Positions 1 to 64,000 of a DNA stretch of 64,000 bases are shown in pieces. The notes beneath the pieces are model-generated. The model was not told the origin of the DNA. It ran no database searches and saw only the letters and a program-made list of their open reading frames with translations. Origin of the DNA: Natrinema halophilum. GTDB lineage: Archaea > Halobacteriota > Halobacteria > Halobacteriales > Natrialbaceae. A program made the translations under genes and the position numbers. Every line of letters starts with the position of its first letter. The stretch's first letter is position 1. Location of the stretch: NCBI RefSeq assembly GCF_013402815.2, contig NZ_CP058601.1, positions 4,216,001-4,280,000 of the forward strand. The letters are read 5' to 3'.

Positions 1-930
1 GTCGTCGATCGCCGGAACGCGGTGAGCGACCCGCTCTCCGAGATCCGTTGCAAACGTCGAGTCGGCGTCGCGGTCGTAGGCATCCGGATCGGCTTCTCGG
101 TTTTCCGTGCCGTCGCCAGCGAGAAGGCCGTCTGCGTGCGGTCGCAGGTAGAAGCCGCCGGTCGCGTCGTAACACATCGGCTCGGCGAAATCCGCGCCCG
201 CGACGAGAGCCTGGACGCGGTAGGGTTTCATCGCCAGGGAGACGCCCGCGTCCGCGAGCAGGTTCGCCGTTCGGGCGCCGGCGGCTACCAGCACCGCATC
301 GAACTCGCGGGCGTCGCCGTCGGTACGGATCACCCGCGCGGGATCGACTCGAACCTCGACCGGCGTCTCGGTCTCGAGGGTGGCTCCGGAATCGGCCGCC
401 GTGGTCGCGAGAGAGACCGCGTACTCGGTCGGATCGGCGTACCCCGATGCGCCCGCGACCCCCGCGACTTCGATATCTTCGGTTCGCAGCGCGGGAAATC
501 GGTCGGCGAGCGCGTCGCCGTCCATCTCGAGAGCGACGACCCCGTTGTCCTGCATACGTCGGACCTGTTCTCGAATGGCGTCGGCCCGTTCCGTGTCTCC
601 ATCGCGAGCGAACCAGACGTACGGACATTCGACGAACGGGAAGGTGTCGTCGCCCGACAGCGCACGGAATCGCTCGATCGATTCGCTCGCGATTGCAGCG
701 TCGAGACCGCCTGCAAAGGCGTCGTAACAGATACCCGCTGCTCGCCCGGTTGCGCCGCTCGCCACATCGCCGCGGTCGTAAAGCGTGACGTTTGCACCTT
801 CGCGGGTAAGGTCGTACGCTACTGTCGCGCCGACCGCGCCTGCACCGACGATTGCGATTTCGAGGTCTGCGCCCCGCTGGGCGAGCGCGTCTGAGCCGAC
901 GGTCGATTCTGTCCGGCCCGAACCGGTCAT
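1..930 (-). CDS. FAD-dependent oxidoreductase of the D-amino acid oxidase (DAO) family, 3' end outside window
   Basis: The minus strand is open from an ATG at 930 to the window edge, so the C-terminus is missing. After about 22 residues comes a Rossmann FAD-binding motif (IAIVGAGAVGATVAYDL), then a helix and a strand ending in the acidic residue expected to bind the adenosine ribose (LYDRGD), and then SGATGRAAG, the second FAD contact typical of DAO, sarcosine oxidase and glycine oxidase proteins. The family oxidises amines or amino acids in the cytoplasm. The substrate cannot be read from the sequence. The long plus-strand frame over the same bases is an antisense artefact of GC-rich codons. 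Confidence 0.85.
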   Translation of the reverse strand, partial: MTGSGRTESTVGSDALAQRGADLEIAIVGAGAVGATVAYDLTREGANVTLYDRGDVASGATGRAAGICYDAFAGGLDAAIASESIERFRALSGDDTFPFVECPYVWFARDGDTERADAIREQVRRMQDNGVVALEMDGDALADRFPALRTEDIEVAGVAGASGYADPTEYAVSLATTAADSGATLETETPVEVRVDPARVIRTDGDAREFDAVLVAAGARTANLLADAGVSLAMKPYRVQALVAGADFAEPMCYDATGGFYLRPHADGLLAGDGTENREADPDAYDRDADSTFATDLGERVAHRVPAIDD

Positions 931-1143
931 GGCTTGCCACCCACCGGACGGGATCGGTCGAAATGCGTCGAAACACGACCGCCGGTTGATTTCTCGCGTT
1001 CGGGGTCGGCGTTCATAGAACCCATTGTGAGAGCGACCCACTTACGTCTGGGTGGTCGGTACGCGGGTCTTCCACATCGCGATCCGAGCCGTGGGACTTG
1101 CTACTCGGTCGAATACGAAAACCCGAGAGGCGCGCGTGTGAAA

Positions 1144-1319
1144 ACGAGAGACGACGAGAGACCAGCGATGACGGGAGACCAGCGATGACGGGAGACCAGC
1201 GATGACGGGAGACCAGCGATGACGGGAGACCAGCGACGACGAGAGACCAGCGACGACGAGAGACCAGCGACGACGAGAGACCAGCGACGACGGGAGGCCA
1301 GCGATGACGGGAGACTAGC
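1144..1319. repeat. 17-bp tandem repeat, about ten copies
   Basis: The unit accagcgatgacgggag recurs with a strict 17-base period; copies begin at 1161, 1178, 1195, 1212, 1229, 1246, 1263, 1280, 1297 and 1314. Two versions exist, one with gatgacggg and one with gacgacgag, and they are grouped in blocks. Because 17 is not a multiple of three the array is open in several frames and creates false repetitive ORFs. It fills the 400-base gap between the oxidoreductase and the small membrane protein. No other feature is seen there. Confidence 0.9.
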
Positions 1320-1332
1320 CCGAAGGGCCCGC

Positions 1333-1626
1333 TCAAGTGACGTACAGCGAGTACGCGATCACGATAAACCCGGCGAGGACCAGCAAGCTTTCGAGCAAGA
1401 CGCCTCTCATAAGCGGGACGGAAAGCAGTTCGTACAGCATGCCGGCCAGTACGAGCCCGAGCGTCACGAGGCCGAAACCGAGCGCGAGATACCCCAGTGC
1501 CGGCTGTCGCGTTCGCCGATATGCCTTGTACGCGAAGAAGGTGATGATGCCGCCGACGGTGAGGACGAGCGTTTTGACGATCGCAAGCGCGATCGCGGTC
1601 GGCATAGCCGCGGCGTAGAACGACAT
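1333..1626 (-). CDS. small three-helix membrane protein (DUF7521-like)
   Basis: A 97-residue protein with three predicted membrane segments: residues about 6-28, 40-62 and 72-94. A short basic cytoplasmic loop (YKAYRRTRQPA) follows the first helix. The start is the ATG at 1626; a longer frame beginning at 1662 adds residues that look non-coding. Length and layout recall a haloarchaeal family known to me as DUF7521, which often sits beside a winged-helix regulator. No such regulator is visible here. The name is from memory and no function is known. Confidence 0.65.
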   Translation of the reverse strand: MSFYAAAMPTAIALAIVKTLVLTVGGIITFFAYKAYRRTRQPALGYLALGFGLVTLGLVLAGMLYELLSVPLMRGVLLESLLVLAGFIVIAYSLYVT

Positions 1627-1777
1627 GTCTGTTCTCACTCCGATATTCAAGACCTGTACCAAGAACCTTGCCGTTCCTGAAAGCCGTGGTCCGTGCCAGC
1701 CACTCCCACAGTCCGGCGTCGATCAACCCGGTCAGTGTCGCGAACCGTTTTGGTCGTGGCGACCGGAGACGAATTCG

Positions 1778-2017
1778 ATGACTCGACTTGTCGAACTCGA
1801 TGCGACGGGACCGCGAAAACTCGAGGCGTCCGATATCGACGACGTGAATGGCGACATCGCAGTCTGCCGGTGTGGGCTCTCGAACTCGTTTCCCTTTTGC
1901 GACGGGAGCCATCGGCAGACCCGCGACGAAGACGACGAAACGACCTACGTCTACGAGGAGGGACGGCGATGTGAAGTCGAGCGGGTCGTGACGACCGACG
2001 ACGGCGGCGATGCGTGA
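1778..2017 (+). CDS. CDGSH iron-sulfur domain protein
   Basis: A 79-residue acidic protein with one CDGSH motif: CRCGLSNSFPFCDGSH at residues about 28-43. It supplies the three cysteines and one histidine that bind a 2Fe-2S cluster in the mitoNEET/CDGSH family. Such small soluble proteins are thought to act in electron or cluster transfer. The start is the internal ATG at 1778, because the upstream part of the frame is not protein-like. It is transcribed away from the small membrane protein, with a 150-base shared intergenic region. Confidence 0.85.
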   Translation: MTRLVELDATGPRKLEASDIDDVNGDIAVCRCGLSNSFPFCDGSHRQTRDEDDETTYVYEEGRRCEVERVVTTDDGGDA

Positions 2018-2286
2018 ACAATCTCAATATCGGACGACCTACACCAATACCGGATGACGTACGAGATTGGGATTTTCTGGCCTTGTTGAAACCCTCAGCC
2101 GGTGATAGGTTTCGGCGATTCTGCTGAATACACAGAGCGTGTCGGCTATTGACATACTCAATAGATGCGCGGATAGTAGTGGGAACGTATGATTCTCTCT
2201 CGGACGAGGACGGTGGCTCCTCATTCCGGCCGAAATAACACGGCCCACTGCAAGTTTTATCTCGTTCGGGAGTGCGAAACCATGTG
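2018..2286. other. intergenic region
   Basis: No gene is seen. The stretch 2080-2130 (ccttgttgaaaccctcagcc and the bases after it) recalls the ends of haloarchaeal IS5-family elements but has no partner end, so it is not called. Confidence 0.4.
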
Positions 2287-2778
2287 ATGAGCTCACAAGA
2301 CACATCCGTTGAGAATTACGACATTGATCTTGGGAAGCTCGGCGCTAAACTAGAGATTGCCCGGACCGAAAACGAGGCGAACGTCGCTATTGTCGAACAT
2401 ACGCTTCCGCCGCACACGCTCGCCGCCCCACTACACCGACATAGCCGTGAGGACGAAATTTCCTACGTGCTAGAGGGTGAGATGACCGTTCTTGCTGGCG
2501 ACGAGATCTGGACTGTCCCTGCGGACGAGGCTACCGTCAAGGGCCGGAACACCTGGCATACCTTCTGGAACGCGAGTGACGAACCACTTCGTTTCCTCGA
2601 GATTATCGCGCCGGGCGAGTTCTCGGAGTTCTTTGAGGAGATTTCGCATGTTTATCCAGTCGAACCTGCGGACGAAGAGGCACTCGCTCGCTTCGAGGAA
2701 ATCTGCGAGCGGTACAGCTTCGAGGCCGACCTCGAGAGCATTCCGAAGCTCTGCGAGGAACACGACCTCCAAATATAG
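2287..2778 (+). CDS. cupin-domain protein
   Basis: A 163-residue protein with a single cupin barrel. Motif 1 is seen as HRHSREDEISYVLEGEM (residues about 50-66) with the His-x-His, Glu and Gly pattern of a metal site. Motif 2 is around GRNTWHTFWN (about residues 86-95) with the second histidine. The C-terminal 50 residues are helical and acidic and lie outside the cupin fold. Family members include dioxygenases, isomerases and sugar-binding proteins, so the reaction is not assigned. The start at 2287 (ATGAGCTCACAAG) is preferred over an in-frame codon five residues upstream. Confidence 0.8.
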   Translation: MSSQDTSVENYDIDLGKLGAKLEIARTENEANVAIVEHTLPPHTLAAPLHRHSREDEISYVLEGEMTVLAGDEIWTVPADEATVKGRNTWHTFWNASDEPLRFLEIIAPGEFSEFFEEISHVYPVEPADEEALARFEEICERYSFEADLESIPKLCEEHDLQI

Positions 2779-2902
2779 GAGGACCTATCGACCGATTGAC
2801 TTCCACTATCTCCTTGCTGTAGCTATCGTTACATTTCTCACTCCCCAATCACCGGTTGTGATGAATACAACCGCTGTAGTCAGCAGTTCGTTCCTCTCAG
2901 AA

Positions 2903-3230
2903 TTACGGATGTTCACACTCATCGTTTGAAACAGCGAGGCTTCGTTCCAAATTGTGAACGATGCATTTGATCACGAGTTCTCGGAACTGCTTCCACCAAC
3001 GGCGTGAGCGAACGAACGCGCCGAGTTTCTATTTGATTGTCGCATTGACCATCTCGTTCAAGGTTCTGCGATGGTCGAGGTCGCTGTCCAGCCGTGCATT
3101 CTACGCTTTGTGGAGTGGGGTGAATTCCCGATGCTTGAGGAGCGGGCGAATATCTTGGTCACGGGCGATCTGCCGGCGTTTCTGGTCGTTCCTATGTTAT
3201 GTTGTTCGCGCCTGCACGCGACAGAGGCGA
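2903..3230 (-). pseudogene. C-terminal relic of an IS5-family transposase
   Basis: Reverse translation from about 3190 to the stop at 2903-2905 gives a transposase-like tail that includes HREFTPLHKA, NARLDSDLDHRRTLNEM and RRWWKQFRELVIKCIVHN. These are characteristic of the DDE C-terminal end of haloarchaeal IS5-type transposases. Two in-frame stops interrupt it, and the frame breaks again upstream of about 3190. The N-terminal half is absent and no terminal inverted repeats were recognised, so this is a dead fragment. The remaining bases between 2779 and 3339 hold no gene. Confidence 0.8.
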
Positions 3231-3339
3231 AGTGAACACCGGGACGCGGTCGGAACACCGATACGAAGCGGGTGGAATTCCGGTACTGATCGAGACGAGG
3301 GGACTGCGAAAGTGAGGCGACGGGTTGGACCGGCTGCCG

Positions 3340-5883
3340 TCACATCGATCGCGCCGAGTTACAGACGACGAGCGCGCTACTCGCGGCCATCGCGACGGCA
3401 GCAAAGAGTGGATTCAGGAGACCGGCGACTGCGAGCGGAATCGCGACCGCGTTGTAAGCGAACGCCCAGCCGAGATTCTGTCGGATCCGCCTGTGGGCGC
3501 TCGAGGCGACGGCGAACGTCTCGGCGACGGCCTCCAAGTCGTCACCGACGATCACCGCGTCGGCCGCGTCGGTTGCGAGTTTCGTGCCGCCGCCCATCGC
3601 GATCCCGACGTCGGCAGCGGCCAGTGCAGGCGCGTCGTTGCTTCCATCACCAACCATCGCAACCGTCCCGCGGGCGCGAAGTCGGTCGACGGTCTCGGCT
3701 TTCGCCTCGGGCGGGACGCCGGCGAAGACCTCGTCGACGGCGTCGATCGCGCGGAACTGGTCGGCCGCCGGTCCCTCGTCGCCGGTGAGGACGACGATCT
3801 CACGACCGTCGGAGAGCGTCGAAAGTGCCGACTCCAGTTCCTCGCGCGGTTCGTCGCCGACGACGATAGTACCGCGGACCCGTCCCTTCCAGCCGACGGC
3901 GACGGGGACGTCGCCCGCCGCTCGAGCGTCGTCGATCGTCGACTCGAGGGAGTTCGGTATCGCCTGTCCCTGCTCGCGGAGGAAATCGGGGTGACCGACG
4001 AGGATGCGCTCGTCGTCGACGATTCCGCTCACCCCGCGGTCGGCCCGCTCGAACCTGTCGACGGTACTCGCGGCACCCTCGGTGGCGGAATCCGGTGCCG
4101 AGTCGGCGATAGCTGTCGCGATCGGATGGTCGGACAGGGCTTCGACTGCGCCGGCGCGGCGGAGCAAATCGTCGGCCGCCGAGTCGACGACCTGGGCGTC
4201 GTTGGCACCGGTGTCGTCGCCCGCGACGTGTAGCTCTTCGACGGTCATCCGTCCGGTCGTGAGCGTTCCCGTCTTGTCGAGGACGACGACGTCGACGTCC
4301 GGAGCGTCTTCGAATATCGTCTCCGCAGCGACAACGATTCCCCGTTGTGCAGCGTTCTGGACGCCTGCGGCGATCGCAAGCGGCGTTGCGAGTCCGAGCG
4401 CACACGGACAGGAGACGATCACGACCGTCAATCCGACCAGGAGAGCCGTCGACGCACTCGAGCCAGTTGCTAGCAGAACTGTGGCTGTTCCAACGGCGAG
4501 AACGACCACGAGCGGGACGAAGACGGTCGCGAGCTTGTCGGCGAGTCGCTGGACGCCGGGTCGGGCGCTCTGGATCGACCAGAGCAGGGAGACGAGCCGG
4601 TCGTGGGTGCTCTCTGCCTCGTCGCCGACCGCGAGGACGATCGGTGCATCGGTGACGACGGTCCCGCCGCGAACGTAATCGCCCGGCGCTTTTCTGACGG
4701 GGAGCGATTCACCGGTGACGAGCGACTCGTCGACCGCAGCACTTCCCGTTTCGACTTCGCCGTCGAGGGGAACTCGCTCGCCGGGGCGTACGAGCAGGTG
4801 GTCGCCTGGCTTGACGGCCTCGACCGGGACCGTCTCGCCGCTCTCGAGGCGTGCCTCGTCGACTTGCTGTTCGGTCAGCTCCGAGAGCAATCCGGTGGCG
4901 CGACGCTTGACTGACTTCTCGTAGGCGGTCCCTGCGGTGACGACGAGGACGATCGCGACGGTGACGTCGAAGTACAGGTGGCTTTGCCCGAGGACGATCG
5001 CGACGGTACTGTAGCTGTACGATCCCATTGCGGCCGTCGCGACCAGCAGGTCCATGTTCGGCCGTCGGGCCCGGAGGCTGACGTACGCACCGCGGAGGAT
5101 CGGATAGCCCGTATAAAAGAGGATAAACGACGTGAACACCCAGATGTTCGCCGCCAAAAAGCTGCTCTCGTAGCCGCCGAAGTCGGCGACGGGCTCGAGT
5201 CCGAAGTAGGTCGGGTACAGAAACAGGACGTACCACACCATGACCATCATTCCGAAGAAGCCACCGAGCAGGAGCGGCGCGAGTCCGTCGTCGGACTCCG
5301 CGGTACCGTCAGCGGCCGATCGATCGGCGGCGGTGTAGCCGTACCCGGAAACGATGTCCGGGAGGTCGTCGGCCGCGAGCCGATCGGAGTCGTAGACGAT
5401 TCGGATCGTATCCGTCGCGTAGCTGGCCGTCGCACCCAGAATGCCCGCTTCTCGCTCGGTGTTCGTCTCGAGAAACGCCTCGCACGTCGAACAGTGCATG
5501 CCGTCGACTGCGAGATAGGCATCCTCACCGTCGAGGTCGTCGAGGTCGGTGCCCTCGTCCGCCCGTGTCATCCGAGAGCGGAGTTCCGACTCGTCGGGTG
5601 CGTCGTCTGCTTGTTCCAGCGTCCGACTGACCTCGAGACAGCCCCGACAGCAAAACGTGCCGTCCACATCCGGCTCGGTGATCGGGTCCGGTGGCGTTGG
5701 CAGGTCACAGAGGTCACAGGTCTCGGTGTCGGGGTCGGGGTCGGGGTCGGCCGCCGGTACTCCCGCAGTGTCCGCTGTCGGTTCGGTTCCGGTCTCGGTG
5801 CCAGCCGACTGCCTCGCGTTCCGAGTGTCATCCTCCGATGACGATTCGTGCGGTCGCGCGGGTGGGTGTGATTCGTTGCTCAT
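3340..5883 (-). CDS. copper-translocating P1B-type ATPase (CopA/FixI-like)
   Basis: An 847-residue heavy-metal P-type ATPase. N-terminal metal sites are CDLC (56-59) with FCCRGC (77-82), the arrangement of FixI/CcoI ATPases, then an HMA domain with CSTC (131-134). The core has the membrane metal site SCPCALGLATP (CPC about 491-493), the phosphorylation motif DKTGTLTTG (Asp about 537) and GDGSNDAPALAAADVG near 746. CPC with N-terminal CxxC motifs fits Cu(I) transport. It is the last gene of a minus-strand run with the SafE-like gene (2-base gap) and a small membrane protein, divergent from the ba3 oxidase genes. This supports a role in copper supply to the oxidase (inference). The start ATG at 5883 is chosen by coupling; the frame extends upstream only as noise. 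Confidence 0.93.
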   Translation of the reverse strand: MSNESHPPARPHESSSEDDTRNARQSAGTETGTEPTADTAGVPAADPDPDPDTETCDLCDLPTPPDPITEPDVDGTFCCRGCLEVSRTLEQADDAPDESELRSRMTRADEGTDLDDLDGEDAYLAVDGMHCSTCEAFLETNTEREAGILGATASYATDTIRIVYDSDRLAADDLPDIVSGYGYTAADRSAADGTAESDDGLAPLLLGGFFGMMVMVWYVLFLYPTYFGLEPVADFGGYESSFLAANIWVFTSFILFYTGYPILRGAYVSLRARRPNMDLLVATAAMGSYSYSTVAIVLGQSHLYFDVTVAIVLVVTAGTAYEKSVKRRATGLLSELTEQQVDEARLESGETVPVEAVKPGDHLLVRPGERVPLDGEVETGSAAVDESLVTGESLPVRKAPGDYVRGGTVVTDAPIVLAVGDEAESTHDRLVSLLWSIQSARPGVQRLADKLATVFVPLVVVLAVGTATVLLATGSSASTALLVGLTVVIVSCPCALGLATPLAIAAGVQNAAQRGIVVAAETIFEDAPDVDVVVLDKTGTLTTGRMTVEELHVAGDDTGANDAQVVDSAADDLLRRAGAVEALSDHPIATAIADSAPDSATEGAASTVDRFERADRGVSGIVDDERILVGHPDFLREQGQAIPNSLESTIDDARAAGDVPVAVGWKGRVRGTIVVGDEPREELESALSTLSDGREIVVLTGDEGPAADQFRAIDAVDEVFAGVPPEAKAETVDRLRARGTVAMVGDGSNDAPALAAADVGIAMGGGTKLATDAADAVIVGDDLEAVAETFAVASSAHRRIRQNLGWAFAYNAVAIPLAVAGLLNPLFAAVAMAASSALVVCNSARSM

Positions 5884-5885
5884 CG

Positions 5886-6752
5886 TTAGAACGGGGTGGC
5901 AAAGGGGAGCGGGATATGCGGCAGGTGAATACCGTACAGCATCAGTCCGTGTGATAGGGGGATGTATCCGAGAACGAGAAACGCTGCGCCCAGTCCACGG
6001 TGGAGACGAACGCGCGTTTTCGGCGCGATCGATGTCAAGACGGTGCCGTACGCGAACAGCGTCGGGATGGTCCCGAGCCCGAGAACGGCCAGCGAGAGCG
6101 CCCCTCGAGTCGGTGATCCGACCGCGAACGCGTACAGGTAGGCCGGATAGATGATCGGACACGGCATGAATCCGTGGACCGCACCGAGTGCGACGATCCC
6201 CGGCGTCGTCGCGAGTCGATCGATTCGACTCGAGAGCAACTCCGAAAGGCGCCGGAACAGCGCGCCGACGACGGGAAGGTCGTGGCCGGGAACCGCGGTC
6301 CGCCCGCGGACGTAGTAGAGCCCGCTCGCGACGATCGCGATCCCGACGAGGATTCCCGTCGCGCCGCGGACACCGTTGCCGATTTCCGCGACGGCCTCGC
6401 TCGAGGCGACCGTGATCGCACCGAGCAGGCCGAACAGGCCGCCGATGGTCGCGTAGCTGGCCGTTCGTCCGAGGTTGAACAGTGCGTGCTGGCGCACCTC
6501 GTACCCGGTGAGCGTGTCGTCGCGGCGTTTGTCACTCGCCGCCCCGATCCGATCGGCGTACGTCGTCACCAGCGGGCCGCACATCCCCAGGCAGTGTGCA
6601 CCGGCCAGCAACCCGACGACGAAGAGGACGAGTAGATTCACGCGCTCGGAACCGAGGGTTGGCCCCGCAGACGACAGCAACACAGCGGCGACCGACTGCC
6701 GACCGAGTTCGAATACCGCGGCGGTCGAGAGAGGGACTGGTGCGAGCACCAC
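5886..6752 (-). CDS. SafE/UreH-like transmembrane protein linked to oxidase assembly
   Basis: A 288-residue polytopic membrane protein of the sulfite exporter TauE/SafE (UreH-like) type. The first core helix carries LLAGAHCLGMCGPLVTTYADR, and the second half has HGFMPCPIIYPAYLYA. The Cys-rich GxxHCxGMCGP and PCPxxY motifs are the hallmark of the branch found with FixI-type copper ATPases and cytochrome oxidase genes. Six to seven membrane segments are seen. The stop lies two bases before the ATPase start, so the two are probably translated together. Its exact role (metal or redox handling during oxidase maturation) is inferred from family context. Confidence 0.85.
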   Translation of the reverse strand: MVLAPVPLSTAAVFELGRQSVAAVLLSSAGPTLGSERVNLLVLFVVGLLAGAHCLGMCGPLVTTYADRIGAASDKRRDDTLTGYEVRQHALFNLGRTASYATIGGLFGLLGAITVASSEAVAEIGNGVRGATGILVGIAIVASGLYYVRGRTAVPGHDLPVVGALFRRLSELLSSRIDRLATTPGIVALGAVHGFMPCPIIYPAYLYAFAVGSPTRGALSLAVLGLGTIPTLFAYGTVLTSIAPKTRVRLHRGLGAAFLVLGYIPLSHGLMLYGIHLPHIPLPFATPF

Positions 6753-6757
6753 GGGGA

Positions 6758-6967
6758 CTAACTGGCGGTGCCGTTTCCGTGGTGGTCGTCGTGCGATTCA
6801 TCGATCGGCGCCATCGCGATGTAGAGCGAGCCGATAATGATCGCGACGTTGACCGCGCTGACGACGCCGGCGACGACCGAGTTGGTCAGTCCGTAGACGA
6901 GTACGGGAAGGATCGCGAGCAGTCCCGCGCCCGCCGCGAACCGCGGCCCAACTGTCTCAAGGTTCAT
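6758..6967 (-). CDS. small membrane protein associated with cytochrome ba3 oxidase (CbaE-like)
   Basis: A 69-residue protein with two predicted membrane helices (residues about 8-28 and 33-53) and a His/Asp-rich tail (DESHDDHHGNG). It begins with ATG at 6967, 101 bases from the divergent oxidase operon. A TATA-like TATTAAG at about 6993-6999 fits leaderless initiation. Small proteins of this kind are annotated as ba3 oxidase subunits in haloarchaea. The specific name CbaE is recalled and not certain. The histidine-rich tail may bind copper (speculative). Confidence 0.7.
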   Translation of the reverse strand: MNLETVGPRFAAGAGLLAILPVLVYGLTNSVVAGVVSAVNVAIIIGSLYIAMAPIDESHDDHHGNGTAS

Positions 6968-7067
6968 GTTGTCTACTGAGCACGAGGGCTGCTTAATACT
7001 ACAACTTCTTCCCATCGAACGGGAACCAGGGTTGATGGTAAGTCGCGCCCATTCCCTACTCATCCGT

Positions 7068-7271
7068 ATGAGTCCCAGGACAGAACAACGGGAGCCCGAT
7101 CAGGTTCGTGAACTCGGGCACGATGAGTACGATCCGATCGGAACGGCGATCCTGATCGGCATCTACTTCCTGATACTGGTGTTGCTGTGGATATTCATGT
7201 ACTTCGTCGAGTTCCTCGGCAACGGGCCGACCGTCGTCGGGGCGCTCCTGACGGTGGTGGGACTGGCATGA
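7068..7271 (+). CDS. cbaD: ba3-type oxidase small subunit (CbaD-like)
   Basis: A 67-residue protein with an acidic N-terminal 30 residues and a long hydrophobic stretch (residues about 28-66) forming one or two helices. It is the first gene of a tightly overlapping run with subunits II and I; its TGA overlaps the next ATG as ATGA (7268-7271). Position and size match the small subunit preceding subunit II in haloarchaeal ba3 oxidase operons. The start at 7068 is chosen because the upstream 34 codons of the frame run through the promoter region of the divergent gene. Confidence 0.75.
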   Translation: MSPRTEQREPDQVRELGHDEYDPIGTAILIGIYFLILVLLWIFMYFVEFLGNGPTVVGALLTVVGLA

Positions 7272-8059
7272 ATATTCACACCTACGAGAAAGCGTGGCTC
7301 GTCGCGTCGATGTTACTGATCGTCGGCTTCATCGCGACGATTACGTACGGTGCCGTCGGCCCCGGCATCGCGATGATCGACGACGACGGTGGTTCGATCA
7401 ACCCGGACGACATAAACGACCACGAAAAGTTCAGTGAACCCGGCGTCACGCACGTCGGCGGAAACGAGTACGAAGTCGCCGTCGTCGCCCAGGCGTGGGC
7501 GTACATGCCTAGTGAAATCGAGGTCCCGGCGAACAGCGAAGTAACGTTCTACGTGACGAGTCGTGACGTGACGCACAGCTTCACCGTGGTCGGGACGAAC
7601 ATGAACACGATGGTCATCCCCGGTCAGGTGTCGCAGATGACCGTCGAATTCGACGAATCCGGCGAGTACGGCATCCTCTGTAACGAGTATTGCGGCGAGT
7701 ACCACCACACGATGGAAGGGAAACTGAACGTCGTCCCCGAAGACGAGTTCGACATGACCGAACTGTCGGTCGACGCCCCCCGAGAGGTTCAGGCGGGCAA
7801 CGAGACGACGATAACCGCGACTGTGACCGACGGCATGCAGACTGACCTCGAGACGACCGCCACCCTCGAGATCGGCGACCGAACGATCGAACGAGACGTC
7901 ACGATCTCCGGCGCCGGCAGCGAGGACGTCGAGTTCGCGGTCGACACTGCAGAACTCGGCGCGGGCGATCACGACTGGACGGTGACGGTCGACGACCACG
8001 AGGAAAGCGGGACGCTTTCGGTCGTCAACGCGACCGACGGAGGTGACGGCGATGCGTAA
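7268..8059 (+). CDS. cbaB: cytochrome ba3 oxidase subunit II (CuA protein) with C-terminal extra domain
   Basis: A 263-residue subunit II. One N-terminal membrane anchor (about residues 9-33) precedes a cupredoxin domain. CuA ligands are seen as the His in VTHSFTV and as CNEYCGEYHHTM, which gives C-x3-C-x3-H-x2-M. The subunit takes electrons from halocyanin or cytochrome on the outer face and passes them to subunit I. After the CuA domain (from about residue 165) roughly 95 residues of acidic beta-rich sequence form an extra Ig/CARDB-like domain. Subunit II enzymes of the ba3 family usually end soon after the CuA motif, so this extension is unusual. It overlaps CbaD by 4 bases and subunit I by 8 bases. 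Confidence 0.92.
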   Translation: MNIHTYEKAWLVASMLLIVGFIATITYGAVGPGIAMIDDDGGSINPDDINDHEKFSEPGVTHVGGNEYEVAVVAQAWAYMPSEIEVPANSEVTFYVTSRDVTHSFTVVGTNMNTMVIPGQVSQMTVEFDESGEYGILCNEYCGEYHHTMEGKLNVVPEDEFDMTELSVDAPREVQAGNETTITATVTDGMQTDLETTATLEIGDRTIERDVTISGAGSEDVEFAVDTAELGAGDHDWTVTVDDHEESGTLSVVNATDGGDGDA

Positions 8060-9803
8060 CGCCTACATCGATCAGTTCCCCGACGAAGCGGCCGTGATCA
8101 AGGCGGCGTTCTGGAGTTCTTTTATCGCGCTGGCGATCGGTGGCACGCTCGGCCTCGTGCAGGCGCTTCACCGGACGGACGTCTTCCGGTTCATCCAGTC
8201 GCCCGATTACTACACCGTCCTCACCGCACACGGCGTATTGCTGGCGATCACGTTTACGATCTTCTTCCTCGTCGGCCTGTTCACCTGGGCGGTGACCACC
8301 GGCCTCGATCGCGGCGTCGTGGACATCCGCTTCACCTGGGCCTGGTACGCACTGATGGTAGTCGGTGCAACGCTGGAAACTGTGACGATATTCGCCGGCT
8401 TCCTCGAGCAAGCACCGACGGTGCTCGGCTCGGAGCTATACGCAGACGTGCTCTTTACGTTCTACGCACCGCTGCAGGCTCATCCCCTCTTCTACCTGGG
8501 TCTGGTGCTGTTCGTCGTCGGCTCCTGGCTCGCCGGCGTCGACTGGTTCCGGACCTGGTGGGCCTGGCGCAAAGAGAACCCCGACGAGCGAATACCGCTG
8601 CCGGCGTTCATGGTGTTGACGACGACGCTGTTCTGGTACATCTGTACGCTCGGCGTCGCGATAGCGATTCTCGTGTTCCTGCTGCCGTGGTCGCTTGGAA
8701 TCACTGACTCGGTGAACCCGCTGCTGACTCGGACCCTGTTCTGGTACTTCGGCCACGCCGTCGTCTACTTCTGGCTGATGCCGGCGTACGTGATGTGGTA
8801 TCTCATGCTGCCGAAGTTCTCCGGCGGAAAGCTGTTCAGCGATCCGCTCGCTCGCGTCGTTTTCGTGTTATTCCTGCTGCTCTCGACGCCGCTTGGCATC
8901 CACCACCAGTATCTGGATCCCGGCATCGCGGAAGGCTTCAAGTTCATCGCGATGACGAACACGATGTTCCTCCTGCTGCCGAGCCTGCTCACCGCCTTTA
9001 CTGTCGTCGCGAGTATGGAACACGGTGCTCGTCAGCGCGGCGGGACGGGCTATCTCGGGTGGCTCAAGGCCCTTCCGTGGCGCGACCCGGTCTTTACCGG
9101 GATGGCGCTCGCGGGCCTGATGTTCGCCGCGGCCGGATTCTCCGGCATGATCAACGCGGGGATGAACATCAACTACCTCGTCCACAACACCTGGTGGGTC
9201 GTCGGCCACTTCCACCTCACCGTCGGTACCGCCGTCGCGTTGACGTTCATGGCCTCGTCGTACTGGTTCATCCCGCAGATGACCGGCAAAGCGCTCTGGA
9301 ACCGCTCGCTCGCACTGGCCCAGGTCCTGATCTGGTTCGTCGGGATGACGTTCATGTCGAACGCGATGCACCGGTCCGGGCTGTTCGGCATGCCTCGCCG
9401 GACCGCCGAACCGCAGTACCAGGGCTTCGACTTCGAACCCGCCGTCGGCACCGTCGGCGAGATCAACGCACAGGTCGCCCTCGGGGCAGTGTTGCTGACC
9501 CTCTCGCTTGCCCTGTTCCTCCTGATCATGGTCATGACCTCGTTCAACGGCACTAGTGACTCGCTTCCGGACAACGGGTACGCCGGCACGCTCTCCGGGC
9601 CCGAGGACTCGCCCGCGATCCTCGACAACCTCAAGGTCTGGACCGCGATCGCCATCGTCCTCGTGATATTCGCGTACACGCTCCCACTTGCGAGCATCAT
9701 CGACTCCGGCGGCCTCTTCGGCAAGGGTATCGAGGGCGTCCAGCTCTCGATCGGCGCCGATCCCGGACTGGTCCTCGAGTCGCTCCGGGAGGTGATTCGG
9801 TAG
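8052..9803 (+). CDS. cbaA: cytochrome ba3 oxidase subunit I
   Basis: A 583-residue haem-copper oxidase catalytic subunit with 12 or more membrane helices. Key sites are the low-spin haem ligand in LTAHGVLLAI, the CuB histidine with cross-linked tyrosine in WYFGHAVVYFWLMP, the CuB pair HH in GIHHQYLD, and the two haem ligands HFH in WWVVGHFHLTVGTAVA. It reduces O2 to water and pumps protons across the cytoplasmic membrane. The GHAVVY pattern and the lack of a D-channel motif fit the B-type (ba3) group. Start ATG 8052 overlaps the end of subunit II, and the next gene begins immediately after its stop. Confidence 0.96.
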   Translation: MRNAYIDQFPDEAAVIKAAFWSSFIALAIGGTLGLVQALHRTDVFRFIQSPDYYTVLTAHGVLLAITFTIFFLVGLFTWAVTTGLDRGVVDIRFTWAWYALMVVGATLETVTIFAGFLEQAPTVLGSELYADVLFTFYAPLQAHPLFYLGLVLFVVGSWLAGVDWFRTWWAWRKENPDERIPLPAFMVLTTTLFWYICTLGVAIAILVFLLPWSLGITDSVNPLLTRTLFWYFGHAVVYFWLMPAYVMWYLMLPKFSGGKLFSDPLARVVFVLFLLLSTPLGIHHQYLDPGIAEGFKFIAMTNTMFLLLPSLLTAFTVVASMEHGARQRGGTGYLGWLKALPWRDPVFTGMALAGLMFAAAGFSGMINAGMNINYLVHNTWWVVGHFHLTVGTAVALTFMASSYWFIPQMTGKALWNRSLALAQVLIWFVGMTFMSNAMHRSGLFGMPRRTAEPQYQGFDFEPAVGTVGEINAQVALGAVLLTLSLALFLLIMVMTSFNGTSDSLPDNGYAGTLSGPEDSPAILDNLKVWTAIAIVLVIFAYTLPLASIIDSGGLFGKGIEGVQLSIGADPGLVLESLREVIR

Positions 9804-10013
9804 ATGCGCATCTCTGGCGGTGCACTCCTCGTTGTCCTGGCTATGCTCATCCCGTTCGTGGTCGAACTCCGGACGGCGCTTTCGTGGTTCGGCGTCGAGT
9901 TGACCCTCCTCGAAACGAGCGTGATCGGCTCGGCGGCCGCCCTCGCGATCATCGCCTGGGCAGTGTGGCCCCCGAACGATGACGCCAACGGGAAGTCGTC
10001 CGGACTCAGCTAA
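9804..10013 (+). CDS. small membrane protein at the end of the ba3 operon (CbaC-like)
   Basis: A 69-residue protein starting directly after the subunit I stop. It has two hydrophobic segments, about residues 5-25 and 35-57, and a short polar tail. Position and size match a small protein called CbaC in haloarchaeal ba3 oxidase operons (recalled family name). It is probably an integral oxidase component or assembly factor. Nothing catalytic is visible. The 104 bases that follow separate it from the convergent nucleotidyltransferase gene. Confidence 0.65.
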   Translation: MRISGGALLVVLAMLIPFVVELRTALSWFGVELTLLETSVIGSAAALAIIAWAVWPPNDDANGKSSGLS

Positions 10014-10117
10014 TTAGTTCGACCCACCCGATCGCCCGTTCCGGTTGACCGCACCGACTCGAGCGACCCACCCGATTCTCGAGGCATAAGCTTTCAAAAC
10101 TCTCGAGGCTCGAGCCG

Positions 10118-11176
10118 TCAAAACGCGTTGTGCTCCCGAAGTCGCTCGACGATCGTTCGGATTCGCTGTGACGCTCCGCGAGGGCCGACGAGGATTCGGT
10201 CGTCGAATGCCACAACGAGTAACTCTTCGACCTCGAGCAGTGAAACGTGCGCGTCGGGGGCGGCGACGACGTTGTCCGCCGCATCGATCGACAGCACGTC
10301 CCCGGCGACGACCTCGTTTTCGCCGTCGTTCCCGTCGAGTACCCGGCCGACAGCGTCCCACGTCCCCAGGTCGTCCCAGCCGACCGACAGCGGCGTCACG
10401 TACGCGTCGGCCGTCTGTTCCATGATCGCGTAGTCCACGCTCACGGCGTCGATCGCCTCGAACCCTTGGTCAGGATTCCCCTCCTCGAGGGCGTCGACCA
10501 GCGGGGCGAGCGGGGACTCCGCCGCCTCGCGGAGGAGGGCACTCGGCGTCCAGGCGAAGATACCCGCGTTCCAGTATGCGCCGGACTCGATGAGTCGCGT
10601 CGCGGTCTCGCGCCGAGGTTTTTCCGTGAACCGATCGATCGCGGCGTAATCGTCAGTTTCGGTACCGCCGCTGAGAGCGGAGTCAGTCCCGGTATCACCG
10701 TCGTCTCCGGCGGGTGAGATGTAACCGTATCCCGTCGCCGGCCGCGTCGGCTCGACGCCCATCGTTACGAGCCCGTCGGTCTCGACTGCGATTTCCGCCG
10801 CGCGCTCGAGTCGACGGGAAAAGACCGCGTCGTCCGCGACGTAGTGGTCGCTGGGGAGACAGACCAGTACCGGTTCCACTTCGAACCGGTGGCGAAGCCG
10901 CCAGGCTGCATAGACCAGCGCCGGACCGGTATCCTTGCCGGCCGGTTCGACCAGTACACCCGCCTCTGGGGCATGTTCGTGAATTGCTTCGGCGAACGAG
11001 TCGCGCGTCAGGACGTACCGTTCGTCGGCAAACGCCGTCCGATCCATCGTCCGGGCGAGTAACGATCTCCCGCCGACGAACGAGAGGAATTGCTTGGGCC
11101 GATCGGACCGGCTCGCGGGATAGAGTCGACTGCCGGTGCCCCCAGCGAGGACGCACGCGACGATGGGCCGATCCAT
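10118..11176 (-). CDS. mannose-1-phosphate guanylyltransferase-type sugar nucleotidyltransferase
   Basis: A 352-residue nucleotidyltransferase. The N-terminal signature VLAGGTGSRLYPASR (residues about 8-22) with RPKQF after it is typical of GMP-forming mannose-1-phosphate guanylyltransferases; LPSDHYV and YWNAGIFAW (substrate and metal sites) and FTEKP follow. The enzyme makes GDP-mannose from mannose-1-phosphate and GTP for glycosylation. Only the catalytic domain and a short left-handed tail are present; there is no fused isomerase. The start is ATG 11176, one base after the stop of the upstream gene, which suggests one transcript. Confidence 0.85.
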   Translation of the reverse strand: MDRPIVACVLAGGTGSRLYPASRSDRPKQFLSFVGGRSLLARTMDRTAFADERYVLTRDSFAEAIHEHAPEAGVLVEPAGKDTGPALVYAAWRLRHRFEVEPVLVCLPSDHYVADDAVFSRRLERAAEIAVETDGLVTMGVEPTRPATGYGYISPAGDDGDTGTDSALSGGTETDDYAAIDRFTEKPRRETATRLIESGAYWNAGIFAWTPSALLREAAESPLAPLVDALEEGNPDQGFEAIDAVSVDYAIMEQTADAYVTPLSVGWDDLGTWDAVGRVLDGNDGENEVVAGDVLSIDAADNVVAAPDAHVSLLEVEELLVVAFDDRILVGPRGASQRIRTIVERLREHNAF

Positions 11177-11177
11177 G

Positions 11178-11489
11178 TCACCAGGTCTCGATGCGCCCCT
11201 TTCGGACGTCTTCTGCACACCCCTCGCAGTCGGGATGGCCGTCTTCGTAACACGCCGGCCGATACATATCGTCGAGTTTCGCTGCCCGCTGTTGGGCGTG
11301 GCGTCGACAGACGATCTTCGCTCGCCCCTCTTCGTCCGACGGGAGGCGACGGGCGTTCTTCGCCACTTCGTACGAGCCGCGAGCCTCCTCGAGTTGGTCG
11401 TCGGTCGATCTGCGGAGCGCTTCGAACTGCTCGCCCGCATCCTGCAGTGTCGAGCGCAGGAACTGCTCCAGTTGACGCCGGTCCGCCAT
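11178..11489 (-). CDS. conserved haloarchaeal protein with Cys-rich C-terminus (DUF7091-like)
   Basis: A 103-residue protein. The N-terminal half is helical and charged (RRQLEQFLRSTLQDAGEQFE). The C-terminal half has three cysteines in a pattern like a metal site: an IVCRRHA segment, then PACYEDGHPDC and GCAEDVRKGRIETW. I recall this ending in a widespread haloarchaeal family (DUF7091) without known function. It is directly upstream of the sugar nucleotidyltransferase on the same strand and probably cotranscribed. Confidence 0.7.
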   Translation of the reverse strand: MADRRQLEQFLRSTLQDAGEQFEALRRSTDDQLEEARGSYEVAKNARRLPSDEEGRAKIVCRRHAQQRAAKLDDMYRPACYEDGHPDCEGCAEDVRKGRIETW

Positions 11490-11593
11490 TGCGCCGTCGT
11501 TCGAGCGCCGGGCACATAGGTTCGTCGCCGGTGGAATACCGGCGACCGAGCGACGGCTATCCGACCGGCGCTTCTCTCGATCCGATGGCAACG

Positions 11594-11601
11594 ACTTTAG
11601 A
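11594..11601 (+). promoter_or_regulatory. TATA box of the DHDPS-family gene
   Basis: The bases actttaga lie about 25 bases before the ATG at 11623. This predicts transcription starting at or just before that codon and so decides the start against the earlier ATG at 11605, which is too close to the box. Confidence 0.55.
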
Positions 11602-11622
11602 GAAATGACCGCACAACTGAAC

Positions 11623-12513
11623 ATGGATAGCAGCACTGCGCTTCGTGGAATAACCTGTCCGACTGTCACCCCGTTCGACGACGGATCGATAGATGTCGAT
11701 GCGCTCGGCGATCTGCTCGAGCACCTCCACGACGGCGGTATCGATGCCGTTTTTCCTTGCGGGACGACCGGCGAGTTCCCGAGCCTGACGGCCGACGAGC
11801 GACAGCGCGTCATCGAGACGACCGTCGACCACGCCGACGTCCCAGTCGTCGCCGGGGCCGCCGCGACGAGCATCGTCGAGACGATCACGGCTATCGACCG
11901 CGCCGCCGCCGCGGGAGCCGACGCCGCCGCGATCGTCACTCCCTACTTCACCACTGCGAACGACCCGTCCGGCAACCGGCGGTTCCTCGAGGCAGTCCTG
12001 AACGACGCCTCGATTCCCGTCTTGCTGTATAACATTCCGCAGTGTACGGGCCATCGTATCGAACCGGAGACCGTTGCCACCATCGCAGGCCACGACCGTG
12101 CGATCGGGATCAAGGACTCGAGCGGCGATCTGGCGTATTTCCTGTCCGTTCTCCGGCAGACGCCGGACGAGTTCCTGTGTCTGCAGGGGTACGACGCCCT
12201 GCTGGTCCCCGCGTTACGGATGGGTGCGGACGGCGGTATCAACGCGCTGTCGAACGTCGTCCCCCGCGCGCTATGCGAGGCGTTCGACCGAGCGACCGAC
12301 GAGTGCGGCCGAGAACTCCAGGAACATGTGATAACGCCGCTGTTCGAGGCGTGTACGACCCACGATTTCGCCCCAGCGACGAAATCGGCGCTGGCCCACC
12401 GCGGTATCATTCCGTCCGACGACGTTCGCCCGCCACTGGTCGCCGTCGACGACGCTGGCGCGGCGGCGATCGGTGACACTGTCGATGCCGCCGTCAGTTC
12501 GGACTCGTTCTGA
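11623..12513 (+). CDS. dihydrodipicolinate synthase / N-acetylneuraminate lyase family aldolase
   Basis: A 296-residue TIM-barrel aldolase. Visible sites are CPTVTPFDD near the N-terminus, the GTTGEF loop (CGTTGEFPSL), the tyrosine in LLYNIPQ and the Schiff-base lysine in IGIKDSSGD. Family members condense or split pyruvate or oxo-sugar acids (DapA, NanA, KDG aldolases). In haloarchaea several paralogues act in sugar-acid breakdown, so the substrate is left open. The gene stands alone between the nucleotidyltransferase pair (divergent) and rpa. Leaderless start at 11623. Confidence 0.85.
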   Translation: MDSSTALRGITCPTVTPFDDGSIDVDALGDLLEHLHDGGIDAVFPCGTTGEFPSLTADERQRVIETTVDHADVPVVAGAAATSIVETITAIDRAAAAGADAAAIVTPYFTTANDPSGNRRFLEAVLNDASIPVLLYNIPQCTGHRIEPETVATIAGHDRAIGIKDSSGDLAYFLSVLRQTPDEFLCLQGYDALLVPALRMGADGGINALSNVVPRALCEAFDRATDECGRELQEHVITPLFEACTTHDFAPATKSALAHRGIIPSDDVRPPLVAVDDAGAAAIGDTVDAAVSSDSF

Positions 12514-12640
12514 ATGGTCGTCGGGCTGAGCCGATGACGGCGATCGCCACCCTCGAGATCGGTGCACACGATCGGTCGCGTTCAGTCACCGGCAGGTATA
12601 GTAGACGGTGAACGTCATTGCACACCCCGCTCGAGAATTC

Positions 12641-12666
12641 GCGGCCAGCGAGTACTCGCTGGCCGC
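12641..12666. repeat. perfect 26-bp palindrome
   Basis: The left arm gcggccagcgagt is followed without spacer by its exact reverse complement actcgctggccgc. It lies in the 343-base gap between the aldolase and rpa, about 125 bases before the rpa TATA box. It could be a dimeric regulator site or a hairpin ending the aldolase transcript. No gene is seen in the rest of the gap. Confidence 0.85.
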
Positions 12667-12790
12667 CCCAGCGCAAGCGGTGGGTACAACGTTTCAACGA
12701 CTACTATAACGATCGCCCAAACGAAACGACCCTCCCCGCAGAGTCGTACGGTTTTGCTGCCGACGTTCACTTTCACTCCGGCGGCGGCAG

Positions 12791-12847
12791 TTTAAATAGT
12801 ACGGGGCGCGAACGAGGGTATGCCTCCCAGTGAAACCAAGGAGGAGG
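12791..12847 (+). promoter_or_regulatory. rpa promoter and Shine-Dalgarno leader
   Basis: TATA box tttaaata at 12791-12798 predicts transcription from about 12822. The resulting leader of roughly 35 bases contains ggaggagg (12840-12847), a strong Shine-Dalgarno match nine bases before the ATG at 12857. This is unlike the mostly leaderless genes around it. Confidence 0.75.
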
Positions 12848-12856
12848 CGTGACACA

Positions 12857-13786
12857 ATGAGCGACGTACGACAACACGCGGACGACATACACGAGCAGTT
12901 TTCGGACCACCTCGACGTAAGCGTCGAGGACGTCGAAGAGCGCCTCACTACGCTCGTCGATGAATACAAGGTCCCGATCGACGAAGCGAGACGGAGCGTC
13001 ACCAACCACTACCTCGAGGAGGCTGGCCTCGACCGCGAGGACATCGCGAGCGGCGGCAGCGAGGCAGCCAACGTCGAAGACGTTGACGAACCCGAGGAAT
13101 GGATAGATCTGACAGCCAAAGTTATCGAACTCTGGGATCCCCGCAGTGATTCGGTCGCACAGGTCGGGCTACTCGGCGACCCGACGGGGACGATCAAATT
13201 TACCAAGTGGGCCAAATCGGAACTTCCGACGCTCAAGGAAGGCGGCGTCTACGAATTTCGCAACCTCGTCACCGACGAGTACCAGGGACGGTACTCGGTC
13301 AAACTCAATTCGACGACCGTCATCGAGGAACTCGAGGAGGACCTCGAAGTCGGTGACGACACCAGCGAGATCGAGGGCGCTCTGGTCGACATGCAAAGCG
13401 GAAGCGGCCTTATCAAGCGTTGCCCGAAGGAAGATTGTACGCGCGTCCTCCAGAACGGCCGCTGTAACGAACACGGCGACGTCGAAGGGGAGTTCGACCT
13501 CCGCATCAAGGCCGTCGTCGACGACGGTATCGATGCCCACGAAGTCATCTTCGACAAGGACGCCACCGAGGAATTGACTGGCCTCACCCTCGAAGAAGCG
13601 AAGGAAATGGCGATGGACGCACTGGACACGACCATCGTCGCCGACGAGATCGCGGACGATATCGTCGGCACCTACTACCGAATCGAGGGGCCGACCTTCG
13701 GTCGCTACGTCCTGGCCGACGACGTCGAAGAACTCGACGGGCCAGTGGATGTAGAACAGGTGCTGATCAAAGCGAGGTCGATGTGA
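12857..13786 (+). CDS. replication protein A (single-stranded DNA-binding protein), RPA3-type
   Basis: A 309-residue archaeal RPA. A helical N-terminal segment (about 1-65) is followed by an OB fold (WIDLTAKVIELWDPRSDSVAQ, to about residue 160). A second OB-like region holds a zinc finger, CPKEDCTRVLQNGRCNEHG, with three cysteines and a histidine at about 194-212. It coats single-stranded DNA in replication and repair. Length and the adjacent partner gene match the haloarchaeal rpa3-rpap3 pair rather than the longer RPA1. The one-base gap to the next gene indicates an operon. Confidence 0.9.
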   Translation: MSDVRQHADDIHEQFSDHLDVSVEDVEERLTTLVDEYKVPIDEARRSVTNHYLEEAGLDREDIASGGSEAANVEDVDEPEEWIDLTAKVIELWDPRSDSVAQVGLLGDPTGTIKFTKWAKSELPTLKEGGVYEFRNLVTDEYQGRYSVKLNSTTVIEELEEDLEVGDDTSEIEGALVDMQSGSGLIKRCPKEDCTRVLQNGRCNEHGDVEGEFDLRIKAVVDDGIDAHEVIFDKDATEELTGLTLEEAKEMAMDALDTTIVADEIADDIVGTYYRIEGPTFGRYVLADDVEELDGPVDVEQVLIKARSM

Positions 13787-13787
13787 C

Positions 13788-14423
13788 ATGAGTCAGGCAG
13801 AACTCACTCGCGAAGTCGCCCGTCGCGTCTTCGCGTCTGAATTCAACGACTCGACGTACACGTTCAAAGAAAGCGACGACGAGCGCGCGCCCAACTACGC
13901 CTTGCTCCCGACGGGCGATCGCGCGAACCGCGTGTTCGTCGCCGGCACCCTCACCGAAACCGAGGACGTCGGCGATGACAGCGAGTACTGGCGCGGGCGG
14001 GTCGTCGACCCGACGGGGACGTTCTTCGTCTACGCCGGTCAGTACCAGCCCGAGGCGGCCTCGGTGCTGCGAGATACGGAACCGCCGGCCTACGTTTCCA
14101 TCGTCGGCAAACCCCGCACCTACGAAACCGACGACGGAACGGTCAACGTCTCCCTGCGACCCGAGTCTATCTCGATCGTCGACGACGATACCCGCGATCG
14201 CTGGGTCGTCGAAACCGCCGAACGCACCATAGACCGCATCGAAGCCTTCGAGGAGTGGGAGCGCGAACAGGAAGCACCAGAAGGTGCATCCACCGCACCG
14301 ACGAACGAGTACGCCCAGATGGCTCGCGAGCAGTACGATTCACCCGTCGTTAACTACCGCAACGACGTGATTCAGGCCCTCGAGAGCCTCGAGACCGTCG
14401 ACGACGCGGAACCGACCGTCTGA
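13788..14423 (+). CDS. RPA-associated protein (Rpap-type)
   Basis: A 211-residue acidic protein with a central OB-fold region (residues about 47-125: RVFVAGTLTETEDVGDD, YWRGRVVDPTGTFFVYAGQY, PPAYVSIVGKPRTYE). The C-terminal part is helical and charged. It matches the RPA-associated proteins coded next to RPA in haloarchaea, which work with their own RPA. It starts one base after the rpa stop. The third gene of some such operons, a calcineurin-like phosphoesterase, is not found here. Confidence 0.85.
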   Translation: MSQAELTREVARRVFASEFNDSTYTFKESDDERAPNYALLPTGDRANRVFVAGTLTETEDVGDDSEYWRGRVVDPTGTFFVYAGQYQPEAASVLRDTEPPAYVSIVGKPRTYETDDGTVNVSLRPESISIVDDDTRDRWVVETAERTIDRIEAFEEWEREQEAPEGASTAPTNEYAQMAREQYDSPVVNYRNDVIQALESLETVDDAEPTV

Positions 14424-14747
14424 GGCGTCGCCACCGTCATCGGACACCGAAAGCACCGTTTCCATTCTTCGTTTTCAGCCCGCTGGTGGCCGCGTCGTCG
14501 AATCGAGGGCTCGTTCGACGATCGGATCGCGGTCGCTGTGGGACGCGTCCGTGTCGCGTCCGATTAGGAGAACGGCCCAGGAGCACCGGTACCCGGCACG
14601 CCGTCGTCAGCAGTCGACAGCCCGTCATCGCCGGAGCTACGGGCTCCACTCGAGCGACGATTTCTGTCGATTCACTTTCTTTCCGGTCGGCCAATCCTGC
14701 TTGTCTGACAAATGGTTAAGTGTCGTGAACGAAGACTAGGGGTATCG
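14424..14747. other. intergenic region with promoter of the RHH gene
   Basis: No gene is seen in this 324-base stretch. Near the right end ttgtctgacaa (14701-14711) forms a short inverted repeat just before atggttaagt, a likely TATA region about 30 bases before the ATG at 14748. Confidence 0.4.
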
Positions 14748-15155
14748 ATGGGGAACAAGAACAAGACGATCTCGTTTCGTGTCAACGAGGATGCGTTTAC
14801 GGCGCTCCAGGAAATCGCCGAGGAACGGGACATCTCGCTTTCGGCGGTCTTCCGAGACTACGTCGACCAACTGGTCGAACACGACGGGCAGGTCGAGGTC
14901 GTCCCCGAAGGTGACCGCAAGAAGCGCGCCGACGATACCGACGAAGACATCTCGTTCCCGCCGACCGTCGAAGTTCCGAAGCGCTTCATCCGCGAACACG
15001 AGCGACTTGAGCTCGAGGCCGAACACCTCCGCGAACAACTCGACGAGTACAAAAGGTACGTCAACGATCTGCAGGACCGACTCGAAGACGAGGAAGACGA
15101 GGTCCTCCTCCTCGACGAGTTAGACGACGGAGAAGAATCGTACCAGTTGCGATAA
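14748..15155 (+). CDS. ribbon-helix-helix protein with C-terminal coiled coil
   Basis: A 135-residue protein. The N-terminus (KTISFRVNEDAFTALQEIAE, then RDISLSAVFRDYVDQLV) is a ribbon-helix-helix domain of the CopG/MetJ type, expected to bind DNA as a dimer. From about residue 85 the chain is a strongly charged coiled coil (EHERLELEAEHLREQLDEYK) with an acidic tail. The domain pair suggests a chromosomal DNA-binding or regulatory protein; the target is unknown. A longer in-frame start at 14712 would include promoter sequence and is rejected. Confidence 0.75.
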   Translation: MGNKNKTISFRVNEDAFTALQEIAEERDISLSAVFRDYVDQLVEHDGQVEVVPEGDRKKRADDTDEDISFPPTVEVPKRFIREHERLELEAEHLREQLDEYKRYVNDLQDRLEDEEDEVLLLDELDDGEESYQLR

Positions 15156-15194
15156 GCGAGCCGATTTGTCCCGACGTCGAGCGGGACGACGACG

Positions 15195-15650
15195 TTATCG
15201 AGACAGATCCTGTTTCGCCTGGCGAATTTCGTCGTACTTCTCGTCGGCGCCATCGACGCGAGCGAGCCCTTCGGCCGCCTCGAGCGTTCGGACGGCGTCG
15301 TCGAGAAACGACAACACGTCACCGGAGTACGCATACACCATATAGTCGTCAGTCATTACGTCGACGATCGCGTCAGGGCCCAGGCCCTGGGCGCGCAACT
15401 CGAGTAGATACTCGATGAACTTCCGTTCCGGACAGCCACAATAGGGGTTTGTGTCACAGCCACAATCGAGGAAATCCTGTGCGAAATCGAGGATTCGATC
15501 CCGAGTCGCGTCGTCGAGTTTCTCGAGACCCGTGCCCTGAAAGAGCACGTCGAGGGTCGCACCCTTGAACGCTCCCTTGGGGATGTTCGTCTCGAGCTGG
15601 GAGCTGAGCTGTCGGTGATTTTTGACGTAGATCTTGTCGGTTATAGCCAC
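15195..15650 (-). CDS. DUF5814-like conserved protein
   Basis: A 151-residue protein conserved in haloarchaea. It has a cysteine cluster CGCDTNPYCGCPERKF (residues about 64-79) that looks like a metal or iron-sulfur site, flanked by helical segments (KLDDATRDRILDFAQDFLD and LLELRAQGLGPDAIVDVM). The family name DUF5814 is recalled; related segments occur at the end of some Ski2-type helicases. No reaction is known. It is convergent with the RHH gene. Confidence 0.7.
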   Translation of the reverse strand: MAITDKIYVKNHRQLSSQLETNIPKGAFKGATLDVLFQGTGLEKLDDATRDRILDFAQDFLDCGCDTNPYCGCPERKFIEYLLELRAQGLGPDAIVDVMTDDYMVYAYSGDVLSFLDDAVRTLEAAEGLARVDGADEKYDEIRQAKQDLSR

Positions 15651-15830
15651 GCGTTGGCGGTTCTACCGGCTCTGGGCCGAAAAACGTCTCGGTCGCGATC
15701 GACTGCCTCGAGCCGCGGTCACCGCGATTCAGCTTCGCCGTCCGAAATCGCGCGGTACGGAGTCGCACACCCCGAACGCGGAGTCGTAACGTATTTCAGG
15801 CCGACCGCGTGTAGGATTACGTGTAAGCGT

Positions 15831-15903
15831 GTCCGGGTTGGGGTAGTGGTTATCCTTCAGCCTTGTGGAGGCTGAGACGCGGGTTCGATTCTCGCACCCG
15901 GAC
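15831..15903 (+). tRNA. tRNA-His (anticodon GTG)
   Basis: A 73-base cloverleaf. The acceptor TCCGGGT pairs with ACCCGGA, preceded by an encoded G-1 paired with C73, the tRNA-His identity pair. The anticodon stem CAGCC/GGCTG encloses loop TTGTGGA (anticodon GTG), and the T arm is GCGGGTTCGATTCTCGC. A T run (15904-15908) follows as a probable terminator. Confidence 0.95.
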
Positions 15904-16024
15904 TTTTTCACGACGACCATCGAGAGGAGTGGAAAAGCCGGAAGGCGAGATCGAACCCTGCCAGTCGCAGCGGCCGAACGGAGTGTGGCCGGTCGTCTGG
16001 CCCCGGTTCGATTCTCGCACCGGA
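15881..16024 (+). repeat. tRNA-His 3' half and its degenerate second copy around a shared core
   Basis: The tRNA 3' part ggttcgattctcgcac (15882-15897) recurs at 16004-16019 followed by cgga, a near-copy of the T arm and acceptor end lacking two bases. Between them lies agtcgcagcggccgaacgga (from 15963) with gtg after it. Nearly the same core follows tRNA-Gly at 55453. The unit looks like a tiny integration footprint at a tRNA 3' end. Confidence 0.75.
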
Positions 16025-16202
16025 TTTCTAATTCCTACCGTATTCTCGAAGAGATTTGATCATCTATGCTTACTTTATATCTGTTACATGTGGATGTAGA
16101 AGAATAGTTTTCGATCCTAATCATATATTCACTCAACCGAAGTCAGTCAATCCACGCTTTTCGACTGTCTTAATCCTTTCATCTAACTATTTCCCGTTTC
16201 AT

Positions 16203-16937
16203 TTATTCAAAGTCACTCAGATCGACCGAATCGGGGGTTGCCTCACGGATGTTTCGGTCGGACATTCCGTCAGACCCCTTCGGAACCTTTGGTACGTCGG
16301 TTGATTCGGCGTCCTGCTCGAAAGCTACCACCTCGAACACCCCATTCTCAACGCGCTCGTTCAACGCTTCGTAAATCATAAAATAAGGGCACAGTTCCTG
16401 AAAGTTCCCGATACGGTCGGTGGAGTACTGGTACAGTTCCCGCGTCGGTAACCCGACGATCCCCGCGGTGATGATTCCGCTGAGGAATCCGACCATAATC
16501 CGGTTGAGACTCCGGTGAGACGACGAGATGTTCCCGGTCTCCCACTCGAACACGGCGATGTGGCGCTCCCCGTTGATCTCCAGTTCCGCCATCGCGTCGA
16601 ACCACGAGCTGTTGACGAACGCCTCCGGGTCGTCCATATACTCGCCGAGCATCTCGACGGCATCATCGAGCATCGCCATCTCGCTGAGGAGGCTCTTGAA
16701 GTGTTTACGGCCGGTCTCCTTCCACAGTGGTTTGTTGTCGATGTTGTGCTCGAAAATCTTGGTTGCGGGCTTCACACCGTTCGCTTCGGATTCGGGGTAG
16801 ACGGTGAACTTACCCGTACCGGGCGGCCAGTCAACCTCCCGTACCGCGTCCATCGCCTGACTCCGTGCCGTTTGCCATTCGTCTGTCTGCGAGAAGCCGC
16901 CCTGGTCGACAATTTTTTCCTCGCGATCGATTTGCAC
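16203..16937 (-). CDS. type II restriction endonuclease of the BamHI family
   Basis: A 244-residue BamHI homologue. Catalytic residues are D114, E131 and E133 (segment VFEWETGN), matching BamHI D94, E111 and E113. The base-contacting residues N136, S138, R142, D174 and R175 match BamHI N116, S118, R122, D154 and R155, all with the same offset of 20. The TDRIGNF segment and the C-terminal PKGSDGMSDRNI are also nearly as in BamHI. It should cut double-stranded DNA at GGATCC or a close relative. The start is a GTG at 16937. It is divergent from the methyltransferase gene 150 bases away. The AT-rich stretch 16040-16200 after its end holds no gene. Confidence 0.93.
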   Translation of the reverse strand: MQIDREEKIVDQGGFSQTDEWQTARSQAMDAVREVDWPPGTGKFTVYPESEANGVKPATKIFEHNIDNKPLWKETGRKHFKSLLSEMAMLDDAVEMLGEYMDDPEAFVNSSWFDAMAELEINGERHIAVFEWETGNISSSHRSLNRIMVGFLSGIITAGIVGLPTRELYQYSTDRIGNFQELCPYFMIYEALNERVENGVFEVVAFEQDAESTDVPKVPKGSDGMSDRNIREATPDSVDLSDFE

Positions 16938-17024
16938 ACCACTCGTTGGGAATTTGGATGTGATGAATCCACTGATAGTCGGCCCTCAGAACGCCCTGAT
17001 AACAGGCGAGTCAGGTCACACACG

Positions 17025-17090
17025 TTTAAAACGGAAGACGGACATCAGAGTAACCAGAAGATGAACCCCAACGGAGATGATCTCGAATGA
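17025..17090 (+). promoter_or_regulatory. methyltransferase promoter, 9-codon leader ORF and internal Shine-Dalgarno
   Basis: TATA-like tttaaaac (17025-17032) predicts transcription from about 17053. A mini-ORF (ATG 17061, peptide MNPNGDDLE) ends in a TGA at 17088-17090 that overlaps the methyltransferase ATG (17087-17089) as ATGA. The mini-ORF contains ggagatgatc (17074-17083), a one-mismatch match to the haloarchaeal Shine-Dalgarno, four bases before the methyltransferase start. Translation coupling is likely. Confidence 0.6.
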
Positions 17091-18355
17091 CCGGCCTTCT
17101 CTTCCGATCTGCTGGTGACGTCGTCAGCCGAATCCGGCGCGAACGCGGCCTCACGGACAACGAACTGGCGAAGGACGCCGGCCTCCGCGTCGGCAATCTC
17201 CGCGACATCGAATCTGGAGTCCCGCCCACCGACGAGCAGCTCGAGGCCCTCGCCGACGCCTTTGACATCCGGCCCGAAGCCCTCCGACTCGCCGCCGGCG
17301 AGTTCCCCGAACCGCTCCAAGACCAACTCGTCGAGGATCCTAACCGTGCCCTCAACGCGCTCACGGACGCGTTCGACCTCGACCTCGGTGACACCGAGAC
17401 AAGCGACGATGGAGGACTTCCGGAACCCGAGTTCACGACCGGACTGGGCACGCTCTACAACGCGGACTGTCGGGACGTCCTCCCCCAACTCGAGGACGAG
17501 TCGTTCGACCTGATATTCGCGGATCCGCCGTTCAACCTTGACAAGGACTACGGGGAGAAGAACGGTGACGATCTCGCCGAGGATGAGTACCTCCGCTGGT
17601 CGACCGAATGGATCGACGAGGCCATCGACCTGCTGAAGCCCGGCGGTGCGTTCTTCCTCTATAACCTCCCGAAGTGGAACGTCCACTTCGCCCACTACAT
17701 CAACCGACGGCTGACCCTCAAACACTGGATCGCGGTCGACATCAAATTTGGACTTCCCATCCCCAACCGCCTCTACCCGTCGCACTACTCCCTTCTTTAC
17801 TTCATCAAGGGCCACCAACCCAACACGTTCGAACCGGATCGCCTCCCCATCGATACGTGCCCGCACTGCGGCGGCGAGCAGAACGACTATGGCGGTTATA
17901 AGTCGAAAATGAACCCCGAGGGCGTCAACCTGACCGACATCTGGGACGATATCCCCCCCGTCCGCCACTCGAAGTACCTCAACCGCGACGCGAACCAGCT
18001 CTCGCTGCGACTCCTCCATCGTGTCATCGGAATGGCGACCAAGGAGGGCGACCGCGTGCTGGATCCGTTCGGTGGAGCCGGGACGACGTTTGCCGCGGCA
18101 GAACTTATGAATCGTGAGTGGGTAGGGACAGAAATTCACGACTGCTCGCCGATCATCGATCGATTCGAAGACGGTCTCGATGACGACCGAGAGAACATCG
18201 AGGAGATCGAGCACGAACTGAACGTTCTCTTCACCGAGGATGCCCTCGAAAAGCGGATGCGGTACCGCGACGAGTTCAACTTCAATTTCGACGACTACGA
18301 TCTGAGCGAGAGTATGGCCGGATCCGTCCAACAGAGCCTCGACTCGTGGGAATGA
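17087..18355 (+). CDS. DNA methyltransferase of the BamHI-like system with N-terminal HTH domain
   Basis: A 422-residue protein. Residues 8-70 form an XRE-type helix-turn-helix (GLTDNELAKDAGLRVGNLRD). The methyltransferase follows, with catalytic motif DPPF (146-149) before the AdoMet motif VLDPFGGAGTT (about 325-335), the beta-class order shared by many N4-cytosine enzymes. A CPHC pair near 262 may bind metal. It should protect sites of the divergent BamHI-like nuclease. The gene contains four GGATCC sites (17335, 17521, 18061, 18320). The HTH may replace a separate controller protein by autoregulating the system (inference). N4 or N6 specificity cannot be told from DPPF alone. Confidence 0.88.
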   Translation: MTGLLFRSAGDVVSRIRRERGLTDNELAKDAGLRVGNLRDIESGVPPTDEQLEALADAFDIRPEALRLAAGEFPEPLQDQLVEDPNRALNALTDAFDLDLGDTETSDDGGLPEPEFTTGLGTLYNADCRDVLPQLEDESFDLIFADPPFNLDKDYGEKNGDDLAEDEYLRWSTEWIDEAIDLLKPGGAFFLYNLPKWNVHFAHYINRRLTLKHWIAVDIKFGLPIPNRLYPSHYSLLYFIKGHQPNTFEPDRLPIDTCPHCGGEQNDYGGYKSKMNPEGVNLTDIWDDIPPVRHSKYLNRDANQLSLRLLHRVIGMATKEGDRVLDPFGGAGTTFAAAELMNREWVGTEIHDCSPIIDRFEDGLDDDRENIEEIEHELNVLFTEDALEKRMRYRDEFNFNFDDYDLSESMAGSVQQSLDSWE

Positions 18356-18608
18356 ACGAGGACGGCTTCCCCTGGAACCGCGTCTGTGGCTCCATCACCT
18401 CGGTCGTCAGGTCGGCGACGAGAAACTCCTTATCGTCATTATAGACCGAGCACGGGCTTTCGGAGCGCGTTTCACACCGTCGATCGACATACCGCTGTAG
18501 GCCGGACGTAATCGATAGCATCTGGCTATTTCCCCAAACTATATCCGATACGTTGATAAAATTACAAGACAATACTTAATACAATTAGCTCAAATCGAAT
18601 TAACAGTC
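18356..18608. other. gap after the methyltransferase gene
   Basis: A 29-codon frame begins in ATGA overlap with the methyltransferase stop and has no recognisable content. The AT-rich right part holds acttaata (18573-18580), a fair TATA box for the membrane protein starting at 18609. Confidence 0.4.
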
Positions 18609-19310
18609 ATGTCGTCTGTCCACGATACCACGCAGACAGGTCAGTACGTCCCGACAGTCAACGTACCCAAGGTCGCTGGGATCGCGACTGCGCTCGTCGC
18701 CGTCAACATCCTGTTGATGCTGGTGGGGAGTTATACGCCGCTTGCCGATCTCGGGCTCATCCTCTTTTCGAACTACGTCATCGGGATCGGCACCTTCGTC
18801 GTCACCATCGGGGGCGGATTCTGGATCTCGAACAGGGGTATCGAACAGGACGCCCTTCCGATGGCGGGCGCCGGCGTCGCGCTGATTCAGTTCGGATATA
18901 CGCTGCTCGGCGCAGCGATCCTCGGTGGGTTCGCACCGCCCGCACTTCGAATTCCGGCCCTCGGTATTACGTTGGTCCTTACGGGACTTCTCACGGCCGG
19001 TGTCGTGGTCCTCGTCTACCGGACCGATCGGTCGTTCGAGAGTTGGCAGACCTACTCCAGAGGACTGTTCGTCGCCGGGTTCGTTGCGGGTGGGATCGGA
19101 TTCTTCGTCGCTCCGGTTCTCATGATCGGCGCCTCCGTCCTGTTTTTCCTCGGATTCGTCGCGGACCTCACGTACGAAATCTGGGCCGTAAAGGAGAGCA
19201 AGTACGCGAACCCACTTCGGAACGCGATCGGGATCTACATTGCCGTGATGGGCGTCTTCGTCCACATCCTGCAGCTGGTGTTACGCGTGCTCTCCGTTCT
19301 TGACAACTGA
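18609..19310 (+). CDS. polytopic membrane protein, unknown function
   Basis: A 233-residue protein with about seven hydrophobic helices after a polar N-terminus of 18 residues. Helices lie at about 20-42, 47-68, 78-100, 110-132, 148-168, 172-192 and 208-230. The last part (LRNAIGIYIAVMGVFVHILQ) faintly recalls the end of Bax-inhibitor-1-type proteins, but no conserved polar motif is clear. It has its own promoter and no obvious functional neighbour. Confidence 0.7.
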   Translation: MSSVHDTTQTGQYVPTVNVPKVAGIATALVAVNILLMLVGSYTPLADLGLILFSNYVIGIGTFVVTIGGGFWISNRGIEQDALPMAGAGVALIQFGYTLLGAAILGGFAPPALRIPALGITLVLTGLLTAGVVVLVYRTDRSFESWQTYSRGLFVAGFVAGGIGFFVAPVLMIGASVLFFLGFVADLTYEIWAVKESKYANPLRNAIGIYIAVMGVFVHILQLVLRVLSVLDN

Positions 19311-20018
19311 TAGAAACGGCGTTCCGACCGACGACGATCGTTCAGTCGAGTACACGTCCGATCTGCCCGCGGCGCCGTCGAACGTCTCGAATCAGGACGG
19401 CCGGGTCAGGACGGCCGGGACCCGCTGTGGATAATACGTATCGACGGAACTGGCCACGATCATTTCGGTACGCCGGTGAGTCCGCTTTTCGCATCGCGTT
19501 GCCCCTCGACACGACCGCGTGTCTCGGTCCCGGGCCGATTACGGTGCGCTCTCGGAGAAATATGCAGAACGGTTCCCGACGCTTCGGATGTGACGGACAC
19601 GACGTCACTCGAGATCTGTCGGGCAGCGAGTTTGTGATACGTTCGTACTCAGTTCTAACGGATCGGGAATATAGAGAGCGTTGGTAGTATTTGGAGGGAA
19701 ATACGTGATTATCGCGTGGCCTGCAACGCGCGACACTGTCCCGTTCGTCGCACACCCACCCGCCATTTCCCGTCCCCTGTTTCGTCCGGCCGGCTGAGAT
19801 TCCTGATCGACCGAACGCAGCGTTTCGGTGTGCGTTAGAGCGGTCTGGGAGTACGGTGATTATGACGCCGTTGAATGCTATTTTCCGCGAACGGCGCGGA
19901 TTCTGATCGGCGAGAGAGCGGTTAACTCGAGGCCGAGAGCGGTCGTATCGTATTCGCTCATCGCGTCCGTCCCTCACGGGACCGCCGGGGAACGATCGAC
20001 ACCGAACGCGGGTACCGG
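19311..20018. other. 708-base region without a convincing gene
   Basis: Open frames exist on both strands but show no halophilic codon or amino acid pattern. A 14-base direct repeat (tcaggacggccggg) occurs twice in tandem near 19390-19420. Nothing else is recognised. Confidence 0.5.
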
Positions 20019-21509
20019 TTACTCCGAGAGCGCCGGCGCCGACTGCGGAGGGCGCCTCGTATCGGCCGTCGCTTCGAACGCGGACGCCAGTCCGAGCAGA
20101 TTCCGTTCGGCGTACGGTGCTCCGAGCAGTTCGACGCCGACCGGTAACCCGTCGTCGGTGAAGCCGGCCGGAATCGAGATCGCCGGGCACGACGATTGGG
20201 ACGCGATGACCGTGTTGGTCCGATAGACGACCCCGTCGGACAGGTGGTCGATCGCTGGCGGGGGAACCTGAACGCTCGGAAATACCATCGCATCTAGATC
20301 CTCGGCGGCGAAGACGTGGAGGATCGCCCGACGAAGCGCTCCCTGGGCAGCGACTCGGTGCCAGTATTCGGGATCGTCTGTGGGATCGGCGGGTCCGTCG
20401 GCGAGTTGTTCGAAGAGTTGCAGGTCGTCGTGGTACGCGCCGGACTCGTACACCTCGTCGATGGAGTCGACGGGAGCGGTATCGCGACGTGCGAGGAACT
20501 CGTCTATGTTGGCCCTCGCCTGGTGGGCGAACAGCGCCGAATCCGATAGCTGCGAGTGCAATTCCGGAATCTCGATCGGATCGATCAGTTTCGCTCCGGC
20601 GGCGTCCATCGTCTCGAGCGCTGCGTCGACCACGTCGTTGACCGGTTCGGCCTCGGGCATCTCCCCGAACGACGAGCGGAGAACGCCGAGGCGCGCTCCC
20701 TCGAGCGCGGTCTGATCCAGCGCCGTCGTATAAGACGCGTCGACGTCCGCGAGCGCTTCGACCCCGGTCCATTCGTCATCGGGGTCGAAGCCGACGAGGA
20801 CGTCGAGGAGTCTGGCCAAATCCTCGACGGTCCGGGTCATTGGGCCGGCGGTGTCCTGCCGGTCGACCAGCGGTGCGATGCCGCGTCGGCTGATCAACCC
20901 GGTCGTCACCCGCAGCCCGTAGAGGTTACAGCAGGACGCCGGAATCCGGATCGAACCGCCCGTATCCCCGCCGATACCGATCGTCCCGAGGTTGGCGGCA
21001 GTCGCCGCCCCGGTGCCGGCGCTCGAGCCACCCGGATCGTGAGCCGGTGCGTACGGATTTTTCGTCTGTCCACGGACCGAAGAGTGGCCGAACCAGGACG
21101 CTCCCCAGTCCGGGAGGTTCGTCTTCGCCAGGACGATCGCTCCCGCGTCCCTGAGTTTCCGAACGATCGTGGCGTCCGTCGACGGAACGTAGTCGGCGAA
21201 CGCCGCGGAACCGAACGTCGTCCTCGTCCCCGCAGTCTCCACCTGGTCCTTGACGAGCACCGGGATGCCGTGCAGAGGTCCGACCGTCCTGTGCTCGTTG
21301 AACGCTTCGTCTAATTCCGCGGCGCGCTCGAGTGCGCCGTCGGCGACAGTCACGATCGACGACAGCTCCGGCCCGTCGCGATCGTACGCGTCGATTCGCT
21401 CGAGGTACTCGGCGACGAGGTCGCGACACGTCAGTTCGCCGGCGGCCATCGCGTCGTGAATCTCGGCGACCGTCGCTTCGATACAGCTGAATCCTTCGGA
21501 CACGTTCAC
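20019..21509 (-). CDS. amidase-signature family hydrolase
   Basis: A 496-residue amidase-signature enzyme. The Ser-cisSer-Lys triad is seen as the lysine in IPVLVKDQ (about residue 83), GGSSAGTGAA (cis-serine) and GGDTGGSIRIPAS (nucleophile). The family hydrolyses amides to acid and ammonia; GatA is excluded because no gatC/gatB genes lie nearby. It may release the carboxylic acid handled by the CoA ligases next door (inference). The start is taken as GTG 21509: a TATA box sits 23 bases upstream, while the ATG at 21560 would lie before the predicted transcript start. Confidence 0.85.
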   Translation of the reverse strand: MNVSEGFSCIEATVAEIHDAMAAGELTCRDLVAEYLERIDAYDRDGPELSSIVTVADGALERAAELDEAFNEHRTVGPLHGIPVLVKDQVETAGTRTTFGSAAFADYVPSTDATIVRKLRDAGAIVLAKTNLPDWGASWFGHSSVRGQTKNPYAPAHDPGGSSAGTGAATAANLGTIGIGGDTGGSIRIPASCCNLYGLRVTTGLISRRGIAPLVDRQDTAGPMTRTVEDLARLLDVLVGFDPDDEWTGVEALADVDASYTTALDQTALEGARLGVLRSSFGEMPEAEPVNDVVDAALETMDAAGAKLIDPIEIPELHSQLSDSALFAHQARANIDEFLARRDTAPVDSIDEVYESGAYHDDLQLFEQLADGPADPTDDPEYWHRVAAQGALRRAILHVFAAEDLDAMVFPSVQVPPPAIDHLSDGVVYRTNTVIASQSSCPAISIPAGFTDDGLPVGVELLGAPYAERNLLGLASAFEATADTRRPPQSAPALSE

Positions 21510-21527
21510 GACGAGCGTGCCGCGGTC

Positions 21528-21536
21528 ACATAAATA
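21528..21536 (-). promoter_or_regulatory. amidase TATA box
   Basis: On the minus strand ctatttatg is centred about 23 bases before the GTG at 21509, so the transcript should start at or next to that codon. It decides the start. Confidence 0.55.
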
Positions 21537-21668
21537 GCTGAGATCGGCACCGACGCGCACCGATCGGAATCGGGATTCGAAGGCCCCCGAGAACTGGAAG
21601 TGACGGCGAATCGTTCGCGGTAGCCGGCCGCAAGCACCCGCGGGCGACGGAGTGCGCGACGGACAGGG

Positions 21669-21698
21669 TTATTTAACGACACCGCCTTGGCGGTGTCG
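21669..21698 (+). promoter_or_regulatory. promoter with operator-like palindrome before the MaoC gene
   Basis: TATA box ttatttaa (21669-21676) abuts a perfect inverted repeat with arms cgacaccgcc and ggcggtgtcg separated by tt (21677-21698). The ATG follows at 21700. The palindrome covers the predicted transcription start, the classic position for a repressor site, and would also form a stable hairpin. Confidence 0.75.
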
Positions 21699-21699
21699 T

Positions 21700-22152
21700 A
21701 TGAGCGATCTGTATTACGAGGACTTCGCCGTCGGAGAACGGCACGAATTCGACGGCGTTCGGCTCGGCAAGGAGGAGATAGTCGAGTTCGGGGAACGATA
21801 CGATCCGCTTCCGTTTCACACCGAAGACGAAGCCGCGGCGGAGACGCCGTTCGACGGCATCATCGCCAGCGGGCTGCAAACGTTCGTGATGTCACAGCAA
21901 CAGGTCGTCGATAACCTCTACGGAAACGCCCGTATCCTGGGGAGCGTCGGCTTCGATGAGGTCCTCTTTCCCAACCCTGTTCGCCCGGGAGATACGCTTT
22001 CAACGTCCCTCGAGGTCCTCGAGAAGCGACCGTCCGAAAGCGATCCATCCCGGGGACTCGTAACGCTCGAGCGAACGGTCGTCGATCAACACGACGCGGT
22101 CGTTCTCAAGGCGGTCAACAACGTCCTTTTCGAACGGCGACCGGAAGAGTGA
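21700..22152 (+). CDS. MaoC-like (R)-specific enoyl-CoA hydratase family protein
   Basis: A 150-residue hot-dog-fold protein. DLYYEDFAVGERHEFDG at the start and the segment PFHTEDEAAAETPFDGIIASG, with Asp/His-like hydratase positions, are typical of MaoC dehydratases. FPNPVRPGDTLSTSLEVLEK is the conserved second half. It hydrates or dehydrates an acyl-CoA intermediate. It is convergent with the VOC-DUF35-thiolase-ligase genes and lies beside the amidase, fitting a shared degradation route. Confidence 0.85.
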   Translation: MSDLYYEDFAVGERHEFDGVRLGKEEIVEFGERYDPLPFHTEDEAAAETPFDGIIASGLQTFVMSQQQVVDNLYGNARILGSVGFDEVLFPNPVRPGDTLSTSLEVLEKRPSESDPSRGLVTLERTVVDQHDAVVLKAVNNVLFERRPEE

Positions 22153-22169
22153 CTTCCGGGTACTGACTC

Positions 22170-22586
22170 CTAGACGACCTCTTCGTCGCGCTCGACGAGT
22201 TCGATGTTCACGCCGTTGCCGGCCTGCTGTTCGAGAAATGCGACTTTCGCCCCGCCAGCGCCCGTCCGTGGGGTCGAATCGCGGAGTTCGACGTCGGCCC
22301 GCTTGAGGTCGCGGAGCACCGTCTCGATATCCTCGACGCGGAACGCGATGTGATGGAGGAATCCCGGCTGATCGTGCGCCGCTAAGAGTCCGGCGAACTC
22401 GTTGTCCGCCGAGAGCGGTTCGACCAGCTCGATCAGTTCGGCGCCGGTGCTCATGAACGCGATCTCGACGTCGAACTCCGTCACGCGTTCGGTTTTCACC
22501 AGTTCGATGCCGAGTCGTTCGTATATCCTCCGAGACGATTCGATGTCCTCGACGAGCACGCCGATGTGATCGATCCTTTCAACCAT
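22170..22586 (-). CDS. VOC-superfamily protein, methylmalonyl-CoA epimerase-like
   Basis: A 138-residue vicinal-oxygen-chelate protein with two paired beta-alpha-beta-beta-beta modules. The metal ligands expected in methylmalonyl-CoA epimerases are visible as His in IDHIGVLVED, Glu in ELIELVEP, His in FLHHIAFRVED and Glu in VNIELVER. It may epimerise an acyl-CoA in the pathway. The start ATG 22586 overlaps the end of the DUF35 gene by 8 bases, so the two are coupled. Confidence 0.75.
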   Translation of the reverse strand: MVERIDHIGVLVEDIESSRRIYERLGIELVKTERVTEFDVEIAFMSTGAELIELVEPLSADNEFAGLLAAHDQPGFLHHIAFRVEDIETVLRDLKRADVELRDSTPRTGAGGAKVAFLEQQAGNGVNIELVERDEEVV

Positions 22587-22905
22587 GGATTTCGAAGTAT
22601 ATCGTTCCGTTTTGTCGTTCGACGAACCGTACTTCGTCACCCGGCTCCGGGTCCTCGCGGTCCGTGAGGCGGGCCGTCACCCGAACGGGCTCGTCAGTAC
22701 CGACGTCGACGATGCAGACCTCGTACGGTGCGTCGCCTTCGAACTTCGCGCTCGGGACGCGGATCGTCGTCGTCGCGTACACGGTCCCTCGCCCGGATAT
22801 CGGATGAGATTCCATCTCGTCGGCGTGACACTCGCGGCAGACGCTCACGCGGTGGCCGTAGACGGTTCCACAGTTCGCGCATCTGGTTGCTGGGAATCGA
22901 CTCAT
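22579..22905 (-). CDS. DUF35 zinc-ribbon/OB-fold protein, thiolase partner
   Basis: A 108-residue protein of the DUF35 (acyl-CoA-associated) family. A rubredoxin-like zinc ribbon, CANCGTVYGHRVSVCREC (about residues 9-26), is followed by an OB fold. Such proteins form complexes with thiolases and HMG-CoA synthase and bridge or orient the acyl-CoA. It starts one base after the thiolase stop and overlaps the epimerase start, so it is almost certainly a subunit of the thiolase complex. Confidence 0.85.
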   Translation of the reverse strand: MSRFPATRCANCGTVYGHRVSVCRECHADEMESHPISGRGTVYATTTIRVPSAKFEGDAPYEVCIVDVGTDEPVRVTARLTDREDPEPGDEVRFVERQNGTIYFEIHG

Positions 22906-22906
22906 T

Positions 22907-24061
22907 CTATCGTCTCCCGAGGACGCTGACGGTACAGACCGCGCCGCTCCCACCCAGGTTGTGGGTGAGGCCGATCCGTGCATCCTCGACTTGATTTTCG
23001 TGTTCGCCGTCCAACTGAAGACAGGTCTCGTAGATCTGTCCGAGGCCGGTCGCACCGACCGGATGCCCCTTCGAGAGGAGCCCACCGCTGGGGTTGATCG
23101 CGACCTCGCCGTTGACGTCCGTTTTGCCGGCTACGACGGCATCGGCCCCGTCGCCTTTCGGGAAGAATCCGAGATCCTCCGAGTCGCCGACTTCGGCGGA
23201 ACTAAAGCAGTCGTGGAGTTCGACCACGTCGACGTCGCTCGGCGTTACGTCCGCTTGGTCATACGCTTGCTCCGCCGCGGACCGCGTCGCCTCGAACGTC
23301 GTGAGGTCCTCGTAGCGGTACGCACCGCTCCGTCCGGTCGTGTGGGCCGACGCCAACACCTGAATCGGATCTTGCGTGATCGACGGTGCCACGTCGTTCG
23401 CCGCCAGGACGACGGCCGTCGCTCCGTCGGCTGCCGGACAACAATCGTACAACCTGAGCGGATCGGCGATCGGCTCCGATTCCATCACGTCGTCGATCGT
23501 GATCGGGTCGCGAAATCGCGCTCGCGGATTGTCCGCCGCGTTTCGTCGGTTCTTCACCGCTACCCTCGAGATGTCCGTCCGATCGGCGTCGTACTCGGTG
23601 AGATACCGATCGGTGAAGAGCCCGTAAAATCCGGGGAAGGTCAGCCCCGCCGGTTGCTCCGTGGTCGCGTCTGCGGCGGCCGAGAGGGCCTGTGTGAACT
23701 GCTCCGTCGGTACGCCGGTCATCTTTTCGACGCCGGCGACGACGATGACATCGTAAACCCCCGCGGCGATCAACTGGCGCGCCTGGTTGAACGCGATTCC
23801 GGAACTCGCACAGGCGCCTTCCGTTTTCGTAGCGGGAACCCCATCGAGGCCGACAGCGTCCGCGACCAGCGCCGCGAGCGCTTCCTGTCCCTCGAGCATT
23901 CCGGACGTGAAGTTCCCGAGGTACAGTGCCTCGATCTCTTCGGTCTCGAGTCCGGACGAGGCGAGCGCTCGCGTCACCGCGGTCGTCGCGAGTTCCTTGA
24001 CGCCGGCGTCGTGGACGCCGAATGGAGTGGTGCCACGGCCGACGATGGCGACATCTCTCAC
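22907..24061 (-). CDS. thiolase (acetyl-CoA acetyltransferase / SCP2-type)
   Basis: A 384-residue thiolase. The nucleophilic cysteine is in TEGACASSGIA; the HDCFSSAE and GGLLSKGHPVGATG (GHP) motifs supply the other active residues. The SCP2-like form with HDCF fits the non-decarboxylating group that pairs with DUF35 proteins. It cleaves or joins acyl-CoA chains. The GTG start at 24061 overlaps the ligase stop as GTGA, which I prefer to the upstream GTG at 24076. Fourth gene of a five-gene minus-strand run. Confidence 0.88.
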   Translation of the reverse strand: MRDVAIVGRGTTPFGVHDAGVKELATTAVTRALASSGLETEEIEALYLGNFTSGMLEGQEALAALVADAVGLDGVPATKTEGACASSGIAFNQARQLIAAGVYDVIVVAGVEKMTGVPTEQFTQALSAAADATTEQPAGLTFPGFYGLFTDRYLTEYDADRTDISRVAVKNRRNAADNPRARFRDPITIDDVMESEPIADPLRLYDCCPAADGATAVVLAANDVAPSITQDPIQVLASAHTTGRSGAYRYEDLTTFEATRSAAEQAYDQADVTPSDVDVVELHDCFSSAEVGDSEDLGFFPKGDGADAVVAGKTDVNGEVAINPSGGLLSKGHPVGATGLGQIYETCLQLDGEHENQVEDARIGLTHNLGGSGAVCTVSVLGRR

Positions 24062-25722
24062 ACCGATACCTCCCACTCGCTCATCTTCGCTTCGCGGTCC
24101 CAGCCGTGCTCGTCTCGCTCGGCTTCCTCGTCTGCGAGCTGGACGCGTTTGATGCGTTCGCTCGGCGTTCGAGGGAAGCTATCGACGAATTCGACGTATC
24201 GCGGAACCTTGTAACTCGCCAACTGTCCGGCGACCTGCGAGACGACCGCTTCCGGTTCCAGATCGTCTGCGTTTCGTTTGACGAGCGCCTTCACTTCCTC
24301 GCCGCGAAGGTCGTCCGGAACGGGAACGATCGCCGATTCCTCGACGTCCGGGTGCTCGTCGATCACGTTCTCGATCTCCTGAGCGGAGATGTTCTCCCCG
24401 CTTCGTCGGACCATGAACTTCTTTCGGTCGACGTAGTAGTAATAGCCCTCGTCGTCGCTTCGAACGATGTCGCCCGAGTAGATGACCCCGTCGCGGAGCG
24501 TCTCTTCGGTTTTTTCGGGCATGTTCCAGTACTCGATCATGGCACCGGGGTCCGTTCGAATCAGTTCGCCTTTCTCGTTCGGACCCACCGCGTTCCCGTC
24601 GTCGTCGAGCAGCGTCACTTCGTGCCCGAGGTCGGGGAACATCGGCTTGCCGATCGCGCCCACTTCGATTTCGTCCTTGTTGGGGTGGTTGAGGATGAGC
24701 GTGGGGCTTTCGGTCTGCGAATAGAGCTGCACGACGGTGAGGTCGAACTTCTCCTCGAAGTGTTCCCATAACTCAGTCGAGATCGGCCCGATCGCTATCT
24801 GGAGGTCGTTGTCCGGGATATCATCCTCGTCGTAGGCGGAGTCGAGAATCTTGGGCGTCCCGCCGAGGACGTTTATCGACGTGACGTCGTATCTGGCGAT
24901 TTCATCCATGAACTTGCTCGCGCTGAACCGGTCGGAGAGAACGTACTCTCGCCCGGCGATCAGCGGACTGAGCATCGAGTAGTACTGGTTGTTCGCGTGA
25001 AAGAGCGGGAAGCTGTTGTAGTTGACGTCGTCTTCCGGCAGCGGTGCGCCGAGGAAACTCTTCGCGCCGAGCAAGAACGACCGGTTCGAGAGGACGGCTG
25101 GCTTGGGAAGGCCGGTGGTGCCGGAGGTCGACAGTATCGCGGTCGGATCGTCGTACCCGACCTCGACGTCCGGATTCGATTCTGACACCGTCTTCGTCAG
25201 GTCGCCAAGAAGGTACGTGTCGACTCCCTCGAGGGCTTCGATCCGGGAGTACGCCTCCTCGTCTATCGCGACGACCCGTTCCACCGAATCGTGATCGGCC
25301 GCCACCTCGGTGACGTTCTGCATGATCAGTTCGTCCGATTGGGCGACGATCGTCGATACGCCGGCGGAATCGAGCGTGTGTTCGACCTCCCGTGCGCGAT
25401 ACTCCCAGCTGATCGGGGTTTCGATCGCTCCGAGCTTCGCACACCCGAGGATGCTCGTGATGTACTCGGGTCGGTTTTTCAGATAGAGGCCGACCCGGTC
25501 GCCGAACTGCACGCCGATCTCCGCGAGGGAGTTTGCGACGAGGTTCGCTCGTCGGTTCATCTCCGCGAATGTGGCCGTCTCGCCGGTCGGCGCATAGGTG
25601 AAGTATCGCCGTTCGGGCCACAGTTCGGCGGCAGTTTCGACGACGCCTTTGATCGACTCTTGCTCCCGGATTTGGGGGTGAAGCGTTTCCTGTACGGTCT
25701 CGTAGTCGTAATCGTCCATCAT
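24058..25722 (-). CDS. acyl-CoA synthetase (AMP-forming)
   Basis: A 554-residue ANL-superfamily ligase. The P-loop STSGTTGLPKPAVLSN (about 169-184) leads the motifs; YSQTESP, YSGDIVRSDDEGYYYYVDR (hinge aspartate and arginine) and SGENISAQEIENVID follow. The C-terminal catalytic lysine is in PSERIKR. It activates a carboxylic acid with ATP and CoA; the acid is not identifiable. Directly upstream of the thiolase and downstream of the symporter, it probably traps the imported substrate. Confidence 0.9.
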   Translation of the reverse strand: MMDDYDYETVQETLHPQIREQESIKGVVETAAELWPERRYFTYAPTGETATFAEMNRRANLVANSLAEIGVQFGDRVGLYLKNRPEYITSILGCAKLGAIETPISWEYRAREVEHTLDSAGVSTIVAQSDELIMQNVTEVAADHDSVERVVAIDEEAYSRIEALEGVDTYLLGDLTKTVSESNPDVEVGYDDPTAILSTSGTTGLPKPAVLSNRSFLLGAKSFLGAPLPEDDVNYNSFPLFHANNQYYSMLSPLIAGREYVLSDRFSASKFMDEIARYDVTSINVLGGTPKILDSAYDEDDIPDNDLQIAIGPISTELWEHFEEKFDLTVVQLYSQTESPTLILNHPNKDEIEVGAIGKPMFPDLGHEVTLLDDDGNAVGPNEKGELIRTDPGAMIEYWNMPEKTEETLRDGVIYSGDIVRSDDEGYYYYVDRKKFMVRRSGENISAQEIENVIDEHPDVEESAIVPVPDDLRGEEVKALVKRNADDLEPEAVVSQVAGQLASYKVPRYVEFVDSFPRTPSERIKRVQLADEEAERDEHGWDREAKMSEWEVSV

Positions 25723-25775
25723 TCGTGTCAGTTTGATCGTACTCGGTATCGATGTGCAATCCGCTGGTGTCGCTG

Positions 25776-27332
25776 TTAGTCGTCAGATACCTCTCCCGCT
25801 TCCGGCCGGTCGGTGATCTCCCTGCTGACGGACGAGCGCTTCCTGTAGAAGATGTCGTCGAGGAAGCTTTCGTCGAGCGTCTGCGTGGTCGCGAGGCTCA
25901 GGAGCGGACACAGGACGAAGCTGACGACGATTCCCAGTGCGGAACCGCGCCACGGAACCGTCCAGAGCGTCATTCCGAGCGTCTGGCCGAGGCCGAAGTA
26001 ACCGATCGTGTGAATCGAGAACCCCACGATAGCGCTCACCTTCGCGGCGGTCGGCGTGACGCCGTCCCAGATGGATCCCCACAGGAGGATCGGGACGAAC
26101 GCAGCCGCGAACGCGCCGATGCCGATCCACATCAATCCGGTGAGGAAATTCGGCGGGTTGAACGCGATGATCAGCGCGACGATGGCCATGATGAGGATCA
26201 TCAACCGCGTTCCGATGTTGGTCTGTCGATCGAGCGTGCTGTCGTCGACGTTCCATCCGAGTAGCGGAACGAGGGTGTCCTTGTACAGGTCGTTCGAGAC
26301 GGCGATTGCACAGGTGAGGAACAACCCTGCAGTCGTCGACATGATAGCCGCGAAGATCGCCACTCCGACGAACGCGTACACGACGTCGGGCATGGCGTTA
26401 GAGACGAGTATGAGCGTCGCAACGTCCGGCGTCTCGAGGCCCGGCGCGACGGCGCGTCCGGCCAGTCCACCCACGAGCATCAGCCCGTACATCACCGTCA
26501 TGAAGATCAGCGAGACCAGAAGCGTCCACTTCACGTTTTTCTCGTCGTCGAGTGCCATCCAGAGTCGGGACAGCTGCGGGGTGAGGGCGAACAGTCCCAA
26601 CGCGAGGAAGATGGCGGGTCCGTTAAACGTACTGAAGTGGGGTGCCCCGAACATCGAGTTCGCTCCGAGACTCGGGTTTTGCGCGACGACAGCCGCGTTC
26701 ATCTCGCCGATTCCGCCGACGGACATGAATCCGGCAGCGATCACGATAACGCCCAGAATGAGCATGAACGCTCCCTGGATTGCGCTATTGAGGATCTCGG
26801 CGTGTGCGCCACCGATCATCACGTACAGGACGATGATTCCAGCACCGATCAGAATCCCGTTCGTGTACGTAAGCGGTGTCATCTCGGTGATCGCGAGACT
26901 CGCGCCTGCGAACTGACCGGCGATGTAGAACGCCAGGAAGAGCGTGACGATCGCCGAAAACGCACGGAGGAACGGACTCTGGAACCGCTTTCCGAAGAAG
27001 TCAGGCAGCGAGTTCGCGCCCAGATCCCGGCTGAACCGATTCAGTTGATACGCCGAAACGGCCCATGCGATGACCATCAGCCCGTATCCGTACCCATACC
27101 ACATCCCGGACCAGCCGTAACTGTACACCAGCCCGGGATTTCCGAGCGTCGCAGCGGCGCTACAGGCGGTTGCACCGACTGCGAGTCCGACCCAGACCGG
27201 CCCATAGCTCGTCGGAGCGACGAGGAAGTCGCGCAGGCCCTCCGTTCGCTTGGTCGCGATGTACGTCAATACGAAGAGCAGTCCCAGAAAGAAGACCCCG
27301 AAGAGGGCCGTCCAGCCGTAAAGGCTCATCAT
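25776..27332 (-). CDS. sodium/solute symporter (SSS family)
   Basis: A 518-residue membrane protein with about 13 helices. Family features include the substrate-region segment GATACSAAATLGNPGLVY in the first inverted-repeat unit, the GGAHAEILNSAIQGAFMLI helix, and an acidic soluble tail. It likely brings in a monocarboxylate or amino acid with Na+ for the enzymes coded downstream. The start at 27332 overlaps the TGA of the 42-residue gene before it (ATGATGA). Confidence 0.9.
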   Translation of the reverse strand: MMSLYGWTALFGVFFLGLLFVLTYIATKRTEGLRDFLVAPTSYGPVWVGLAVGATACSAAATLGNPGLVYSYGWSGMWYGYGYGLMVIAWAVSAYQLNRFSRDLGANSLPDFFGKRFQSPFLRAFSAIVTLFLAFYIAGQFAGASLAITEMTPLTYTNGILIGAGIIVLYVMIGGAHAEILNSAIQGAFMLILGVIVIAAGFMSVGGIGEMNAAVVAQNPSLGANSMFGAPHFSTFNGPAIFLALGLFALTPQLSRLWMALDDEKNVKWTLLVSLIFMTVMYGLMLVGGLAGRAVAPGLETPDVATLILVSNAMPDVVYAFVGVAIFAAIMSTTAGLFLTCAIAVSNDLYKDTLVPLLGWNVDDSTLDRQTNIGTRLMILIMAIVALIIAFNPPNFLTGLMWIGIGAFAAAFVPILLWGSIWDGVTPTAAKVSAIVGFSIHTIGYFGLGQTLGMTLWTVPWRGSALGIVVSFVLCPLLSLATTQTLDESFLDDIFYRKRSSVSREITDRPEAGEVSDD

Positions 27333-27457
27333 GCCGAATCACCACTGGTGAAATCCAGGGTATCCTCGTATCCGGACGTGGTCACCCACCGGATGTATAT
27401 CCCCAGTACTATCCAGGTCGCCACCATCACTCCCACGGTAAGGTATAACATCAACAT
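27329..27457 (-). CDS. small symporter accessory protein
   Basis: A 42-residue protein made of a single membrane helix (LYLTVGVMVATWIVLGIYIR, residues 4-23) and a short polar tail. Its stop overlaps the symporter start. Small single-helix partners of this size are known upstream of SSS-type symporters. A TATA-like atatatatc about 60 bases upstream fits a short leader. It is too short for routine gene calling. Confidence 0.75.
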   Translation of the reverse strand: MLMLYLTVGVMVATWIVLGIYIRWVTTSGYEDTLDFTSGDSA

Positions 27458-27948
27458 AGTGTGCGTAATCCAGTTGTATAGACCACCACAATAGGTCCTG
27501 TCACGATAAGTAATGATATATATCGGCGTTTATGTACTGAACGCGAAACGGCGAGTTTGATGCTCCTGACAGCGGGGATCCCGACGTTGCAAAATAGGGT
27601 CAAGTTGCAGACACGAGGACTATGACCTGATCGAGTGAGGGGATACGCGATTCGATTGTTCGGGTCGACGATACGGGTTCGGCTACTCGAGCGGGCCACG
27701 TTTCGGCCTCACAACGGTGACTCGTCGGAAGACCTCTGGTCCGAAGCGCTATCTCGCGCATCTCGAGAACCGGACACCCATTCGGCAGAGACCAGCGTTC
27801 GCAATCTCCGAGTTTCGTCAGACTGTTGCAGGCTCGTGGAAGCCATTTCCGTCGGTGGCCGACGACGGGTACCCGTGGTTCGGGTTGGAATTCCCCGACG
27901 TTCGATGGGAGTGCATTTCTATCGAGGATGCGAGTGTGGCCCCGCTCG
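27458..27948. other. intergenic region with symporter promoter
   Basis: Apart from the minus-strand TATA region near 27519, no gene or repeat is recognised in these 491 bases. The frames present lack halophilic character. Confidence 0.45.
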
Positions 27949-28677
27949 TTATTCGTGTTTTCGTTCTTCGGTCCGTTCGCCGAACAGGACTGCAAGCAAG
28001 TTATACTGCGCCTTTCGCAATTTCGTGCTGAGGGTCGACTGGCTGATATCGAGGCGCTTGGCCACGTCTTCGCTGGTCGCCGTCTGCGGAACCGCGTAGT
28101 ATCCCATTCGGAACGAAGTCTCCAGTGCGTTCAACTGGTCTTCCGTCAGCTTTCCGCGAACGGTGTACTTCAGTCGGTCCGAACCGAGCGGGTAGGTGAG
28201 GGTGTCGACCTGCGTCGTTCCGACGAGCTCGAAGGAACCGTACGCCGCTTCGATCTCGTCGGCAAACCCCTTGAGATGGTCCCAATCGCGGACCGAGGCG
28301 ATCGCTTTGAGCCGCCCCTGCTCGACGTATATCCGGTGTGGCACGGCGCCGTTCGTGACGATCGTCTCCAGGATGAACCGTTTCGGTTCGTCTACCAGCA
28401 AGAGCACGTACCAGACACGCGACGTTCTGGTCAATCTCGACGAATCGAGGACCTCTACCGCAGAGAGGGCGGAGAGTTCGGACCCGAGGTCGACGTCCGA
28501 CTCGGTCGTCATCGTGAGAAACTCGAGCCAGGAATCGTTACCCGCGTAAATCGCGTTATCCAATTCGATTCGAGACAGATCCGTGATTTCCGCTTCGAGT
28601 CGTTTCAATTCCCCCGACGCACGCATCTGGAATTCAATACGTAAAATCGTGATCACCCCTTTGACGCAACCGATCAC
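27949..28677 (-). CDS. Bat-type HTH (HTH_10) transcriptional regulator
   Basis: A 242-residue regulator. The C-terminal 55 residues (KLTEDQLNALETSFRMGYYAVP, then TSEDVAKRLDISQSTLSTKL) are the HTH_10 domain of the haloarchaeal bacterio-opsin-activator group. The preceding 170 residues are an uncharacterised sensor-like region as in other Bat-like proteins. The start GTG 28677 overlaps the stop of the upstream ligase as GTGA, so it is coexpressed with it and is a good candidate to control the island. Confidence 0.85.
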   Translation of the reverse strand: MIGCVKGVITILRIEFQMRASGELKRLEAEITDLSRIELDNAIYAGNDSWLEFLTMTTESDVDLGSELSALSAVEVLDSSRLTRTSRVWYVLLLVDEPKRFILETIVTNGAVPHRIYVEQGRLKAIASVRDWDHLKGFADEIEAAYGSFELVGTTQVDTLTYPLGSDRLKYTVRGKLTEDQLNALETSFRMGYYAVPQTATSEDVAKRLDISQSTLSTKLRKAQYNLLAVLFGERTEERKHE

Positions 28678-30239
28678 CAGTACGGTTTCCGAAGCGACTT
28701 TTTGTCTATCTTCCCGTACGGCGTCTCCGGCAGTTTTCCGACGGTGTCCATCGTTCGGGGAATCTGGTGGTCGTCGAGCCCCTCGTCCCGGCAGAATTCC
28801 TGGATCGACTCGAGTGGCACGTCCGTCTCTACGACAACGACCGCTTTGACGATCTGTTCGACGTTCAGCCGATCCCTAGTCACGACGTCGAGTGCATCCC
28901 TGTCGTTGGGAATCCCGATTATCGCGACCTGTTGGACGTCTGGATGGCGCTGCACGACGTTTTCCACTTCGCTCGAGAACACGAGTTGGCCGTCCGAAAT
29001 GATTACGTCCTGGATGCGATCGAGTACGTACAGCCGCCCGTCGTCTCCGATGCGACCGAGATCGCCGGTGTGAATCCGGTCCGGCTGTTCGCTGACGAGC
29101 GCGTCCCGCTTTCGGTACCCTTTCATCGCGTAAGGGGACGTGACGACGATCTCCCCGATGTCGCCGTCCCACCTGTCCTCTCGGTCGACGATCGAGACGT
29201 CCGCGAGCTGGACCGGGTAGCCGGTCGATAGCAACACGTCCTCGCGGTCCGGATCGTGATCTGACTTCGAGAGCACCGAAACGAGGTTCGGGACCTCGGT
29301 GAGCCCGTACAACTGGATGAACACCTGCCCGAGGGTCTCGATTCCCCGCTTGAGGACGGCGGATGGGATCGACGACGCGCCGTAGACGAGCGTCTGCAAC
29401 GAACTCGTGTCCGCCTCCTCGAACTCCGGTGCGTCGAGCAGTTCGGAGACCATCGTCGGCACGAGAAACGACCAGGTGATCCGTTCCGCTGCGATCGTTT
29501 GCAGGAACTGCGCGGGTTCGAACTCCCGTTCGAGGACGATCGTCCCACCCTGCGTCAGTATCGCTCGAGCGATGAACCCTGCCGAGTGACCGAGCGGCGT
29601 CGTGAGAAGCGCCCGCTCCTGTTTGCAAATCTCGAGTTCGGCGATGTGGGAGTACGTGTTCAGGATTAGCCCTCGATGAGTGTGCATCACGCCTTTCGGC
29701 TCGCCCGTCGTTCCGCCGGTATAGTAGATCGCTGCGACGTCTTCCGGGGACGGATTCATCGCCGGAACATCGGTGTCAGCTTTCGACAGGAGTTCGTCGA
29801 AACTGTGGAACCCGATCGGAAACTCCGTTTCCCCCTCGATTCCGATGACGTAGTCGATGTCGAACGAAGCGTCCCGCTGGAGATCCCGCCCGGTCGAAAA
29901 GAACGATGGACCGATAACGAGGGTGCGTGCGTCGGCGTCATCCAGAATAGACCGAATCGAGTCCTCGTCCAATTTGCTGTTCAGCGGGATTACGGTTGCG
30001 CCTGCCCGGATCGCACCGATTTCCGTGATCAGGTACTCGGGCCGATTCTCCACCATGATCGCGATGCAGTCGCCCGCTTTGATACCCATCGAGCGAAAAG
30101 CGGACGCGAGTCGTGCGGTTCGCTCCTCGATCGTCGCGTACGATAGCGTTTCATCGCGGAATGCGACTGCGATATCGTTTTCGTGACGGCGAAGTAGTGT
30201 ATCGTAAAATTCGGGAAGTGAAGGCATCCGGTTGTTCAT
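28674..30239 (-). CDS. acyl-CoA synthetase (AMP-forming), second copy
   Basis: A 521-residue ANL ligase. Motifs are YYTGGTTGEPKGVMHTHRG (about 171-189), YGASSIPSAV, LYGLTEVP, HTGDLGRIGDDGRLYVLDR and a C-terminal lysine in ETPYGKIDKKSLR. It differs clearly from the other ligase in the island (P-loop, linker and tail), so it probably activates a different acid or a later intermediate. A TATA-like tttaagta near 30293 implies a leader of about 30 bases. It leads a two-gene unit with the Bat-type regulator. Confidence 0.9.
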   Translation of the reverse strand: MNNRMPSLPEFYDTLLRRHENDIAVAFRDETLSYATIEERTARLASAFRSMGIKAGDCIAIMVENRPEYLITEIGAIRAGATVIPLNSKLDEDSIRSILDDADARTLVIGPSFFSTGRDLQRDASFDIDYVIGIEGETEFPIGFHSFDELLSKADTDVPAMNPSPEDVAAIYYTGGTTGEPKGVMHTHRGLILNTYSHIAELEICKQERALLTTPLGHSAGFIARAILTQGGTIVLEREFEPAQFLQTIAAERITWSFLVPTMVSELLDAPEFEEADTSSLQTLVYGASSIPSAVLKRGIETLGQVFIQLYGLTEVPNLVSVLSKSDHDPDREDVLLSTGYPVQLADVSIVDREDRWDGDIGEIVVTSPYAMKGYRKRDALVSEQPDRIHTGDLGRIGDDGRLYVLDRIQDVIISDGQLVFSSEVENVVQRHPDVQQVAIIGIPNDRDALDVVTRDRLNVEQIVKAVVVVETDVPLESIQEFCRDEGLDDHQIPRTMDTVGKLPETPYGKIDKKSLRKPYW

Positions 30240-30744
30240 CTATGTACACCAGAGCGGGGGTTCTTTGGCCGTACTGGGCAGACTCAATCGATTTACTTAA
30301 ACCACTCGTTCAAGCTGCCAGCCCTCGATCGAATGCGACGGCGGGACGATCAGCCGGTTGTCGTCTGTCTCCGCGCGATTCGCGACTGCCGAGGAGAATC
30401 GTCCCAGATTCGTTCTTTCCTGAGTACCGGGCGCCGTCGTCGACGTCGTGATAGCACGATCCGACCGGCCGAGCGCATCACGTAGCAGCGAGCCGTTCCG
30501 TCGGCGTAGTGTCTCCCCCGGAGCGTCCACCTGTCGCCTTCACGCACGCGAGCGACTCGCTCGAGGACTTCATGATCGTCGAGTCCTGCCAGATCCGGAT
30601 TCCGAACGGCGTCGAGAACTCACACTCTCGAGGTCGAACCGTTTGAGGGGACGTCTCGAGGTCCAACCGTTGTGAGGGGACGTTCCGATGCGGAATCTGT
30701 TGGTGGCGGTGAGCTGAAAAGCGGACGTTCGGGTCCGCTGTTAA
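30240..30744. other. 505-base region with a short direct repeat and possible gene relic
   Basis: The left end holds the ligase promoter. At about 30627-30685 a 28-base unit (tctcgaggtcgaaccgtttg and what follows) occurs twice with small changes. On the minus strand near 30500-30620 a segment (DLAGLDDHEVLERVARVREG) looks protein-like, but stops close it on both sides. No gene is called. Confidence 0.4.
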
Positions 30745-31077
30745 TCACCGGTCATCGCGATCGACTTTCTGGCCCCAGAAGCCCGCGTGTTTCCGAACGA
30801 CGAGGTCGTCTTCGATCGGCAGTTGACACGATAACCGGAGTCCCGAGTCGGGACTGTGCGGTGGCAGTTTGAGTCGACGCCGCTCTTTGTCCGACGGGTC
30901 GCTGACGTCGCCGCGCACAATTTCGACGGCACACGTGCCACAGATTCCGTTTCCGTGACAGTTCGTGTACTGCGCCGCTCCGTTGTGCGGAGTGAGCCCC
31001 GCATCGAGCAGCGTTTGCCGAAGATTGTCACCGATGTCGGCTTCGATCGTTTCACCCTCGTATTCGACGGTGGGCAT
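30745..31077 (-). CDS. 2Fe-2S plant-type ferredoxin
   Basis: A 110-residue ferredoxin. The cluster ligands are CHGNGICGTC (about 40-49; the usual four-cysteine pattern with spacing changed at the first position) and a later cysteine in LRLSCQLP. It lacks the long acidic insertion of the main haloarchaeal ferredoxin, so it is more like the redox partners of oxygenases or CoA-degrading enzymes. It stands alone upstream of the catabolic island. Confidence 0.85.
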   Translation of the reverse strand: MPTVEYEGETIEADIGDNLRQTLLDAGLTPHNGAAQYTNCHGNGICGTCAVEIVRGDVSDPSDKERRRLKLPPHSPDSGLRLSCQLPIEDDLVVRKHAGFWGQKVDRDDR

Positions 31078-31169
31078 GTGTCACGCTGCCACGTCTACGC
31101 ACAAATACGTTCGACCACCTCGTCGGTTCTCTTCGGCACGTCGTTCTCGAGCGGGGCTACTATACCGTC

Positions 31170-31481
31170 GTGATCGAGTCGTCTTTCGTCGCGATCGAGC
31201 GGACTATCCAGTTCCGACTCCTCCACGATGGAGCGATGGCACCCGAAGAAATCAGCAGCAGCCACCACCGGCTCTACCAGCGAGGAGCGGCGGCTGGATT
31301 GGACGACGATCGATTCGGCGAGGAACTCGCGGAACTGTGGAACCAGAACCGAACGAAAACGTACTATCGACTTGGGATCGCAACCGAGAAACAGGCCGAG
31401 GTGATGCACCAACTCGCGACCAGCTTCCACCACCATCTCGTTTCGACGAGCCGGGTCAAACACGAGTCCATTTGTGAGTAA
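31170..31481 (+). CDS. HEPN-like conserved protein, N-terminus uncertain
   Basis: A 103-residue helical protein with an early ERTIQFRLLHDG segment and a central RTKTYYRLGIAT segment, ending in HESICE. The helical pattern recalls haloarchaeal HEPN-type small proteins. The frame continues upstream to about 31090 with convincing sequence (NTFDHLVGSLRHVVLERGYY) but no good start codon there. The gene may therefore be truncated at its 5' end, or may start at an unusual codon. GTG 31170 is a formal start only. Confidence 0.5.
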   Translation: MIESSFVAIERTIQFRLLHDGAMAPEEISSSHHRLYQRGAAAGLDDDRFGEELAELWNQNRTKTYYRLGIATEKQAEVMHQLATSFHHHLVSTSRVKHESICE

Positions 31482-31595
31482 TGAAAGTGCACCGAACTGC
31501 CATTCCTGGGGTAGAATGCTGAAATATTTCATGTTTGACTGTAGACGCTCGTCTCGTGGGTGGATGCTACCGCGTATCCGACAAACAGCCGACCG

Positions 31596-32105
31596 TCAGT
31601 TACCCCGCCGCCGGATGTACAACAGGACGCCGAGCATCGCGACGACTACGGGTACCCCCACGAAGAGAGCACCGACGATCGCTAACTGACCGACTGTCGA
31701 TCGTTCCGCCCGTTCGCCGAGCCAGAACCAGTAGAGGCTGCCCTGATACCGGACGGTAATCCGGTCGTGGAGAATGAGTTCCGTCGTCTCGTTCAGGTGA
31801 CGGGCGCGCGTTTCGGGGATGACTGTGCTACTGTCGTCACTGCCGTCGTACAGTTCGTCGAACGCTTCCCGAGCGTCGGCAGAGAGGTTCCCGTAGTCGG
31901 TGATGGTGGTGCTGTTCGGGCCTGCGTCGTCGCCATCCTGTTCGGGAAAAAAGTCGTCGTTTTCCAGCATGTGGATGGACATCGTGTAGTCGTAACTGTT
32001 GGCCTCGACAGCGGACGCGAATGTGAGCCCACCGATGCCGGCACCACAGAGACCACCGACGACGAGGATGGCCGCAAGCACTCGCCAGGGATCGAGAGCG
32101 GACAC
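31596..32105 (-). CDS. two-helix membrane protein with external domain
   Basis: A 169-residue protein. An N-terminal helix (about 9-30) and a C-terminal helix (about 138-160, ending in RRRG) bracket an outward-facing acidic domain. That domain has NLSADAREAFDELYDGSD and VRYQGSLYWFWL. It recalls a haloarchaeal domain with the same two blocks (DUF7979-like, recalled). Function is unknown and no operon partner is present. Confidence 0.65.
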   Translation of the reverse strand: MSALDPWRVLAAILVVGGLCGAGIGGLTFASAVEANSYDYTMSIHMLENDDFFPEQDGDDAGPNSTTITDYGNLSADAREAFDELYDGSDDSSTVIPETRARHLNETTELILHDRITVRYQGSLYWFWLGERAERSTVGQLAIVGALFVGVPVVVAMLGVLLYIRRRGN

Positions 32106-32483
32106 GTCAGTTGGTTACTTTTCCTTGTCTATAATATTTTCTCTGTAAGCCATCGGAACTGTCCTCCTGGGATAGCGCCAGCGGGCCGAACAGTGTCCCT
32201 GGGTCCCGAACCCGTCGACACGCTCACGCAGGTGATCATCAGGTTTCAGCAGTCACTGACTGGAGAATCTCTGGGTCGCTTCAAGTACGTCAACCACCGC
32301 GTCAGCGCTGGAATCACCATCGAGCGAATTCCGGCAGGCCGTCACTGCCACCACCGACCCGCGTACCGTCTGAGAATTGGGGCACCATCGGACAACCGAT
32401 CGTGGAGTCGCGTTCGATACAACTCACACGGCTGTCCCGTCACCACTATGTCGTCATGCTCTCACTGTTATCCACCGATTCTA
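32106..32483. other. intergenic region
   Basis: No intact gene is seen. A minus-strand stretch (ADAVVDVLEATQRFSSQ) has some coding character but is closed by a stop and has no start. Confidence 0.4.
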
Positions 32484-32870
32484 ATGACAAAGCCGATCGA
32501 AGGCGAGACGAGAACGTTCGAGCGAACATTTACGGTCGAAGATGTACAGCGGTTTGCGGAACTCTCCGGTGACGACCAACCTCGTCATACTGAGCCGGCT
32601 GAAGACGGGCGAGTGATGGTACAGGGGTTGTTGACCGCGACTCTCCCGACGAAACTGGGGAGCGATAACGAAGTGTTGGCCAGTACGATGGAATTTGACT
32701 TCCATCAGCCGGTCTACACTGGCGAACCGATCACGTGCCGATCGACGTTCGACACAGTCGTGGAACGAGATGACCGCTACGAATTCGTGTCGGATGTCGT
32801 TTGTGAGAACGCGGACGGTGAAACTGTGTTGACCTCGGCGACTGAGGGTATTATCTGGAAAGACGAGTAA
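32484..32870 (+). CDS. MaoC/FAS1-like dehydratase-family protein
   Basis: A 128-residue hot-dog protein. FERTFTVEDVQRFAELSGDDQ is the conserved N-terminal segment; VMVQGLLTATLPTKLG and the YTGEPITCRST segment follow the family plan. The usual D-x4-H active pair is only partly recognisable: the residues after GDDQPRHTEP resemble it with small changes. Start ATG 32484; the long upstream extension of the frame is non-coding. It is a stand-alone gene. Confidence 0.75.
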   Translation: MTKPIEGETRTFERTFTVEDVQRFAELSGDDQPRHTEPAEDGRVMVQGLLTATLPTKLGSDNEVLASTMEFDFHQPVYTGEPITCRSTFDTVVERDDRYEFVSDVVCENADGETVLTSATEGIIWKDE

Positions 32871-32963
32871 CTCGATCACCGAGACGTACACTCGGTAGTG
32901 TGAGTTTTGCGAGTCCGAGAATTCTCGGACAACCACCACAGTACAGTCTTGGTATGGTACAGA

Positions 32964-33531
32964 CTAGTTGTCCGTCTCACGTTCCGTTACTACCGTCGCC
33001 GGATTACCCTGTACGACGACATCGTCGGGCACATCATTCGTTACGACAGATCCAGCTGCAACAACAGCGTTGTCACCGACCGTCACACCAGGATTGAGAA
33101 CTGCTTGGCCACCGATCCAGACGTTATCGCCGACCGTAACGGGCTTGCCGTACTCTGGCCCTTTGACTCGCTCGTTCGCGTCAAGCGGGTGGGTTGCGGT
33201 ATAGATGTGGACGCCCGGGCCGATCTGGCAGTTCTGGCCAATATCCACCCGGCACACGTCTACAATGACGCAGTCGAAATTCGCATAGAAGTCCTAACCC
33301 ACGTGGATATTGTATCCGTAGTCACAGCGAAACGGCGGCTCTCCATGACACTAATCGCCACGTGATCCGAGTAATTCTCCCAGCAGCTCTCGACGTTTCT
33401 CGTTATTGTCTGGTGCCGTCCGGTTGTAGCGTCTCGTGAGGTCACGCGCATACTCTACGGTCGGCCACGAGTTCGGGATCATCGGCGTCATACAGCTCTC
33501 CGTTCACAATCTTCTCTTTTTCACTACCCAT
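32964..33531 (-). pseudogene. maltose/galactoside O-acetyltransferase, inactivated
   Basis: Joining frames gives a nearly full hexapeptide-repeat acetyltransferase. It begins MGSEKEKIVNGELYDADDPE at 33531, then frameshifts near ADRRVCA. It continues with PPFRCDYGYNIHVG and [14 protein letters not shown] and ends with the intact repeats ([20 protein letters not shown] to GNPATVV). In-frame stops lie before CHGEPPF and after NIHVG. So one frameshift and two stops disable the gene; only the last 97 residues are still open. Confidence 0.85.
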
Positions 33532-33891
33532 AGCTTCGGGTGCCCAGCTAAATCGAATACGTATTCCGGACTCTGTCCCAGGCAATACACACTGTACGTA
33601 GCGCGGTATTCAGAGGATATCTCTTGAACGAAGTCCGACTATGGAAACGGAGTCGGACACACCGATGTGGTTTTTTCTATCCTGATATCTTGTAGAGTGT
33701 ATCAAGCAGATACCCTCCAACCGCTGGTGTAGTCCGATCAATTCGATGGCCGGTCCCCGTTCGTGGGTGGATTTTGGCCGTGTTCTCCAAAACTCCCGCC
33801 CTGTGTTTTGATAAAGTCCATCTCAGACACCAGTAGTCAAATCGGTTTAAGAGCGATATGATTAACAGGCAGGGATTCGTGGGATAGTCAA
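33532..33891. other. intergenic region before the Fic gene
   Basis: No gene is recognised. aatcggtttaagagcg (about 33840-33855) contains a TATA-like box that could serve the Fic gene at 33892. Confidence 0.4.
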
Positions 33892-35046
33892 ATGCCGACT
33901 CGAGAACTTCCGGAAGCGGCACCCGGACACTATCGCGAGTCTCATCCTCATCCATACTACATTCCGAACAAGCTCCCTCTCTCGACACGGATCGATGTCG
34001 ACGACGAACTCACGGAGCTTATCGCCGATGCGTCATTTCAGCTCGGCCGAATAGATGGTATCAGTCCTACCGTCGATTTCTCACCGGTTCTCTATACATC
34101 CCTCGTTCGGCTCGAGGCTGTCGAGACAGCCGAAATAGAAGGGGCCGATGTCGACGTGGACGAGGTATACGCCCATCACACGCGGACCAGCGGAGACGAG
34201 ACCGTCGATCTGAGTCGGGACTTGCAGGAGGTACTGAATGCCGAGCGCGCCCTTCAAAAGGGATTCAACGCGATCAAACAGGGCGAGCCGATAACGATCG
34301 ACCTCCTCCAGTCGCTTCACGAATTGCTCCTCGAAAACGTTCGAAACGAAGGTGAGGTCGTGGGAGAATGGCGGACGACTGATGTCCACCTCCCCTCTCC
34401 GTCCGCCAGTCAACCTCCGTTCGTTCCGCCACCGCATCAATCGGTTCCCGAGCTTATGGACTCTCTGGAGACGTATATCCAGATGGGCGGCCACTATCAT
34501 CCGCTCGTCGATCTCGCGATTACGCATTATCAGTTCGAGACGGTTCATCCCGAGGACGGGAATGGCCGACTTGGCCGCATTCTCATCGTCTTACAGCTCT
34601 GCGCCGACGGATATCTGAGCGAGCCGTATCTCTATCCGAGCGCCTACTTCAACCGCAACAAGCAGGAATACGTCGAGAAGATGCGCGCTGTAAGCGAAAC
34701 CGGGGACTGGCGCGACTGGCTCACGTTCTTCATCGAAGGGATCGAAGTACAGGCGCGGGACTCGTACGAGCGGACACAGCGACTGCTGGACCTCCGGCGC
34801 GACTACGAGCAACGGTATCCACAGGAGAAAACGAGTCATCGCCTTGCGCGGGGCGTCTTCGACATGCCGTACTTCACTGCGACCGATGTCCAAGCGGAGT
34901 TCGATGTTAGTCGACAAACCGCGTATAACGTCATCGAGGAGTTAGTTTCTGACGGTATTCTCGTCGAGACGACTGGCAAACAACGGAACCGAGAGTACAA
35001 AGCGATCGATATCTTCGACATCCTCGAGAGAAGACCGGACCACTAA
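33892..35046 (+). CDS. Fic-domain protein with altered active-site motif
   Basis: A 384-residue Fic protein. It has a Fic_N region with an inhibitory-type TAEIEG motif (79-84), a Fic core, and a C-terminal winged-helix (FTATDVQAEFDVSRQTAYNV). Fic enzymes transfer AMP or other phosphate-linked groups to protein hydroxyls. The canonical motif HPFx(D/E)GNGRxxR appears here as HPEDGNGRLGR (about residue 219): the phenylalanine codon is missing as a clean 3-base deletion. Activity is therefore uncertain. The rest of the fold looks intact. A relic integrase fragment follows on the same strand two bases after the stop. Confidence 0.85.
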   Translation: MPTRELPEAAPGHYRESHPHPYYIPNKLPLSTRIDVDDELTELIADASFQLGRIDGISPTVDFSPVLYTSLVRLEAVETAEIEGADVDVDEVYAHHTRTSGDETVDLSRDLQEVLNAERALQKGFNAIKQGEPITIDLLQSLHELLLENVRNEGEVVGEWRTTDVHLPSPSASQPPFVPPPHQSVPELMDSLETYIQMGGHYHPLVDLAITHYQFETVHPEDGNGRLGRILIVLQLCADGYLSEPYLYPSAYFNRNKQEYVEKMRAVSETGDWRDWLTFFIEGIEVQARDSYERTQRLLDLRRDYEQRYPQEKTSHRLARGVFDMPYFTATDVQAEFDVSRQTAYNVIEELVSDGILVETTGKQRNREYKAIDIFDILERRPDH

Positions 35047-35048
35047 CT

Positions 35049-35493
35049 CGGAGGTAGTCGGTTCATTGCCCACTCCGTCGTCGATACTGACGCCGGGACG
35101 ATGCTGCGCGTGTGGCACGGGAAAGGCGACAAGTTCCGCGAGATGCCAGCCCTGCGAGATCTCACGACGACCATCCGGACGGTCGACGACGTCCGCGACG
35201 CACCGACCAGCTCGTCGCTTGTCGAGATCACAAGTACCCGATCACTCCGACGGTGGATTCGATCGGCTGCTGATCAACTGTACGACGAGACGGGAGATGC
35301 CGGCTGGGAACACCTCGGCTTCCACGATCTCCGACGGACCTGGGCGACCGCGCTCGCCTCAGTTGACGTCGATCCGCTCTTGGTGTGTGACTGGGTCGGG
35401 TGGAACGATCTCGAGCCCTTCTTGGAGCACTATCGGGGGAGCTACAGCCCTGAGGCGCAGCAACGTGAGCGCAGTAAAGTCAACTGGCTGTAG
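35049..35493 (+). pseudogene. tyrosine recombinase, C-terminal fragment
   Basis: The frame reads VDTDAGTMLRVWHGKGDKFR, then the catalytic block LGFHDLRRTWATALA (H-x-x-R) and the tail with the active tyrosine in FLEHYRGSYSPEAQQRE. This is the second half of a haloarchaeal phage-type integrase. Everything before the mid-catalytic domain is missing and there is no proper start, so it is a relic. Confidence 0.8.
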
Positions 35494-35721
35494 AGATCTT
35501 CTTCAGTTTGAATCAAGCCTATCAGGATATTTCTCTAGATCTTGCTCTACACTGTCGTTGGATAAATCACTCAAAACGGGTCTGATGAGCTATAGACAGT
35601 TTCGAACTGAACCGTCACAAGGAGGGAAGTTGATGCGAGAACGGGCTGATGGTTCATGTTAAAGTTTTTATACTTCACTGCGAAGGCAACCGCGTTGGTT
35701 AAAAGTGCTGTTGGTGGGTGA

Positions 35722-35757
35722 GGCGAATCCACCACCCTGCAGGGCGGTGAATTCGCC
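35722..35757. repeat. 36-base imperfect palindrome centred on ctgcag
   Basis: ggcgaatccaccaccctgca pairs with the following bases up to attcgcc with three mismatches. It could fold as a long hairpin, of the kind found at the ends of IS200/IS605-type elements. No transposase is present. The rest of 35494-35957 holds no gene. Confidence 0.6.
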
Positions 35758-35959
35758 GGCTACGCCATCGTTTCGCTGCATTGTATCGGAAGTTCCGTGG
35801 AATCGTTCTGATGTGTGCTGTCGATAATATCAAACGTACTGTAAACCGGTGTAATCCACTGCAGTATGTCGATTCCACACGGTCCGTATGGGAAATTTCG
35901 ATTCGACCGACCCGAACTTGTCGTTATGTGGTCATAAGTAATCTATTTAGAGTGGACGT

Positions 35960-36340
35960 ATGAGCGACGACCTCGAGCCGATCTCGCCGCGAGAGGCGGT
36001 CGACCTCTACATCTCGCACCGCGAACTCGAGGTGAGCGCGAAGATGCTGCAGAATCACAAGTACCGGCTCAACGTCTTCGTCGAGTGGTGTGACGAGGTC
36101 AGGATCGACAACTTGAACGACCTCACCGGTCGGTATCTCCACCGCTACCGAGTGTGGCGACAGCAAGACGTGAACATCGTCACGCTCCGCAGACAGCTCG
36201 CAACGCTGTGAGTGTTCCTCGAGTTCTGTGCATCCATCGACGCCGTCGAGCCTGGGATGCGCGAGCGGGTGAAATTGCCGGACGTCGACCGCGGTGACGA
36301 GGCTCGCGACGAGATGGTCGACACTGATCGGGCCCGAAAG
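35960..36340 (+). pseudogene. tyrosine recombinase, N-terminal fragment
   Basis: The frame starts with ATG 35960 and gives a SAM-like core-binding domain (EAVDLYISHRELEVSAKML and LNVFVEWCDEVRIDNLNDL). A TGA at 36209 interrupts it; the same frame then continues (VFLEFCASIDAVEPGMRERV). Similarity to integrases ends near 36335. The catalytic half is not found downstream, but a matching type of C-terminal half lies upstream at 35049. Confidence 0.75.
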
Positions 36341-36658
36341 AGCATCGTTCGGGAAACGAATCGAAAACCAACGAATGTGAAGACAGGTTTCGAAATAGAG
36401 ATTGCTAAAATAAAGTTGCGTTTGGAAAGTGAGTACGGGCTCCGATAGCCCGACCGGAGCCTCTGATTCGCCACCTCGAACGGTCGGTCCTGACCATCGG
36501 GGCGAACAGCCCGACTCCACCAGCATATTGCTGGCTCCCCAAATTCGGGGCGGTATCCCACCAAAGAGGTCGACTTCCCTAACCATACGCCCAGCCACCA
36601 CCCCGACCGTGCTTCGAGGGCCGTCGTCGCCCATCTCTATCGACTATTCTGGTTTGGA
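36341..36658. other. intergenic region
   Basis: No gene or clear repeat is seen in these 318 bases. Confidence 0.4.
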
Positions 36659-37807
36659 TTACTGTTGACTACAAGCGTCCACGAAGTCGAGACAGGCGTT
36701 CTTGAACCGCTCCCGATCTTCCTTTTCGACGAGAGCATCAATCGGGAGACGTTTCTTATCACTCGTAAATCGATCCACATCTGCTTTCGGATGCGAAATC
36801 GTCGCCAAATCCTCATACCACGCTATGAGTGTTTCATGTGACCAATCACTTTCATCTGGGTCATGGATATTTGCGGGTTGCCAAAACACCACTTTCCCCG
36901 TCGAATTGAGCGTAAACATCCCCGCGCTCCCACCCAATACAGACCACCGAGCTGTTACCGAGACGTTCGCTGTCCCGCCAAAGTCGTGGTCGTCCGCTTC
37001 GCCGCGGATGAACTCATAGAGGTCACGGAGGGCAGTTGCCTTGCTCGCTGTGAGTTTACCCTCACTCTCCTTGGTCGCAACGTCATCGAGGAAGTCATCC
37101 TCGTCGTGGTCAGGACGCGTAGTCGCTTGTTTGGACTGGCGGGCTTCCTCAGTTTGGCCGTACAAACGCGGGACGTACGCCGTCTTCTCGCCACTGGTGT
37201 ATTGGGTGACTTCGACAGCCAGCACTTCGGCGGTCGACATTTGTTCGTTGAGGAACTCGACGATTCGTTTGAGCTCGCTGGGGATGTCATCCGCGACAAA
37301 GAGGAGCCGAACGTTTCCCGAACGAAGGTTTGCTTCGATTCGGTCCCAGAAATCGTCGATCGCTTCTTCATCGTCCCCAAGAAGCTCGGCAAGCTCCTGT
37401 TCTGGGAGGACTTCCTCGGCTTCACAGGTTTCCTCGAACGTCTTGCGAAGATCGTCCGCTTCCCAGTAGAGCGTCGCATGGGAGACGTAGTCGAGCATCT
37501 GTCCCGCAACTTCGCGTCGACGGCGGGTGTCTTCGCTCCGCTTGACTTCGACGATGGTTGGGATTGCATCCTGGTCGACAAACAGGTGGTCAGCCGACCA
37601 CCGCTCATTGCCACCCTGTTTGTCCGGGACGGAAGCCTCCCGAGCGACGAGTGCCCATCGACGAGGTTCCGCTGTGTCCATTTGGTCGCCCGCGAGTAAC
37701 TTCGGGAAGTCAGCAAGGTCGCGTTGTAACAGTACTTCCCGGTCGTATAGGTCCTCAGTCATCTCGATGAGGTCGCCGCCGTTGTCGAAATAAATTCCAC
37801 CATCCAT
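36659..37807 (-). CDS. PD-(D/E)XK nuclease-fold protein, unknown role
   Basis: A 382-residue acidic protein. An N-terminal PD-(D/E)XK core is visible as DHLFVDQDAIPTIVEVKRSE, with D73, E87 and K89 in the expected pattern and a following helix (RREVAGQMLDYVSHA). The C-terminal half (from about 240) is a separate helical/beta region. A TATA box ttatatat near 37828-37835 predicts a leaderless start at 37807. It may be a nuclease or a DNA-end-handling protein of a defence or mobile locus. The target is unknown. Confidence 0.75.
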   Translation of the reverse strand: MDGGIYFDNGGDLIEMTEDLYDREVLLQRDLADFPKLLAGDQMDTAEPRRWALVAREASVPDKQGGNERWSADHLFVDQDAIPTIVEVKRSEDTRRRREVAGQMLDYVSHATLYWEADDLRKTFEETCEAEEVLPEQELAELLGDDEEAIDDFWDRIEANLRSGNVRLLFVADDIPSELKRIVEFLNEQMSTAEVLAVEVTQYTSGEKTAYVPRLYGQTEEARQSKQATTRPDHDEDDFLDDVATKESEGKLTASKATALRDLYEFIRGEADDHDFGGTANVSVTARWSVLGGSAGMFTLNSTGKVVFWQPANIHDPDESDWSHETLIAWYEDLATISHPKADVDRFTSDKKRLPIDALVEKEDRERFKNACLDFVDACSQQ

Positions 37808-37899
37808 GCAACCTTCCGCTCAACCGATATATAAGAAACCCATACAATCTGGTTCGGTAAATCACGGTTGATGGCAGCCAGCTCCCCCTTTCTCTCTGT

Positions 37900-38640
37900 T
37901 CAGAGTTTCACGACTACGAAGATCTGCTCCAGCGACAGTCGGAGTTCAGGGAGGAAATTGAAGCCAGAGAGCAGAAACTCTGGTCACACTATGATTCTTC
38001 CCACGTCGTTCGAAGCTCGAACTCAGAGACGCACTCTCTCGGCCCGCTGATGACGATGGCGAATCTAAAGAAAGAACGTTTGGCTAACCGATGGCAATAC
38101 GTTGATCTCGGTGACGGTAAGGTTGCCGCCAGAAACACCGAACACGAGTGGTCGTTCTTACTCCCACCGAGCCTCGAAGGGGCAGAGAGTGTTGTCGCTC
38201 TCGATGGAACACCGGTGATCGAGATGTGGAGCCTCGTTATGGGTGCGGAAATCAAGCAGCTTCCTCTGCTCGCTGAGAGCAGGAAACAAGAGTATCTTGA
38301 TGAGGTTCTCTCGCTTGAGCTTGTGCAGACTACGGAGAATTGGAACGCTTATCAGGGGGTGACGGAGTTGCACCAACGGTCGATATTCCCATCATAGAGA
38401 AGATAGAACGGCTTAGAGGTGAGAAACCAGGGGTGATCTCCTCCAAGGAAGGACTCGACCAATACGGAGCATATGGTCTTGGTCCGCTGGCGAAGATGAC
38501 GGAGAACTACGGGAATCTAAAAGGAAGCAACGAGTATCTCAACGGTTGGCAGGGTGGACGCGGTAATGCGCTTCACTTCTCGAACAACCGCCTTGAAGAA
38601 GCTCCGAAGTACGGCCATGTTGAGTTCGCTGAGTAGTTTC
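37900..38640 (+). pseudogene. relic of a plasmid/virus-type haloarchaeal protein
   Basis: The plus frame reads HDYEDLLQRQSEFREEIEA and KKERLANRWQYVDLGDGKVA up to DWN-like ENWNAYQG. It shifts frame near 38350 and continues PTVDIPIIEKIERLRGEKPG and MTENYGNLKGSNEYLN before ending at 38640. The pattern recalls the C-terminal part of large ATPase/helicase-like proteins of haloarchaeal plasmids (recalled, not certain). No start, and a frameshift, so non-functional. Confidence 0.55.
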
Positions 38641-38866
38641 GGAAGGGAGAGTATAGTTTGGTATCGGGAAAGTTCCGAAACAGGGACTCGATTCATAGAG
38701 TCGGTCGGGTCAATAAGGTTGGAACAGAGTAGTAACCCCGATCTATGCTGGTATATCCTCGATTCGATCACGCTGACTTCACCAGCCAAACGCGATAGTG
38801 TCCATGGAGGCAGTTCTCCTGGGCCAGCGCGGGACGATTTTCGGCGGCTGAGGCAAGTGGTGAACT

Positions 38867-41554
38867 TCAGTCCTGTGCTGGTGGGAGCGTAAACGAAAAC
38901 GTCGTTCCCTCACCAGGTACCGAATCAACCCAGATTCTGCCACCGTGACGTTCGACGATCCGCTGACAGAGCGCCAGTCCGATTCCGGTCCCGGAATGCT
39001 CCTCACGACTATGGAGCCGTTGGAATACCTTGAAGACGCGGTCTTGATCGTCGGGATCGATTCCAATTCCCTCGTCATGAACCGAAATCAGGTGCTTTCG
39101 CCTGTTCTGTTCCGCTTCAATATGGATCTGTGGCGGCTCGTCACCGCTGTATTCGATCGCGTTCGAGATCAGGTTCTGGAACACTTGCTGGATTTGGCTT
39201 GCGTCAGCGTGTACTCGAGGGAGTTGTTCCGCCGTGATCTCGGCGTCGTTCTCCTCGATCTTCATTTGCAGATTATCCCGTGTTTCGTCCAGTATCTCGT
39301 TCAGATCGATCGGCTCGAACGGATCGCCTTGGGTATCGACGCGGGAGTACTCGAGTAGTCCATCGATCATCTCGCGCATCCGATCGGCACCGTCAACAGC
39401 GAATTCGAGGAATTCTTCGGCATCGTCATCGAGTTCATCGCTATACCGGCTCTCAATAAGCGAGAGATAACTCGATATCATTCGTAACGGCTCCTGTAGA
39501 TCGTGCGAGGCTGCGTATGCGAACTGTTCGAGGCGCTCGTTGGACTCCTCGAGCATCCGACGGTACTCCATGCGTTCAGTGATGTCCTGAATAACGAGCA
39601 TTCCCGCGTAGATCTCATCATCAGCGTCTCGAACGGGAAGCGTATGTGCCAATAGCTGACGGCTATCGAGTTCAATTTCGAACGTATTCGATTCGCCATC
39701 GAAGACGGCGGTGAAGTGTGGACGGATTTCGTCGACAAGTTCGTCGGGATAGCGACCGTAGATCGTTGTGCCGACAACATCCTCTGCGGAGAATCCAAGC
39801 TCCTCGAGGAATTCCCCACCTGCAACAGTGTACGTGAGATCCTCGTCAAAGAGGCCAACCGCACCGTTCGGGAAGTTCTCGACGAGGGTCCTGTATCGGC
39901 GCTCGGACTCCTCCAATGCCCGTTCGCGTTCCTTGCGCTCGGTGATGTCCTCTGCAATACCGACAATGCGACGTGTATTTCGATCCTCGTGATGAACCGA
40001 GTATGCCCGCGTGTTGAGCCATCTAATCTGACCGTCGGGTTGAACGATACGATATTCCTCATCAAATGTTTCGTTCGGGAGGGCATCATACGACTCCTCA
40101 ACGCGCTGGCAGTCGTTCGGATGAACTGCCTCGAAGAACGTCTGAGGATCGTCGAGCAGCGCCTCCTGGTCGCGTCTGAAGATCGACTCGTAAGCGGGAT
40201 TGATATAGAGGATGGCTCGTGTTTCGGGATCTTCTAACCAGACCATCTCCTCGAGATTCTCGGCGAGCAGTCGGAACTTCGCCTCACTCTCCTCGAGAGC
40301 CTGTTCGTACTCTTTCCGCTCAGTGATGTCTTGGGCGATGGTCATTCCGCCGAAGACAGTTCCGTGATCATCACTGATCGGAACCACGTGGACGACCCAC
40401 TCCCGATCGAGATACTCGACTTCGACCACCTGCTTCTCGCCTTCAAGTGCAGCCCGGAATGCTGGTTGGAGCGTCTCAGCGGCGTGATCGGGCCATACGT
40501 CTCGCACTTGTTGCCCTTCTGCATCTGCTGCTGACACGGGAAATTCGTCGAACGCGTTACCCGCCGCGAGGGTGTATCGAAGATCCTCGTCGAACATCGT
40601 GACGATTCCGTTGGGGAAGTTCTCGGCGAGCGTACGATACCGCTGTTCCGACTCTATGAGTTTCTGCTCTCGCTCTTTACGCTCGGTAATGTCGCGGAAG
40701 TAGATTGATAGACCGGACTTCGAGGGATAGGCGTGGACTTCGAACCAAATTCCGAGCGGTGGATAATACTCCTCGAACGAAGTCGGCTCTTGGGTTTCCA
40801 TCGCCTTCCGATACTCCTCCTCGAAGGTCGTTCCGAGCGCCGGCTCGAACGGGTCCCAGAAGTTCTCGCCGATCAGTCCCTCTCCTTCGGGATCGAGCAA
40901 TTCCGCCCCATGATCGTTGATATACGTAATATTCCAATTCCGGTCGAGGCCGATGAACGCATCTGTGATTCGGTCGAACGTCTCCTCGAGTTCGCTCTCT
41001 CGCTTGCGGAGTTGCCGTTTCGTTTCTGTCTTCCCTATGGCTGCTGCGAGAACGTTTGCGACGCTCTGGACGAAGTTTGCGTCATGTTTCGTAAACTCTC
41101 GTCCCTCGCTCGTATGCGTTCCCAAGACACCCCACGGATTTTCGACCGGCCCGATTATGACACTGATTCCGCTCATGACATCGTGACTGGTGAGCAGTTC
41201 AGGGCCGGAGAATCGTTCCTCAGTGCGGAGATCGTCAACGATGATCGGCTGCTCGGACCGGAGCGTGTATCCCGCTTGCGAGTCCATATCGGTCGGCACT
41301 GTGGCGTCCCCGACGAGGCCATCACGCCACCCAATTCCCTGTCGAAGAAAGACCTCGTCATCGTCGGGGAGCAACTCGAGAACCTTCGCGTACTCGTTAT
41401 CGAGCGTCTCAGCGACGGCCACTGCAGCTTCGTGCATCAACTGGTCAAGGTCATCAGTCTCGAGCGCTTGCTGCCCGAGTTCCGCAACGACTTCCTGCTG
41501 GCGGATGCGGGTAAGCGTTTCCGAGTCTACATCCGCGTGAGGAGACGAAGTCAT
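38867..41554 (-). CDS. sensor histidine kinase with GAF and multiple PAS domains
   Basis: An 895-residue soluble kinase. It has a GAF-like domain (about 30-175), then four PAS/PAC units, each ending in a DITERKE-type linker. HisKA follows with FAYAASHDLQEPLRMISSYL (phospho-His near 680), then HATPase_c with NLISNAIEYS, DEGIGIDPDD and SGTGIGLALC. No membrane segment is present, so it senses cytoplasmic signals, probably redox or light, via PAS ligands. A TATA box (ttatatcc near 41577-41584) supports a leaderless start. It is divergent from a broken receiver gene, 140 bases away. Confidence 0.93.
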   Translation of the reverse strand: MTSSPHADVDSETLTRIRQQEVVAELGQQALETDDLDQLMHEAAVAVAETLDNEYAKVLELLPDDDEVFLRQGIGWRDGLVGDATVPTDMDSQAGYTLRSEQPIIVDDLRTEERFSGPELLTSHDVMSGISVIIGPVENPWGVLGTHTSEGREFTKHDANFVQSVANVLAAAIGKTETKRQLRKRESELEETFDRITDAFIGLDRNWNITYINDHGAELLDPEGEGLIGENFWDPFEPALGTTFEEEYRKAMETQEPTSFEEYYPPLGIWFEVHAYPSKSGLSIYFRDITERKEREQKLIESEQRYRTLAENFPNGIVTMFDEDLRYTLAAGNAFDEFPVSAADAEGQQVRDVWPDHAAETLQPAFRAALEGEKQVVEVEYLDREWVVHVVPISDDHGTVFGGMTIAQDITERKEYEQALEESEAKFRLLAENLEEMVWLEDPETRAILYINPAYESIFRRDQEALLDDPQTFFEAVHPNDCQRVEESYDALPNETFDEEYRIVQPDGQIRWLNTRAYSVHHEDRNTRRIVGIAEDITERKERERALEESERRYRTLVENFPNGAVGLFDEDLTYTVAGGEFLEELGFSAEDVVGTTIYGRYPDELVDEIRPHFTAVFDGESNTFEIELDSRQLLAHTLPVRDADDEIYAGMLVIQDITERMEYRRMLEESNERLEQFAYAASHDLQEPLRMISSYLSLIESRYSDELDDDAEEFLEFAVDGADRMREMIDGLLEYSRVDTQGDPFEPIDLNEILDETRDNLQMKIEENDAEITAEQLPRVHADASQIQQVFQNLISNAIEYSGDEPPQIHIEAEQNRRKHLISVHDEGIGIDPDDQDRVFKVFQRLHSREEHSGTGIGLALCQRIVERHGGRIWVDSVPGEGTTFSFTLPPAQD

Positions 41555-41694
41555 TCACTATCAATATCAGATGATGGGATATAAGGGCTTCTGAGATTGC
41601 GGGTCAAACCTTCTTGAGCGTGACAATCCCAGAGAAACAACTGTGCTGAAGACGTTACAGTTGGATTTTTCTCCTTGCGTTTTCTGGCGTATGT

Positions 41695-42170
41695 ATGGCT
41701 TCGGCAAACGAGGTGAGCGATGATGATATTGGGGAGGCGATCGACATCTTACTGGTCGAGCCGAATTCTGGCGATACTCGCCTTGTTACCGAGAATGTCC
41801 GAGATGCTAAGCTCATGAATACGATCTATGCCGTCTCTGACGGTGACGAAGCACTCGATTTCGTCTATCAACGGAATGGCTATGAAGATGCTTCTCGGCC
41901 TGATCTCATCTTACTCGAGCCACAGTCCCCTGGAAAGAGTGGTATGGAGTTTCTCTCCGAACTAAACGACGAACCAGCGCTGAAAGATGTCTTGGTCATC
42001 GTCCTCACGAGTTCAGAGCCAGGAGAAGACATTGTGAAATCGCACGACATTGAAGCGAATGAGTACGTTTGAAGCCGGTTGAGACTGAAGATTTCATTGA
42101 GTTCGTACTGGAGGTTGAGGATTTCTGGTTTGCAATCGTTAAAAGTGAGAACGGAAGTCCTTCTGACTAA
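41695..42170 (+). pseudogene. response-regulator receiver, inactivated
   Basis: A receiver domain related to the halocyanin/HTR-type single-domain regulators. The acidic pocket reads LLVEPNSGDT (usual ED changed to EP), and the phospho-acceptor position reads LILLEPQSPGKSG (Asp changed to Glu). The frame stops at 42072 after NEYV. In the next frame the normal ending KPVETEDFIEFVLEVEDFWF runs to a stop at 42170, so one base has been lost. The lesions together indicate a dead partner of the neighbouring kinase. Confidence 0.8.
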
Positions 42171-42655
42171 TTGGGGCGACCCAGTAACCGTACAGGGAAA
42201 ATCCTGACTCTCACCCGGAAATTTCGCTGACCGGGTTATCAAATACGCGCTCGAGTGCTCGGCCGAATGTTCTAACCCATCGTGGATCATTTCATAGACC
42301 GTTCTGGTTCTCTGCCGCTCTATGGGTGAAACCACTCAGTTTCACCGCCCGTCGTGGAGATCGGGGATGAGGCTCTTGGTGGTTCGTTCCATCGGTCGTT
42401 AGCCCAGTGTCGCTGATACTGTCCCGACTCTATGTCTCTGATCAGTCTCCCTGATCCACTCATTCTCTGCCACTTTGGTTACTTCTAAATTCATCTATTG
42501 TCGAAAACTGGGTAAGGACAAAGGGGAATGAGGGGACAGTGGAAGGCTACAAGGGACTTCTGAAGCCCTTAAACTCGGACAGAATTTCCACTAATCAACA
42601 AGTAGTTATATAAGAAAGTCACGCTGTACGTATATTGTTCACAGCGCGGTCGCTG
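42171..42655. other. region left of the integrated element
   Basis: No gene is recognised. The AT-rich end near 42600-42640 holds ttatataag and other TATA-like boxes, the last before attL. Confidence 0.4.
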
Positions 42656-42672
42656 ATGGACTCGCCGGGATT
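42656..42672. repeat. attL, distal attachment repeat
   Basis: Exact copy of the tRNA-Ala 3'-end sequence, with imperfect similarity for about 15 more bases (tgaac and ccgggggcc with small insertions). The integrase start lies 56 bases to the right. Confidence 0.88.
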
Positions 42673-42727
42673 GTGAACGCCGGGGGCCAAACCCGAGTGT
42701 GCTGCGCAGTGAGCGGGCTGATCAGGC

Positions 42728-43744
42728 ATGACGGAAAACATCAGTCCCGCCGACGCAGTCGAACAGTACATCCAATCACGACACGACGCACTTGCGTCTA
42801 CTCAGGACAACCACCGGTATCGGCTCGACCACTTCCTCGTGTGGGCGGACGAGCACGGCGTGTCTCAGATGAGCGAACTCGACGGCTTCGATCTGGAGCG
42901 GTACAAGAACTGGCGAATGAGCGAGGAGTCACCATCAGACTGCAACCTCGTTACGCTGGAACAACACCTGCACACGCTTCGGGTGTTCATCCGATGGTGC
43001 GAATCTGCCGACATCGTGACGGAAGGGCTCTCCGACAAGGTGCTGATTCCCAACGTCTCATCATCCGAAAAAAGCCGAGACAAGGCGATCTCTCACGAAC
43101 GTGCCCAAGACATCATCGACTACCTCTCGACGTATCATTTTGCTTCGACCATGCACCTGTCCTTCCACGTCTCATACCACGCAGGGTGTAGAAGGTCGGG
43201 GCTCCACAGTCTTGATGTTCAAGACTGGCACTCGGACGAGCGATTCCTGTCGTTCCGGAATCGTCCCGAGGAGGGAACGCGACTGAAACTCGGTGACGAA
43301 GGAGAACGGAACGTCACTGTCTCAGACGACACGCTGGCCCGAGCGTTGGATGCGTACGTCGAGGAACGTCGTCCCGATGTAACCGATGAACACGGACGGG
43401 AGCCGTTGTTAGCATCGAATCAGGGGCGTCACCACTACCAGACGATCAACAAGCACGTCTACAAGGTGACGAGGCCGTGTATCGTCGGTGCAGAGTGTCC
43501 ACACGACCGGGAACCTGAGGAGTGCGAAGCAACTCAGTATTCAGGATACTCGAAGTGTCCGTCTTCGGTGTCGAGTCACCCCATCAGACGGTCCGCGATC
43601 ACTCATCACCTGTCCGAAGATGTGCCGAAGGAGATCGTTTCGGAGCGGATGTCCGTAAGCACCGACGTCCTCGATCTGCACTACGACGCTCGGACGAAGG
43701 AGGAGAAGCGACAGAACCGAGCCAAGTATCTGGACGAGGTATAG
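42728..43744 (+). CDS. tyrosine recombinase (XerC/D-like integrase)
   Basis: A 338-residue integrase. The N-terminal SAM-like core-binding domain (residues about 5-100) precedes the catalytic domain. Visible active residues are Arg in YHAGCRRSGLHSL (about 155), H-x-x-R in SSHPIRRSAITHH (about 284-287) and Tyr in LDLHYDARTKEE (about 319). It should catalyse recombination between the tRNA-Ala-derived repeats. It lies next to attL. The two integrase relics near 35-36 kb are of the same general type. Confidence 0.92.
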   Translation: MTENISPADAVEQYIQSRHDALASTQDNHRYRLDHFLVWADEHGVSQMSELDGFDLERYKNWRMSEESPSDCNLVTLEQHLHTLRVFIRWCESADIVTEGLSDKVLIPNVSSSEKSRDKAISHERAQDIIDYLSTYHFASTMHLSFHVSYHAGCRRSGLHSLDVQDWHSDERFLSFRNRPEEGTRLKLGDEGERNVTVSDDTLARALDAYVEERRPDVTDEHGREPLLASNQGRHHYQTINKHVYKVTRPCIVGAECPHDREPEECEATQYSGYSKCPSSVSSHPIRRSAITHHLSEDVPKEIVSERMSVSTDVLDLHYDARTKEEKRQNRAKYLDEV

Positions 43745-43789
43745 CCCCGGCGTTCATTTTCGATTAACAACGAGAGAACACGCGGTTCT

Positions 43790-44368
43790 TCACACTTCCC
43801 GATCCTCCTTGAGTGTGAAGTTCACCAAATCGTATGGGGTGACGATACCGAGGAACTCCCCCTCGTCCTCCACCAGCATTGCCCTGTATTCACCGTTCAG
43901 GTGCTCCTGAATCGTCTCGACGTCGAGATAGGGTGGAACAGTAGTGAACCCTTCGCGGTGTACTAACGGTCGGATAGGCGAGTCGCTGTCCTCTCCGGCC
44001 AATCTCTCAGTAGTGATCCAACCGATGTGGTCACCTTCTTCCCTCACTGGGAACTGGGTGTATGCCATTTCCATCGCCCGTTTACCTACTTCCCCGACTG
44101 TCTCATCCGGGTATACCCATTCGATTTCAGGCACCATGACTTCCTCAGCGGTCACTGTGTCTTCGGCTTCTTGTTTGAGTACCTTCCACATCCGATAGAT
44201 TTTCTCGTAACTCGCCTCGCGCTCGCCGTTTAGACTCCGACTGACGTGCGAGGGATCTATGCTTGTCTTTTCTGCCAGTTGCTTCTGAGTGAGTCCCTGT
44301 TCATCGAGCAGGCTACGCAGTTGATCGATCACTCGTTCGTACTCGTGAAGTATGATGCTTCCCGGCAT
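43790..44368 (-). CDS. XRE-type HTH regulator with two CBS domains
   Basis: A 192-residue protein. Residues 10-60 form a helix-turn-helix (QGLTQKQLAEKTSIDPSHVS). Two CBS domains follow (VMVPEIEWVYPDETVGEV and TTVPPYLDVETIQEH, ending LGIVTPYDLVNF). CBS pairs bind adenine nucleotides, so the element may sense cell energy state or AMP-type signals. It is divergent from the replication operon, sharing a 70-base control region, and so may repress replication and itself (inference). Confidence 0.88.
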   Translation of the reverse strand: MPGSIILHEYERVIDQLRSLLDEQGLTQKQLAEKTSIDPSHVSRSLNGEREASYEKIYRMWKVLKQEAEDTVTAEEVMVPEIEWVYPDETVGEVGKRAMEMAYTQFPVREEGDHIGWITTERLAGEDSDSPIRPLVHREGFTTVPPYLDVETIQEHLNGEYRAMLVEDEGEFLGIVTPYDLVNFTLKEDREV

Positions 44369-44438
44369 GATTGACTCTAAGGCAATTTCTTGCTGAAATC
44401 ATTTACCTTCCGGCAATCTGTAGTCCAAAACGGTGATC
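44369..44438. promoter_or_regulatory. divergent control region of the element
   Basis: Between the regulator (minus) and the replication operon (plus). The hexamer ggcaat occurs twice in direct orientation at 44381 and 44412. The first copy is part of a short inverted repeat, gcaa-tttc-ttgc (44382-44393). It is a plausible binding site for the HTH-CBS protein. Confidence 0.45.
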
Positions 44439-45035
44439 ATGAGTACGCAAAACCACACTTCGGCAGACGAAGGACCGTTCACAGACGAATGGCGACAGGC
44501 GTTCAGTACGACGGAAGATCATGCCTCACGGAAACGGCAGGGCAGGCTCGAAACAGACAAAGGAGAATGGGACTTCGTGCCCGCTTTTCCTGCTATGAGT
44601 CCGGCAAGAACTACGTTTCATGTCGTTGACCTCGATGACATAGATGAGGAGGATGAGAGACGCTGGAACCGTCTGTGGTGTCTACAACACAACCGTGGGC
44701 ACACGTGGGACGAGAATGCGAAGACGACTGTTCGGACTGAGGCGACATACCGCCGTTGCGCGACGATACTACAGCAGTGTGAGGTTCCAGGCCGCAGTGA
44801 GAACGTAGCCACCTCTCGTGTGATCAGCGAGGATCTGACTGGCTTCAGTCGGCACTATGCTGGTGCTGATGGGGCATGTATCGGCTTCGCCCTGCTCGAA
44901 CTGTATGAAACTCCAGATGAGGCGCGAGACTCGCTCTTCGCAGAACGAGCATCCGATGTGATACCCGGTCTGGACTCCGACGGTGTAGATGGGTTGGTTG
45001 ACTACGTGTTCCGGAAGTACGGGGGTACTTCGTGA
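44439..45035 (+). CDS. unknown acidic protein, first gene of the replication operon
   Basis: A 198-residue protein with no motif I can name with confidence. A charged N-terminal part (TDEWRQAFSTTEDHASRKRQ) is followed by FVPAFP and the block WNRLWCLQHNRGHTWDEN, then a helical C-terminus. The block recalls a haloarchaeal family that databases sometimes label RNA polymerase epsilon subunit; I cannot verify this. Its TGA is overlapped by the primase ATG (TGATG), so the two are translated together. GTG 44433 is an alternative start. Confidence 0.65.
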   Translation: MSTQNHTSADEGPFTDEWRQAFSTTEDHASRKRQGRLETDKGEWDFVPAFPAMSPARTTFHVVDLDDIDEEDERRWNRLWCLQHNRGHTWDENAKTTVRTEATYRRCATILQQCEVPGRSENVATSRVISEDLTGFSRHYAGADGACIGFALLELYETPDEARDSLFAERASDVIPGLDSDGVDGLVDYVFRKYGGTS

Positions 45036-46003
45036 TGTCAGAAACGACCGACCCGCAGGGACAACACAGTTGGTGGTGTTCGATCCCCGAGCCCCTTCGC
45101 ACCCGGTCGCAGTGGGTCGTGACTCGGGACAAGAAGCCGATAAAGCCGGAAACCGGATGGAACGACTCTGGCAATCAGTTCTCGTTCCAACATGCACGAC
45201 GTCTCGCAGAGGAGTATGGTGGTGAACCTGCCTACACACTGCATGCCGATGACCCATACGTCGTGATCGACTTGGACGACGTCGGACCGGACGAACCGAC
45301 GAAGGTATCCGAAGAAGTCGGTGAAATCGTACAACCCCTCGGTACTTACACCGAGGCAAGCCGGTCAGGGACAGGGCTACATCTGGTCTGTGAAGGAACA
45401 CAGTTGCCCGACCGATCTGTGAAGGGGAACCTATCTGATCGAGGCACTATCGAGGTGTACGATGTGGGCCAGTATGTCATACTGACAGGCAATCAGATCG
45501 GGCCCTACGACACGGTCAGAGACGGTCATCGAGCCAGAGATGACGTCGATGACGTGCTGAGTGATCTCCAGCGGGAGTACCTACCGACACGGTCAGGTTC
45601 AGTCAAGACAGTGACGGAGCAGTCACAGTTCGATTTAACGTCGGTTTCGCGTGACTCTGTCAGTGTCCGAGTCGAAGATGTCCGTCGGACTCTGGAGGAG
45701 TATGCGAAGGACAACCATCCGGATGCACAACGCACACTGGATCGGTGGGACTCACTTGCTGGCTCCGACTGCGGATTCCCCTCGGCATCGGAGGCAGACA
45801 TCGCACTGGTAGCAGATCTCGCATTCTGGTGTCGGGAAGATGCGCAGTTGATCGACGACTGTTTCCGCGCTTCGAACCGGATGCGAGAGAAGTGGGATGA
45901 GGCCCACTACGCCGACGGACGGACGTACGGGGACGGAACCATCCAGACAGCAGTCCGGACGAACTACGATACGTTCTCGTGCCACTACGTCCAGCACCGA
46001 TGA
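45035..46003 (+). CDS. primase-polymerase (archaeo-eukaryotic primase family)
   Basis: A 322-residue AEP-type protein. The catalytic DxD is in YVVIDLDDV (D79, D81). The second motif is ASRSGTGLHLVCE (SGTGLH, 111-116), and the third is IEVYDVGQYVILTGNQ (139-154). A helical C-terminal part (LVADLAFWCREDAQLIDDCF) matches the accessory domain of NrS-1-type primase-polymerases. The protein should initiate or carry out replication of the element. The usual fused helicase is missing, so a host helicase such as MCM is presumably used. The last base of its stop region overlaps the next gene (ATGA). Confidence 0.85.
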   Translation: MSETTDPQGQHSWWCSIPEPLRTRSQWVVTRDKKPIKPETGWNDSGNQFSFQHARRLAEEYGGEPAYTLHADDPYVVIDLDDVGPDEPTKVSEEVGEIVQPLGTYTEASRSGTGLHLVCEGTQLPDRSVKGNLSDRGTIEVYDVGQYVILTGNQIGPYDTVRDGHRARDDVDDVLSDLQREYLPTRSGSVKTVTEQSQFDLTSVSRDSVSVRVEDVRRTLEEYAKDNHPDAQRTLDRWDSLAGSDCGFPSASEADIALVADLAFWCREDAQLIDDCFRASNRMREKWDEAHYADGRTYGDGTIQTAVRTNYDTFSCHYVQHR

Positions 46004-46203
46004 CTTGGGTATACTCACCGCCGAGGGTCGAAGTGGTCGAGTACAGCATCTACTCGAACGGCGATCCGGAGTCTGCAACGGTGAAAACGAAGACGGTGGA
46101 GACGGAACAAGCGAAACTGGCCGACTTCATCGATGGCGATACCGAGTCAGAGGTGTACATCCCACCCTGCTTAAAAAAGCCGTCAGATTCGGAGTCCGAG
46201 TAG
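46000..46203 (+). CDS. small acidic protein coupled to the primase gene
   Basis: A 67-residue protein starting in ATGA overlap with the primase stop. It reads as a small beta-rich domain (VEVVEYSIYSNGDPES) and an acidic end (KKPSDSESE). The conserved overlap suggests a partner or a copy-control protein. No family is recognised. Confidence 0.6.
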   Translation: MTWVYSPPRVEVVEYSIYSNGDPESATVKTKTVETEQAKLADFIDGDTESEVYIPPCLKKPSDSESE

Positions 46204-46513
46204 TAGGAAAACGCCGTATCAGGCCCTCTACTGTCCGAACCACGATGTGTATACTTGATAACTGGAAGGCCCCGTGGGGGACCCACCGGAACGCCTCAAT
46301 CCGGCCCGAACCGAAGGCGGGTGTGTGGCGGAACAGGTCGGTTCGGTCCGAGTCCAACTACTTGAAGAACAATAAGAACGGATTCATTTCAACCCCACCC
46401 GTGTTGTCTCGCTGAATGGTCGGTCCTGATGTCTCGCTTTTTCATCAGTCACTCCGGGGTGTAATGCATCTTAAACATCAGCTATTTCTGCATGTGATTC
46501 AGTATCAGAGTCC
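46204..46513. other. intergenic region inside the element
   Basis: No gene is recognised. atcttaaac near 46469 is a TATA-like box for the next gene. Confidence 0.4.
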
Positions 46514-47875
46514 ATGAGCAGCGAAAGCGGGTCTGAGTGGCCTTCTGAATTAGTGAATAAACTCCACTCAGATGTTGATGATGACGAAATAATTCAGTTC
46601 ATCGAGGACGTCGTACCTGATGATGAGGCACATATTTTCGACAATAAGAGAGAAGCGTATGTGTCCGCCTCAGACGATGATAAGACGGAAAAACGGCGGG
46701 CAGGATTGGCGAAGAGTTTCGCCGGTCTCGCAAACGTTCATCACCGGTCCGCCCACAGATTCATGTTTGTGGGTTTTGATGACGCTGCACAATTCCAAGG
46801 AATCCAATATTTAGGGGCAGAAGGAGGTGATCACGTCTACGACGTTGATGATCAGGAAATACAGAACATACTTAGAGACCACCTTGAGCCCCCGCCCTCA
46901 GTCGAAAAACACCGTCTTGAGGCCGATGATGATCGAGGGTTGGTTTTCGTAATAGAACGTGCTACTTCACCACCGATAGTGATCACAGAGACGGTGAATG
47001 CCGAAGGAGACCGGATTACGACTCAAGGGATTGCCCCAACCAGACGGAGTTCGGAAACTACGCATATGCGTCATTCCGACTTTCGTGATATCGTTGAACA
47101 CCGTGAAGAGGTACTCACGGATGTTCTGGAACATTGGGTGGACGATTTGGGGAGAGTGGTGGGAGCACCAGCAGAGGATATCGAAGAACACGAGTTTTCG
47201 ATAACATCCGACCCGAACGCTCCCGCAGTCCGGAACGTAGTGGTTCCTCAAGAAGCAAGGGATTTGAATGAAGATCTGAGTGCCAAAGCGATTAGTTGGT
47301 TAACTGACGACGATCTTCCCGGATCAGTAGAAGTCATGTATAAATTCTACAATAGGAGAGACCTGATTGACGGAACAGAGGATGAATACTATCAAAATCA
47401 GATGGACTTTCTGTTCAATGCATCTCTGGCTCACTATTTGCCGGGTGCTGAATGGTTATCGACGTTCGATGGTGATTGGGATGATCTATTCTCACAAGTG
47501 ATTAATACCGATTATAATCACTGGTCGATTCTGATGTTAGAGAAGATTCTCTTTGTCTTAGGATGGAATGAAATGCTTCAGGATATTGCTGACAATGAGG
47601 GCTTCAACTACCGCGATAGCGAGGCCGAAACCTACGCCGATATGTGCGAATTGCCGACCTTGGAACGGATAGAGGAGTGCATAGGAACGCGGATCTATTT
47701 CGATGGTGACTCATATTCCGTGTCTGACTTGTACTCAGATGAGGAGGCGCTGGAAGACTTGTTTGATGAAGTTGCAGAACACTGCCATACGAACGAGCCC
47801 GAGAAAGGTGCGCTGAGAAGCATCGAACTCATTCGATTGTCGAAAGTAGGTAGCGACCGTCTTTATAGTGGCTAA
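46514..47875 (+). CDS. AlbA_2/Schlafen-like domain protein (tentative)
   Basis: A 453-residue acidic protein. Residues about 30-135 (NKREAYVSASDDDKTEKRRA, KSFAGLANVHHRSAHRFMFVGFDD) follow the plan of AlbA_2 / divergent AAA_4 (Schlafen) domains, which have a charged beta strand, an AxxNxxG-like turn and a VGxDD strand; here the turn is altered (NVHHRS). The C-terminal 250 residues are helical and unrecognised. AlbA_2 proteins often occur with defence genes. Low-GC codons match the following methyltransferase gene. Transcribed alone, about 325 bases before that gene. Confidence 0.55.
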   Translation: MSSESGSEWPSELVNKLHSDVDDDEIIQFIEDVVPDDEAHIFDNKREAYVSASDDDKTEKRRAGLAKSFAGLANVHHRSAHRFMFVGFDDAAQFQGIQYLGAEGGDHVYDVDDQEIQNILRDHLEPPPSVEKHRLEADDDRGLVFVIERATSPPIVITETVNAEGDRITTQGIAPTRRSSETTHMRHSDFRDIVEHREEVLTDVLEHWVDDLGRVVGAPAEDIEEHEFSITSDPNAPAVRNVVVPQEARDLNEDLSAKAISWLTDDDLPGSVEVMYKFYNRRDLIDGTEDEYYQNQMDFLFNASLAHYLPGAEWLSTFDGDWDDLFSQVINTDYNHWSILMLEKILFVLGWNEMLQDIADNEGFNYRDSEAETYADMCELPTLERIEECIGTRIYFDGDSYSVSDLYSDEEALEDLFDEVAEHCHTNEPEKGALRSIELIRLSKVGSDRLYSG

Positions 47876-48200
47876 GTGTTCTTCATAATCAGCCTGATCC
47901 GTGTATCCCCGAGGCTGGTTAGAATTGGCAGAAGTGAACAAATTAGAGGTTAGAGGCCCAGAATCCGGCGTATTATCTTTCCATGGGATTGCTTGCGAGA
48001 TACACTTCTGAGACGAATTCATCGGAGACTCGCTGCTTCACGGTCTAATTTCGTAACCAGAGAGAGAGAGGGTTTTGCTGTTCAAACAACCACGAATTTT
48101 CTCGCAACACCCGTCTTGTGCTTCCGAGTTGGTGGAGTCTGCTGTATAAAAAACGGTCACTTTGATTAGGCCATGACAAGAAGGACTGGCTATCTCACGA
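47876..48200. other. intergenic region before the methyltransferase
   Basis: AT-rich with no gene. gtataaaaaac (48143-48153) is a strong TATA box that predicts a short leader before ATG 48201. Confidence 0.5.
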
Positions 48201-51200
48201 ATGTCTATGGAAGGGACCCAAACCGAATTCGACTTTTCTGAGTTCGAGACAGAAGTTACGGAAGCCGACGAAAACCGGATCATCGAGACAATTGCGGACA
48301 GCATCGGGCGACTACGAGATCAAATTGATGACGACTTTCTCCACGGGATGTTTCAGCATGAGTCTGGCCGGTATATTTTAAAATCACAACATACAACGGA
48401 TCAACTTGATCCGGAACCTCTGACGAAGAGCCGAGTGATCGAACCACTCCTCGATACGCTCGGATACAATGACTATGGATATGAAGCCGGAAGTTTTGCT
48501 GAAGAAAGGGGTGAACAAGCCGACTACGCAGTTTCTCTTCGAGACATCGTTACCGTAGATTCAACCCGATTATTGATTGAAGCAGAGCCAGTCAACAAAC
48601 CTCTACAAGACCGCGGTCACGGGCTTGATCAAGTCGAGAGTTGGCTGAGTCAGCGAGAGTTCGAGTCTGATTTCGGATTTGCGACTGATGGTGTTAGGTG
48701 GATATTCGTCCGGTACGATCCCGATTCATACACTCACAACATCATCGGTGAAGTAGATCTTCGTCCTGTTTTCCTCACTCTTTTCGAGAACGCTACCGCG
48801 GTCAACCCGGACGCACCCACATCTGTTGTACCCGAGGATCAGCGAGAACTCATTTCGACTCTACTCCGCACCTTCAACTACGAGAACTTCGTTTCGATTA
48901 TTGGCGATGCGTCAACAGTTCTCAGTGAGAAGAAGGAAGCAATCACACAGGAGTTCTACGACGACTATATCCAGATTGTATTCGGGGTTTCAGAAGAAGA
49001 CGAGGAGCGACGTGCTCGAAGCCTTATAGGGGAAGGCGGTATCGAATCGCCGGAAGAAGCAAATGGGGATGACGTCCGACTGTTCGCCGTCGAGTTGATG
49101 AACCGGTTGATTTTCGTCAAGTTCCTCGAAGACAAGCGCATTGTGCGACCAGACTTGCTCGACACGTTGGTAGAAACCTACGAGCAAGGTATCTATCCCC
49201 AGTCGTTCTACAAAACCTTCCTTGACCCCCTGTTCTATGACGTCTTCAATGAGAAGCCCGAACGTGACCCGCAAATCAAAGACATCGATGTATTCTCCGA
49301 TATTCCTTACCTCAACGGTGGACTATTCCGGCCAGAACTGAATGGTTCCTCTACAATAAACGAGCGAGACTTTGACGTGAGTGATAGCGTTCTCGAATCA
49401 ATTATTGACTTACTCGAACGGTATCGCTTTTCCGCTGATGGTGGTCCAACTGACATCGATCCAAGTGTACTGGGAAGTGTCTTCGAGAAAACAATAAACT
49501 ATTTGACAACTGAATCGGGGGACCAGAACAAGGAACTCGGAGCATATTACACTCCGAGTGAAATCACGCGGTTCTGTGCCGAGGAAACTGTTCGGCCTGC
49601 CCTTTTAGAACGGTTCAAAACCGTGCTCGCTGAGGAGAGAGACTGGCCCGAAGCCGAACTTCAGCAGTACGATACTCTCTATGGATTGATTGACGGAGTA
49701 CCGGGTTCAGGAGATCTTATAACTTCGCTACTTTCCGAAATTGACGAGTTCTACATTATTGACCCGAGTATGGGGAGCGGGCACTTCCTGACGTCTGTGG
49801 TGGAGGAGATCGTGACTGTCCGGCAGTCACTCTACGCACGGCAAGAGCAGGAGGACTATCCGAGCCGTCATCGGCTCAAGAAGACGACTATTCAGAACAA
49901 TATCTACGGCGTGGACATCATGGAACCGGCGGTTGAGATCGGAAAACTTCGGCTCTGGCTGTCAATAATTTCAGAACTCCATGAGGATGATGTAGAAAAT
50001 CTGGATATGGAAGATATTGCTCTGCCAAATATTGGTTTTAACATTCAGAAAGGGAATAGTCTAATTGGTTATGTAGATTTTCCTGAACAGACCACTGATG
50101 GAGATCAAACCTTTGAGAATTGGAATAAAAATAGTGTCAGGGACCGTTATGAAGAGATCATTGAACAAATTAATCTCTACGAGGAAAGCGTTGCCTTCCC
50201 AGAAAAAGCCGAACAACACCGTCAGAAAGCAAAACAGCTGAAAAAGAAGCACAGAGAGACGCTGAACCGCGATTTTCTTGATATATTTCAGGAGGCCGTT
50301 GAAGACGCAACGGAGGAAGATCTTGCCGGTCAAGATCCTTTCCACTGGATGCTTGAATTCCCAGAGGTGTACGCACGGGGTGGATTTGATGTTATAGTTG
50401 GGAATCCGCCTTGGGATATGCTTCAACCGCGTCGAGACGAATTTTTCTGCCGATATGAACCCGAGTTCCGGTCATTCACTCCCGATAAAAAAGACGAGGT
50501 CCAAGAGAAGTTATTAGAAAATCATAATCTCCGGGAAAAGTGGGAAGAGTACAAACAAAACTTCCAGATGAGGTCCTCATTTTTTACTGATGGGACCGAC
50601 TACTCGCTGCAATGGGGTGAGATAGGTGGAAGGACCCGGACTGGCCGTAACGACCTATCCATGTTGTTCTTGGAGCGTGTATTCGAGCTGGCAGACACGG
50701 AGGGATACGTAACGCAAGTACTTCCCGGAAAGATATTCAGTAATGGTTCCTGTAAGAATTTGCGACTTCATCTTCTTAACGAAACCTCACTAAAATCGGT
50801 TGTTGGCTTCGAAAACAAGGGTATATTTGCAGGCATCCATGCTCAGCAAATGTTCGGAATACTCACTTTCAAGAATTCCGGAAGTACAGAGAATTTTTCG
50901 GCTATATTCCATCAACGAGACACTGGTATCCTACGAGAATTTGAGGAACATGGATTTGATATGTCTCGTGACATTATGGAAAAGTATTCGCCGGAAGGCA
51001 TTACCTTTCCTTCTGTCCGGTCAGCGACAGAGGTCAGAGCCTTAGACGATATACTTGAACATCCGCCAATTTCACAAGAAAATTGTGACAAATGGTATGC
51101 TGATGGACATATAGAAATATATACGAGAGATTCGGACTATTTCTCTGAAGAAAAAGAAAAGGCCGATTATCCGGTCATCGGTGGGAGCAATATGTATCAA

Positions 51201-52058
51201 TTCTCTCATGATAATAGGTTTTTTGAGGATCTTGAAGAGCCGAAGTACTGGAGTGTGGAAGAAGATGCAAATCCGAGCAAGAGTGCAAAACGGCGAGTCA
51301 GAGAGAAGAATACATCACATCTAAAAAATGCCATTTATTCAGAATTTGGCGGAGAGAATACAAATAAGAGCAAGAAGGCGTTTGTGAACGATTTGTTAAA
51401 AAAGAAACGGGGAGAAGCACTACAAGCAGAGGATGTGAAACTTGACTGCACCGAATATCGTATCGTATTCCGGAATGTTACAAAATCTACAAATGAACGT
51501 ACATTTGTTGCCTCAGTCATTCCTCCGGGGATTATCTGTTATCACGCTCTGACGACCATCCGTCCCTATCAAATCAACCCGTCTAAAGAGGACCTAACCC
51601 GATCTCCACTGCATGACGTCTATGAGCGTATCTTCACCGATGAAGAGTTGTTTGCCGTACTTGGCCTGTTGAATAGTATCCCGTATGACTTTCTTATGAG
51701 AACGAAAGTAGAAACGAATATTTCAAGGTATAAATTTGAGGAATCTACTGTCCCCCGACTGTCTGAAGGAGACGAGTGGTTCGAATACATTTGGAAGCGG
51801 GCTGCCCGTCTTAATTGCTATGGCGAGGAGTTCGAGACAATGCGGGACCGCCTCGGTGGAATTGAACCAGCGACTAACTCAGACAAACGGGGAGAGATTC
51901 AGTCAGAACTTGATGCTGTGTCCTTCCATGCATATGGGCTGACTCGAGAGAAGACTGAGTTCATTTTGAGTGATTTTCATCGTGTACGGACCCCTCGTCA
52001 GATGACTGATGATTACTTTGATATGGTTTTGGAAAAGTACGATGAACTCAATGATTAG
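48201..52058 (+). CDS. Eco57I-type (type IIG) restriction-modification methyltransferase, nuclease motif altered
   Basis: A 1285-residue protein. The N-terminal nuclease-like domain shows PLLDTLGY, then D108 in QADYAV and LLIEAEPVNKPL; the usual E-x-K reads E127-A-E129, so the key lysine is replaced by glutamate. The methyltransferase core has LGAYYTPSEITRF (about 448), the AdoMet motif DPSMGSGHFLTS (about 521) and catalytic NPPW (about 734), as in N6-adenine enzymes. A TaqI/Eco57I-like C-terminal specificity region follows (INPSKEDLTRSPLHDVYERI). It should methylate DNA, and cutting may need another protein. The convergent PD-(D/E)XK gene 31 bases away is the natural candidate. BREX PglX is an alternative, but no other BREX gene is near. 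Confidence 0.88.
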   Translation: MSMEGTQTEFDFSEFETEVTEADENRIIETIADSIGRLRDQIDDDFLHGMFQHESGRYILKSQHTTDQLDPEPLTKSRVIEPLLDTLGYNDYGYEAGSFAEERGEQADYAVSLRDIVTVDSTRLLIEAEPVNKPLQDRGHGLDQVESWLSQREFESDFGFATDGVRWIFVRYDPDSYTHNIIGEVDLRPVFLTLFENATAVNPDAPTSVVPEDQRELISTLLRTFNYENFVSIIGDASTVLSEKKEAITQEFYDDYIQIVFGVSEEDEERRARSLIGEGGIESPEEANGDDVRLFAVELMNRLIFVKFLEDKRIVRPDLLDTLVETYEQGIYPQSFYKTFLDPLFYDVFNEKPERDPQIKDIDVFSDIPYLNGGLFRPELNGSSTINERDFDVSDSVLESIIDLLERYRFSADGGPTDIDPSVLGSVFEKTINYLTTESGDQNKELGAYYTPSEITRFCAEETVRPALLERFKTVLAEERDWPEAELQQYDTLYGLIDGVPGSGDLITSLLSEIDEFYIIDPSMGSGHFLTSVVEEIVTVRQSLYARQEQEDYPSRHRLKKTTIQNNIYGVDIMEPAVEIGKLRLWLSIISELHEDDVENLDMEDIALPNIGFNIQKGNSLIGYVDFPEQTTDGDQTFENWNKNSVRDRYEEIIEQINLYEESVAFPEKAEQHRQKAKQLKKKHRETLNRDFLDIFQEAVEDATEEDLAGQDPFHWMLEFPEVYARGGFDVIVGNPPWDMLQPRRDEFFCRYEPEFRSFTPDKKDEVQEKLLENHNLREKWEEYKQNFQMRSSFFTDGTDYSLQWGEIGGRTRTGRNDLSMLFLERVFELADTEGYVTQVLPGKIFSNGSCKNLRLHLLNETSLKSVVGFENKGIFAGIHAQQMFGILTFKNSGSTENFSAIFHQRDTGILREFEEHGFDMSRDIMEKYSPEGITFPSVRSATEVRALDDILEHPPISQENCDKWYADGHIEIYTRDSDYFSEEKEKADYPVIGGSNMYQFSHDNRFFEDLEEPKYWSVEEDANPSKSAKRRVREKNTSHLKNAIYSEFGGENTNKSKKAFVNDLLKKKRGEALQAEDVKLDCTEYRIVFRNVTKSTNERTFVASVIPPGIICYHALTTIRPYQINPSKEDLTRSPLHDVYERIFTDEELFAVLGLLNSIPYDFLMRTKVETNISRYKFEESTVPRLSEGDEWFEYIWKRAARLNCYGEEFETMRDRLGGIEPATNSDKRGEIQSELDAVSFHAYGLTREKTEFILSDFHRVRTPRQMTDDYFDMVLEKYDELND

Positions 52059-52088
52059 ACACTGTTAGGTGTTATTCTGCCAATATTC

Positions 52089-53249
52089 TTATAGAATATC
52101 ATCAGTCGTTTCTGCTTGCTTGAATCGACCCAACTCGGTGTAGCGTAGTGAGTAGGGCACCCGGCTTTCGTAGTCTATCGGATTTTCTAACTCGTATAAG
52201 GTCCCTGGCTCAAACACCACTACCTGCTTGTTTTCATCGAACTCTGCTTGATCACCTACATAGGACTCCAGCGTGCGAGCGAGAGTGGCTTCCGTGGAAG
52301 GAACGATCTCTTTCACGCGGGCCACGTACCGCACCTGCTGAACATCATCAGAGATGTACATCGCCACGTACTCCGGTTGCTGGTCGATATGAACGAACCC
52401 CCAAGCATTGTTCTCTTTCAGGAACTCGACGCCGGACGTCTGTGATGGAAACACCGCTACCGTCGTATCATCTTCACCTTCGAGTTCGTCCCGAGATATG
52501 GGTCCTTGTACAGCGTTTCCACCGGTCTGTGGACCGTCCCATTCCGTTGTGGTTGTACCTCCTCCACCTGTGGGACCGCCATCTCCACCGCTGTCGTCCT
52601 CACGGAACTCGATGACGTCTTGAATTAACCCAACCAGTTGCCCAACGTCAACTGCGTTGATGGGCAGCAGGACATCGACTACCTGATCATGCCGTAGCCC
52701 CGAGTCCTCCTGAATTGCGAGTAGGTCCAGAAGTCGCTGTGCGGTTATGACTCGCATCCGATCCCGGTATTGAGAACCGAAAACAGTCTGTGCGACTGTC
52801 TCGACGTCTCCCTCACCAATTACGTATAGTCCGTAGACTTGCGACCGATCAACGTCTTCCTCCCTCGTGAGTTCGACCATGTAATCGCCAGCCTGTCCAG
52901 GATCGATTGAATAGGCCGTCGTCTTCTTCGTCTCCACGACGAGGTGGGTGTCGTCTTCAGTCGCCGTCGAGATCCAGTGGCCGTCGTATCCGATAGTATT
53001 GTTTCGGCCCTGATAGACGCCATATTCCACCTCAAACCCGAGACGTCGTCCGATGTTGTTGACAAGATCCTGCAAGGCACGATTATGGTACTGATCGGTA
53101 CCTTCCATTGCTTCAAGCAGGTAAGCCTCAATCTCCTCGGTCGTTGTCTGTTCGTCCCCGATTATTTCCCGGAACTGCTCACTCGCACGAGAATCGTCGT
53201 TCCAATCGCCTGCGAGGCTGACAATCCGATCCAGTGTAAGTTCGACCAT
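52089..53249 (-). CDS. stand-alone PD-(D/E)XK nuclease-like protein
   Basis: A 386-residue protein. Helical residues 1-75 include YHNRALQDLVNNIGRRLGFE. A PD-(D/E)XK core follows: GYDGHWIS (D89) and THLVVETKKT (E106, K108). A Gly/Thr-rich linker (residues about 255-285) joins a C-terminal alpha-beta domain. It resembles restriction-type proteins coded beside methyltransferases. A TATA box (catatatg, 53274-53281) about 27 bases upstream supports a leaderless ATG at 53249 rather than starts further upstream. It is convergent with the type IIG-like gene. Confidence 0.8.
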   Translation of the reverse strand: MVELTLDRIVSLAGDWNDDSRASEQFREIIGDEQTTTEEIEAYLLEAMEGTDQYHNRALQDLVNNIGRRLGFEVEYGVYQGRNNTIGYDGHWISTATEDDTHLVVETKKTTAYSIDPGQAGDYMVELTREEDVDRSQVYGLYVIGEGDVETVAQTVFGSQYRDRMRVITAQRLLDLLAIQEDSGLRHDQVVDVLLPINAVDVGQLVGLIQDVIEFREDDSGGDGGPTGGGGTTTTEWDGPQTGGNAVQGPISRDELEGEDDTTVAVFPSQTSGVEFLKENNAWGFVHIDQQPEYVAMYISDDVQQVRYVARVKEIVPSTEATLARTLESYVGDQAEFDENKQVVVFEPGTLYELENPIDYESRVPYSLRYTELGRFKQAETTDDIL

Positions 53250-53678
53250 TTGAGCACCGATTCTCAGGACACTCATATATGTCTGGTTCCGCGATCTTTC
53301 CCTCAACTGTGTTTTCTGGCGTGTATTCCGGGCACACTCAGAGTCTTTGCGTCTAACCACGGCAGGGGCGCGGACGACTCGGAGGTTGTGAGAGATAGCT
53401 GTCGCCCGCACAACGAGAAACGCTTGTTCGTTGTCAGTGTATTTTCGAGGTGCGCATGGCAGTGTGTTCCCTACTGATTGGCTGCCACGAAAATGCTGTT
53501 ATCGGGCAGTACAAGGACTGATACGCCGGGAAAAGGTTTTAGTGGCTACCATTCACATTTAGACTTGTCCGCTCACACTCGCAGTCCGCTTCGGGCCCAC
53601 TCACACTGGACGGACGACAAGGGCGATATAGAACAAATCGGCTTGCCGTCTGTCGATTCCTACCCGAGTGGGAAAATC
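53250..53678. other. right end of the element
   Basis: Apart from the nuclease promoter, no gene is recognised before the attR repeat. Confidence 0.45.
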
Positions 53679-53695
53679 ATGGACTCGCCGGGATT
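53679..53695. repeat. attR, attachment repeat at tRNA-Ala
   Basis: Same 17 bases as at 42656. It covers the acceptor 3' strand and part of the T arm of tRNA-Ala, so integration restores a complete tRNA. Confidence 0.88.
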
Positions 53696-53751
53696 TGAAC
53701 CCGGGGCCTCTCCCATGCCAAGGGAGTGATCTACCTCTGATCTACGAGCCC
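53680..53751 (-). tRNA. tRNA-Ala (anticodon GGC)
   Basis: A 72-base cloverleaf on the minus strand. The acceptor GGGCTCG pairs with CGAGTCC, including the G3-U70 wobble that marks tRNA-Ala. The anticodon stem CTCCC/GGGAG encloses TTGGCAT (anticodon GGC), and the T arm is CCGGGTTCAAATCCCGG. The discriminator is A. Confidence 0.95.
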
Positions 53752-53953
53752 TCGAGCGCAACCGTCAATTCCCGTCGGGAATAGATAAACCCCTCGAATT
53801 CCCTCAGACCCCGTCACGGTCCCTCATTCTCGGTGGTCGAAGGAATCGATCCTGAGCCACCACGCCTGTTTCCCGGGCCTTCCGTTCGCCGACAAACGCG
53901 TTCATACAAGCCGAGTTCCAATAGTTATAAGGTATCCTACGGACACGATCTGA

Positions 53954-54175
53954 ATGGAAGTTACGCTTCCGAATACGGGGGCGTACGTGAAATGCCCCGG
54001 GTGTTGGTGCACCCGAAGCGTGGCTTCCAAGCCTACCACGGCTTTGCAAGCCATGTTCCACTTGCTTCTACCGAGACATAAACGTCTCGCACGACGGAAG
54101 TATCGGTATACGAAACAGAAGCGCCGCCGCGATCACCGGTGGAAACCCCGCTCAGCGGACGGAGGCTCGAGATGA
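53954..54175 (+). CDS. small basic cysteine-containing ORF (uncertain)
   Basis: A 73-codon frame. Support comes from a TATA-like agttataag about 28 bases before ATG 53954 and from an ATGA overlap with the next gene (54172-54175). The product has CPGCWC near residue 19 and a very basic C-terminus, unlike typical halophilic proteins. The residues before position 54120 do not look conserved in another frame either. It may be a short leader gene or a decayed frame. Nothing else is recognised between tRNA-Ala and 54171. Confidence 0.3.
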   Translation: MEVTLPNTGAYVKCPGCWCTRSVASKPTTALQAMFHLLLPRHKRLARRKYRYTKQKRRRDHRWKPRSADGGSR

Positions 54176-54375
54176 CCGACGACGATCCGGATTCGAGCAC
54201 CGCCGACTCCACGGAGAGCGTTCTCGAGGGTGTCACACTAACGCCGCCGATGAGCCTGACGCTGTGTCCGAGCTGTGGCGAGCCGGTCGGGTCGGTCACC
54301 TCCCGAGGGCCGCTGGATCACACTGCGGGGCCCTGTGGCTGTAGTCTCACGCCCGGGGAAGTCAGGCGGCTCTGA
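54172..54375 (+). CDS. small zinc-ribbon protein
   Basis: A 67-residue acidic protein. An N-terminal Asp/Ser-rich tail precedes LTLCPSCGEPVGSVTSRG and a second cysteine pair in GPCGCSLTP, so four cysteines form a likely zinc ribbon. A Shine-Dalgarno-like ggagg lies just before the ATG. Conserved in type with other haloarchaeal small zinc-finger proteins; function unknown. Confidence 0.65.
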   Translation: MTDDDPDSSTADSTESVLEGVTLTPPMSLTLCPSCGEPVGSVTSRGPLDHTAGPCGCSLTPGEVRRL

Positions 54376-54482
54376 GGCATCGCTGCAGAATCGACGGCTG
54401 CTCGCCTCCGACACACAGCCAGCGACCACGCGGTCGGCGAGGGTGCGAATTCTTTTTGCGCATTCCCCGATGACTCCCGACG

Positions 54483-55208
54483 ATGGCCGAGGACCAGGGT
54501 CGGGACCGGAATCGGACTCGAGATTCGAGCCAAAACAGTACCGACGAGCACGCGAGCCGCGCCGACGTTCGCGACACCTACGATCGGATCGCGAGCCATT
54601 TCGCGTCCACGCGGGAGTACGCCTGGCCCGAAGTCGAGTCCTTCGTGGAAACGCAGACGGCCGACTCCGAACACGCGAAACCCGACGGCGTCGGCCTCGA
54701 TCTCGGCTGTGGCAACTGTCGCCACGCCGAACTCCTCGCCCCCAAACTCGAGTCGGTCGTCGGCCTGGACGTCAGCCGCGGGTTGCTCGAGACGGGCCGA
54801 ACCCGAGCGACGGAGCGGGGGTTCGACGTCAATCTGGTTCAGGGAGACGCTGCGGCGCTCCCGCTCGCGACCGATTCGGTCGACCTCGCAGTCTACGTCG
54901 CGACGCTACACCACCTGCCGACGCGACGAACTCGTCGAGACTCTCTCGACGAACTTGCGCGAGTGCTCGCCCCCGACGGTCGGGCCCTGGTGAGCGCGTG
55001 GTCGACCGCCCACGATCGGTTCGACGAAACCGAGGGCTTCGATACGACGGTCGAGTGGACCCTCCCCGGCGGTGAGCCGGTCGACCGATTCTATCACATC
55101 TACGCGCCCGAAGAGTTCGAAGCCGACCTCGCCGACAGCGCGCTCGACCTCCGTGAGTGGGAACTCTCGAGCGGGAACTGCTACGCGACTGTAGCGGGGT
55201 CCCCGTGA
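54483..55208 (+). CDS. class I SAM-dependent methyltransferase, Trm9-like
   Basis: A 241-residue methyltransferase. VRDTYDRIASHFASTREYAW, then LDLGCGNCRHAELLA (AdoMet motif I) and LDVSRGLLETG match the Trm9/ALKBH8 tRNA-uridine methyltransferase plan, including the TRxxxWP segment before motif I. It may modify the wobble uridine of tRNA or be a related small-molecule enzyme. The N-terminal 25 residues are disordered and polar. Single gene. Confidence 0.8.
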   Translation: MAEDQGRDRNRTRDSSQNSTDEHASRADVRDTYDRIASHFASTREYAWPEVESFVETQTADSEHAKPDGVGLDLGCGNCRHAELLAPKLESVVGLDVSRGLLETGRTRATERGFDVNLVQGDAAALPLATDSVDLAVYVATLHHLPTRRTRRDSLDELARVLAPDGRALVSAWSTAHDRFDETEGFDTTVEWTLPGGEPVDRFYHIYAPEEFEADLADSALDLREWELSSGNCYATVAGSP

Positions 55209-55321
55209 GGAGGGACGCGAGAGGCCGGGCTCGAGTCGGGGTGGGCCAATCGCTAGCAGGGACTGCAGGAGACAACGCGAAACGGAAGCGCCTTAAACGT
55301 GGAACGAAAATCCGGAGATGC

Positions 55322-55392
55322 GCGCGGATGGTCTAGTGGTAGGACCTGAGCCTTCCAAGCTCATGGCCCGGGTTCAAATCCCGGTCCGCGCA
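55322..55392 (+). tRNA. tRNA-Gly (anticodon TCC)
   Basis: A 71-base cloverleaf. The acceptor GCGCGGA pairs with TCCGCGC, the anticodon stem TGAGC/GCTCA encloses CTTCCAA (anticodon TCC), the T arm is CCGGGTTCAAATCCCGG and the discriminator is A. Confidence 0.94.
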
Positions 55393-55520
55393 TTCCTGCG
55401 GCGAACAACTTCGTGAGCCACAGGAATCGGTACGAGGGATTTGAAGCACGCGAGTCGCAGCGACCGAACGGAGTGAGGACGACTGTCTCGCAGTCGGGGT
55501 CAAGTCCCGGTCCACACGGC
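55366..55520 (+). repeat. tRNA-Gly 3' half and its degenerate second copy around a shared core
   Basis: After the tRNA, agtcgcagcgaccgaacgga (from 55453) with gtg following is the same core found after tRNA-His. About 20 bases later ggggtcaagtcccggtcc (55496-55513) is a degenerate copy of the tRNA-Gly T arm and acceptor end. Confidence 0.7.
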
Positions 55521-55615
55521 TCCGTTCTACGCATCTGTACCGCCGGTTCGAGCGAATACCATCTCAGTGAGGGCGCCAGCGACCTGCGATACCAGTAGTT
55601 GCTAATACGATTTCT

Positions 55616-57007
55616 TTATTCAGCCTGTGGCGTGATTTTTCTCCGGTCCCTGTGTTTCACGCGCATCTTGATTGGGTCAAGTGGCCGGGTGGTGATGCTT
55701 ACTGAGAGGTCAATGTCTGTATCGGAAATGAGTTCAAGATGGTAGCGCTGGGCGAGCGTTGCAAGGATAAGCTTGCCTTCGACAATGGCGAACTGCTGGC
55801 CGATACAGCGGCGCGGGCCGCCACCGAACGGGAAGTACGCGAACTGCGGACGGGTATCTTCGCCAGCAAATCGCTCTGGGCGGAACTCCTGTGGAGACTC
55901 CCAGAGATCCCCATCGCGGTGGACCGTCCACTGGCACGCGACAACCGTGGCCCCCGCCGGGAGTGAGTATCCGCCCAGTTCGATCTGCTCGGTTGTGTCC
56001 CGAGGAATTTGTGGGACTGGAGGGTAGAGTCTCATTGCCTCGCGGAGTATCTGCTCGGTGTAGGTCAGGTCGGACAAGTCCTCGAACGTCGGGGGTTTGC
56101 CGTTCAAGACCTCGTTGAGTTCCGTGACCAGCTTCTGCTCTACGTCGGGATGCTGGGCCAGCAAAAACCATGTGAACGTGAGTGCGGTCGCCGTCGTCTC
56201 GTGCCCAGCAAGCAGGAACGTCATCAACTCGTCCCTGACTAATTTCTCAGACATCGATTCGCCGTCTTCGTCCCTGGCCGCCAGCAACAGTGAGAGGAGG
56301 TCATCGTGGTCGTCAGTCCCACTTCGGCGGGCTTCGATAAACTCCGCAACGATGTCTTCCATCTCGTCGATTCCCTGCTTGTAGCGACGCCACATCGGAA
56401 TCGGAACCCACTTTGGAACCATCCGAGCAATCGGCTGTTTCGCCGGCTGACCGGGCTCCTGGAGCTTGTTCACTGTCTCGCGGATGCCTCGCTCTGCATA
56501 ATTGATATCTGAACCGAAAATGGACTTGATGAGGATCCGTAAGGTCAGTGCTTTCATCTCGTCTTCGATGTTCACAGTCGGCGTATCACTCCACGCATCG
56601 GCTGCTGCGAGGGTTTCTTCTGCCATCGTATCGGCATAGTCGGCGATTCGGTTCATGTAGAACGCTGGTTGAATTCGTTGGCGCTGGCGCTCCCAGAGGT
56701 CGCCCTCGCTGAGGACCAGCCCCTGCCCGAGCAGATCGCTGAGGTCTTCCTGGCTCAAAGTAGACTTCCGGAACCGATCGGTGTCAGTGAGCACCTCCGC
56801 AACCAGTTCGGGCGCGTTCGCGAGATACATGTCGCCCATACCGAGGATTTTGAGTTGGACAAGGTCACCGTGTTCGGCAGCAGCCTCGTACAGTCCGCCC
56901 TGCTCTCTGATGAGTTGGTGAGTATTGCCGATCAACGGGAGCCCATCGTGGGTCGGCGGCTCGATCTCATGCATGGGAACGGATTCTGTGAGATTATTTC
57001 CGGCCAT
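55616..57007 (-). CDS. cytochrome P450
   Basis: A 463-residue P450. PPTHDGLPLIGNTHQ opens the fold. The I-helix reads LLAGHETTATAL, the ExxR motif is EAMR, and the haem-binding loop with the cysteine ligand is FPFGGGPRRCIG. Oxidises a lipid or other hydrophobic substrate with electrons from a ferredoxin; no partner gene is adjacent. The start is set at ATG 57007 because ataattac about 28 bases upstream fits a leaderless start. ATG 57061 is the longer alternative. Tightly packed, without a membrane anchor. Confidence 0.92.
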   Translation of the reverse strand: MAGNNLTESVPMHEIEPPTHDGLPLIGNTHQLIREQGGLYEAAAEHGDLVQLKILGMGDMYLANAPELVAEVLTDTDRFRKSTLSQEDLSDLLGQGLVLSEGDLWERQRQRIQPAFYMNRIADYADTMAEETLAAADAWSDTPTVNIEDEMKALTLRILIKSIFGSDINYAERGIRETVNKLQEPGQPAKQPIARMVPKWVPIPMWRRYKQGIDEMEDIVAEFIEARRSGTDDHDDLLSLLLAARDEDGESMSEKLVRDELMTFLLAGHETTATALTFTWFLLAQHPDVEQKLVTELNEVLNGKPPTFEDLSDLTYTEQILREAMRLYPPVPQIPRDTTEQIELGGYSLPAGATVVACQWTVHRDGDLWESPQEFRPERFAGEDTRPQFAYFPFGGGPRRCIGQQFAIVEGKLILATLAQRYHLELISDTDIDLSVSITTRPLDPIKMRVKHRDRRKITPQAE

Positions 57008-57257
57008 ATACGATTCTATCTGTTGCTCTGATGTAATTATCCGGGATGTTTTACCAGCCATAATACCTGCTTAAAATTCATCCGACAACGGGAAAGAGAA
57101 ATCGTACGAACCGGGGAAGTGACCCGATGAAAAATCACGCCGCAAACTGAATAAAGACATTGTAGTTGCAACAACTGATAAGCAGTTACGCAAAATGGGG
57201 CGAGATACGGATCGTGGCTTCCAGGTTTCCTCACGGAGACTGCACATTTATCCCAAG

Positions 57258-57478
57258 ATGCTGTCATCTGTCGGCCAGTACCGGCGGTTGAGAAGGGTGA
57301 CAGCGGCTACGCTGACTGGGCAGTTGGTTCGATTCACTGCCTCCGAGAGAACCTGAGCCAGCCATACCGCCGGTTGCTCGACATTCTGCACGAGATGACC
57401 AGAATCGCTGCTAAACTCGGGCCAGGGCGCATATTCAGCACACTCTGGCGTGCAGCCAGAGAACATAGGATTGGATAG
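57258..57478 (+). pseudogene. N-terminal relic of an IS5-family transposase
   Basis: The plus frame reads VPAVEKGDSGYADWAVGSIH, then CLRENLSQPYRRLLDILHEM and TRIAAKLG before it degenerates and stops at 57478. This is the conserved N-terminal part of haloarchaeal IS5-type transposases. The DDE part is absent. The rest of 57008-57613 holds no gene. Confidence 0.75.
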
Positions 57479-57613
57479 TGCGGGCTCTACACGGCGAATA
57501 AAATATCGGGGGTATCCTGGATGGAATGTATACGTCTCGTTACAACCGTCTGCAGAAAACGATTATATGACTGGTCGCTGTACTTCTCTTCCCCTCAGGG
57601 GGAAGAGTCGATC

Positions 57614-57964
57614 ATGAGTGACCCCGAAACTGTACTTGACCATCACCTGGACGCGTTCGCCAACCAAGAGTTAGCGGAGGTCATGACCGACTACGTCGAA
57701 GATTCGGTCATCGTCACGAATCTCGGTGTGTTCCGCGGACGCGACGAGATCGAGGGGTTATTTGCGGACTTTTTCGAGGAATTCTCTCAGGATGGTGCGA
57801 CCATTGAGGTGGACGACACCATCGTCGAGGACGACTTTGCCTATCTCCTGTGGCACGCTGACACGCCGGACAACGTATACGAATTCTGCACCGACACGTT
57901 CTACATCCCCGAGGAGACGATCGACGTCCAGACGTTCGCTGGGTATGTCGAACCGAAAGACTGA
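57614..57964 (+). CDS. SnoaL/NTF2-like small protein
   Basis: A 116-residue protein of the NTF2-like fold. The N-terminal helix (DHHLDAFANQELAEVMTDYV) is followed by the sheet pattern with VFRGRDEIEGLFADFF and DDFAYLLWHAD, typical of SnoaL-type proteins. Members act as cyclases, isomerases or ligand-binding proteins, so function is open. The start at 57614 is the ATG after a non-coding extension. Confidence 0.8.
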   Translation: MSDPETVLDHHLDAFANQELAEVMTDYVEDSVIVTNLGVFRGRDEIEGLFADFFEEFSQDGATIEVDDTIVEDDFAYLLWHADTPDNVYEFCTDTFYIPEETIDVQTFAGYVEPKD

Positions 57965-58127
57965 GAGGAGTAGAGACGGGTGATCTCAGTCCATATTTTG
58001 TAATTTATATACTGGTGCTGACCAGAGCATCTGTATCTCGCACGGTATTTCTATCATAATATCGGTAGTTCGTTGAGCCGCTGCAAGATACAGGGCGCAT
58101 AGCTAAAACAACGGTACTTCTAAGGAA

Positions 58128-59342
58128 TCAATCATTAGCCGGGAGCTCTTCAGTCTCCATGGTTCGACGGGTATCGGTACCATTACGTGCCTCTCCTGAC
58201 TCTCCCGAAGACTTTCGCAATTCAACGATGACCCGTGTCCCCGTCGGGTCGTTATCCTCGATCCAGATGTCACCTCCACTCAGCGTTACAACTGTTTCCG
58301 CTAGATACAGACCCAGGCCCTCTCCGAGACTGTCTTGACCGTGTTCTCCTCGCCTGAAATATGCGGTTTTGCGGTCATCGGGAATGCCTGGTCCATTATC
58401 AGCTACAGTCACGCGGACGGTCGAGTCGGTCTCGTCGACATCGAGTCGTACTTTGGCTATCTCTGAATCGTTATGTCTGACGGCGTTCTCGAGGAGGTTT
58501 TCGAAGACCAGACCTGCGAGCGGTGTCCCTCGAACGGTAATACCAGCCGGGATTGAGGCCTCGTATTCGGCCGTGGGAAAGGAATGCCTGGCAGATTGAA
58601 GCGTCTCTTCGAGTGTCGCTGAGAGTTCGATATTTTGTTCAGATATTTCGCCAGAAAGAGTGTGTACGACAGAGCGGATATCCTCGACGTAGTCGGCCAT
58701 TTGTTTCCCTCTCATTTCAATGGTGTCGAGCGAGCGCTCGCTATCATTTTCGTCCTCCAAACGGAGGTTTTCGACCTCTACGAGGATGACATTCAGACCG
58801 TTGAGCACGTGATGTCGAAGAATTCGATTGAGGAAGAGGAGACTTTGTTCGTGCTGTTTCGAAAGTTCGGCCCTCGTTTCGGCTCGTTCCGCTTGCCGCG
58901 CAACCTGACGGACACGGATCTGCTGCCACCCGAACAGCAAACCTGCTAACGCACCCCCATTTGCGGCAAGCAGATAGGTGAAGGTACTATCGGAGAGTGA
59001 AGCCAACTCTATCGATACCCCAGGCGAGAGACTGGAATCGAGTAGGTATAACCCATACAGTGTGAGCGCAGTAGCCATTCCCAGTCCTCCTCCGACAGCG
59101 GTTCTCCAGAAATCCTTCTCTCGGACGAAGTCCGAACGCCGCCAATAAAGAAACGCCAGCATTGCCGATGGAAATCCAATTAAGATGACAATTTCGAATA
59201 TAGACTGGCTGAAATCACCTAAGTGAGTATGCCGAGAGAGGTGTAAAAGTCCGATTCCAAAGTGGAGGAGAATCCCGCCATAAAGAATATACTGTCCTCG
59301 TATCCAGTCAGAAGACACGATTTTGCCCGTTATATCTCTCAT
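58128..59342 (-). CDS. membrane sensor histidine kinase
   Basis: A 404-residue kinase. Four to five membrane helices fill residues about 18-155 and a short linker leads to the dimerisation domain, LNRILRHHVLNGLNVILVEV (phospho-His). The HATPase domain shows NLLENAVRHND, DNGPGIPDD and GEGLGLYLAE. The membrane domain is like those haloarchaeal kinases that sense membrane or redox state. No response regulator is adjacent. The start ATG 59342 is preferred to the longer frame. Confidence 0.88.
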   Translation of the reverse strand: MRDITGKIVSSDWIRGQYILYGGILLHFGIGLLHLSRHTHLGDFSQSIFEIVILIGFPSAMLAFLYWRRSDFVREKDFWRTAVGGGLGMATALTLYGLYLLDSSLSPGVSIELASLSDSTFTYLLAANGGALAGLLFGWQQIRVRQVARQAERAETRAELSKQHEQSLLFLNRILRHHVLNGLNVILVEVENLRLEDENDSERSLDTIEMRGKQMADYVEDIRSVVHTLSGEISEQNIELSATLEETLQSARHSFPTAEYEASIPAGITVRGTPLAGLVFENLLENAVRHNDSEIAKVRLDVDETDSTVRVTVADNGPGIPDDRKTAYFRRGEHGQDSLGEGLGLYLAETVVTLSGGDIWIEDNDPTGTRVIVELRKSSGESGEARNGTDTRRTMETEELPAND

Positions 59343-59636
59343 ATCTGATAGCCTTTGAATCGTGATATTGTCATATGGTAATCTGAAAATCACTACAAAT
59401 TTTAAAACCGCCGATATGAGTGAAGGTTATATTGGTTGAGGGGAATCCCAATACGGTGGGTCATTTCGGTGAATCCTCCCTCAGTAGTCAGCAGTCCGTT
59501 TCTGACAGCAGTTCGTAGTTCATCGTCTCTCCGTGAGGTACAAAGCGCGAATGTCGCACAAGTTGAAGGGCCGATCAAATCACGCCGAACGGTTTCTCAC
59601 CCCAAGCTTCTTGGTAGCAATTCACAAAGTTACTGT

Positions 59637-59801
59637 ATGGAACGGAGACGCTTCCTCGCGGCGTCTGCAACCATCACCGCCGTTGTTTTTGCTGGGTGTG
59701 GCAGTCCTAACGACGATGATGATGACGGTGGCGGCGACGGATACAGCCTCGATGAACCGACGGAGATCACACCTCCGGACAACGACGTGATCGCGAGGTG
59801 A
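59637..59801 (+). CDS. putative lipoprotein, probably shortened by a frameshift
   Basis: A 54-residue frame with a Tat/lipoprotein-type signal (ERRRFLAASATITAVVFAGC) ending in lipobox AGC, then an Asp/Gly-rich linker and DEPTEITPPDNDVIAR. It stops at 59801. In another frame the sequence continues (TAIATGLQPDLDEENSDTD) to a stop near 59867, so a frameshift may have cut the tail. Anchored to the outer face of the membrane if made. Confidence 0.5.
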   Translation: MERRRFLAASATITAVVFAGCGSPNDDDDDGGGDGYSLDEPTEITPPDNDVIAR

Positions 59802-60125
59802 CAGCCATCGCGACGGGTTTGCAACCAGACCTCGATGAGGAGAACTCCGACACCGATAGTATCTGACCGACACTGATCTTTCTTCTTATATGTTCAAACT
59901 CGTAGAACGAACTGGAACGGTCGGCTGAATCCATCCTCTCTATTCAGCATCGCCAAACCGTCTTAGTTTTGAATAGTTTCTCTGGGAACCGCACACATCG
60001 CTGACTCTACTGACACAGCAAAAGTCCGAGTCATCAAGAACGCGGGTGTTGTACGAGGTCTGGAGGGACTCACAGATGGAGAAGAGGCAAGACGGAAGCC
60101 AAATCAGTTCGTTTGACGATAGGTT

Positions 60126-60860
60126 TCAGTCAGTCATCGTCGCCCAGTAGAAGACGACGACACCGACGGACAGGAGCACTAAGACGTACCCGCCTGCGGC
60201 GAGAAGATCGTTGAGGACGCCTCCGGATGTGAACGCGGCATCCATGAGTGCGTTCGTCGCAAAGTGGCCAGGGAGGACCGTCGTCCAGGTCGGTGACTCT
60301 GTTGCGAGTGGGTTCTGGAACATGAGGATGTCGACCATCGGTGCAAAGAGCATGACGTAAACTCCCGGAAGACGGTCGAGGACGATTCCAATGATGACGC
60401 CCAAGATACCGTAGGTCATCCCCACGAGGACTGCTGCTCCAGCGAACGCAGCCACGTTTTCAGGAGTTAATACGACGAGTGCAACGGTCAGTGACGCACC
60501 GGACACAATGACGCTTCCAGCAGTCAGCAGTCCGACCCGGGCGGTGACCAGTTCCCGGGCGCGATAGCCTGCAAGTCGTAAGCGACTATCGGCCATTTTC
60601 GAGGTCTGCATGAGGAACAGTCCGACAATCCCGGAGAGAACGGCCACGGTCACTGGCGTCATGAACGCTGCTGCGAACGCCGACATCTCGGCAGTCACCG
60701 TTGCTCCATCGACCGTGAGAGGGATGGTCGAATCAGGAACGAGCCAGACGAACACGCCGATCATGTACACGGGGAGAAATGCCAGCAGTGCAATCAAGAT
60801 CGGTGTTCGGGCGAATTCGCGCACACTCATCTCGATCGCGGTCATAGTACGTCGCTCCAT
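60126..60860 (-). CDS. ABC transporter permease
   Basis: A 244-residue permease with six predicted helices and a large external loop after the first (LVPDSTIPLTVDGATVTAEM). It is of the ABC-2 type used by exporters. It is the third gene of an ATPase-permease-permease operon; its start overlaps the stop of the previous gene (TGATG). The two permeases are related in pattern and probably form a heterodimer. Confidence 0.85.
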   Translation of the reverse strand: MERRTMTAIEMSVREFARTPILIALLAFLPVYMIGVFVWLVPDSTIPLTVDGATVTAEMSAFAAAFMTPVTVAVLSGIVGLFLMQTSKMADSRLRLAGYRARELVTARVGLLTAGSVIVSGASLTVALVVLTPENVAAFAGAAVLVGMTYGILGVIIGIVLDRLPGVYVMLFAPMVDILMFQNPLATESPTWTTVLPGHFATNALMDAAFTSGGVLNDLLAAGGYVLVLLSVGVVVFYWATMTD

Positions 60861-61603
60861 CAGGTGTCGCCCCCGTTGATAGTGTAGGCGTACGCCGCAA
60901 CGCTCAACAGCCCGAACGTAACGATGAACGCGATTGCTGGCAGCACATGGGCTGTTCCGAGGCCCTCCTCAACGACGGCGTGAGAGACAAGCTCGTGCGG
61001 GTGAGAGAGCGGTGCGAACTGAGTGATACTCTCATCGATGTTGAACAGGCCACTCGCGAATACGTTGTCCATGTCCGCGACAATCACGAGGAGAAGTGAT
61101 CCCTCGAGTTCTCGCGGGAGAATTGTCCCGACAAGCATTCCCAAGAGCCCGTAGATGATGCCTGCAAGTGCGAGGCTGCTGAACACGATAAGAGGGGCGC
61201 CAATGGTGTCGGAAAGCAACCAGGCGAGCGTGGCTGTTGAGATTGCGCTGATGGCAAGGCTGACGACGAGGAGGGTCGCGAATCGCGAGACGACCAGCTC
61301 GCTCGGATGAAATCCAGCAATGACGAGCCGGCGGTCAGCGTTCCGTGCACTGATCATTTGGAAGAGGCCGAGGACGCCTGCGAGCGCTCCCGTCGCGAAG
61401 ACGGCGCCTGTGATCCGCCCGGTCGTCGTAAGCGACTCCGAGGTGGCGAACATGCCGATGTCCGGAAATTGACTGAGGCTTACGCCGTAAATTTGGATGG
61501 ACAATGCGGGCAGTAGCAACAACAGCGCGACGTTGAGCGGTTCCCGGAAGAACGATAGCGTGCTGGCACGGATGCCCGCGGGGACTCGTCGATTCGCACT
61601 CAT
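60860..61603 (-). CDS. ABC transporter permease
   Basis: A 247-residue ABC-2-type permease with six helices. A positively charged N-terminus (MSANRRVPAGIRASTLSFFR) precedes helix 1. The start is directly after the ATPase stop with a ggaggg Shine-Dalgarno inside the end of the ATPase gene, so translation is coupled. It forms an exporter with the genes on either side. Confidence 0.85.
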   Translation of the reverse strand: MSANRRVPAGIRASTLSFFREPLNVALLLLLPALSIQIYGVSLSQFPDIGMFATSESLTTTGRITGAVFATGALAGVLGLFQMISARNADRRLVIAGFHPSELVVSRFATLLVVSLAISAISTATLAWLLSDTIGAPLIVFSSLALAGIIYGLLGMLVGTILPRELEGSLLLVIVADMDNVFASGLFNIDESITQFAPLSHPHELVSHAVVEEGLGTAHVLPAIAFIVTFGLLSVAAYAYTINGGDT

Positions 61604-62419
61604 CTACGTTCCCTCCGTGTTTACGGCGCACTGGCCGGCACCGGCCGCTTCGTCCCGGTCGAGGAACGCTGCCGTGCGTTCACAGGAGATACCATCAGCC
61701 GTCGGTGCCGGGTTCACAGCTACGTCTTCACCGACCTCCTGTCGGTGAAGGTGGCCATCGTGGAGTTCGTAAATGACGTCGAACCGGTCGCGTTCGTTGA
61801 TGATGTGTGAAATGATTGCGACCCCGACGCCGCGCTCACGCAGTTCTTCAGTGAGATCCCAGAATGCGAGGAACGTCTCCCAGTCGAACCCGGTGTACGG
61901 CTCGTCTAGCAGAAGGAGATCGGGCTGGTGCATAAGTGCGACTGAGAGATTCATCTTCTGACGGTTCCCACCGCTTAGGTTGCGTATTTGCCGGTCGTGG
62001 AACTTCTCGAAGTCGAGCACGTCGGTCAGCCAGCCGCGTGCATCTTCAATCTCGGTGTCGGCCATCCCGTAGGCGCGCCCGAAAAGCTCGAAGGTTTCGT
62101 CGACGGTCAGTCGGTCGTAGAGACGTGGTTCTTGTGGGCACCAGCCAACGGTTCCGCCGCGGGTAACATCGCCAGCGTCGTGCTCGAGGACCCCCGCGAG
62201 GATTTGCATGAGCGTCGACTTGCCACTCCCGTTTTCGCCCATGATGCCGACGATCTCTCCACACTTCACCTCGAGAGTTGCGTTGTCTAGGACGTCGACG
62301 GAGTTTGTGAACGGGATCCGTGAGTCGTAGGTCTTTGCGACACCAGTTGCGCTTACTGCAATATCAGTGTCTTGCTGTTGGGCCTGACGTAGAGACGCAT
62401 CGGCAGCCAATGTTGCCAT
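61604..62419 (-). CDS. ABC transporter ATP-binding protein
   Basis: A 271-residue ATPase. Walker A is GENGSGKST, the Q-loop region is CPQEPRL, the signature is NLSGGNRQKMNLS, Walker B is LLLLDEP and the switch histidine is in ISHIIN. Powers the two permeases coded next. The start at 62419 is chosen because the frame extends upstream to 62809 only as non-coding sequence; ATG 62449 is an alternative. The export substrate is unknown (drug, lipid or peptide). Confidence 0.9.
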   Translation of the reverse strand: MATLAADASLRQAQQQDTDIAVSATGVAKTYDSRIPFTNSVDVLDNATLEVKCGEIVGIMGENGSGKSTLMQILAGVLEHDAGDVTRGGTVGWCPQEPRLYDRLTVDETFELFGRAYGMADTEIEDARGWLTDVLDFEKFHDRQIRNLSGGNRQKMNLSVALMHQPDLLLLDEPYTGFDWETFLAFWDLTEELRERGVGVAIISHIINERDRFDVIYELHDGHLHRQEVGEDVAVNPAPTADGISCERTAAFLDRDEAAGAGQCAVNTEGT

Positions 62420-63000
62420 CGTGTCTAGGAATACGAACACATGTTTCATTGCTATTTTGCTTAACTTCCTCTGCATATCCCTGCCCCAGAATTTGGATAC
62501 CGAGGTATGAAGACGGTTCAATTTGGGACTCGAAGTGGGTTGATCATGCTGCCTGAGCTCGTGAGGGTAGTCGACGCTGTACTCCCGGCGACGCGATCCG
62601 TTTACAGCCCACCCTGGTACTTCGTGAGAGCCCAGCGTCATGAGGACGTCGTACAACGCTCGATGGGGCAGTATCTTCCTCTGCTGTAGATCGAAACACC
62701 TGCACAGGTAGCAATTCCACCGAACTGATGATGCACCCACTTCGGCCTGAATAAAACGTGGCCCACATGCTGCACTCACCCTTTGAATCCAGTACACAGG
62801 TTCTAACAACTGTTTGGGAGGGCAGTAGCGACCGTGCTGAATAGAAGGCGCGAATGTAACACAGGTTTGGCCCCACTCCGAATGTCGTCCAAACGCTCAG
62901 TGCAGGTGACACACACCGCTCGAGAAAGAGAATTCGGACAGCCCGTCCGGGCGTATGGTAGGCAGTGACACTATTTTAGGGAGAGAGACGTAGTACGAAT
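62420..63000. other. 581-base region upstream of the ABC operon
   Basis: No gene is convincing. At the right end ctattttagg (62971-62980) is a TATA box that fits a leaderless start of the next gene at 63001. Confidence 0.5.
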
Positions 63001-64000
63001 ATGGTCCGGAGAGTGGTAGCTGGTCTGCAGAATGTCCTCGCTTTCGTGTGGTTGCCGCCGCGGCTCGTCGACTGGTCGATCTTCGCAATCGTCTGTTTCG
63101 AGGCCGCTTCGGGGCTTCTTTCCTTCACTGTCGGATCGGTTGTTTGGTGGCCGCTGTTCTGGGCTCACCGGATCGCCGGGCTGACGCTTATCGTCTTGCT
63201 CGTCTTCAAACTCGCTCGCGTTCGGTACCGTCTCGCGAACAGTAGGCAGTGGCAACCGTCCACCCTTCTGTCGGTAGTCACTCTGCTCTCGGTCTTCGGT
63301 GTACTGGCGACCGGCATCAGCTGGGTGTTCGGCATGGATGTTCGCCTCTCCAATTGGACTCTCCTGAGCGTTCACGTCGGATTCGGACTCGTACTCATTC
63401 CGCTCATGCTATGGCACCTCACGACCCGATTTCGCCTTCCGAGACGACGCGACTTCGACCGACGTCGGACACTCCTACAGTACACTGTATTACTCGTCGG
63501 CGGTGCAGTGGCATATCGTGGACAGGAGTTCGCAAATCAGTTCCTGAACGGGCCTGGCGGAGACCGGCGATTCACGGGATCGCAGCCGCGAGACGGAGCG
63601 GGCAACGAGAGTTTTCCGATCACCGCGTGGGTCGCCGATGACCCCGACCCTGTCGATCTCTCAGACTGGACACTCACCGTCCGCGGAGCGGTGGAGACGC
63701 CGCTGGAACTCGACTACCAAGATCTGTCCTCTAACACTGAACGACGAGCGGTATTAGACTGCACGAGCGGGTGGTACACGGTACAACAGTGGCGTGGTCT
63801 CCGCGTCGGGGACGTGATCGATGCGGCCGGTGTGGACGAGGAAGGCCGGTTCGTTCGTTTCGTCTCGGTCACCGGCTACCGCTGGAGTCTCCCGATCCAC
63901 GAGGCGCGGAATGCACTCCTGGCGACCCATGTCGGCGGCGAGCGCCTCAGCCACGGCCACGGAGCCCCGCTGCGACTCGTCGCCCCTGGCCGACGGGGGT
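63001..64000 (+). CDS. molybdopterin-dependent oxidoreductase with N-terminal cytochrome-b-like membrane part (partial)
   Basis: The frame from ATG 63001 is open to the window edge. Residues 1-155 are a cytochrome b561/DUF4405-like membrane domain with helices at about 20-40, 45-68, 80-103, 118-138 and 158-172, and histidines suited to haem (WAHRIAG, SVHVGFG, MLWHLTT). Then comes a sulfite-oxidase-fold molybdopterin domain with the molybdenum cysteine in VLDCTSGWYTVQQWRG. It likely oxidises or reduces a small molecule on the outer face and passes electrons through the membrane part. The end is missing. Confidence 0.85.
   Translation, partial: MVRRVVAGLQNVLAFVWLPPRLVDWSIFAIVCFEAASGLLSFTVGSVVWWPLFWAHRIAGLTLIVLLVFKLARVRYRLANSRQWQPSTLLSVVTLLSVFGVLATGISWVFGMDVRLSNWTLLSVHVGFGLVLIPLMLWHLTTRFRLPRRRDFDRRRTLLQYTVLLVGGAVAYRGQEFANQFLNGPGGDRRFTGSQPRDGAGNESFPITAWVADDPDPVDLSDWTLTVRGAVETPLELDYQDLSSNTERRAVLDCTSGWYTVQQWRGLRVGDVIDAAGVDEEGRFVRFVSVTGYRWSLPIHEARNALLATHVGGERLSHGHGAPLRLVAPGRRG

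Follow-up and report, generated by a model that had tools for sequence, protein, structure and literature searches.

The question raised by this locus is what kind of element occupies the 11 kb between two copies of a tRNA end in Natrinema halophilum, and by which means it would move, replicate and persist. We analysed a window of 64,000 nucleotides, the whole stretch of DNA to which positions refer unless another locus is named, taken from a host genome of 4.84 Mb, and compared it with related loci in haloarchaea. We consider it very probable that the locus is an integrative, non-conjugative plasmid-like element of 11,023 bp with a PrimPol, that is, a 'cryptic integrated element' of archaea whose cargo is of restriction type. 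The original prediction of a minimal plasmid-like integrative element is well supported by the att repeats, the SNJ2-type integrase, the PrimPol, the lack of matches to structural and transfer genes, the recurrence of the design as a family and the empty site of a sibling.

Ends of the element, integrase and tRNA target

The repeat ATGGACTCGCCGGGATT is present as an exact 17-bp pair at 42656-42672 and 53679-53695, with a distance of 11,023 bp between the copies and no third copy in the window. The proximal att copy (53679-53695) lies within the 3' end of an intact tRNA-Ala(GGC) on the reverse strand (53680-53751; tRNA prediction and Rfam tRNA model, 67.3 bits), which is the integration target, and the distal copy (42656-42672) corresponds to a partial tRNA-Ala 3' end, exact over 17 bp and followed by an imperfect likeness on to ~42688; neither copy is assigned a strand. 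When gaps are allowed the tRNA likeness of this left copy reaches ~33 bp, the stretch reading GTGAACGCCGGGGGCC versus TGAACCCGGGGCC, as is expected if the attP of the element carried a diverged tRNA segment. The 11-kb element with exact 17-bp ends at a tRNA-Ala, as originally described, is confirmed by the repeat pair and the intact tRNA gene.

By chance, ~1e-5 occurrences of an exact 17-mer are expected per window (2 x 64000 / 4^17), and 0.00 of the 23-base pattern of the tRNA end when three mismatches at most are allowed. The reading of the repeat as a chance or structural likeness, with the region being ordinary chromosomal DNA, can appeal to the short length of the repeat and to nothing else; it is hardly conceivable, since the 64 kb hold only two copies, which stop at the tRNA boundary beside an integrase gene, and it is already contradicted by siblings which share the design, one of them with an empty site.

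The integrase gene (42728-43744, forward strand) adjoins the partial att copy and lies far from the tRNA. Its product of 338 aa is a tyrosine integrase (phrog_1, E 2e-21) in which the catalytic positions R, K, HxxR and HY(D) can be recognised by eye, and it shares 42.5% identity across 99% of its length with the integrase of Natrinema virus SNJ2, which places it within the SNJ2 type as defined by an identity of 30% or more across 60% of the protein (PMC8371274). The adjoining, divergent gene (43790-44368, reverse strand) encodes an XRE helix-turn-helix (HTH_3, E 2.6e-9) with two CBS domains (E 6.9e-14), likely a repressor or control protein, which would hold the element quiet. Integrated elements of Thaumarchaeota often encode proteins with CBS domains (PMC6563490).

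We propose that the SNJ2-type integrase would recombine a tRNA-like attP with the 3' end of tRNA-Ala, an event which would rebuild the tRNA at one end and leave the 17-bp copy at the other, in keeping with the anatomy observed. Excision by the integrase would then yield a circle whose junction would read ...GGGAAAATCA-TGGACTCGCCGGGATT-GTGAACGCC... The right end of the element and the integrase each have one identical copy in the host assembly, and therefore no free form is visible there.

The p200-PrimPol operon

The original prediction also placed an integrase, a replication operon and cargo between the repeats, and all of these are recovered by ORF calls and profile scans. The operon lies on the forward strand and starts with p200 (44433-45035, 200 aa), the marker of the family, whose gene overlaps that of the PrimPol (45032-46003); a small ORF over the PrimPol stop (46000-46203, forward strand) had no homologue in the siblings. 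The PrimPol is NrS-1-like (PF22763, E 1.9e-22; phrog_1829, E 1.3e-47), its profile matches the solved NrS-1 primase structures with an E value of 2.6e-43, the AEP motifs D-x-D and S-x-H and the helix-bundle domain are all present, and D80, D82 and H117 are invariant across nine siblings. It thus resembles the PrimPol of phage NrS-1 (PDB 6a9w, 7rr3) in the D, D and H motifs of the AEP core and in the helix-bundle domain; however, it ends past the latter, lacking the C-terminal helicase of the full-length NrS-1 primase, and has a separate upstream partner in p200. The absence of this helicase leads us to file the protein as an AEP-plus-helix-bundle relative and not as a full NrS-1-type primase-helicase, and for the same reason autonomous replication of the element stays a proposal.

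The N-terminal third of p200 is variable and appears disordered in the structural model (mean pLDDT 63), the helical part being of good confidence from residue 94 onward. For residues 91-200 the top matches of a second-look aligner were archaeal TFB (Z 9.0), TFIIB, cyclins and Orc6, helical matches under Z 13 being of a kind which may arise by chance or from a common arrangement. Foldseek with the p200 model gave no match at E < 0.8, a Pfam search with the p200 members gave no sequence support for a likeness to TFIIB, cyclins or Orc6, and the alignment of the p200 profile to the TFB repeats of the host itself with hhalign was not significant (~2% probability, E 0.02; reversed control, E 0.48). 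The resemblance of the modelled C-terminal half to the TFIIB/cyclin/Orc6 fold is taken here as a tentative lead. Orc6 is a subunit of origin recognition and belongs with TFB and the cyclins to one fold family, which makes an initiator role for p200 attractive. In the Pfam search family Herpes_UL52 came up weakly for one of nine p200 members (E 0.0037, below the cut-off) and was not accepted.

In the mechanism that we propose, the excised circle would replicate via the p200-PrimPol operon, with p200 recognising the origin or recruiting the primase, the PrimPol making the primer, and the helicase and polymerase being supplied by the host. A more ambitious version, in which these loci constitute a distinct haloarchaeal integrative plasmid family with a minimum of ~4.5 kb, whose TFB/Orc6-like, cyclin-fold p200 finds the origin and hands over to the helicase-less PrimPol, is worth stating and yet rather doubtful; if true, p200 and its PrimPol would represent a replication-initiation module made from a transcription-factor fold.

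A family of related elements in haloarchaea

The p200-PrimPol pair was found at no fewer than 14 haloarchaeal loci, with p200 directly upstream of the PrimPol in 14 of the 14 checked, and p200 itself is uncommon, with hits in 13 of the 392 haloarchaeal genomes sampled, three of them very weak. A tyrosine integrase, intact, broken or of another type and usually SNJ2-type, lies near 13 of the loci; none was found in the stretch read at the Halorubrum cibi locus. Some siblings have no clear ends, and at several loci repeats of 15-40 bp are found at the ends of tRNA-Phe, -Tyr, -Arg, -Lys or -Met, delimiting elements of 4.5-15.5 kb. The smallest siblings consist essentially of the integrase, the p200-PrimPol pair and one or two small genes. 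In order of size, the delimited members measure 4,533 bp in Halosegnis rubeus (G327; tRNA-Tyr, 29-bp repeat), 5,106 bp in G118 (tRNA-Phe, 22 bp), 5,163 bp in Halovenus rubra (G243; tRNA-Phe, 20 bp with one mismatch), 7.1 kb in G336 (36-bp exact repeat at 8480-8515 and 15540-15575 of L131, broken integrase), 9.0 kb in Natrinema limicola (G016; tRNA-Met, 40 bp, with a tyrosine integrase overlapping the tRNA), 14.2 kb in G349 (tRNA-Arg, 19 bp) and 15.5 kb in G007 (tRNA-Lys, 23 bp at 91%). The member in G349 combines att sites, integrase and p200-PrimPol with the same methyltransferase as the element studied here (64%), and its left flank looks accessory. In G336 the target would be a protein gene and not a tRNA, as the repeats read by eye like the first part of a gene for a dinB-like polymerase. 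The sibling in G007 holds a predicted tRNA-Arg of odd length (L091, 2601-2698), which could belong to the cargo or be mispredicted.

Direct evidence of movement comes from the smallest member. When the flanks of the G327 element were joined in silico, its congener G268 aligned unbroken across the junction over 953 columns with 91.5% identity, and at the occupied locus the alignment of the same joined stretch is interrupted, stopping at 7015 and resuming at 11516. G268, a sister species of the host of this sibling, has the exact empty site; thus, the G327 member has moved and its ends are exactly those predicted. The nearest relative of the Natrinema halophilum integrase (55%) is found in G027, beside a 16-bp partial copy of tRNA-Ala(CGC) and 11.4 kb from that tRNA, at a locus with other cargo and no recognised PrimPol, and consequently the integrase and the replication module appear to be exchanged separately.

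Among the eight ORFs of the element there is no match to capsid, relaxase, coupling protein, type IV secretion or conjugation families (Pfam, PHROGs, NCBIfam), nor to the spike and membrane virion proteins of pleolipoviruses (Pfam, PHROGs), and the predicted lack of structural and transfer genes is borne out by these scans. The element has a SNJ2-family integrase in common with the temperate pleolipoviruses (classification of Badel et al. 2021, PMC8371274) and differs from them in its lack of virion genes and in its replication module. One could imagine a provirus remnant, a SNJ2-like pleolipovirus stripped of virion genes, or a satellite that such a virus would package, considering that SNJ2 and other pleolipoviruses have integrases of the same family and that unidentified ORFs adjoin the p200-PrimPol pair in Natrinema limicola. 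This is nevertheless quite improbable, given that no gene has a PHROG or Pfam structural family, that p200 is absent from the viral contigs and phage records searched, that the relatives of the PrimPol in viral contigs are distant only (29-31% identity), and that the smallest siblings have so limited a gene content. The joined attP of the element gave no match in viral contigs.

The preferred reading, a plasmid-like integrative element, can be compared with the thaumarchaeal cryptic integrated elements, most of them <20 kb, with varied replication genes including primpols, restriction-modification cargo and no signature genes (Krupovic et al. 2019, PMC6563490). Like these, the element is small and has an integrase, direct-repeat att borders, restriction-type cargo and no recognisable virion or conjugation genes; unlike them, it resides in a haloarchaeal host and has an SNJ2-type integrase, a core PrimPol without helicase and the signature partner p200. 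The literature searched, whose coverage is incomplete, contained no description of a p200-PrimPol family; an earlier mention in surveys of haloarchaeal integrases is possible, and the 2018 paper on the SNJ2 integrase reportedly made such a survey. The single copy in Natrinema halophilum is of less interest than its family, a small and well-delimited group of integrative replicons in archaea which is marked by a signature gene, has precise ends and includes one member whose empty site is found in nature. Helicase-less PrimPols on such small replicons offer a test of how little archaeal plasmid replication needs.

Cargo genes and the surroundings of the tRNA

We propose that the last 7 kb, with a type IIG-like enzyme, an AlbA_2 protein and a PD-(D/E)XK-like protein, would be exchangeable cargo which, judging from family membership, most likely guards the host and the element against other mobile DNA. 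The drop in GC announced for the interior of the element is found in the cargo (0.476 in the AlbA_2 gene and 0.461 in the methyltransferase gene) and does not extend to the integrase (0.567) and p200-PrimPol (0.568), which match the flanks (0.543 and 0.568); with the drop confined to the cargo and the core like the flanks, the element is a mosaic.

The type IIG-like restriction/N6-adenine methyltransferase (48201-52058, forward strand, 1285 aa; Eco57I, E 1.1e-26; REase_MTase_IIG, E 8e-38) is similar to the Eco57I/MmeI-like enzymes in size, in domain order and in its intact methyltransferase motifs, DPxxGSGHFL (DPSMGSGHFL) and NPPW. It departs from them in the nuclease motif (48525-48600, ADYAV...LLIEAEPVNK), where D is followed by E-A-E instead of the usual E-x-K. 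The E-A-E is invariant in the seven homologues aligned, and this conservation may reflect either an active site of variant form or a role other than that of a nuclease. Besides the G349 element (64%), relatives are found at the p200 locus of Halorubrum cibi (57%), at an integrase locus in G036 (57%) and also on plasmids, and the same methyltransferase on different members shows that restriction-type genes move among haloarchaea.

The protein of 453 aa encoded at 46514-47875 (forward strand) has an AlbA_2 (Schlafen-type) domain with a score just over the cut-off (PF04326, E 1.1e-5); its homologues, 29-34% identical, occur in nine of 392 haloarchaeal genomes, some of them weak, and one such relative sits, by eye, in a gene cluster that also encodes helicase-like proteins and a large protein resembling methyltransferases. 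The PD-(D/E)XK-like protein (52089-53249, reverse strand), with the motif D..VETK, carries a C-terminal module common to HsdR_N-type haloarchaeal proteins and is possibly a modified-base reader. Its start had been placed at 53411 and is corrected here to 53249, because the homologues begin with MVELTLDR. The in-frame stretch upstream of it (53304-53411) is 78% identical over 36 residues to a stretch of another haloarchaeal genome, G360, no gene being recognised there. For this protein, a profile built with its homologues gave chance matches only against solved structures, and a single-sequence AlphaFold model was unusable (pLDDT 33). The label of defence island is supported in part: the type IIG-like protein, with E-x-E in place of E-x-K, matches defence models, and neither the AlbA_2 nor the PD-(D/E)XK protein has a confident match among them.

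The surroundings of the tRNA bear on whether the element is still mobile. A decayed, immobile genomic island, an integration relic kept for its useful restriction-type cargo, would fit the distal copy with just 17 exact bp, the single copy in the assembly and another broken integrase in the neighbouring DNA; we regard it as unlikely, because the integrase, p200, the PrimPol and the cargo are full-length open frames with conserved motifs and the two copies do not differ in the att core. The own empty site of the plasmid-like element was not found among the congeners examined (species representatives) and could not be shown, because none of them has DNA syntenic with that to the left of 42656. 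The tRNA-Ala(GGC) and its right-hand neighbourhood are found in congeners, and the DNA 3' of the tRNA differs in the 12 regions compared. In ten congeners (G002, G003, G004, G005, G006, G011, G014, G020, G022 and G025) an integrase ends ~120 bp away from the tRNA 3' end, and this constant distance points to an integrase resident for a long time or to a site used repeatedly. The tRNA-Ala(GGC) site is an integration hot spot.

To the left of the element, the window at 35959-36347 has 88% DNA identity to the start of the G020 integrase that abuts tRNA-Ala(GGC), and by this similarity it appears to be the remains of an older integration. The other tRNA-Ala of the host (CGC) holds another integrase-bearing element (3047-9770 of L007, G000:C1:1917000-1936000), in which an ORF at 3561-5216 was read by eye as a possible primase and whose distal end carries two tandem partial tRNA copies, at 9638 and 9770.
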